In this document: one piece after another, positions 1 through 33,833 of the stretch | How the letters are laid out: each line of letters opens with the position of its first letter | Position numbering within the stretch: position 1 is the stretch's first letter | Assembly (NCBI GenBank): GCA_017694915.1 | Contig: JADIMF010000012.1 | Coordinates: 1 to 33,833, forward strand | Length of the DNA stretch: 33,833 nt | Direction: 5' to 3' | Source: Candidatus Ornithospirochaeta stercoravium | Lineage (GTDB): Bacteria; Spirochaetota; Spirochaetia; Sphaerochaetales; Sphaerochaetaceae | Notes under the pieces: generated by a model | Told to the model about the DNA's origin: nothing | The model's input: the letters and a program-made list of their open reading frames with translations, nothing else | Database searches by the model: none | Position numbers and translations under genes: made by a program

Positions 1-1376
1 CTATATGTCCTTTCATCACCCTGTACGCCGACGCTCTTTACAGGAAGAAGGTCAGCAAGAGCCTGCCAGATCTTATCGTAAAGCCCTGCTTTTCTTATTT
101 CCTCTATGAAAATCGCATCAACTTCACGGAGAGTATCAAGGCGTTCCTGTGTCACTTCTCCGATGCACCTTACACCAAGTCCAGGGCCGGGGAATGGATG
201 ACGATATACAAGCTCATCAGGCAGACCGAGCTCTTTTCCTAGTTCCCTTACCTCATCCTTGAAAAGCTCCTTCAATGGTTCAAGAAGCTCCCACTTGAGA
301 TCCTCAGGAAGACCACCTACGTTGTGATGTGATTTAATAGTCGCGGAAGGACCACCGGACGGAGATCTCGATTCTATCACATCTGGATAGAGTGTCCCCT
401 GTGCCAGGAATGATATATCCCCGCACTTCCTTGCCTCTCTGTAGAAGACATTAACGAATACACGTCCTATTGTCTTTCTCTTTGCCTCAGGCTCTGTTAT
501 GCCCTTGAGCGCTGAAAGGAAATCATCGGTTGCATCCGCATACTGCAGATTCATATTGAAATGCTTACCGAAGAGATTGAGGACAGACTCCGCCTCGTTC
601 TTCCTGAGCATTCCGTTATTCACGAATACACATACCAGCTGGTCTCCGATTGCCTTATGAATAAGGACAGCTGCGACAGATGAATCAACACCACCTGAAA
701 GACCGCAGAGAACACGGCGGTTTCCTACAGTCTCCCTTATTTCCTTTATCTTCTCCTCGATGAATGATCCCATGTTCCAATCAGCTTTTGCCTGACATAT
801 ATCAATGACAAAGGAGCGGATCATCTTATCACCCTCTTTTGAATGGACTACCTCGGGATGGAACTGAACACCATAGAACTTCCTCTTCTTGTCCTCGATA
901 GCTGTTACGGGACAAGTCGGAGTGATGGCTGTGATGGAGAATCCTTCAGGAATCTTCTCAACAGAATCTCCGTGGCTCATCCATACCTGACTGTTATCAG
1001 AGACGGATGAGAAAAGAGCTGATGATCTGTCGACAATCTCGATATTCTGAAGACCATACTCCTTCTTCTCCGGGCAGATTACATTGCCACCAAGCATCTC
1101 GGACATGACCTGAAGACCATAGCAGATACCGAGAATTGGAATGCCGAGCTTGAAGATCTCAGCATCAGGGCGTGGAGAACCAGTAGCCTTCACACTGCTC
1201 GGACCGCCTGAGAAGATTATGCCCTTCGGCATCATTTTCCTCACTTCATCCGCGCTGATTGTGAAAGGAACAATCTGGCTGTATACGCCGCATTCCCTTA
1301 CGCGCCTTGCAATGAGCTGGCTGTACTGTGCTCCGAAATCGAGAACAAGAACCATATCATGAGAGCTGTTTACCAT
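1..1376 (-). CDS. guaA: GMP synthase (glutamine-hydrolysing), C-terminus cut off by the window edge
   Basis: Minus-strand translation from ATG at 1376: MVNSSHDMVLVLDFGAQYSQLIARRVRECGVYSQIVPF...GIIFSGGPSSV...ILGICYGLQ; at the window edge ...IWQALADLLPVKSVGVQGDERTY. Typical GuaA GATase and C-terminal sequence. Absent from the ORF track because it runs off the window. Confidence 0.95.
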   Translation of the reverse strand, partial: MVNSSHDMVLVLDFGAQYSQLIARRVRECGVYSQIVPFTISADEVRKMMPKGIIFSGGPSSVKATGSPRPDAEIFKLGIPILGICYGLQVMSEMLGGNVICPEKKEYGLQNIEIVDRSSALFSSVSDNSQVWMSHGDSVEKIPEGFSITAITPTCPVTAIEDKKRKFYGVQFHPEVVHSKEGDKMIRSFVIDICQAKADWNMGSFIEEKIKEIRETVGNRRVLCGLSGGVDSSVAAVLIHKAIGDQLVCVFVNNGMLRKNEAESVLNLFGKHFNMNLQYADATDDFLSALKGITEPEAKRKTIGRVFVNVFYREARKCGDISFLAQGTLYPDVIESRSPSGGPSATIKSHHNVGGLPEDLKWELLEPLKELFKDEVRELGKELGLPDELVYRHPFPGPGLGVRCIGEVTQERLDTLREVDAIFIEEIRKAGLYDKIWQALADLLPVKSVGVQGDERTY

Positions 1377-1389
1377 ATGCACTCCTTAT

Positions 1390-2115
1390 TTACCATCTGA
1401 GTGTATCGAGATTCCTGAAGCCTTTCCTGACCGCAGAATAAAGTATGAGACCTATTACAGCACCAACCGAGCTCTGTGCAATGTTACCCGGCACTTCAAG
1501 AAGTGCCTCAGAGACAACGGTAAGACCGAAAAGCGTTGTAAGCGTAAGGTATCCGAGGCTTACGATTATCACAGCAAGTACGACAGCGATGACTCCTGCA
1601 ATAACCGAATCCCTGCCTTTGAGGAGGAAGCCAAGGAAGATTGAAAGGACAATGAGCGAAAGCGCTATCGTAAGCGCTGCATGTTCGCTTCCTTCCTTTA
1701 TAAATGAACCATCCGTAAAAAGGGATGAGAAGATATAACCGCTGAGAGCAATGGCAAGAACAGCCATCACTGTTCCTATAAGAATCGAAACAATGCTCTT
1801 TATCGTACCGGAGGATGTTCCGTTCTTCACCATAAGGCCGATAATGAAGGCCTCAAAGCCATGAACGATGAATGAAATCAGCGCCCACTGGGGATAACCT
1901 CCGATGAGATCCGCAAACGCAGTTCCCAAACCACCCGCGATAAATCCTGTGACAGGACCGAATGCATAGCTGGCAAATGTGACAGCCGCATCGCAGAGTG
2001 ATATATATCCACCAATCGGAGACGGTATTCTTATAACAAGAGTAAAGACAGCAACTATAGCTGTCATTATGGCAATCAGGCTGATTCTCATTGCAGTTCT
2101 GTTCTTCTCTGCCAT
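1390..2115 (-). CDS. ECF transporter S component (substrate unknown)
   Basis: 241 aa, multi-TM, with the S-component pattern PSPIGGYISLCDAAVTFASYAFGPVTGFIAGGLGTAFADLIGGYPQWALISFIVHGFEAFIIGLM; adjacent to EcfT and EcfA genes. Confidence 0.8.
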   Translation of the reverse strand: MAEKNRTAMRISLIAIMTAIVAVFTLVIRIPSPIGGYISLCDAAVTFASYAFGPVTGFIAGGLGTAFADLIGGYPQWALISFIVHGFEAFIIGLMVKNGTSSGTIKSIVSILIGTVMAVLAIALSGYIFSSLFTDGSFIKEGSEHAALTIALSLIVLSIFLGFLLKGRDSVIAGVIAVVLAVIIVSLGYLTLTTLFGLTVVSEALLEVPGNIAQSSVGAVIGLILYSAVRKGFRNLDTLRW

Positions 2116-2118
2116 AAC

Positions 2119-2853
2119 CTACCTCACTAGAAATAAACTGAGCGGAATGATAGCACCAAAAAGCCATTGAATTAAATAGCCAGATGGGTGTGGTATAGCG
2201 TCTTTTGCAGGCTTCACTCTCCCGAATCCACGCTCCTCAAGAGCAGAGGCTGTATCAGGAATCATCTTGATCGCAGCGATAACGAGCGCTGTTATCGAGG
2301 GAAGCACAGGATAACCACGTTTTCCTTCCTCGAGGCGTAGCGACATCGATGCTCTTATTTCAGAGAAGAGATATCCAAGATATGGTATGTAACGGAGTAT
2401 CATAGAAGCGGCAAGCGCTGCATTATAAGGCAGATGAAATGCCCTAAGCCCCTTTATTATATCCTCATTACGCTCAGTAAGGAGAAGGAGCATCAGTACC
2501 CCTGATATCCCTCCAAGCCTTGAGATTATCTTCATGACAGACCAGAGACCTTCAGCCGTGATGATGGTAAAACCATGTATCACTAGAAGAGGATTGCCAT
2601 CCCTGTTCTGAAGAGGGATGAAAAGTATCATGATCAGAAAGAGAGGAATGAGACGGGAGTAACAGCGCCATGTCTCCTTTCCACCAACAGAGAGTATCAT
2701 GATTGCAATCGGAATAAGGAACACCAATGCGACAGAGATATATGATGAAAGCGCGAAAGAGAGCGCTGAAAACAGAAATGTGAAGAAAAGCTTTGGTCTC
2801 ACATCGAATCTGTGATAGAAAGAAGTCCCGTAGATATAACTGCTAATGTTCAT
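2119..2853 (-). CDS. ecfT: ECF transporter T component (energy-coupling transmembrane protein)
   Basis: 244 aa, multi-TM, CbiQ/EcfT-like (DVRPKLFFTFLFSALSFAL...; LRASMSLRLEEGKRGYP; ALEERGFGR, which matches the A-R-G coupling motif). Confidence 0.85.
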   Translation of the reverse strand: MNISSYIYGTSFYHRFDVRPKLFFTFLFSALSFALSSYISVALVFLIPIAIMILSVGGKETWRCYSRLIPLFLIMILFIPLQNRDGNPLLVIHGFTIITAEGLWSVMKIISRLGGISGVLMLLLLTERNEDIIKGLRAFHLPYNAALAASMILRYIPYLGYLFSEIRASMSLRLEEGKRGYPVLPSITALVIAAIKMIPDTASALEERGFGRVKPAKDAIPHPSGYLIQWLFGAIIPLSLFLVR

Positions 2854-4183
2854 CCAATACCCCGCCTTCTATCATAAGCTTACGTCCTGGAAGCATGGAT
2901 GCCACACTCATATCATGAGTAATGACAAGAACCGCTGTTCCATTATCAAGATAACAGGAAAGCACCCTATGAAAATCCACAGAAGATAAGGCACTATCCA
3001 TCTCATCGAAGATCGCGAAACGCCTCCCGAGAAGGAAGAATACCGCGGCCTGCAGCATCTTCGCTTTCCCATATGACAATTCCTGTACATATGCATCGCG
3101 CTCAAGGGAGAACAGCGAAAGAACATAATCTATACGGCTGCTATCGGCACCTGTACTATTGAGTTCGTCAAGCACAGTGGGCAAAAAAAGCTCCTCATAG
3201 GGATTCTGCATGAGATATGCAACGCTGTGCCTTCTTTCCTTCTGGGATAACTCCTTTCCATTTATCAAAACCCTGCCGCTCTTTTCCTTCAGAAGACCTG
3301 AAAGAACACGGGAGAATGAGCTCTTGCCACTGCCGTTATCACCAAGGAGCGTAATACACTCACCTTCCCCCATCTCAAATGATGGAACAGATAAACCAAA
3401 GCTGCTGCCGGAGCTTCTGTGAATCCTTTCGATCTCGATGTTCTCTGCTTTCAGGACAGAATTTCCTGTCTTCATCTCCAATGGAGTGTATGAATCCTTT
3501 ACAGGAACATATTGCACCGCTTTTCCATTCTCTATCGATAACATACGGCTGAACACACCATCATATTCCGACAGCATATGACTGCCGAGGACTATAACGG
3601 TACGGTCAAGACCTGAAAGAATCTCTCTCAGTTTCTTTCTCCAATATGGGGAAAGTTCGTCAAAAGCCTCATCGAGAATATAAACGCAGGGGTCGACTGC
3701 AAAGAGAATCGAAAGCATCAGACGCCGTTTCTCACCACCGGAAAGCTCTGCTGTCGAAACCTTCCTGTACTTCTCAAGGCCGAAAAGTTCCAGACAATCC
3801 GCAATTCTTCTATCCTTTTCAGCCGTTTCAAGTCCAAGATTCATGAGAGGAAACGAGATTTCCTCCTCCACCGATGAAAACAGAAGCATCTCATCAGTAT
3901 TCTGACTAACACGGCCGATTATCTCCATCCTTTCATATGGAGGAAGGGATAGAATATCTTTTCCGTCGAATTCAGCATATCCATCCAGATTCCCTCCTGT
4001 GTATCCGGGAAGGGCTCCCGCAAGGAGGCGTGAAAGCGTTGATTTCCCGCTCCCGGGCTCAGAGAGAATCAGGAGATGCTCACCTTCATCAGCGGTGAAT
4101 GAAAGATGGTCGAAGATCCTCGTACCATCTGGATACGAAAATGAGATATCAGCCTTTAGCATAAGGTCCTGGAAGGACTGCAT
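2843..4183 (-). CDS. ecfA: ECF transporter fused double-ATPase component (EcfA-EcfA')
   Basis: 446 aa with two ABC ATPase halves: Walker A GSGKSTLSR and GDNGSGKSSFSR; signature LSGGEKRR in half 1 and LSYGKAK in half 2; two Walker B motifs. A start at 4162 (MLKADISF, with upstream AGGA) is also plausible. Confidence 0.9.
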   Translation of the reverse strand: MQSFQDLMLKADISFSYPDGTRIFDHLSFTADEGEHLLILSEPGSGKSTLSRLLAGALPGYTGGNLDGYAEFDGKDILSLPPYERMEIIGRVSQNTDEMLLFSSVEEEISFPLMNLGLETAEKDRRIADCLELFGLEKYRKVSTAELSGGEKRRLMLSILFAVDPCVYILDEAFDELSPYWRKKLREILSGLDRTVIVLGSHMLSEYDGVFSRMLSIENGKAVQYVPVKDSYTPLEMKTGNSVLKAENIEIERIHRSSGSSFGLSVPSFEMGEGECITLLGDNGSGKSSFSRVLSGLLKEKSGRVLINGKELSQKERRHSVAYLMQNPYEELFLPTVLDELNSTGADSSRIDYVLSLFSLERDAYVQELSYGKAKMLQAAVFFLLGRRFAIFDEMDSALSSVDFHRVLSCYLDNGTAVLVITHDMSVASMLPGRKLMIEGGVLDEH

Positions 4184-4898
4184 ATGCCTCCCTTACCATA
4201 TTCTCCGCAACGGTGTGGATGTTCTTTACCTCCTCTTCAGAAAGAAGAGATGTATCAATCGGCTTCATTATCTTCACATAGACATGAACGCGCTTAAGAC
4301 TGTCGGAAGCTTCGAATGCAGTACGGGTATTCTTCATGGCAACAGGAACAAGCAATGCCTTTGCCTTTGTAGCCATCTTGAAAGCTCCTGCCTTCATCTC
4401 GGCAATCTCTCCTGTCTTGCTTCTCGTTCCTTCCGGGAATATTCCCATAGGATAGCCGCTCTTTATCCTCTCCACTCCTGTGAGGATGGACTGAAGTCCT
4501 GCTCTGAGCGATGATCTGTCGAGAGGTATGCATCTGAGAAGATTCAGAAGGCTGTGAAGGAACGGTATCTTATAAAGTTCCTTCTTCGCGACAATGCCGC
4601 ACCATGCACCGGATCCGAAGAGAACTGGGATATCGAGTGCGCTCTGATGGTTCGCGATATAGCAGACATGGCTTCCCCATGCAGGAATATTCTCCTTTCC
4701 CTCAACATGCAGCTTCACACCGAAGCAGATGAATATCCATCGGATGAGAATTCCGAGGAGGAAATGCACGCACTTCTCGGAAGCTTTCTCCAGATGAAAG
4801 AGTGACAGGAGATTACCGATGATAAGAGCAAGAAGCCCGAATACTATAAAAACAGGAATAAGAAAGATTATTCCGATAGTCAGTCTGAGTGCCTTCAC
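4149..4898 (-). CDS. plsC: 1-acyl-sn-glycerol-3-phosphate acyltransferase
   Basis: 249 aa, NHQSALDIPVLFG (HX4D motif variant) and FPEGTRSKTGEIAEMKAGAFKMA. Confidence 0.9.
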   Translation of the reverse strand: MKALRLTIGIIFLIPVFIVFGLLALIIGNLLSLFHLEKASEKCVHFLLGILIRWIFICFGVKLHVEGKENIPAWGSHVCYIANHQSALDIPVLFGSGAWCGIVAKKELYKIPFLHSLLNLLRCIPLDRSSLRAGLQSILTGVERIKSGYPMGIFPEGTRSKTGEIAEMKAGAFKMATKAKALLVPVAMKNTRTAFEASDSLKRVHVYVKIMKPIDTSLLSEEEVKNIHTVAENMVREAYAVLPGPYAKG

Positions 4899-4902
4899 CT
4901 TT

Positions 4903-6621
4903 TCAGTCCTTAAGAGAATACAGCTTGTAATACAGGCCCTGTTTATCGAGAAGTTCTTGATGCGTACCTGATTCCTTAACCATACCCTTATCGATTACGA
5001 AGATTATATCCGAATCCTTTATCGTTGATAACCTGTGAGCGATCACGATTGATGTTCTACCCTTCGAGAGCCTGTCAAAGGCTTCCTGAATCAGCTTCTC
5101 ACTCTCCGTATCAAGAGAGCTTGTAGCCTCATCGAATATGAGGATCTTGGGATCCTTGAGGAATATCCTTGCTATCGACAGTCTCTGCTTCTGTCCGCCA
5201 GAAAGCCTTGTGCCACGCTCTCCGACTTCAGTATCGAGGCCTTTCGGAAGCGATGCAACGAAATCATAGAGATTCGCGTTTCTCAGCGCTTCCCACATCT
5301 CCTCATCGGTTGCATCGACTCTTCCGTATCTCAGGTTCTCTCTTATCGTCGCATCGAAGAGGAAGACATTCTGCTGAACGAATCCGATGGATTCATGAAG
5401 AGACTTCTGTGTGACGCTGTCGATATCTACGCCATCAATCGTTATGCTTCCGCCCTGACGCTCATAGAATCTACCGAGAAGAGATACGATGGTGGATTTT
5501 CCAGCTCCGGACTCACCAACAAGCGCAGCCTTCGTTCCTCCCGGAATACTGAGCGAAAGATGCTCGATGACCTGTTCCCTTCCATCATCGCCTTCATAGG
5601 AGAATGAAACATCGGAGAACTCAATGGAACCATCCTTTACAGCAAGAGGAACAGCATCTTCCCTGTCGGTAATCTGCGGCTTTATATCAAGTATTTCCGT
5701 AAAGCGCTCGAATGAAGCCATTCCCTGTGTGAACTGCTCAGTGAAATTAATCAGCCTGTCGATAGGTGGCAGAACCACGGAAACATAGAGGAGGAATGTC
5801 ACGAGATCATAGACTTCAACCTCTGACAATGCGATGAGAATAATACCTCCCGCGATTGTCATGAAGTAATAGAAATCGCGCATGAACCCGATTCCAGTCT
5901 GGTAGAATGCCATCGTCTGATACATCTTTTCGCGGGATGTCTTGAGCTCTGTATTGGAGGCATTGAACTTCTTCTCCTGAAGCTTCTCCCTGGAATAGCT
6001 TTTGACTTCCCTTATTCCCTGGATGGAATTCTCCGCAGCGACATTGACCTCAGCAATCGTGCGTCTTATCGCCCTGTTTCTCTCCTTCAGCCTGTGATTG
6101 AATATGATTCCATACACAAGCATCACAGGAAGCGGTATGACGGAAACAAGCGCAAGCTTCCATGAGAATGAGAACATAAGGACATATGCTCCGACAATCG
6201 TGGCAACGGAAATGAGGAAATCCTCAGGACAATGATGAGCAACCTCAGCGATATTGAAGAGGTCGTTTGTAATCCTCGACATTATCGTGCCGGTCTTTGT
6301 CCTGTCGAAATAGGAGAAGGAAAGTTCCTGCAGATGCGAGAAAAGCTCGGAACGCATCCTGTTCTCCATATACACACCGAGGTAATGTCCCCATTTGATA
6401 CGAATATACGTAGCAGCTGCCTGCAGCAGGTATATCACAACAATGGCTATGAGAAGCCAGATTATATTGATGAACATCCTTGCAGGAAGCGCAGTTGAAA
6501 GTATGTATCGCACTATCGCGGGAGTGAAAAGCGAGAGAAGCGAAGACACAAGCGCCGCTATCATATCAAGGGCGAAAAGCCCTTTGTAATAGCGGTAATA
6601 AGAACAGAATCTCCTGAGCAT
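4903..6621 (-). CDS. ABC transporter, fused permease/ATP-binding protein (exporter type)
   Basis: 572 aa; TM domain followed by ALVGESGAGKSTIVSLLGRFY, LSGGQKQRLSIARIFLKDPKILIFDEATSSLD and IVIAHRLSTIKDSD. Confidence 0.95.
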   Translation of the reverse strand: MLRRFCSYYRYYKGLFALDMIAALVSSLLSLFTPAIVRYILSTALPARMFINIIWLLIAIVVIYLLQAAATYIRIKWGHYLGVYMENRMRSELFSHLQELSFSYFDRTKTGTIMSRITNDLFNIAEVAHHCPEDFLISVATIVGAYVLMFSFSWKLALVSVIPLPVMLVYGIIFNHRLKERNRAIRRTIAEVNVAAENSIQGIREVKSYSREKLQEKKFNASNTELKTSREKMYQTMAFYQTGIGFMRDFYYFMTIAGGIILIALSEVEVYDLVTFLLYVSVVLPPIDRLINFTEQFTQGMASFERFTEILDIKPQITDREDAVPLAVKDGSIEFSDVSFSYEGDDGREQVIEHLSLSIPGGTKAALVGESGAGKSTIVSLLGRFYERQGGSITIDGVDIDSVTQKSLHESIGFVQQNVFLFDATIRENLRYGRVDATDEEMWEALRNANLYDFVASLPKGLDTEVGERGTRLSGGQKQRLSIARIFLKDPKILIFDEATSSLDTESEKLIQEAFDRLSKGRTSIVIAHRLSTIKDSDIIFVIDKGMVKESGTHQELLDKQGLYYKLYSLKD

Positions 6622-6622
6622 A

Positions 6623-8131
6623 TCACTCTCCGAAGAAACGTGCCTTTATGCGGCTGAAAAGACCTTTGCGGGCACTCTTGACCTCGGCTTCTCTTCCCCC
6701 TGCCGGAGTTGTCTGCGGCTTTTTGACAGCTTCACGCTGCGGTTTCTGCAGACTGCTCTTCTGAGCTTTCTTCGGCTGAGGCTTCTTCTTTGTCGCCTGC
6801 GGAGCATACTGCTTCCTGTAATATTCCATTCTCTCATCGAGGGACATATGAGAAAGCTTATCCCAGTCGGAATCCTGCTGCTGAGGCTTCTTTGGAGCAG
6901 GTTTTGCACTCTTTCTGTGATCCTGCTTGCCCTTTCTCTCATCACGACCTCTTCCCGATGAGCGGTATGATTTGTAATGATAACCCTTGGACTTGTCCTC
7001 AACAGGCTCGAGTCCAGCTTCATCCGGCCAGATTACAGGAATCTTCATCTGGATGAAATTCTCAATCGGCTCAAGTCCGTAGATATATTCCTCGCATGCA
7101 AGAGTGATAGCCTTACCTGACTTTCCTGCCCTTGCAGTCCTTCCGATTCTGTGCACATAGCTTTCGAAATCCTCAGGAATGTCATAATTAACGACAAGCT
7201 CGAGATCATCAATCTGCAGACCTCTTGCAGCTACATCGGTTGCGACAAGATAAGGAAGCTTCCCTTCCTTCATCTTATCGAGAGTCTTGAGCCTCTGGCT
7301 CTGAGGCATATCACCCATGAGGTATTCAGCTTTATAGCCATTCATCGCAAGACGTTTGGCAACCTCTACCGTCTTATCCTTCGTATTCGTGAAGATGAGA
7401 CAGGATGATGGGTTTATCTTCTTGAGTATCGACAGGAGAAGAGCGAATTTCTCATCCTTCGTCACATGAAAGAGCTCCTGTGTGATCTTCTTTACAGTGA
7501 TCTCCTCAGGCTGAACAGCAATCTCCTCAGGCTGGGACATATACTGCCATGCAAGATTCCTAACCTTCGTAGAAAGAGTTGCGGAAAAAAGCATCGTCTG
7601 TCTTTCAGACGGCTTCACCATCTGAGAGAACATCGACTGGACATCGGGATAGAACCCCATGTCGAACATCCTGTCAGCCTCATCAAGAACTACAGTATCG
7701 AAGAGGCGGAAATCTATCTTGTTTGATTTCGCGAAATCGAGAAGACGACCAGGGGTTCCGACATAGAGATTGAGGCCGGATGAGAGCTCCTCGTTCTGCG
7801 CTTTGTATCCTACACCACCGTAAAAGCATCCAATGCGGTACTCAGGGAAACCTGATGCCAGGATCTTCGCATCTTCCTCTATCTGTACAGCGAGTTCCCT
7901 TGTAGGAGCGACGATAAGCGCGGCTCCATTCTTGTTTCTGCTGTATTTTCCGAGAATTGTAAGTAAATAGACAGCTGTCTTTCCGCTTCCTGTCTTAGAC
8001 TGCACCATCACATCATGTCCGGAGAGCGAAATCGGAAGAACCTTCTCCTGAACGGGTGTACACTCTGTGTAGCCAGCTTTAGCAATACCGGCAAGAACAT
8101 CCTCTGAAAGAGGCAATTCAGTGAATTTCAT
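6623..8131 (-). CDS. DEAD-box ATP-dependent RNA helicase with basic C-terminal tail
   Basis: 502 aa; SKTGSGKTAVYL, PTRELAVQ, VLDEADRMFDMGF, LFSATLS, VATDVAARGLQ, YVHRIGRTARAGKSG; Lys/Arg/Gln-rich tail. Confidence 0.95.
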   Translation of the reverse strand: MKFTELPLSEDVLAGIAKAGYTECTPVQEKVLPISLSGHDVMVQSKTGSGKTAVYLLTILGKYSRNKNGAALIVAPTRELAVQIEEDAKILASGFPEYRIGCFYGGVGYKAQNEELSSGLNLYVGTPGRLLDFAKSNKIDFRLFDTVVLDEADRMFDMGFYPDVQSMFSQMVKPSERQTMLFSATLSTKVRNLAWQYMSQPEEIAVQPEEITVKKITQELFHVTKDEKFALLLSILKKINPSSCLIFTNTKDKTVEVAKRLAMNGYKAEYLMGDMPQSQRLKTLDKMKEGKLPYLVATDVAARGLQIDDLELVVNYDIPEDFESYVHRIGRTARAGKSGKAITLACEEYIYGLEPIENFIQMKIPVIWPDEAGLEPVEDKSKGYHYKSYRSSGRGRDERKGKQDHRKSAKPAPKKPQQQDSDWDKLSHMSLDERMEYYRKQYAPQATKKKPQPKKAQKSSLQKPQREAVKKPQTTPAGGREAEVKSARKGLFSRIKARFFGE

Positions 8132-8208
8132 CTATATTATCCTTAAAGGTAAAATTGCTTTCTGTGACACCTGAACAATATAGTTTCTGCCTGCTTTTGT
8201 CTATCAGC

Positions 8209-9009
8209 TTATTCCTTCTCCCATTCGCGCTCAAGCTCATGGATCTTCCTTATCTTATCCCAGCCTATATGATTGATCTCATGGCCATTCACGCTGGATA
8301 TAGGAATGATTCCGAATGGAGTCGATGATATGAAAAGCGAATCGAACATATGGATGTTTGTATCTGTAGGCGGTGTATATACAATCTCATAACCAATGTG
8401 CTCTGCGGCTTTTATCACGCTGATGCGTGTTATACCTGAAAGTACAGAACCATCGGCAGCTGTGTATATCCTGTTACCATATAAGCCATATACATTGCTT
8501 CTCACACCCTCGAGAACTTCGCCTTTCCTGTTTACAAGAAGCGCTTCAAAAGCCCCTTTCCTCTTCGCCTCCTCCGCCGCAAGATACTGCATCAGAAGAT
8601 TGGATGTCTTGGCCTCGGGTAGGAACCTCTCACCATAATACAGAACCGCAGGCACACCATTCTCGTAATAGCTTTCAGGAAATGATTCCGGAGCTGTGTA
8701 CGTTATGAAGAAAAGCGGCTCAGGCCCGCCAACGATGAGAATGCGGCAAGGAGCATATACGATATTGTCGTGCTCGATGAGAGCTTCAAGAGATGATGTG
8801 ATGACATCATCCGTAAACGGGTGCTCAAGATTAATCATTCTGCATGAAGCCTTGAGACGCTCAAGATGATCTGAAAGATGAACAGGTCTGCCGTTCTCGA
8901 CCCTTACTGATTCATAGACAGAAAAAGAATACTGTACTTCCCTGTATGCAACAGGAAGTACAGCCATGGATTCATCAACAAGCTTTCCGTTTCTGATAGC
9001 ACTTCTCAT
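8209..9009 (-). CDS. Class IV (PLP-dependent) aminotransferase, BCAT / aminodeoxychorismate lyase-like
   Basis: ORF 8209..9087. KTSNLLMQYLAAEEAKRKGAFEALLVNRKGEVLEGVRSNVYGLYGNRIYTAADGSVLSGITRISVIKAAE is a class IV signature. Start MRSAIRNGKLVDE at 9009 preferred because the ORF upstream overlaps the 3' end of ftsK; start not certain. Confidence 0.82.
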   Translation of the reverse strand: MRSAIRNGKLVDESMAVLPVAYREVQYSFSVYESVRVENGRPVHLSDHLERLKASCRMINLEHPFTDDVITSSLEALIEHDNIVYAPCRILIVGGPEPLFFITYTAPESFPESYYENGVPAVLYYGERFLPEAKTSNLLMQYLAAEEAKRKGAFEALLVNRKGEVLEGVRSNVYGLYGNRIYTAADGSVLSGITRISVIKAAEHIGYEIVYTPPTDTNIHMFDSLFISSTPFGIIPISSVNGHEINHIGWDKIRKIHELEREWEKE

Positions 9010-9049
9010 AACCTGAGATAATACTCTCAAATGCAATAAGCGGAAAGAC

Positions 9050-12000
9050 TCATTCGTATTTGAGTATTTCTCTCGGCTTAGAGCCATTCGGAGGACCTAT
9101 TATCCCCCGCTCCTCCATCATCTCTATGATACGCGCGGCTCTGTTATAACCGATCTTCATACGTCTCTGGAGATAGGATGCAGAAGCGTTCTTGCGCTCG
9201 TAGACTATCTGCTTCGCTGTCTCATAGAGAACCTCATCGGAATCCTCATCGGAGACATCAACTTCGATGCCCTCACCATCATCATTCGTCTCAGGTTCTT
9301 CAAAGATATCATCGGCAAGATAGTCAGGAGTGCCATGCTTCTGTGCATAAGAGACGATATCATAAACCTCATCATCGGAGAGGAATGCGCCCTGGATTCT
9401 CTGAAGGCCTATCGTGGAAGGCTCCATAAGAAGCATATCGCCCTTTCCGAGAAGATCCTCAGCACCATTCTCATCGAGTATGATTCTGGAGTTGGTTCCG
9501 GATGAGACTGCAAATGCGATACGCGCAGGGAAGTTATTCTTAATCGTACCTGTAATGACATCCGCAGACGGTCGCTGTGTCGCGAGAATAAGGTGTATAC
9601 CCGCAGCCCTTGCTTTTGCTGCAAGACGGGCAATGTAGTTCTCGATATCCTTTCCGACAGTGGTCATGAGATCTGCGAACTCATCCATTATGAGAACGAT
9701 ATACGGAAGCTTCTCAGCTGGTATGTTCTCATTGCGTATCTTGGCATTAAGGCCCTCTATGTTCCTGACTCCGAACCTGAAGAGCATCTGATAGCGTCTC
9801 TCCATCTCATCAACAAGCCATTTGAGCATCCTCACGACCTTCTTGTCCTCTGTGATGACAGGTGTCAGCAGATGCGGAATACCATTGTATACGGTAAGCT
9901 CAACAACCTTAGGATCAACCATTATGAGGCGGACCTCCTGAGGTGTACGTGTATAGATGAGAGTACAGATCAGTGAGTTGATACATACGGACTTACCAGA
10001 TCCGGTGGTGCCGGCAATGAGCATATGAGGCATCTTTGCCACATCAATCGAGACAGGCTCTCCAGTAATCGTACGTCCGAGAATCATCGGAACACGGAGT
10101 TTCTGGCTCTCCGGATTTCTCTCCATCGCGTTGAGCATATCCTTGAATCCGATGATGGCTCTCTTCTTGTTAGGAACCTCTATACCGACAGCCTGACGTC
10201 CGGGAACAGGCGCAAGTATACGTATATGAACACCTCCGAGGCTGTATGAAAGCTCATCGTAGCGAGATTTGATACGCTGCACCATGACACCTTCGCCGAG
10301 CTTCAGCTCGTACATCGTAACGGTAGGTCCTTTTATTATCGAATCCATCGTAACCGAGACATGGTAATCTGCCAGTGTCTCTACGATTATATCGCCCTGC
10401 TCTTTCGTGAACTCATCGATGTCATTCGATGCCTGAGGATATTCTTTAAGGATATTCTTCGGAGGAGCGCTGTAATGGACTTTCTGACGCCTTGCAATCG
10501 ATGCGTAGCCAAGCTCATTGCTTACAAGTCCTCCGATACCGACAGCATAGAGGAACTCAGTATCCTGAAGAGGTGTACTCTCCTCAGTAGCTGCTGAAGT
10601 TTCCTCCGCTTTCTTTTCCTTATGCTCAGCCTGACGCTTTGCTTTCTTCATCGCTTCTTCTTTCTGAAGTTCCTCGAATGGATCAGTATCATCATCTGCG
10701 GCAACGGTAGGAGCAATTTTCACCTTCGGCGGTTCAGGCACGACCTCATCGCTCTTCATGAAACCTGAAAGCCCAGGTATCTTCTTCTCCACAGGTTCTT
10801 CCTTCACGAAAGTGCTTCCATACAGAGGCTCCTTCTCTGTTTCCGGAACTTCGGCTTCAAATGACTTTGCAGGGAAGGATGAGACACCCTTCTGGTGAGT
10901 CAAGGACTCGAACATCTTGTAACGGGGATGGTCAGGCGAGAGATTCGAAGGCGCGAATGAAGAATCATTCTTTCTCTCCTTCGGTTCTTTCTTCTCGAAT
11001 CCCTTTATCGGGGTTTTCCTCGCGGAGTCGGAAGCGGCTGCATTCTCATTCGCCATATTGATCATCGTCTCAAGCGTAGCTTCAATCATCCCACCTTTCT
11101 GGAATGATTCCGTACGCTTCGGATCATAATGCGTCTCCTCACTCTCCTCCGCTTTCTTCTCATCCTCAGCTTCCCTCTCGAGCTCCTTCTTTATCTCAGG
11201 GAAGACATCGGAAACAGGAGGCATTGAGGCCTTTCTCCTGATCTTCAGAGAATGTCCCGAAGGTGCACTCTCAACGCTCTTCAGCCTCTTCATCCTCGGA
11301 AGCTCACCCACTTCAGGGACATCTACCGGAGCATTCGGATCGATATATCTTCTTACAGGCTCTGCGCCTCTTGTAAGGAAGGAATTCTCATTCTCATCTT
11401 CGACAGCTGAGTTAGTCTCAGATGATTCAGATTCTGTCTTTCCGGCCTTCTTCTCTTCCTTAAGACGGGCCTTCTCCTCCTTAGCCTCTTCCTTCTTTCT
11501 CTTCTTTTCTTCCTTTCTGGCGAATCTCGCTTCCTCTTTCCTCTGCTTTCTCTCCATCTTTTTCTTCATGCGGAGGTATTCCTTATCTTCCTTCTCATGG
11601 ATGGATGAAAGCCCGGATTCAGAAGAATCATCCTCTTCGTCATCACTCTCTTCTTCAGCTTCTTCTGCCTCAGCCCTGCGTCTTTCATCTGCAAGCTCTT
11701 CACGCTTCGCTTTCTTTTCAGCGCGTCTTACAAGACGGGCATCAGCTTTGCCCGCGACGAGCATCAGGATGATATAAAGGAGAGCTTCAAGAAGCACGCA
11801 GAGAAGAAGCAGGCTTGTCTTTTCTGTATTCACACGAGAAAGTATGAACGCAGGATGCGGATTGCCGCTTCTGATATGCGTATATGAAAGCGCTGTGAAG
11901 TATATCAGTGCAATGAACGGCACTGAAAGGAACATCGAGAAACGCTTTTTCTTTCTGAAAATGAGGATAAGGAATCCTTCTAGAGCGAGGAATGCACCGA

Positions 12001-12175
12001 ACGGAACTATGGCAAAGGTTCCACTTCCTATTCCTATATATTCTCCGACCTTAGCTATGAATCCATTGATAGCTGCCGGAAGCGAAGATGCAAGATAATG
12101 AGAAGCCGAGAGAACCGCTCCTATTACGAACGCTGCTATACCCACCGCCAGGGAAAGCCTGTGTTTTCTTTTCAT
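9050..12175 (-). CDS. ftsK: DNA translocase FtsK/SpoIIIE
   Basis: 1041 aa; N-terminal TMs, long charged linker, MLIAGTTGSGKSVCINSLI, IVLIMDEFADLMTTVGKDIE, LATQRPSADVITGTIKNNFPARIAFAVSSGTNSRIILDENGAEDLLGKGDML, C-terminal winged helix (gamma) domain. Confidence 0.96.
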   Translation of the reverse strand: MKRKHRLSLAVGIAAFVIGAVLSASHYLASSLPAAINGFIAKVGEYIGIGSGTFAIVPFGAFLALEGFLILIFRKKKRFSMFLSVPFIALIYFTALSYTHIRSGNPHPAFILSRVNTEKTSLLLLCVLLEALLYIILMLVAGKADARLVRRAEKKAKREELADERRRAEAEEAEEESDDEEDDSSESGLSSIHEKEDKEYLRMKKKMERKQRKEEARFARKEEKKRKKEEAKEEKARLKEEKKAGKTESESSETNSAVEDENENSFLTRGAEPVRRYIDPNAPVDVPEVGELPRMKRLKSVESAPSGHSLKIRRKASMPPVSDVFPEIKKELEREAEDEKKAEESEETHYDPKRTESFQKGGMIEATLETMINMANENAAASDSARKTPIKGFEKKEPKERKNDSSFAPSNLSPDHPRYKMFESLTHQKGVSSFPAKSFEAEVPETEKEPLYGSTFVKEEPVEKKIPGLSGFMKSDEVVPEPPKVKIAPTVAADDDTDPFEELQKEEAMKKAKRQAEHKEKKAEETSAATEESTPLQDTEFLYAVGIGGLVSNELGYASIARRQKVHYSAPPKNILKEYPQASNDIDEFTKEQGDIIVETLADYHVSVTMDSIIKGPTVTMYELKLGEGVMVQRIKSRYDELSYSLGGVHIRILAPVPGRQAVGIEVPNKKRAIIGFKDMLNAMERNPESQKLRVPMILGRTITGEPVSIDVAKMPHMLIAGTTGSGKSVCINSLICTLIYTRTPQEVRLIMVDPKVVELTVYNGIPHLLTPVITEDKKVVRMLKWLVDEMERRYQMLFRFGVRNIEGLNAKIRNENIPAEKLPYIVLIMDEFADLMTTVGKDIENYIARLAAKARAAGIHLILATQRPSADVITGTIKNNFPARIAFAVSSGTNSRIILDENGAEDLLGKGDMLLMEPSTIGLQRIQGAFLSDDEVYDIVSYAQKHGTPDYLADDIFEEPETNDDGEGIEVDVSDEDSDEVLYETAKQIVYERKNASASYLQRRMKIGYNRAARIIEMMEERGIIGPPNGSKPREILKYE

Positions 12176-12819
12176 TTCATCAAATTCCTGAGGACAACCA
12201 TTGTCCTTGCCTCATCAAGATAGGGAACCTTAAGTTTCACTATCTCATCATCGAAGTTCCAGCCCTCTCCCCTAAGAACATCGAGCTCCGACAATGCACT
12301 GTTTCTCTGTCCTTTATACAGAAGAAGAGGCGCATTCTCCTTCAGGAGATTCACCACATCCTCTGCCACATCATAGATAGGATGGAATGCACGGCATGTG
12401 ACTGCATCAAAGCTTCTCTCGGCTTCTTTGATGTCGTAATCGCAGACTTCGGCGTTCTTCAGTCCCGTCCTGACAAGGACTCCCTTAAGGAACCTCGAAC
12501 GACGCTGCATTCTTTCTATAAGCACAAAGTGCCTGTCCGGGAAGAGCATGGAAAGCACGACGCCGGGAAAACCAGCTCCCGATCCCATGTCTGCTATCAC
12601 GGAAGACGCTTCGGTGTTATCAATGAATACCGGATAAGCGGCTGCTGAGTCCAGTATATGCCTTATGACGATCTCATCAGGATCCTTGTCCCCGACCAGC
12701 TTGAGCGAAGGATTGAAAAGGAGAATCTCATCAAGATACAGCCGCATTCTATCAATAAGCTCATCGCTTACCGAAATGCCGATTCTTTCCAATCCTGATG
12801 AAAGAAGCTCCTTATCCAC
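12172..12819 (-). CDS. rsmG: 16S rRNA (guanine-N7)-methyltransferase
   Basis: 215 aa; HILDSAAAYPVF and ADMGSGAGFPGVVLSMLFPDRHFVLIERMQRRSRFL; located next to mnmG. Confidence 0.92.
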   Translation of the reverse strand: MDKELLSSGLERIGISVSDELIDRMRLYLDEILLFNPSLKLVGDKDPDEIVIRHILDSAAAYPVFIDNTEASSVIADMGSGAGFPGVVLSMLFPDRHFVLIERMQRRSRFLKGVLVRTGLKNAEVCDYDIKEAERSFDAVTCRAFHPIYDVAEDVVNLLKENAPLLLYKGQRNSALSELDVLRGEGWNFDDEIVKLKVPYLDEARTMVVLRNLMK

Positions 12820-14611
12820 GTTTTCTGCTCCTTACCGCAACAGACAGAACCGCTATGTCAGTAACACGCACACCTGAAATTCTCGACGCCTGTCCGATTG
12901 AAAGCGGCCTGACTGTCTTAAGCTTCTCTCTCGACTCCGAGGAGATGCCATCAACTGAATCATAATCGAAATCCGAAGGAATCTCCATATTCTCCATTCG
13001 CTTTGCCTTCTCAGCCTCTTTCTCCTGTCTCTGGAGGTATCCTTCGTATTTTATATCCAGCTCCGCCTCAGAAAGAACGGAGTACGGGAATGAGGCGAGA
13101 GCCTCTATATCCAATGCGTGGATATCAGTCTCGGGCATGCGTACAAGATCATAACAGTTCCTGCCATTCATACGTGAATCATGAAGGATTTCCTTCACAT
13201 TCCTTATTGACTCAGTCTTCAGTGAAAGCCTGTCCATCTTGTCTTTAGGAGCAAGTCCAGCATTATACCCGATTGCAGTCAGTCTCTGATCGGCATTGTC
13301 ATGACGAAGCGACAGCCTGTACTCCGCACGCGATGTGAACATCCTGTAAGGCTCTTTTGTGCCTTTAGTGACAAGATCATCTATGAGAACACCGATATAT
13401 GCCTCTGTACGCGACAGTATCACGGGTTTCTCACCCTTCAGGAGCTGTGCGGCATTCATTCCTGCAATAAGTCCCTGTGCAGCAGCTTCCTCGTATCCTG
13501 ATGTGCCGTTTGTCTGGCCAGCGACGAAAAGGCCAGGAAGAATCTTGCTCTCAAGCGATGGATAAAGATCCATCGGATCAAGATAATCATACTCAACCGC
13601 ATAAGCAGGCCTCATGATCTCCGCATGCCTCAGTCCTGGAATCGAATGGATGAAACGATGCTGAACTTCTTCAGGAAGCGATGATGACAGTCCATTGAGA
13701 TACATCTCCTCTGTCCCGACACCCTCAGGCTCCACGAATATCTGATGACGCTCCCTGTCAGGGAAACGAACCACCTTGTCTTCAATGGAAGGACAGTATC
13801 TAGGCCCTTTTCCGATGATCTTCCCTCCATAAAGCGGAGAGCGGTGTATATTCTCCCTTATGATTCTATGTGTCTCATCATTCGTGTATGTGATGTAGCA
13901 TGGAAGAGACGGACGATCGATATGATCCGTATCGAAGGAGAAAGCCTCCATGACATCATCTCCGTTCTGTACTTCCATCTCATCGAGATCGAGTGAGGAG
14001 AAACGTACGCGGCTGGGTGTTCCTGTCTTCATTCTTCCTGTATGGAAGCCAAGTCTTCTGAGGCTGTCCCCCAGCCCGATAGCAGCGCTCTCTCCGAGTC
14101 TTCCGCACGGAGCATCATATTCGCCGATGAAGATCTTTCCATCCATGAATGTACCGGTTGTAAGCACCACGGTCTTTGCGGAAATCTGCCAACCACGCTC
14201 CGTGATAACACCGGCTATGACATTGCCGCTGACGATGAAATCAACAACAGTATCCATGAAAAGATGGAGATGGTGCTCTTTTTCCAGAGTCTCCTTTGCA
14301 AGACGGGAATAGCTGAATTTATCAGCCTGAGCGCGCGGAGCCTGCACTGCAGGACCTCTTCGCCTGTTGAGGATGCGCATCTGTATCATCGTCTTATCGA
14401 TGAGATGGCCCATCTCTCCGCCAAGCGCATCGATTTCCCTCACAAGATTGCCCTTCGCAAGTCCTCCTATCGAAGGATTGCAGCTCATACGCCCTATCGC
14501 ATCCAATGACTGTGTTATAAGAAGTGTCTCAAAACCTTCTCTGGAGAGCGCAAGAGAAGCTTCTATGCCTGCATGCCCTCCGCCTATTACTATCGCATCA
14601 TAATCACGCAT
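12812..14611 (-). CDS. mnmG: tRNA uridine-5-carboxymethylaminomethyl modification enzyme MnmG (GidA)
   Basis: 599 aa; DAIVIGGGHAGIEASLALSREG, SCNPSIGGLAKGNLVREIDALGGEMG, GPRYCPSIEDKVVRF, GLFVAGQTNGTSGYEEAAAQGL, TSRAEYRLSLRHDNAD. Confidence 0.97.
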   Translation of the reverse strand: MRDYDAIVIGGGHAGIEASLALSREGFETLLITQSLDAIGRMSCNPSIGGLAKGNLVREIDALGGEMGHLIDKTMIQMRILNRRRGPAVQAPRAQADKFSYSRLAKETLEKEHHLHLFMDTVVDFIVSGNVIAGVITERGWQISAKTVVLTTGTFMDGKIFIGEYDAPCGRLGESAAIGLGDSLRRLGFHTGRMKTGTPSRVRFSSLDLDEMEVQNGDDVMEAFSFDTDHIDRPSLPCYITYTNDETHRIIRENIHRSPLYGGKIIGKGPRYCPSIEDKVVRFPDRERHQIFVEPEGVGTEEMYLNGLSSSLPEEVQHRFIHSIPGLRHAEIMRPAYAVEYDYLDPMDLYPSLESKILPGLFVAGQTNGTSGYEEAAAQGLIAGMNAAQLLKGEKPVILSRTEAYIGVLIDDLVTKGTKEPYRMFTSRAEYRLSLRHDNADQRLTAIGYNAGLAPKDKMDRLSLKTESIRNVKEILHDSRMNGRNCYDLVRMPETDIHALDIEALASFPYSVLSEAELDIKYEGYLQRQEKEAEKAKRMENMEIPSDFDYDSVDGISSESREKLKTVRPLSIGQASRISGVRVTDIAVLSVAVRSRKRG

Positions 14612-14612
14612 A

Positions 14613-15923
14613 TCATTTACCTAAGCAGAATGAGGAGAAGAGACGTTCAAGCACATCCTCCCCTGTCACCATTCCAGTCAGCTCACCTAGCGACTCAAGC
14701 GCACTCTGAAGATAGAGCGCGATGATATCATAGCCGGAAGAAGCCGAGGCCTCTGCATCCCTGAGAGCAGAAAGCACTGCTGAAAGGTTGTCACGCTGCC
14801 GCTCTGAGTCTATCGAAGGAACGGATGATGAAACAACCCGTCCTTCCATAAGACGTTCGGCCATCTTGTTTATGACCTCATCCAACCCTTCGCCAGTCAT
14901 GGAGGAAAAAGAAGTGGAGCCATCCTTGAGCTTTATGTCTCTCTTTGAATACACGGTGAGTATTGATTCATCCGCAGGAGGGACATCATCTGATGAAGGA
15001 TCTATGACATAGACAACAAGATCCGCATCCTTGATAAGCTCTTCCGTTCTCCTTATTCCCTCCTTCTCGATAAGCCCATCGGTCTCCCTCAGCCCTGCGG
15101 TATCAAAAAGCCTGACAGGAATACCGAGAATCGAGGCATCTGCTTCTATGTAATCCCTTGTAGTACCCTCCTCTGAGGATACAATAGCCCTGTTTTCCTT
15201 AAGAAGTGCATTATATAACGAGCTTTTTCCTGCATTCGTACGCCCTGCGATGACAACCTTCGCACCTTCTGAATACAACCTCGAAGCTGAATAGGTCGAT
15301 ATGATTGCTTCAAGACGGGAGATGATGGAATCAACCTCATCGTAAGGAAATTCCCAGTCCTCCGGAATCTCATCCTCGCCATAATCCAGCTGCACCTCAA
15401 GAGAAGCAAGGATATTGAGGATTCTGTCCTTTATATCATCCGCTTCCCTTTTTATAGATCCCGTGAGACGCGAAAGTGCCTCGGATCCAGCCCGTTCGCT
15501 TTTTGAACGTACGATCTCCTCAACGGCCTCCGCCTCCGTCAGATCCATACGTCCATGCATGAATGCACGGTATGTGAACTCACCCCTCTCCGCCCTGCGT
15601 ATACCGATTGATTCGAGAAGATTCTCGATTGCCCTTATTACAGGAAGGGAGCCATGCGACATGATCTCAAAAGCCTCTTCTGAGGTGTAGCCATGACCTT
15701 TTTCATACTTTATGAGCATCACCTCATCGATATTCCTTCCATTTCCATCATGGATGAATCCATGTATGGCGTGAGATGAAGGGTAAGAAGCAATCTTTCC
15801 CGTGAAATAAGGAGCTATCATTGAAAGGACATTGTCCCCGCTGGCTCTTATTACCGCGATAGCTGATGGGGAAAAAGGAGTAGCAAGTGCATAAATAGGT
15901 TCACCGGTTGTGTAGCAAGGCAT
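14613..15923 (-). CDS. mnmE: tRNA modification GTPase MnmE (TrmE/ThdF)
   Basis: 436 aa; IYALATPFSPSAIAVIRASG, VVIAGRTNAGKSSLYNALLKENRAIVSSEEGTTRDYIEA, C-terminal FCLGK (FCxGK motif). Confidence 0.97.
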   Translation of the reverse strand: MPCYTTGEPIYALATPFSPSAIAVIRASGDNVLSMIAPYFTGKIASYPSSHAIHGFIHDGNGRNIDEVMLIKYEKGHGYTSEEAFEIMSHGSLPVIRAIENLLESIGIRRAERGEFTYRAFMHGRMDLTEAEAVEEIVRSKSERAGSEALSRLTGSIKREADDIKDRILNILASLEVQLDYGEDEIPEDWEFPYDEVDSIISRLEAIISTYSASRLYSEGAKVVIAGRTNAGKSSLYNALLKENRAIVSSEEGTTRDYIEADASILGIPVRLFDTAGLRETDGLIEKEGIRRTEELIKDADLVVYVIDPSSDDVPPADESILTVYSKRDIKLKDGSTSFSSMTGEGLDEVINKMAERLMEGRVVSSSVPSIDSERQRDNLSAVLSALRDAEASASSGYDIIALYLQSALESLGELTGMVTGEDVLERLFSSFCLGK

Positions 15924-15935
15924 ACCGATATACTA

Positions 15936-16979
15936 TTGCAACCCACCCCGATGGGCAATACAATCGCGCTCATGTACGATTTCAGAATGGCGAAGCTCAG
16001 ATCGGAGCTTCTGATGAATATAAGAAAGTATTTCATAGACAAGGATTATCTCGAGGTATCCACCCCGACGCTTTCCCCGTATCTCATTCCAGAGCCTACG
16101 ATAAAGACATTCAGGACGGAGTTCATCAATCCCTTCATGGAAAGGACTTCCCTTTTCATGATTCCCTCTCCAGAGATATTCATGAAGAAGCTGCTTGCGG
16201 CAGGATCCGGATCGATATTCCAGATTTCGCAGTGCTTCCGAAATGCAGAGCAGCTTGGTGATGTTCATAACCCGGAATTCACGATGCTCGAGTACTATAC
16301 CGTGAATGCCGATGAAAAGGATTCCATCGATATAACCCATGACATGATTAAGCATGCCGTTCCATCCACCCTTGATGAGGAGTGGATGCATAACGAGCCT
16401 CTTGTCATATCGATGCATGAGGCGATGATGAAAGCCTGCGCTGTGGACATGGACAAGGCAGAGGATATCGATTACCTGAGAAAAGAAGCTGTGAGACTTT
16501 CACTTCAGTATACAGAGGATGAATCCTGGGACGATACGTTCAACAGGATATTCCTCACATATACAGAACCATGGCTTCCGAAGGACAGGGAGGTATATCT
16601 CACGGACTATCCTGACAAGATAAGGTGCCTTGCGAGGAAATACAGCGACAAGCCATGCAGGAAACGCTGGGAGATGTATATTAAAGGCATCGAGATAGCA
16701 AACTGCTATGACGAGGAGACTGACAAGGAAGAAACGAGAAGATACTTCGAGGATGAGCAGGCATTACTGGAGAAGGAAAGAACGGAAACCGGTGATGAGA
16801 TATCTCCTTCAGATCCCGATTTCCCCTCGCTTACGATACCGAAGTCATCGGGAGGAGCAATGGGACTGGACAGGCTTCTTGCAGTCTCATTGGGGCTGGA
16901 AACGATAGAGCCTTTACTATTGTTTCCTCTTTCTGATATGCTACACACCGTTAAAGCTAATTCGTCTAATCAGAGGTAG
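15936..16979 (+). CDS. epmA: EF-P lysine lysyltransferase (lysyl-tRNA synthetase paralogue, GenX/PoxA/YjeA)
   Basis: Short class II LysRS-like core without OB fold: FIDKDYLEVSTPTL, QISQCFRNAEQLGDVHNPEFTMLEYY, YIKGIEIANCYDEETD, GGAMGLDRLLAVSLG. Track start at 15936 is TTG; ATG at 15951 (MGNTIAL) is an alternative. Directly upstream of efp. Confidence 0.88.
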   Translation: MQPTPMGNTIALMYDFRMAKLRSELLMNIRKYFIDKDYLEVSTPTLSPYLIPEPTIKTFRTEFINPFMERTSLFMIPSPEIFMKKLLAAGSGSIFQISQCFRNAEQLGDVHNPEFTMLEYYTVNADEKDSIDITHDMIKHAVPSTLDEEWMHNEPLVISMHEAMMKACAVDMDKAEDIDYLRKEAVRLSLQYTEDESWDDTFNRIFLTYTEPWLPKDREVYLTDYPDKIRCLARKYSDKPCRKRWEMYIKGIEIANCYDEETDKEETRRYFEDEQALLEKERTETGDEISPSDPDFPSLTIPKSSGGAMGLDRLLAVSLGLETIEPLLLFPLSDMLHTVKANSSNQR

Positions 16980-16984
16980 ATAAT

Positions 16985-17548
16985 ATGATTAAAGCAGGTC
17001 AGATTGACAAGGGAACGGCCCTTCTTATCAAAGGTCAGCCGTTTGTCTGCATCGAACGCGAGTTCGTAAACCCGGGAAAGGGATCAGCATTCGTACGTCT
17101 TAAGCTCAAGAGCCCGGCAACAGGTCAGGTCCTCTCTGAGACAATGAAGAGCCAGGATAACGCAGAGGACATCACGGTAGAGGACAAGGATCTCCAGTAT
17201 CTCTACAACGATGGAGAGAACTTCTATTTCCAGAATACCGACACATTCGATCAGGTCGATGTTCCTATGAAGTCCTTCACTGACTACGAGTACTTCATGA
17301 AGGAAGGCGAGACTTACAGAGCAACATTCTGGGAAGATCAGGTCCTCGACATCATCATTCCTTCAAAGATCGTATTCACAGTTGCAGAAGCTGAGGAAGC
17401 TGTAAAGGGCGATACAGTCCAGGGCGCAACAAAGTATGTTACGACCGAGACAGGACTCCGCGTAAGAGTACCTATCTTCATCAAGCAGGGCGAGAAGATC
17501 AGAGTCAATACGGAGACTAAGGAATATCTCGAAAGAGTTAACAGCTAA
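16985..17548 (+). CDS. efp: Translation elongation factor P
   Basis: 187 aa; IKAGQIDKGTALLIKGQPFVCIEREFVNPGKGSAFVRLKLK...; PGKG tip loop with the modifiable lysine; C-terminal VRVPIFIKQGEKIRVNTETKEYLERV. Confidence 0.97.
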   Translation: MIKAGQIDKGTALLIKGQPFVCIEREFVNPGKGSAFVRLKLKSPATGQVLSETMKSQDNAEDITVEDKDLQYLYNDGENFYFQNTDTFDQVDVPMKSFTDYEYFMKEGETYRATFWEDQVLDIIIPSKIVFTVAEAEEAVKGDTVQGATKYVTTETGLRVRVPIFIKQGEKIRVNTETKEYLERVNS

Positions 17549-17557
17549 CAGCAGATC

Positions 17558-17580
17558 AAGAGCCTCATTGCGAGGCTCTT
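17558..17580 (+). terminator. Rho-independent terminator-like hairpin after efp
   Basis: AAGAGCCTC-ATTGC-GAGGCTCTT, 9-bp perfect stem starting 10 nt after the efp stop, followed by ATATTT. Confidence 0.75.
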
Positions 17581-17637
17581 ATATTTACAGTCTTATATTT
17601 TCAATAACGTAATTTAAACTCCGTATACGGAATAGTT

Positions 17638-18777
17638 TTATTGCCTATCAATTACATAAGCGCTCTCATCGTGACCGGTGCCGGGATAGAAATCAAAGAC
17701 CTTTGCCTTTGTGACTTTGTATCCTGCCATTCTTCCTATATCACGCGCTGCGGTAGCACTGTTGCATGAGACATAGATTATACGCTCGGGTTTCCACGAG
17801 AGGATAAGGGACAGCGCCTCTTCTCCTATACCTGTACGCGGAGGATCGACGATAATCGTCTCTGCCCTCTCCTTGTTCTTTCTTCCCCAGAGTGCAACAT
17901 CGGACGAGAAGGAAACTGCAGACGGCGCATTCTTCTTCGCAAGGTACAGACATTCCCTATCGCGTTCTACGGCAAAGACCTTCCTTCCGCTGTTCTCGAA
18001 AAGTGCCGAGAAAGTACCCACACCGCTATAAAGATCCATTATCGTGTGTCCGATTGCGTTCTCTTCGACGAAAGAGAAAAGATGTGGAAGGAGCGCTGGG
18101 TTTGACTGGAAGAACACCCTTGCAGACACATAATAGCGTATTCCTGAGATGGTTATCGGAATGGCTTTCTCATTAAGCGTTACCTCATCATCACCTTCAA
18201 ATGCGCTTACCTCGCTGTATCCTGTCACCCGATCAACTCTGTTCTGGAACATCTCGGAGCGTCCCTGTTTCATAAGCTCATCCCTGTTCACGGAAAGAAG
18301 ATCATTGAGCTTCCCGGAAAGTGCCGGGCATGATGATATCTCAACAAGCTCAGATGACTTCCTTCCCAGAAATCCTGCACGACGCGAAGAGAAATCAACA
18401 TGGAATCGAGCACGATGCCTATAACCTTCGAAAGAACCATAAACCGTGTCCTCGAATTCAGGAAGCTCTGCAAGCTTTGCAATGCGTCTGAGATTATCCT
18501 TCACGATTTCAGTTTTCAGCAGCGCGCTGTCTTTCTCATCGACTATCTGAAAGCTACAGCCGCCGCAAACAGAGTAATAAGGACATACAGGAGCCCTTCT
18601 CATCTCGGATTTCTCAAGAATCTCCACAGCATCCGCGATGATATATCCGGGTTTCGTCTCTCTGATCTCATACTCCACAAGCTCGCCAGGAAGCGTTCCT
18701 CTTATGAATATCGTCTTACCGTTATCATGGGCAATCCCGATTGCATCGGAAGCCATCTTCTCTATTCTCAAAGCCAC
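17638..18777 (-). CDS. Class I SAM-dependent RNA (uracil-5-) methyltransferase, TrmA/RlmC/RlmD family
   Basis: 379 aa; N-terminal TRAM-like region, Fe-S type CPYYSVCGGCSFQ, DLYSGVGTFSALF, VDPPRTGIGEEAL, IIYVSCNSATAARDI. Confidence 0.9.
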   Translation of the reverse strand: MALRIEKMASDAIGIAHDNGKTIFIRGTLPGELVEYEIRETKPGYIIADAVEILEKSEMRRAPVCPYYSVCGGCSFQIVDEKDSALLKTEIVKDNLRRIAKLAELPEFEDTVYGSFEGYRHRARFHVDFSSRRAGFLGRKSSELVEISSCPALSGKLNDLLSVNRDELMKQGRSEMFQNRVDRVTGYSEVSAFEGDDEVTLNEKAIPITISGIRYYVSARVFFQSNPALLPHLFSFVEENAIGHTIMDLYSGVGTFSALFENSGRKVFAVERDRECLYLAKKNAPSAVSFSSDVALWGRKNKERAETIIVDPPRTGIGEEALSLILSWKPERIIYVSCNSATAARDIGRMAGYKVTKAKVFDFYPGTGHDESAYVIDRQ

Positions 18778-20474
18778 TTCTCAAGCTCCTCTATATACCG
18801 TCCGATATAATCCAGACCTGCTTTCCAGAATTCCTTGTCCTCGATATTACAGCCAGCAATCGATGCACAGGCGGCGGCATCCATTCTGCCCGTATTCTCA
18901 AGAACCTTCCTGTAAAGCGACGGAAAATCCTTTTTATCTTTCTGCGAATAAAGCGAAAGCGCGAAAAGCTCACCGAATGCATATGGATAGTTATAGTAAG
19001 AGAAATCTGCAGAGTAGTAATGTGATTTCACAGCCCACATGTATTTATGCTTCTCTCCAATTGCATCACCATATGCCTCTGACTGAGCGGAAAGCATCAT
19101 CTCCGAAAGCTCATCTGCGGTTATCTCTCCATCCCTTCTCCGTTCGAATACGCTCTTCTCAAAAATGTATCGCGATAATATATCCACGATGACCTGAGCT
19201 GCATTCTGCACGAAAGCTTCTATTATAGTGAGTGTCTCATCTCTGTCGGCGGAGGAAAGAATATAATCAGAGACAAGCATCTCACCGAAAATCGAGGCTG
19301 TCTCTGCAAGCGTCATTGGATATGATGACAATGAAACAGGAAGCTCCTTAATAACGGAATCATGATAGGCATGACCCATCTCATGAGCAATCGTAGCAAC
19401 ACTGTCATAACTTGAATCGAAGTTGAAGAATATCCTGCTTTGCTTTCTTGCTGGGAAGAAGATATCGAAAGCACCACCGGCTTTTCCCTTATGAGGAGCA
19501 GCATCCAGCCAGTTGTGACGGAATGCCATCTCAGCAAACGCTCCCATCTCCGTGGAAAAAGCTTTGTAAGCGCTTATTACAATCTCTTTCGCCTCCTGAA
19601 AGCTATATTTCATGCTACTTTTGCCAACAGGAGCGGAAAGATCGTAGAAATCCATCTTATCAAGGTCCATAAGTCTTGCTTTGATATGGAAATAGTGATG
19701 GAAGAGAGGAAGAGATTCCCTCATCGCTCCAAGAAGAGCATCGAGTGTCTTCCGGCTTATTGCTGATGAGAAAAGGGATCTGTCCAGCGGATCTGCCCAG
19801 CCTCTTCTTCTTTCCAGGGTAAGCACGCTTCCCTTTACTCCGTTAAGAGCTGCGGCAACTGCAGTTTTATGGGTATCCAGAAGCTGGAGCTCTCTTTCAT
19901 ACGCATCTTTTCTTTTTGGCCTGTCAGGATCGGAAGCAAGTGCTCTGAGTTCTATCAGAGTCTTGTCACCATCAGCAGCCGTTGATGTCACAGCAGACAT
20001 GAGACGCTGCCAGGCATTCTCCCCGGTTCTTGCAAGCTCTGACGCCAGTGCCTCCTCCGCCTCTGACATGAGATGACTGCCTTCAACGGCGATTCTATCA
20101 AGGTAATATCTGTATTCACTCAGTTCGGGAGATGAGAATTCATCCTTTCTTGCTGAAACACATCTGATAAAGGCATCTTCCGCCTTATCATAAAATACAG
20201 AAATCTCCTCAGACTCGTTGAGGGCCTTAAGATAAGCCTTATTCTCCGAATCTGTCTCAAGAAGCGCTTCCGTATATGCTGTAAGAGTGACAATGAGGGC
20301 ATCTCCCTCATCCTTGAGCTTTATGAGAGAAAGCAGAGGGAAATGAGGATCGGAACAATGCTCTATGATCTCATCTCCGATTTCCCTCACTCTCCTGATA
20401 TCATCATGGAATCTCTCTGAATCAGGGGACGGATATATATCCGACATATCCCATTCCGGCAGTTTTTCAGTCAT
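18768..20474 (-). CDS. pepF: Oligoendopeptidase F (M3 metallopeptidase)
   Basis: 568 aa from ATG at 20474 (MTEKLPEWDMSDIYPSPDSERF); ATIAHEMGHAYHDSV (HEXXH) and the typical FFNF...Y region. The 749-aa track ORF extends antisense over hflX and is not used. Confidence 0.93.
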   Translation of the reverse strand: MTEKLPEWDMSDIYPSPDSERFHDDIRRVREIGDEIIEHCSDPHFPLLSLIKLKDEGDALIVTLTAYTEALLETDSENKAYLKALNESEEISVFYDKAEDAFIRCVSARKDEFSSPELSEYRYYLDRIAVEGSHLMSEAEEALASELARTGENAWQRLMSAVTSTAADGDKTLIELRALASDPDRPKRKDAYERELQLLDTHKTAVAAALNGVKGSVLTLERRRGWADPLDRSLFSSAISRKTLDALLGAMRESLPLFHHYFHIKARLMDLDKMDFYDLSAPVGKSSMKYSFQEAKEIVISAYKAFSTEMGAFAEMAFRHNWLDAAPHKGKAGGAFDIFFPARKQSRIFFNFDSSYDSVATIAHEMGHAYHDSVIKELPVSLSSYPMTLAETASIFGEMLVSDYILSSADRDETLTIIEAFVQNAAQVIVDILSRYIFEKSVFERRRDGEITADELSEMMLSAQSEAYGDAIGEKHKYMWAVKSHYYSADFSYYNYPYAFGELFALSLYSQKDKKDFPSLYRKVLENTGRMDAAACASIAGCNIEDKEFWKAGLDYIGRYIEELEKWL

Positions 20475-20510
20475 ATGCAAATAATATAGCAAAGATGATA
20501 ATATGCACAT

Positions 20511-21743
20511 ATGAGTGGTGTTTTTCTCATTACGCTCAGAAGCATCGGAGAGGACGACAGAATACAGGGCATCCGCGATGAGGAGATGAAGAGCCTTATA
20601 TCCACACTCGGCCTTGAAATAGCCGGAGAGATATCCTTCACACTGAAAGAAATCTCGGTATCTACTTACATCGGTAAGGGACAGGCTGAGGAATGCCTTA
20701 TCGCAATAAGAGCCTCTGAAGCGGATGAGGTCATAATAAATGCATTCATATCGCCACGGCAGGAGAAGAATCTCGAATCGATTCTCGGTGTGCCCATCTC
20801 TGACAGGGAGGCGGTTATACTCTCCATCTTCTTCCAGAATGCAAGATCGAGGGAAGCGAGACTTCAGATAGAGAAAGCGGAAGCAGAATACCTCAGACCG
20901 AGACTTGCAGACAGGGAGGCAAGACTTTCCCAGCAGAGAGGTGGCGTGAGGGGCGCAAAAGGCGAAGGCGAGCGGAAAATCGAGCTTGAACGACGGCTTA
21001 TCGACCAACGCATCCATACTCTCGACAGAGAGATAAAGGCAGTCGAGAACGTAAGGAAGACACAGAGGAAGGAACGGGAGAAACGCCGTGTATTCTCTTT
21101 CGCGCTCACAGGCTACACCAATGCGGGAAAGTCTACGATACTCAACGCACTGACGGATGCTGGCGTGCTTGCCGAAAACAAACTGTTCGCCACACTGGAT
21201 ACCACAACAAGAGCGCTGAAGCTCCCGAACGGACAGAATGTGCTTCTCTCAGATACGGTAGGATTCATCTCAGATCTTCCTGAAGTACTTATAAAGGCAT
21301 TCTCTTCCACTCTGGAGGAGGCTTTATCTGCAGATGCAATCATAATAGTGGCAGATGCCTCGCATCCCGATGCATACGGATGCCTACGTAAGACGAAGGA
21401 GACTCTTGATAACCTGGGTGTTCTTGATAAAGCGAAGATACTTGTCATCAATAAAACAGATGATATCTATGATGATATCGCCTATGCTTCCCTGATAAAG
21501 GAACCTTTCATAATAGTCGAAGCGAGCATAAAGAACGGTATCGGTAAAAAGGAACTTCTTGAGGCGATGTCAGAAGTAACCGATGAAGCCTTCATGGATA
21601 TAAGCGTAACAGAGCCAGTGTCATCGGACATCATCTCAAGACTCGCGAAAGACGGGGATATAAGGTCAATCGATTACTCCGATACAGAAGTTACAGTAAA
21701 GGCAAGAATCAGAAAGGATATGGCGTCAAAATACAGACGCTGA
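20511..21743 (+). CDS. hflX: GTPase HflX
   Basis: 410 aa; YIGKGQAEE, RLQIEKAEAEYLRPRL, GVRGAKGEGERKIELERR, ALTGYTNAGKSTILNALT, LFATLDTTTRAL, DTVGFISDLP. Confidence 0.96.
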   Translation: MSGVFLITLRSIGEDDRIQGIRDEEMKSLISTLGLEIAGEISFTLKEISVSTYIGKGQAEECLIAIRASEADEVIINAFISPRQEKNLESILGVPISDREAVILSIFFQNARSREARLQIEKAEAEYLRPRLADREARLSQQRGGVRGAKGEGERKIELERRLIDQRIHTLDREIKAVENVRKTQRKEREKRRVFSFALTGYTNAGKSTILNALTDAGVLAENKLFATLDTTTRALKLPNGQNVLLSDTVGFISDLPEVLIKAFSSTLEEALSADAIIIVADASHPDAYGCLRKTKETLDNLGVLDKAKILVINKTDDIYDDIAYASLIKEPFIIVEASIKNGIGKKELLEAMSEVTDEAFMDISVTEPVSSDIISRLAKDGDIRSIDYSDTEVTVKARIRKDMASKYRR

Positions 21744-21744
21744 G

Positions 21745-21804
21745 AGAAAAAAACGTTGGCAAGTTTCCTCACCAACGGTTACAGAAAAGGGGGAATTTTC
21801 CCAC
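21745..21804 (-). ncRNA. Candidate intergenic small RNA, ~60 nt (promoter plus intrinsic terminator, no ORF)
   Basis: Minus strand: TTGAAA (21835-21840) - 18 nt - TATAGT (21811-21816), then ACGGATGTGGGAAAATTCCCCCTTTTCTGTAACCGTTGGTGAGGAAACTTGCCAACGTTTTTTT. The 3' hairpin is 10 bp including two G.U pairs, with a GAAA tetraloop, followed by T7. Purely sequence-based; TSS assumed 7 nt after the -10. Confidence 0.45.
21747..21777 (-). terminator. Intrinsic terminator, minus strand
   Basis: Minus: CGTTGGTGAG-GAAA-CTTGCCAACG + TTTTTTT. The G.U pairs become A.C mismatches on the plus strand, and the T-run is only on the minus side. Confidence 0.75.
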
Positions 21805-21810
21805 ATCCGT

Positions 21811-21840
21811 ACTATACCATGCAGAAAAATCTGATTTCAA
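21811..21840 (-). promoter_or_regulatory. Sigma70-type promoter candidate for the small RNA
   Basis: TTGAAA-N18-TATAGT on the minus strand (5/6 match in each hexamer). Confidence 0.45.
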
Positions 21841-21925
21841 CCTTTTAGGGCGAATTTCTAGTTAATTTTCTAACCTTTTTAATTCCTTGTCCGAACAACC
21901 AGCCAGTCCATAGAATTTTAAAACG

Positions 21926-22261
21926 ATGGCATCACGAGCTGGAATGATATTCGGAAGAAATCTGAAGGAATTGAGAAAATCAAGGAAGCTGACGCAGGAA
22001 GCGCTTTCAGCTGCCATAGGTCTTTCACCCAACACAATCAGCAAATTCGAAAGAGGTGTCATTCTTCCCAGCGGCAAGACCATAGATAAAATTGCAGAAT
22101 ACTTCGGCGTAGATCTGGGACTTCTGTTCCTCGACAGCGATAGCTTCGACAGCAATATCAGAGCCATCAGGAAAGCAACATCCGATGAACTGAAGAAAGC
22201 CTATGTGGATTTCTGTCAGGAGTACGGAATAGAAATCAGGATAGAGAAAGACGAAAACTGA
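21926..22261 (+). CDS. XRE-family helix-turn-helix transcriptional regulator
   Basis: 111 aa; GRNLKELRKSRKLTQEALSAAIGLSPNTISKFERGVILPSGKTIDKIAEYFGVDLGLLF. Start could instead be 21944. Confidence 0.9.
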   Translation: MASRAGMIFGRNLKELRKSRKLTQEALSAAIGLSPNTISKFERGVILPSGKTIDKIAEYFGVDLGLLFLDSDSFDSNIRAIRKATSDELKKAYVDFCQEYGIEIRIEKDEN

Positions 22262-22280
22262 GTTTTCACAGCATATGGAA

Positions 22281-22303
22281 AATGCCGGAGCAAGTCCGGC
22301 ATT
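22281..22303. terminator. Bidirectional terminator between XRE gene and alaS
   Basis: AATGCCGGA-GCAAG-TCCGGCATT, 9-bp perfect stem; T/C-rich on the plus side (CTCTTTCTCC), TTTT on the minus side. Confidence 0.75.
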
Positions 22304-22320
22304 CTCTTTCTCCGCAATGC

Positions 22321-24114
22321 TTATTTCTCAAGCACTGCCTTTATTCTTCTGATTCCCGCAGATGATGACTGCTCCTTAAGAATCCTGAAGTGTCCCATAT
22401 CACCAGTGTGCGTGACATGCGGACCGCCACAGACTTCCTTGGAGAAATCACCGATGGTATAAACAGTTACCTTCTCACCGTACTTGGAATCGAAGAACGC
22501 AATAGCACCAGCGTTCCTTGCTTCCTCAAGAGTCATCGTCTCAACAGTCACCGGAAGATCTCTCTTGATTGCATCATTCACAAGATCCTCAACTTCCTTG
22601 AGCTCTTCCTTTGTCATCGGAGCAGGGTGTGTGAAGTCGAATCTGAGACGCTCTGCCGTGATATTCGATCCCTTCTGTCCTACATGTGTACCGAGGACAC
22701 GGCGAAGCGCGGCATGAAGAAGATGCGTTGCTGTATGAAGTGCAGTAGTCTGCTCACTGTGGTCGGCAAGGCCGCCTTTGAACTCTTTCTCAGCACCTGC
22801 TCTTGAAAGCGCCTGATGCTTCTCGAAAGCCTCTTCAAATCCCTTCTCATCAACGGTGAACTCATGCTCTGCTGCAAGTTCCTTCGTAAGCTCGATTGGG
22901 AAGCCATATGTATCATAAAGCTTGAATGCGAGACGACCTGAGATTACCCTGCTGTTGCCCTTCATGAGGTTAGGAAGCATCTTCTCGAATTCCTTCTCTC
23001 CCTTTGTGAGAGTGATTGAGAACTTCTCCTCTTCCTTCTCCAGCTCCTCGCGGATGAAATCCTTATGCTCGATAAGCTCCGGATACGGCTCACCATAAAG
23101 CGAGAGAACGACATCGGAAAGACCAGGGAGGAATGAATGATCGATTCCGATCTTCTTTCCATGGCGGACTGCTCTTCTTATGAGACGGCGGAGAATATAT
23201 CCCTGACCGACATTGGAAGGTGCGATGCCCTTCTGATCTCCAAGGATGAATACAGATGTGCGGATATGATCGGAGATGATGCGAATTGAGATATCATCCT
23301 CCTCATTCTCTCCGTACTTCTTTCCTGAAAGCTCCTCTATCTTCCTTATGATAGGCTGGAATACCTCAGTCTCATATACGCTCTTCTTTCCCTGAAGAAC
23401 TGCGACTGTTCTTTCAATGCCCATACCGGTATCGATGCACTTTCTGTCCATCTCATGGTATGTGCCATCCTTCTCCTTTCTGTACTGCATGAATACGTCA
23501 TTCCAGATTTCGAAGTACTTACCGCATTTGCATCCCGGCTTGCAATCAGGGCCGCATGCAGGGCGTCCTGTATCGAAGAACATCTCCGAATCAGGTCCAC
23601 AAGGACCTGTCTCACCTGCTGGTCCCCACCAGTTGTCCTCACGTGGCATGAAGTAGATATGGGATGGATCGATTCCAAGTTCCTTCCATCTGGCAGCAGC
23701 TTCCTCATCACGAGGAACAGTACTATCACCCTCGAATACCGTAACTGAGAGTCTGTCGACAGGAATTCCCAGAACTTTTGTAAGGAACTCGAAGCTGAAG
23801 CCGATCATCTCGTTCTTGAAGTAATCACCGAGGGACCAGTTTCCGAGCATCTCGAAGAATGTGAGATGATGCGGATCGCCGACACTGTCGATATCGCCGG
23901 TACGGATGCATTTCTGGTAATCGCAGAGCCTCTTCCCTGCCGGGTGCTCCTGTCCGAGGATATATGGTACAAGCGGATGCATACCCGCTGTAGTGAAAAG
24001 AACCGTCGGATCGTTTTCCGGTATAAGGGATGCTCCTGATATCTGCTTATGTCCTTTGGAGACAAAGAAGTCGATATATAATTTCCTTAGCTGATCAGCT
24101 GTAATATCCTTCAT
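22321..24114 (-). CDS. alaS: Alanyl-tRNA synthetase, short form
   Basis: MKDITADQLRKLYIDFFVSKGHKQISGASLIPENDPTVLFTTAGMHPLVPYILGQEHP...; editing motifs HTATHLLHAALR and CGGPHVTHTGDMG; ends KAVLEK*. ATG at 24114 has a good RBS (AAGGAAGGAAAT). Confidence 0.96.
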   Translation of the reverse strand: MKDITADQLRKLYIDFFVSKGHKQISGASLIPENDPTVLFTTAGMHPLVPYILGQEHPAGKRLCDYQKCIRTGDIDSVGDPHHLTFFEMLGNWSLGDYFKNEMIGFSFEFLTKVLGIPVDRLSVTVFEGDSTVPRDEEAAARWKELGIDPSHIYFMPREDNWWGPAGETGPCGPDSEMFFDTGRPACGPDCKPGCKCGKYFEIWNDVFMQYRKEKDGTYHEMDRKCIDTGMGIERTVAVLQGKKSVYETEVFQPIIRKIEELSGKKYGENEEDDISIRIISDHIRTSVFILGDQKGIAPSNVGQGYILRRLIRRAVRHGKKIGIDHSFLPGLSDVVLSLYGEPYPELIEHKDFIREELEKEEEKFSITLTKGEKEFEKMLPNLMKGNSRVISGRLAFKLYDTYGFPIELTKELAAEHEFTVDEKGFEEAFEKHQALSRAGAEKEFKGGLADHSEQTTALHTATHLLHAALRRVLGTHVGQKGSNITAERLRFDFTHPAPMTKEELKEVEDLVNDAIKRDLPVTVETMTLEEARNAGAIAFFDSKYGEKVTVYTIGDFSKEVCGGPHVTHTGDMGHFRILKEQSSSAGIRRIKAVLEK

Positions 24115-24163
24115 ATTTCCTTCCTTATTTTCCGCTATATCGTATTCAGCACACAAAAGGTGG

Positions 24164-25057
24164 TCAAGAGAACAGATCGGGCTCTTCGCTTATATGTATC
24201 GCCTTTGGGATGATACGCCTGAGGTCAGATGCTGATGAATATGAAAGCGCTCCAGACTCAAGTCTCATCCTCGCCCATTTATATGACGGAACCTCAAGCA
24301 TCGAAGAGGAGAGCATCGCCCTGCCTCCATTGAGAAGTACCTTATCGAAGATGGACCATGCAGGACCTCCATCCTTCTCCTCCGCAAGGAACACAGAGGA
24401 CGAAACAGAGGCAATGAACCTGTTTCTAATCATGACATGCCACCTCTCGCTTTTCTGGAATGGAGGGAATATGGAGAGAAGCAGTCCGTTTGCGAATATC
24501 TCAGCCTGTATTTCCATCATCTCATCGCTCTCAGCTCCTGATAGAGGCGTTGAAAGAAATGCGATGACAGGGGCGCCTGCCTTCAGCGCCAGCTTCGTCG
24601 CAAGAAGCCCCACACCACTGTCGAGGGGAACTGCTATCGTGACACCATGCTCTGCAAAATATGAAACAGCCTTGGCTGTATCGGTCTTTCCCTGCATTGA
24701 CGGACGGGGCATGCCTATTATCGTGACCCTCTGGGATGAAAGGAGCTTCATATTTCCTGAAGCATATATCACAGGGAAATAATCACCTTTCTCCTCGGGA
24801 AAATAACAGGACTCAGGGAAGAGTATCGAATACGGCATCGCATCCCGGCTGAAGCATGCAAGATAATCTGAATACCGAGAAAATACATTCTCCGCGCTTT
24901 TGCCTATCACATCTCCTATCACCCCGGCATCCGAAAGAGAGAATGAAGAGATATCAGGAACCGCCCTCATCAGTGAAAAGGCTTCTGAGCTGTCCTGAGA
25001 TAGCGAGTAAATAGCTTCATAAAGCGCTGCTTCAGGTTTGTCAGACGGATAGAACAC
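24164..25057 (-). CDS. Divergent DprA/Smf-like Rossmann-fold protein
   Basis: VTIIGMPRPSMQGKTDTAKAVSYFAEHGVTIAVPLDSGVGLLATKLALKAGAPVIAFLSTPLS...GLLLSIFPP...RNRFIASVSSSVFLAEEKDGGPAWSIFDKVLLNGGRAM parallels DprA (IVGSR.., SGLA.GID.., LLSE.P.., RNRIIAGLS..). GTG start at 25057 preceded by GGAGG overlaps the panE stop. Confidence 0.6.
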   Translation of the reverse strand: MFYPSDKPEAALYEAIYSLSQDSSEAFSLMRAVPDISSFSLSDAGVIGDVIGKSAENVFSRYSDYLACFSRDAMPYSILFPESCYFPEEKGDYFPVIYASGNMKLLSSQRVTIIGMPRPSMQGKTDTAKAVSYFAEHGVTIAVPLDSGVGLLATKLALKAGAPVIAFLSTPLSGAESDEMMEIQAEIFANGLLLSIFPPFQKSERWHVMIRNRFIASVSSSVFLAEEKDGGPAWSIFDKVLLNGGRAMLSSSMLEVPSYKWARMRLESGALSYSSASDLRRIIPKAIHISEEPDLFS

Positions 25058-25940
25058 GGCGCTTTGCCTCCAGAAGAATGGAAAGGAAATCAGAGATAGG
25101 AGTCTCGACAGAATGCTTCTTTCCGAGTCTTGAAACAGCTCCTGCAAAGTATCTGTTCTCCGTCTCCCTATGCGAAAGCACATCCTGCAGCATCGATGTC
25201 TTCCCATGATCCTGCAGCGCTGTGACACGTCTTATCATCTCCTCGATATCATCCTGAGTGATGATAACGCCCTCCTTCTTCGCTACTGTCTGGACCTCTC
25301 GCGCCTCAAGACGCACAGCGCGGATGAAATCACTATTAGATGAAATGGCCGCATAATCTGCGATAAGAATTGCAGAGAGCGTATTGAAGCAGGTGTTGAG
25401 CATGAACTTCCACCACTTCTCGTGCATTATATTCTCAGGAATCGTATAGCGCTGACCTGCTTCATCGAACAAGGCCGCAATCTCCTCAACACGGGCGCTT
25501 CTTGTATTATCCTTTTCGGAAAACACTATATTTCCGCCACCGGAAAAGCATGTTGTCTCTGTACCATCGTGCACTGATGAAAGATCCGTGATGAAACCAT
25601 AAAGCACCTTCTCCGCTCCGAATCTCTCACTGAGTTTCTCCTCGGCCTCTATACCATTGAGCAGGGAGAGGATAACTGTATTCTCACCGACAAATGGAGA
25701 TGCCTCATCAGCGGCATCCTCGAGACTGAAATTCTTCACTGCGAAGATCAGAAGATCCGCAGTATCGGCTTCAGATGGCGTGAGAAAACGGAAATCAATC
25801 ACCTCGCCGTTTACAGCAAGACCTCCCGAATATCGTTCTTTTCTCTCCTCATCGACAATGAATGCCAGATCCGCATGCTTATATAACTTCCAGCCGACAA
25901 CTGCACCTACAGCACCAGCTCCTATTATCCTGACTTTCAT
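25041..25940 (-). CDS. panE: 2-dehydropantoate 2-reductase (ketopantoate reductase family)
   Basis: MKVRIIGAGAVGAVVGWKLYKHADLAFIVDEERKERY..., AVKNFSLEDA, NGIEAEEKL, MHEKWWKFMLNTCFNTLSAIL. ATG at 25940. Confidence 0.88.
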   Translation of the reverse strand: MKVRIIGAGAVGAVVGWKLYKHADLAFIVDEERKERYSGGLAVNGEVIDFRFLTPSEADTADLLIFAVKNFSLEDAADEASPFVGENTVILSLLNGIEAEEKLSERFGAEKVLYGFITDLSSVHDGTETTCFSGGGNIVFSEKDNTRSARVEEIAALFDEAGQRYTIPENIMHEKWWKFMLNTCFNTLSAILIADYAAISSNSDFIRAVRLEAREVQTVAKKEGVIITQDDIEEMIRRVTALQDHGKTSMLQDVLSHRETENRYFAGAVSRLGKKHSVETPISDFLSILLEAKRRVLSV

Positions 25941-25986
25941 GTACTGAGAATAATCTCTCACCAGAGGGTGATTCAAGGGTACCGTT

Positions 25987-27264
25987 TTGTGTTATCCTTA
26001 TTTCATGCGGATGCTGTTATATGTTGTCTTATCTGCGATACTCGCAACGAATATAAGCGAGGCAATCCCTGCATTTCTTGCACCCAGATCCGAGAAGAAG
26101 TGGGCAAGGTTTGCATCTGCCTTAATGCTCTGCATTATCTGCATGTTCCCGATAGTCCCGGAATTCGCACTGACATATATCGTATCCTTCATGCTCTTTG
26201 CAGCCTACATGCTGATCTTCTACAAGGACAAGCTCGAGAAGATAGCGGCATTCTCCGTAATCTTCTTCTCAGTAATAGGCTCATGGTCCTTCATGATAGT
26301 CTCCTGGAGCGAGACGATTCTCAGGAACAGCACCCCATTCTGGCTTTACGCAATAGCGGCATGCCTTCTCATCATATTCGCTTTCCTTTATTTCAGCATC
26401 TTCCGCAGTTATGCCTCAATGGTATCCTCAAGCATGGTTCTGGAATCATTCACAAGACGAATGTGGGGATATTCGACCATCATTGCATTGACGCCATCGA
26501 TACTTGTGCTTTCCGCTGTGGCAAATCCTCCGAAGAATAATCTGGCATTATCATTCATCGCGTTCTTCGCTCTTTTCGCTTCGACAATGGTATTTCCTCT
26601 CATCCACCAGATGGGCAGAAGCGCAAAGCTTTCCGAGGAGAATTCCAGGCTGAAAGCAAGGACTGAATACTATCAGGATATCGAGATGCAGCAGGAGCAG
26701 TTCAGGAAGCTCAAGCATGATCTGATGAATCATTTCACCGTAATCGCAACATATCTTGATTTAGGTGAAAACGAGAAAGCCGTTGAATACCTGAAGGAAC
26801 TGGGAACGAAATTCTCCCAGATGACACAGCAATATACGAAGAGCACGCTCATAAACGCCATACTCAACGCAAAAGCACAGAAAGCAAGCAGCAGGAACCT
26901 TGAACTGAAAATAAAGGCCGATGTCTCTTCAAATATTACGGTTGATGAGACTGAGCTGTGTACGCTTATTGCGAATTCCATCGACAATGCCATAGAAGCG
27001 AATCCACCAGACGGAAAGATAATAGTCGAAATAGCTGACGATGGTACAACTCTTTTCTACTCGATATCCAACAGATATGCCAATGAGATAAAGAGAAAGA
27101 AGGATGGTTCATTCATAACATCAAAAGACGACAGCAGGAATCATGGCTTCGGATTGAGGAATATCAACGAGGCTGTAGTGAAACTCGGCGGAACGATAAA
27201 AATCACTACAGAGAACGGAATATTCAGAATATATGCCGAAATCCCTCTCAGAAAGCAAGCCTGA
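25987..27264 (+). CDS. GHKL/HPK10 (AgrC-like) sensor histidine kinase
   Basis: About 6 N-terminal TMs, then FRKLKHDLMNHFTVIATYLDLG (H box), LIANSIDNAIEANPP (N box), NHGFGLRNINEAVVKLGG (G box). Start may be 26005. Confidence 0.87.
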   Translation: MCYPYFMRMLLYVVLSAILATNISEAIPAFLAPRSEKKWARFASALMLCIICMFPIVPEFALTYIVSFMLFAAYMLIFYKDKLEKIAAFSVIFFSVIGSWSFMIVSWSETILRNSTPFWLYAIAACLLIIFAFLYFSIFRSYASMVSSSMVLESFTRRMWGYSTIIALTPSILVLSAVANPPKNNLALSFIAFFALFASTMVFPLIHQMGRSAKLSEENSRLKARTEYYQDIEMQQEQFRKLKHDLMNHFTVIATYLDLGENEKAVEYLKELGTKFSQMTQQYTKSTLINAILNAKAQKASSRNLELKIKADVSSNITVDETELCTLIANSIDNAIEANPPDGKIIVEIADDGTTLFYSISNRYANEIKRKKDGSFITSKDDSRNHGFGLRNINEAVVKLGGTIKITTENGIFRIYAEIPLRKQA

Positions 27265-27850
27265 ATATCCCTGCCACGATATCAGCAGAACGCTCAGAAG
27301 CTATCACTACATTCTGATCGAAATCCTCGGCACCTTCGCAAGATGTATCTGTAATTGTCCTGACAGCGACGAACGGAACGGAATTGGCATATGAGACATG
27401 AGCGATTGCGGCACTTTCCATATCCACTGCTATTGCTCCGCTCTCTTCTCTGATTACAGCTTTTCTCTCCGCGGGGATAAACGAATCACCAGATACGATC
27501 CTCCCGATTACCATCGGCCATGCTGATATTCTCCTGGCTTTTTCTGCCACAGTTATGATTTCCGATGATGCAGGAAAGGATTCCATTTCCAGATACGGAT
27601 GGTATTCGGTAAGAATTCCCTCATCCATATCATGATAGAACACACTGTCCGAGATAATCGTATCGAACACATTGAGTGATGGATCCAACGCTCCAGCGGT
27701 TCCTGCGGAGATGATCAAGTCAGGAGAGAATGACTCTATCATAAGCTCAGCGCACAAAGCCGCATTGACTTTACCGACCCCGCAATAAGCAAGAATCGCA
27801 TCAATACCGCAGAATGTTCCTATATGAAACACGATTTTCGCCTTAGTCAT
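27248..27850 (-). CDS. mtnN: 5'-methylthioadenosine/S-adenosylhomocysteine nucleosidase-like
   Basis: 200 aa; CGVGKVNAALCAELMIESFSPDLIISAGTAGALDPSLNVFDTIISDSVFYHDMD, AVDMESAAIAHVSYANSVPFVAVRTITDTS. Confidence 0.9.
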   Translation of the reverse strand: MTKAKIVFHIGTFCGIDAILAYCGVGKVNAALCAELMIESFSPDLIISAGTAGALDPSLNVFDTIISDSVFYHDMDEGILTEYHPYLEMESFPASSEIITVAEKARRISAWPMVIGRIVSGDSFIPAERKAVIREESGAIAVDMESAAIAHVSYANSVPFVAVRTITDTSCEGAEDFDQNVVIASERSADIVAGIFRLAF

Positions 27851-27942
27851 CTGGCTGCTTTCGCTGAAATAATCGAAAAAAGGTTCAAGTTCTGTGTCAC
27901 TAGCCGTAATTATCCCTAACTATTTCATTCTTGGATGCTATC

Positions 27943-28407
27943 ATGATAAATGCAATGGATGCCAGAACGAGACGTACGATCAGAAAACTTGAGAATGCCT
28001 TTATCGATATACTTGAGACAAAGAATATCGATGATGTTTCTGTAAGCGAGATATGCAGCAATGCACATGTGAACAGGACAACATTCTACCGTTATTACAG
28101 AAATCAGTACGCACTTCTGGAGATGATCGAGAAAGAGCTCTTCGCCTCTCTTTATACTACTGATGACATCATTTCGCTTCTCACTGCAATGAGGAAGAGA
28201 AAGAAGGAATGGAAAAGGATTATCCATCTCAAAGGCAGAGGTTGTGTCGCGGAAAATCTCTCCGTCATTTTCTCTGATAGAATAAAGAGCCGCTTCACTG
28301 TATCTGGAATATGCGGCTCAATCGCATGGTGGATTGAAAGCGACATGAAGGAAAGTCCGGAAGCCTTCGGAAGATATCTTTCAGATGCTTCCGGTTTCGA
28401 ATTATAA
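27943..28407 (+). CDS. TetR/AcrR-family transcriptional regulator
   Basis: TIRKLENAFIDILETKNIDDVSVSEICSNAHVNRTTFYRYYRNQYALLEMI: TetR HTH; C-terminal TetR_C-like region. ORF opens at 27931. Confidence 0.87.
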   Translation: MINAMDARTRRTIRKLENAFIDILETKNIDDVSVSEICSNAHVNRTTFYRYYRNQYALLEMIEKELFASLYTTDDIISLLTAMRKRKKEWKRIIHLKGRGCVAENLSVIFSDRIKSRFTVSGICGSIAWWIESDMKESPEAFGRYLSDASGFEL

Positions 28408-28411
28408 AAAA

Positions 28412-28431
28412 CATGCAGGTTTCCCTGCATG
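28412..28431 (-). terminator. Intrinsic terminator of the radical SAM gene (possibly bidirectional)
   Basis: CATGCAGG-TTTC-CCTGCATG perfect 8-bp stem; on the minus strand followed directly by TTTTTT. Confidence 0.85.
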
Positions 28432-28441
28432 CCTTACTCTT

Positions 28442-29779
28442 TTATTTTCCTGACTTTTTCCAGAGCTCGTCAGCAGTGGGTTTCCAGTTCTCCGCATATG
28501 GCTCCGTGCGATCGCAAAGGACATCTGCGCTCTCCGGACTCTCATAATCAGTAGAAGCCGCAGCTGTCTCCTTGACCATTTCCCTGAGGCATTCAGGATT
28601 CTCCAGCATAGGACATGGCCTGAGCATATTCTCATTGAAAGGCTGTCCTTTGCGGTATGCCTTGAAAAGAGGATTTCTGAGCGCATCCATAAGGGATGTA
28701 TCATTGATATTCACATTCGAGTAATGGATGAACACACATGGCTCGACATCACCCTTCGCGTTGATATGGAAATATCTTCTTCCTCCTGCAATACAACCTC
28801 CGACATACTCCGCATCATTCTGGAAATCAATCGTGAATATAGGTTTCGTGTTCCTGTATTCCCTTATGCGGTGATACATCTCCGTACGCTGTTCCGGTGT
28901 TGGAAGGAGGGATGGTACAGCACCATTTCCGACAGGCATATAGTGGAAGAACCATGCGAAAAGCGCACCCCACTCCACCATCTTGTCGAAGTATGCCTCA
29001 CTGCTTACATCCTGGTAATTCACGCTTGTATAGCAGGTTGAGATTCCGAATGGAAGATGATGCGCCTTCATCATCTTCATGGCTTCCATATCCTTGTTAT
29101 ACACGCCATTTCCACGACGGCTGTCATTTCTCTCCTCAAAGCCTTCTACACTGATAGCCGGAACGAAGTTCTTAACCCTCAGCATATCCTGGCAGAATGC
29201 CTCATCAATGAGAGTTCCATTCGTGAATGCGAGAAATTCACAGTCGGAATGCTTCTCACATATCTTTATGAGATCTGCTTTTCTTACAAGAGGCTCACCA
29301 CCTGTATAGATGTACATATGTACACCGATCTGCTTGCCTTCCGTGATGATTCTGTCGATTGTCTCATATGAAAGATTGAGCTTGTTGCCGTACTCAGCTG
29401 CCCAGCATCCAGTGCAATGAAGATTGCATGCAGATGTCGGATCGAGAAGAATCGCCCAAGGTATGTTGATATCTTCCTTATCCTCAAGCGCGTGACCGAC
29501 AGAACGGCCTCTGAGAGTTGCGTTAATAAGGAAGTTCTGGAAGAAAGCCTTTCTGACACCAGGATCAAGTTCATAGAACTTCATCATCAGCTGATACCAG
29601 TTACCTTTATCCTCAATTGCTTTTCTTATCCTTTTCCTTTCATTTGGATAGACATTCTTCGGCACGGTCTTATCCACAAGATCCATAAGCTTCGGGATAT
29701 TCTTCTCAGGATCGCTCTCAAGATAATTGAGTCCCATCTTGATAGCTGTTTCTATAAGTGCATTCTTCACAGTACTCAT
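28442..29779 (-). CDS. Radical SAM protein with SPASM-like C-terminal cysteine region
   Basis: MSTVKNALIETAIKMG...ILLDPTSACNLHCTGCWAAEYG (CX3CX2C), YTGGEPLVRKADL, C-terminal CIAGGRRYFHINAKGDVEPCVFIHYS...CPMLENPECLREM. ATG at 29779. Confidence 0.9.
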   Translation of the reverse strand: MSTVKNALIETAIKMGLNYLESDPEKNIPKLMDLVDKTVPKNVYPNERKRIRKAIEDKGNWYQLMMKFYELDPGVRKAFFQNFLINATLRGRSVGHALEDKEDINIPWAILLDPTSACNLHCTGCWAAEYGNKLNLSYETIDRIITEGKQIGVHMYIYTGGEPLVRKADLIKICEKHSDCEFLAFTNGTLIDEAFCQDMLRVKNFVPAISVEGFEERNDSRRGNGVYNKDMEAMKMMKAHHLPFGISTCYTSVNYQDVSSEAYFDKMVEWGALFAWFFHYMPVGNGAVPSLLPTPEQRTEMYHRIREYRNTKPIFTIDFQNDAEYVGGCIAGGRRYFHINAKGDVEPCVFIHYSNVNINDTSLMDALRNPLFKAYRKGQPFNENMLRPCPMLENPECLREMVKETAAASTDYESPESADVLCDRTEPYAENWKPTADELWKKSGK

Positions 29780-29986
29780 TTTATTGTCACTCCTTAGCTG
29801 TAACGCCATGTACCTGAATCAACTGTATTATTGCACTAACAATCATCCGGGTACAGTCAACGCCGCACATAAATTTAATATAACAACCTATCAGAATACC
29901 GTGTATAGGGATAATCACAGAAAAACGAAACTGTCTATGAACCTCATCTCACAAAGATGGAAATGAAAAAACATCCATAGATAACA

Positions 29987-30009
29987 AAAGCTCCCTTTTT
30001 GGGAGCCTT
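29987..30009 (-). terminator. Intrinsic terminator-like hairpin, minus strand
   Basis: Minus: AAGGCTCCC-AAAAA-GGGAGCTTTT, 9-bp stem with one G.U (A.C on the plus strand). Suggests a minus-strand transcript ending here. Confidence 0.65.
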
Positions 30010-30404
30010 CGATTGCCGCCTCCAGGTACGACAACAAAACTTCACGGAACTGGTTGTGTTTCAGAAATTACTTTACAGGAAGGAATTATGGTGGTCAAGC
30101 AACAGTAGATGTTCCGTTCAGTTGAGGACTTTTTGCGGTCACTAGCGGATATTTTGAGATCATCAAAAGGAAGTCCGTAAACACATTTCGACGTATGGGA
30201 AGTGAACCCTTCAGCAAAATCACCCTCTCAGACGCACGAGGATTGCCGAGAACGCATCCTGAATCAATTGTGGTGTAATTTCATGCTTTGTGCAAGACAA
30301 AGCGTTTCTTGGGCCGTTTTTGAGCAAATCATCAAGTTTCTTCCTGGGAGGATCTGTTCGCATACAGCCCAAGAGCTTATTTCCTGCACGCAGGAACAAC
30401 ACGA
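30010..30404 (-). pseudogene. Possible degenerate coding remnant of unknown family
   Basis: About 395 bp without an intact convincing gene. On the minus strand, short open stretches in different frames (...LDDLLKNGPRNALSCTKHEITPQLIQDAFSAILVRLRG*; then ERVILLKGSLPIRRNVFTDFLLMISKYPLVTAKSPQLNGTSTVA*), followed by a minus-strand terminator. Confidence 0.25.
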
Positions 30405-30917
30405 TCACAAGTACCGGACGGTCTCTGAAAGCGGCTTACGCTGCCCGTGATTGGCTAGAGGCCTTGTTCCATCAGCTGCATAGCCCAGATCCAAAAGCAT
30501 CAGCACTTCCTCATTTTCCGGCAGTTCCAGTTCCTTTGCAGCCACTTCAGGGTCAAAGAAGTTTATCCAGCAGCTGTCTACTCCTACATTCGTTGCTGCC
30601 AACATGAGATGGGTTGCGACAATCGAGGCATCCTCCACGCCGGAATCTCGCTTCTCACCAGGATAGACAAACACATTCTTCGAGTCGAAAGCAACAACAA
30701 GCACTGTACCTGCGCCATAACGGCAAGGAGTGAGCTTGTCGATTTTCGCAAGTCCTTCAGCTGACTGTACGACGTAGATTTTCTGTTCCTGGAGGTTCTT
30801 TGCAGTCGGTGCAAGCCGTCCAGCCTCAAGAATTGATTCCAGCTGTTCTTTCTCAACCTGTCGTCCATCAAACTTCTTGCAGGAATACCTATCTTTAATC
30901 ACTTCATTGAATTCCAT
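30405..30917 (-). CDS. Nitroreductase family protein (FMN-dependent)
   Basis: 170 aa; IKDRYSCKKFDGRQVEKEQLESILEAGRLAPTAKNLQEQKIYVV..., GVDSCWINFFDP, LLDLGYAADGTRPLANHGQRKPLSETVRYL. RBS AAAGGAG. Confidence 0.92.
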   Translation of the reverse strand: MEFNEVIKDRYSCKKFDGRQVEKEQLESILEAGRLAPTAKNLQEQKIYVVQSAEGLAKIDKLTPCRYGAGTVLVVAFDSKNVFVYPGEKRDSGVEDASIVATHLMLAATNVGVDSCWINFFDPEVAAKELELPENEEVLMLLDLGYAADGTRPLANHGQRKPLSETVRYL

Positions 30918-30960
30918 TTTTGTCTCCTTTTTCCTAATCTTTAAAATCGCAAATTCTCTA

Positions 30961-31034
30961 TTTAGACTTTAGATGTATATATTTATTATTATTTTTAATC
31001 AGAATGAGTTATCAAGTTTATACATTTAAAGTCT
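30961..31034. repeat. Inverted-repeat pair A/B downstream of the par cassette (candidate centromere/operator)
   Basis: TTTAGACTTTAGATGTATA (30961-30979) and TTTATACATTTAAAGTCT (31017-31034); 15/16 match between AGACTTTAGATGTATA and the reverse complement of TATACATTTAAAGTCT. Confidence 0.6.
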
Positions 31035-31045
31035 ATAAAACTAAA

Positions 31046-31420
31046 TTATTTTCTACGTCTAGTTGTCTGAAGTCTGTAAATCGCCTCTGCAGCTTCTGAT
31101 AATTCCGGATTCAATGCCCGGCTTTGCTTTATTAGATAGGCGATAAGACTGGAGACATCACCTCCGCACAATCCCTGCTCATTCATCTCCTTTGATAGCA
31201 TGTTGCAATAGATGACATCATTGGCTGTCATCTTCACTGTGACATTCTTTATTATCTTAGATCTGTCGAGTGTGGCACTTGGCCTTCCCATCTTTTTTTT
31301 CGCTACTACTGGTTCAGTAGCAGGGACTTCTACAACTGAAGGCTTTTCCTGAGTTTCAACAGGCTTTGGTTCTTTCTTCTCCTCAACCTCGGTATTCCAT
31401 GCATCCATCAGTCTGCTCAT
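31046..31420 (-). CDS. Small ribbon-helix-helix-like protein, candidate centromere-binding partner of ParA
   Basis: Acidic/Pro-rich N-tail, then GRPSATLDRSKIIKNVTVKMTANDVIYCNMLSKEMNEQGLCGGDVSSLIAYLIKQSRALN (beta-alpha-alpha pattern); downstream of and translationally coupled to parA; ATG at 31420 with AAGGAG. Confidence 0.6.
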   Translation of the reverse strand: MSRLMDAWNTEVEEKKEPKPVETQEKPSVVEVPATEPVVAKKKMGRPSATLDRSKIIKNVTVKMTANDVIYCNMLSKEMNEQGLCGGDVSSLIAYLIKQSRALNPELSEAAEAIYRLQTTRRRK

Positions 31421-31422
31421 AT

Positions 31423-32187
31423 TCAAATCTCCTTCAGTATCTCTTCAAAGAGTGCATCATAGTCTTTTGAGATCGGGCTTTTCTTGCCTTTGACTGTGCT
31501 GTTCCTATTCGCCTGGGCATCTTCTATGGCTACACTCTGCCTGATCTTTGATTCAAAGACCTTTGTATTGAGGAACTTTGACGAGATCATCTCAAGATCC
31601 GGAATCGCTTCCTTGCTGAGCCTGGTACGGGGATTATAACGGGTAACAAGAAGTCCAAGGATCTTCAATTCAGGATTTGCTGATTCTTTCACTTCATTGA
31701 TCGTCTCAGACAGAGCCCTGAGTCCTTGAATGGAGAGAGCATTTGCATTGACAGGAACGATAACATAATCAGAGGCAATAAGAACATTCCAATTTATGAT
31801 GCCGAGAGTCGGAGGCGAGTCTATGATACAGATGTCATAAAGGGATGAAACATCTTTCAATGCGTTCTTGAGAAGCTGCATTGAATTGACTCCTATGAAC
31901 ATCCTGTCCGCATTGCTCATAAGAATGTTATTGGGAACAAGATCCACTCCTTCTGCTGTCTTGATTACAGCATCCTCAAGAGAGACAGTTCTGGAAAAGA
32001 CATCCTTGAGAGTATGCTGCCCTTCCTTGTCGGGATTGATACCGTAGATGTATGTCATGTTGGCCTGTGGATCAGCATCAATGGAGAGCGTTTTCTTTCC
32101 AGCTTTTGCAAACCGTGATGCTATCTCAACCGCACTTGTAGTCTTGCCGACTCCGCCTTTCTGATTGATCAGAGCAATTGTAATCAT
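31423..32187 (-). CDS. parA: ParA/Soj-family partition ATPase (no N-terminal HTH)
   Basis: 254 aa; MITIALINQKGGVGKTTSAVEIASRFAKAGKKTLSIDADPQANMTYIYG (deviant Walker A), YDICIIDSPPTLGIINWNVLIASDYVIVPVNANALSIQGL. RBS AAAGGAGG. Confidence 0.95.
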   Translation of the reverse strand: MITIALINQKGGVGKTTSAVEIASRFAKAGKKTLSIDADPQANMTYIYGINPDKEGQHTLKDVFSRTVSLEDAVIKTAEGVDLVPNNILMSNADRMFIGVNSMQLLKNALKDVSSLYDICIIDSPPTLGIINWNVLIASDYVIVPVNANALSIQGLRALSETINEVKESANPELKILGLLVTRYNPRTRLSKEAIPDLEMISSKFLNTKVFESKIRQSVAIEDAQANRNSTVKGKKSPISKDYDALFEEILKEI

Positions 32188-32206
32188 GGATTCCTCCTTT
32201 GTATCT

Positions 32207-32235
32207 ATAATGTGTCATAATAATTTAACAGTCAA
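32207..32235 (-). promoter_or_regulatory. Candidate sigma70 promoter of parA
   Basis: Minus strand TTGACT (32230-32235) - 17 nt - CATTAT (32207-32212), upstream of the AAAGGAGG RBS. Confidence 0.4.
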
Positions 32236-32256
32236 GGCTATAAAAATATAAATTAG

Positions 32257-32331
32257 TTTAGACATATAAATGTATAAAATATAAATACTACGATGCAACA
32301 GGCATTTATACATTTTATACGTATAAAGTCT
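32257..32331. repeat. Inverted-repeat pair C/D upstream of parA (candidate centromere/operator)
   Basis: TTTAGACATATAAATGTATAAA (32257-32278) and TTTATACATTTTATACGTATAAAGTCT (32305-32331); AAATGTATAAA/TTTATACATTT is a perfect 11-bp inverted repeat. Contains the 14-bp palindrome TTTATACGTATAAA (32314-32327). Confidence 0.6.
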
Positions 32332-32416
32332 TTTCTTTTTAATGTTTTTGCACGATAATATTACTAAGGACACTTTCTACCCGAAACAAACTGATTCTAC
32401 ACTGTGGTGAGAACCG

Positions 32417-33694
32417 ATGAGCAGCAACTATTACAACTATGAAGTCAAGAATGATACCACCTATGAGGAAATGCCCAGAAAGCGCTTTAGCCTGATTGGG
32501 CTGCTATCAAAGATAAGGAATCTGTGCTTCCTCATTCTGCTGGTCATCCTCATCTTCACAGCCTGGCCGAGCCTTCACACTGAATCATATCTGTGCTTCA
32601 GGCTCATCGTCGGGCTCATCTTCAATAAGGAGATCTTCTCCCTTGTAGTTTCAAGCTTCATAGAGGGCTTTAATCTTCAACCAATCGCAAGGAGCATAGA
32701 GCTGCTTGTCCTGGTAGTCTGTGTATGGAAACTCATCTTCAGAGGAAAGATCCTTGCTTTTCTCAGGATCAAATCGATTGTCATGCTTTCACTCGCTTCT
32801 TACTGGATCTACCTGATACTTTTCTATGCGCTTAACATCACAACACTGCCGATCTGGAGTGAATATGCTTCTTTCTTCATATACAGTCCTATGTTCTGCT
32901 GGCTGTATCCGTTGGGACTTGATATGGCAATGAAAGCATATGCCGTTATCATCGTTCTGATAGCATGTTATCTTGCCACTGTCATCTTCTATGGATCATC
33001 TGTAAGAGAAGGACAGAGGCTCGACAGGGATGATATGGAAGAACTTGGAATCAACGATGTCTTGAGGAGAGTCAATCCTATCAGAAAGATCTTCCTTCCC
33101 CGTCCACGGTTTTATGCTACTGATACATTCAGCCAGAATGCATACTCATCCGGACGAAACATCGTAATTGCACTTGATATATTTGATGAAGGAATAGAAG
33201 TAGCACAGGGAGTGATAGCTCATGAACTTGGGCATTACTATCACTATGACACGGATGCTTCACTGATCTGCAATGTGGCCATCAATACAGTCACATTTCC
33301 TCTGATGATTGTCACATTCATAGCAAGGATCCTTTCCCATATTCCTTTCCTGGGAATTGCAGCTGGAATCTACGGGCTTCTGCTGTCAGTCTTTGGTGCA
33401 ATCACCGGGATAATCTTCAACATCATCAACCTGGTCTTCTACTGGATTGATGGAAAGTGGGCTGAACGCAGTGCTGATATGTTCTCTGTGGTTTTAGGCT
33501 ACGGATTTGGCAATTATCTCTTTCTCTCGAAGTACACAGAGGGATTCTCACTCAGAGCTCTCATATCCGGATTCCTGGATGTTCATCCGGGAACAAGAAG
33601 CAGATGCAGATACATCAAGAAGAGAATCATCAGATACTATGGAGAGGACTACTGGGACAGTTGTGTTGCAGTTTATGGTGACTACTACGTATGA
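32417..33694 (+). CDS. Membrane M48-family (HtpX/Ste24-like) zinc metallopeptidase
   Basis: 425 aa, multiple TMs; GVIAHELGHYYHYD (HEXXH), WAERSADMFSVVLGYG (third ligand region, E..xAD), DVHPGTRSR (HP...R motif typical of M48). Confidence 0.85.
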   Translation: MSSNYYNYEVKNDTTYEEMPRKRFSLIGLLSKIRNLCFLILLVILIFTAWPSLHTESYLCFRLIVGLIFNKEIFSLVVSSFIEGFNLQPIARSIELLVLVVCVWKLIFRGKILAFLRIKSIVMLSLASYWIYLILFYALNITTLPIWSEYASFFIYSPMFCWLYPLGLDMAMKAYAVIIVLIACYLATVIFYGSSVREGQRLDRDDMEELGINDVLRRVNPIRKIFLPRPRFYATDTFSQNAYSSGRNIVIALDIFDEGIEVAQGVIAHELGHYYHYDTDASLICNVAINTVTFPLMIVTFIARILSHIPFLGIAAGIYGLLLSVFGAITGIIFNIINLVFYWIDGKWAERSADMFSVVLGYGFGNYLFLSKYTEGFSLRALISGFLDVHPGTRSRCRYIKKRIIRYYGEDYWDSCVAVYGDYYV

Positions 33695-33732
33695 ACACTG
33701 ATAAATGGTAAAATAAAACTGTAAATGCCTAT

Positions 33733-33769
33733 GCCGTTATGCTATGAGCATAGTACATAGCATAACGGC
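33733..33769 (+). terminator. Strong 14-bp hairpin downstream of the M48 peptidase gene
   Basis: GCCGTTATGCTATG-AGCATAGTA-CATAGCATAACGGC, perfect 14-bp stem, followed by TTCTCTTTCGTT. Confidence 0.6.
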
Positions 33770-33802
33770 TTCTCTTTCGTTGAGCTAGCAAGGAGGGTGA
33801 AT

Positions 33803-33833
33803 ATGTCTTTATCCATACAAGAGCGATTAAAAG
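33803..33833 (+). CDS. Start of a gene, probably an XRE-type regulator of a mobile element (truncated by the window)
   Basis: AAGGAGGGTGAAT-ATG; MSLSIQERLK... resembles the N-terminus of XRE regulators starting xLSIQERLKxLR, but only 10 codons are visible. Confidence 0.4.
   Translation, partial: MSLSIQERLK

Follow-up and report, generated by a model that had tools for sequence, protein, structure and literature searches.

A predicted ParA-RHH partition cassette with candidate binding sites on both sides, on a mobile chromosomal module of Candidatus Ornithospirochaeta stercoravium

The stretch of DNA analysed here (the window, 33,833 nucleotides) probably carries a type Ib-like DNA-partition cassette on a mobile chromosomal module. 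The cassette is made of parA and a gene for a 124-aa partner, flanked by five repeated sites whose sequence and spacing are conserved. One of them abuts the -35 box of parA, and all five are candidate partner-binding sites. The window is an entire contig (C73) of a 2.07-Mb genome in 165 contigs. The genes mnmE, mnmG and rsmG were confirmed on this contig, and alaS and other core genes were read from its ORF list, so the locus is chromosomal. The setting is not a plasmid, since a plasmid contig is rejected by the presence of core genes. The host also has a canonical parA-parB pair, separate from the cassette (G000:C129). Neither an integrase nor a replication gene could be recognised next to the locus.

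The parA gene (31423..32187, minus strand) encodes a 254-aa protein with a deviant Walker A motif (KGGVGKTT) and a match to Pfam AAA_31 (1.8e-51). The Walker domain starts at residue 3. The protein is thus a small ParA without an N-terminal DNA-binding domain, and its size falls within the type Ib range (192-308 aa for ParA, 46-131 aa for ParB; PMC3235114). In the ParA tree, where ORF length and a ParB search served to assign the partner type, it belongs to a clade of 55 members (support 0.966) with zero HTH-ParB partners, and all 100 ParAs with an HTH-ParB partner lie outside that clade. It groups there with cassettes that have small partners, most of which come from viral and plasmid contigs. 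The HTH ParB (ParB_N) that characterises chromosomal ParABS (Soj/Spo0J) was not found adjoining the cassette ParA. Among PDB relatives, Soj-type structures (E 2e-36 to 1e-32) are nearer in sequence than delta (3e-15) or ParF (1e-09). The closest plasmid relatives examined have 39-41% identity, and a small gene follows each of them, one annotated as HicB-like. The search of genome contigs returned only other ParAs, with at most 41% identity.

The partner gene, rhh (31046..31420, minus strand), lies downstream of parA, its ATG 2 nt after the parA end. Its 124-aa product, within the type Ib range and not a ParB_N protein, is composed of an N-terminus with the sequence MSRLMDAW, a disordered linker and an RHH-like C-terminus. 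No match was found in Pfam or NCBIfam or in the plasmid search, no significant one in the PDB profile search, and no relative in viral contigs. In the AlphaFold2 model, the N-terminus is disordered and three helices (residues 66-81, 89-103 and 105-123) come after a strand-like segment, KNVTVKM. The model has a moderate overall pLDDT of 71, reaching about 90 in the C-terminal half, and its best Foldseek matches include MetJ and the RHH protein ParD at non-significant E values of 4-10. From this moderate model we infer an RHH fold, in agreement with the small RHH-like partner originally proposed. In the alignments, all seven close members have an unchanged MSRLMDAW tail, and a related start, basic and hydrophobic, is found again in distant partners. 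The predicted strand KNVTVKM is identical in all five genomes sharing the site motif. It reads KSTSIKM and KKTAILM in L096 and L141, respectively, two cassettes whose flanks carry a TTTATGCAT-type sequence in place of the motif.

Two of the five sites lie downstream of the genes and three upstream. Site A, the outer downstream one (30961..30981, plus strand; AGACTTTAGATGTATATA), is conserved in five genomes and inverted relative to site B (31017..31034, minus strand; AGACTTTAAATGTATAAA), which lies 11 nt past the rhh stop. On the other side, site C (32257..32278, plus strand) contains the palindromic core TTTAGACATATAAA and an overlapping core at 32265, and site D (32305..32331, minus strand; AGACTTTATACGTATAAA) contains a perfect palindrome, TTTATACGTATAAA, as well as an overlapping core. 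The sequences and coordinates of these four are as first described. Site E (32235..32252, plus strand), an operator candidate absent from the original prediction, is next to the -35 box TTGACT of a parA promoter-like site (32207..32235, minus strand; TTGACT-17-CATTAT) that is conserved in the alignment. Beyond site D, a gene for a membrane M48 metallopeptidase (32417..33694, plus strand; Pfam Peptidase_M48 8.2e-07) is divergent from parA.

An 18-bp motif, AGACTTTA-NNN-GTATAAA, is common to sites A, B and D. Site C fits only the palindromic core in the window and reads TTTAGACGTATAAA in two relatives; site E is AGGCTATAAAAATATAAA in the window and AGACTATAAAAGTATAAA in two relatives. The proposal of one motif repeated four times in two inverted pairs therefore stands for A, B and D as close copies, with C being a weaker one. 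The inverted pairing is present in the window, but taken by itself it is modestly above chance per sequence (p 0.01-0.02 in the window and weaker in most relatives). The clustering was evaluated by motif searches. With up to 3 mismatches, AGACTTTANATGTATAAA has four matches in the window, none of them outside the two flanks, compared to a mean of 0.10 in 100 dinucleotide shuffles, none of which reached four. The 14-bp palindromic core TTTANACGTNTAAA has five matches in the window, also all in the flanks, versus 0.36 expected. The search was extended beyond the cassette as proposed, and when one mismatch at most was allowed, A, B and D were the sole motif matches in the whole genome. A chromosome-wide centromere was rejected on the basis of this confinement to the cassette. 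The picture of an array of short repeats did not hold up either, as the sites do not form a long iteron array. The two-sided pattern is nevertheless solid, because sequence and spacing are conserved across genomes, and it does not depend on the inverted pairing alone.

The close relatives of the cassette are L093, L094 and L095, from the same genus, and L187, from another genus. The M48 gene is 88-94% identical in L094, L093 and L187, and L187 is 96% identical to the window in parA and 94% in M48. In the aligned flanks of the five genomes, the site columns have a mean pairwise identity of 0.84-0.86, compared to 0.47 for the non-site columns of the downstream flank, 0.66 for those of the upstream flank and about 0.75 for the third codon positions of parA and rhh. 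When the site mask was shifted, the observed contrast was reached in 0 of 114 positions downstream and 5 of 242 upstream. The start-to-start spacing of A and B, about five helical turns, is 53 bp in four genomes and 51 bp in one, the A site of L094 being taken from the cross-genome comparison of flank homology. The cores of C and D are 57-58 bp apart, E and C are spaced by 18 bp in all five genomes, and site E is located 65-66 bp from the start codon.

On the RHH side, nearly all comparisons show homology stopping no more than about 6 bp from site A, the exception being the window and L094, which share a nitroreductase gene past this site. In the other genomes, the gene beyond site A is AAA/DUF4143 (L093, convergent), DUF3800 (L095, convergent) or, by inspection, pyrG (L187). 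Because homology stops at A though the next gene varies, the A/B pair belongs to the cassette and travels with it. In L093 and L095, the position of A/B between convergent genes excludes an operator of the neighbouring gene. Conserved motifs on both sides, belonging to the cassette rather than to its neighbours, are thus supported by the five-genome conservation and the end of homology.

Among 139 genomes of the order, 13 matches to the motif with at most one mismatch were found. Seven are at module flanks (G000, G042, G025 and G111), two lie beside remnants of the module or of a repeat in cassette carriers (G034 and G003) and four are elsewhere; a reversed-pattern control gave a similar number of scattered chance matches. 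A perfect motif off the cassette in G010, with no adjacent cassette gene, was taken as chance. In 16 viral contigs with the motif, tblastn found no match to ParA, RHH or M48. Similarity between the two flanks of a cassette is significant in the window, L093, L095 and L187 and borderline in L094 and L096. It was not seen in the distant ParA-small-partner cassettes L101, L190, L132, L133, L189, L137, L138 and L140, and L134 has one direct flank match (p 0.02) of unrelated sequence. Homologous cassettes without a flank repeat, named in the original prediction as evidence against it, do therefore occur among distant subtypes, but not among the close ones. Lone copies of site A (AGACTTTAGATGTATATA) lie, away from any intact cassette, in a ~590-bp repeat, 84-86% identical between L141 (3950-4600) and L095 (7728-8231), with an RHH remnant nearby in L141. 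Another RHH remnant, in G017, retains a decayed B site.

The mobile module is constituted of the M48 protease, usually TraX, ParA and RHH. TraX (PF05857) follows M48 in L093, L094, L095, L187 and L189; past M48, the window differs from the relatives in sequence and then reaches the end of the contig. All nine loci with 70% or more M48 identity and sufficient contig sequence have ParA next to M48, and in four of these (L134, L135, L189 and L327) the ParA is of a different subtype. With parA 96% identical across genera in a different neighbourhood, horizontal transfer is indicated. By ORF inspection of these broken contigs, no integrase was recognised near the module, and TraX is present in relatives. 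Some copies are broken: M48 is split in G003 and contains a stop in G032.

BREX genes were found within about 6 kb of the module in all three relatives with assembled sequence on that side. In G111 and G025, the module is next to a BREX operon that includes BrxC, PglZ and BrxL in both, and BrxL is within about 6 kb of it in G003. The space between BREX and the module is occupied by Thoeris ThsA/ThsB in G111, an AbiJ-like gene in G025 and CBASS-type ThiF and JAB genes in G003. BrxL occurs in 8 of the 139 genomes, including 3 of the 5 module carriers (p = 0.001, a value that ignores kinship); none was found in the source genome or in G042. As copies have moved between genera and defence genes are adjacent in three relatives, these data suggest a stability module travelling with a defence island.

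For the cassette as a whole, we infer DNA binding, ATPase stimulation and a partition function. The 124-aa protein would bind, as an RHH dimer, the AT-rich candidate sites of ~14-18 bp, namely the two inverted pairs that flank parA-rhh and the fifth site at the parA promoter. The sites are likely to have binding and centromere roles. Upstream, D, C and E could serve both as an operator that represses parA and as one half of the centromere; downstream, A and B could provide a second, purely centromeric half. Both pairs together would make the partition complex on which ParA acts. The conserved N-terminal tail of the RHH protein may stimulate ATP hydrolysis by nucleoid-bound ParA, so that the DNA bearing the sites would be moved or tethered. 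The chromosomal location counts against partition, as does the result that distant ParA-small-partner cassettes have no clear two-sided motif in common. So does the presence of only two to three sites per side; in pSM19035, full ATPase stimulation takes at least four contiguous repeats (PMC9499535). Since the chromosomes carrying the cassette have parABS systems of their own, it is most likely either a means of stabilising or positioning the island in an excised or plasmid-like form or the retained relic of such an element. For a chromosomal cassette to matter, the island would have to be extrachromosomal at times, as with srpMRC of SXT/R391 and Soj of PAPI-1; otherwise the cassette may be a relic. 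A broader and rather tentative reading considers M48 (usually with TraX), ParA, RHH and the two-sided centromere as a conserved unit accompanying BREX islands across genera, which would actively stabilise or position the island or couple its state to defence.

The sites could instead be operators without a centromere function, the RHH protein repressing only parA-rhh and the divergent M48 gene. The location of C, D and E between parA and M48, with E abutting the parA -35 box, fits such autoregulation, and type Ib ParB proteins are known to autoregulate (PMC3235114). This explanation is unlikely, however, as A and B come after the last gene and are kept where the next gene is convergent (L093, L095) or different. 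It is also conceivable, though less probable still, that ParA and RHH anchor or cluster the island relative to the membrane proteins M48/TraX or to the BREX/Thoeris/CBASS genes and thereby regulate the defence island. The retention of M48, usually with TraX, beside a ParA of another subtype and in another gene order (L134, L135, L189, L327), and the closeness of BREX in every locus assembled on that side, are consistent with it. Their co-location on islands may nevertheless be passive, the source genome is without BrxL, and in the tree the ParA is placed among cassettes with small partners, most of them from viral and plasmid contigs. To our knowledge, no mechanism links M48 or TraX to ParA.

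Two structural readings are very improbable. Sites A and D might be terminal inverted repeats bounding a small transposable unit that contains parA-rhh, since A is inverted relative to the outer half of D, with an 88% match over 16 nt, and homology stops near A. Homology runs past D through M48, and usually TraX, in all close relatives, and the motif has internal copies at B, C and E; a 1.37-kb transposable unit, in which there is no transposase, is largely refuted by these two observations. The inverted pairs might also form RNA hairpins or terminators, which is equally hard to credit: the A/B strand does fold (-13 kcal/mol), but with a z score of only -1.6. No intrinsic terminator was found, the motif is also present upstream between divergent genes, and the Rfam search found nothing.

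A partition cassette with sites on both sides has precedents, of which the original prediction had named pB171. The constructs of pB171 are written parC1-parA-parB-parC2 (PMC4270457), and in pMF1 the ParB-bound iterons ItA and ItB are found up- and downstream of the genes (PMC3235114). Since two-sided sites are known from these type Ib plasmids, the layout is not new in kind. The present cassette resembles pB171 par2 and pMF1 in its small ParA, its small partner and candidate sites on both sides. Unlike these plasmid systems with their iteron repeats, it is located on a chromosome, its few sites are arranged in inverted pairs, and no sequence relatives of its partner are recognisable. A predicted RHH partner with a flexible N-terminal tail and a small ParA without HTH are shared with TP228 ParFGH and pSM19035 delta-omega, whose sites also act in transcription control (PMC5016525, PMC9499535). 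However, the TP228 centromere is upstream (parH) and pSM19035 has contiguous heptad arrays, unlike the two-sided layout described here. In ParG, the flexible tail provides an arginine finger that stimulates the ATPase (PMC5016525); by analogy, the partner tail may have a similar role.

The archaeal SegAB system also combines a chromosomal ParA with an RHH partner, which is predicted in our case. SegB binds imperfect palindromes, two of which are just upstream of segA (PMC12284271). Its sites are also scattered over the chromosome, whereas those of the present cassette occur only at the cassette, and the host here has parAB in addition. Partition genes on chromosomally integrated mobile elements are known from SXT/R391 (srpMRC) and PAPI-1 (Soj) (PMC4489591). 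srpMRC is type II (actin-like), and, unlike these elements, the assembled module has no recognised integration genes and only TraX as a transfer gene. What is new is the partner sequence family, the layout of five sites with inverted pairs, and a chromosomal module in the company of a defence island. Partition systems have so far been studied mainly on plasmids and chromosomes. If the proposed function is true, a ParA-RHH cassette near BREX, Thoeris and CBASS bears on how defence islands are kept or moved. With two inverted pairs and one additional site, the question of a minimal centromere for RHH systems becomes directly testable.

Several other features were observed around these loci. A ~300-bp repeat (R; window 30012-30335), apparently non-coding and without convincing RNA structure, is found full-length in only 4 of the 139 genomes, each of them a module carrier (p 3e-7). 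It is located 0.6-2 kb past site A, with a variable gene in between, and is possibly the far end of an element. In G111, a tRNA-Phe gene (L331 8788-8861) directly precedes the BREX operon and is a possible integration site. The source genome holds a second ParA-small-partner cassette, L137 (G000:C115, 4363-7172), in which an ORF with a transposase-type HTH overlaps parA. It is followed by genes for a small exported-looking protein and a caspase-like protein (Peptidase_C14), in the same order as in G032 (L138 2821-5421). In L134 and L189, which have a different ParA-RHH, a 194-aa HTH protein is encoded between rhh and M48-TraX, all genes being co-directional. In L094 (896-3220), an IS21-like istA/istB pair, recognised by ORF inspection, is inserted between M48 and TraX.
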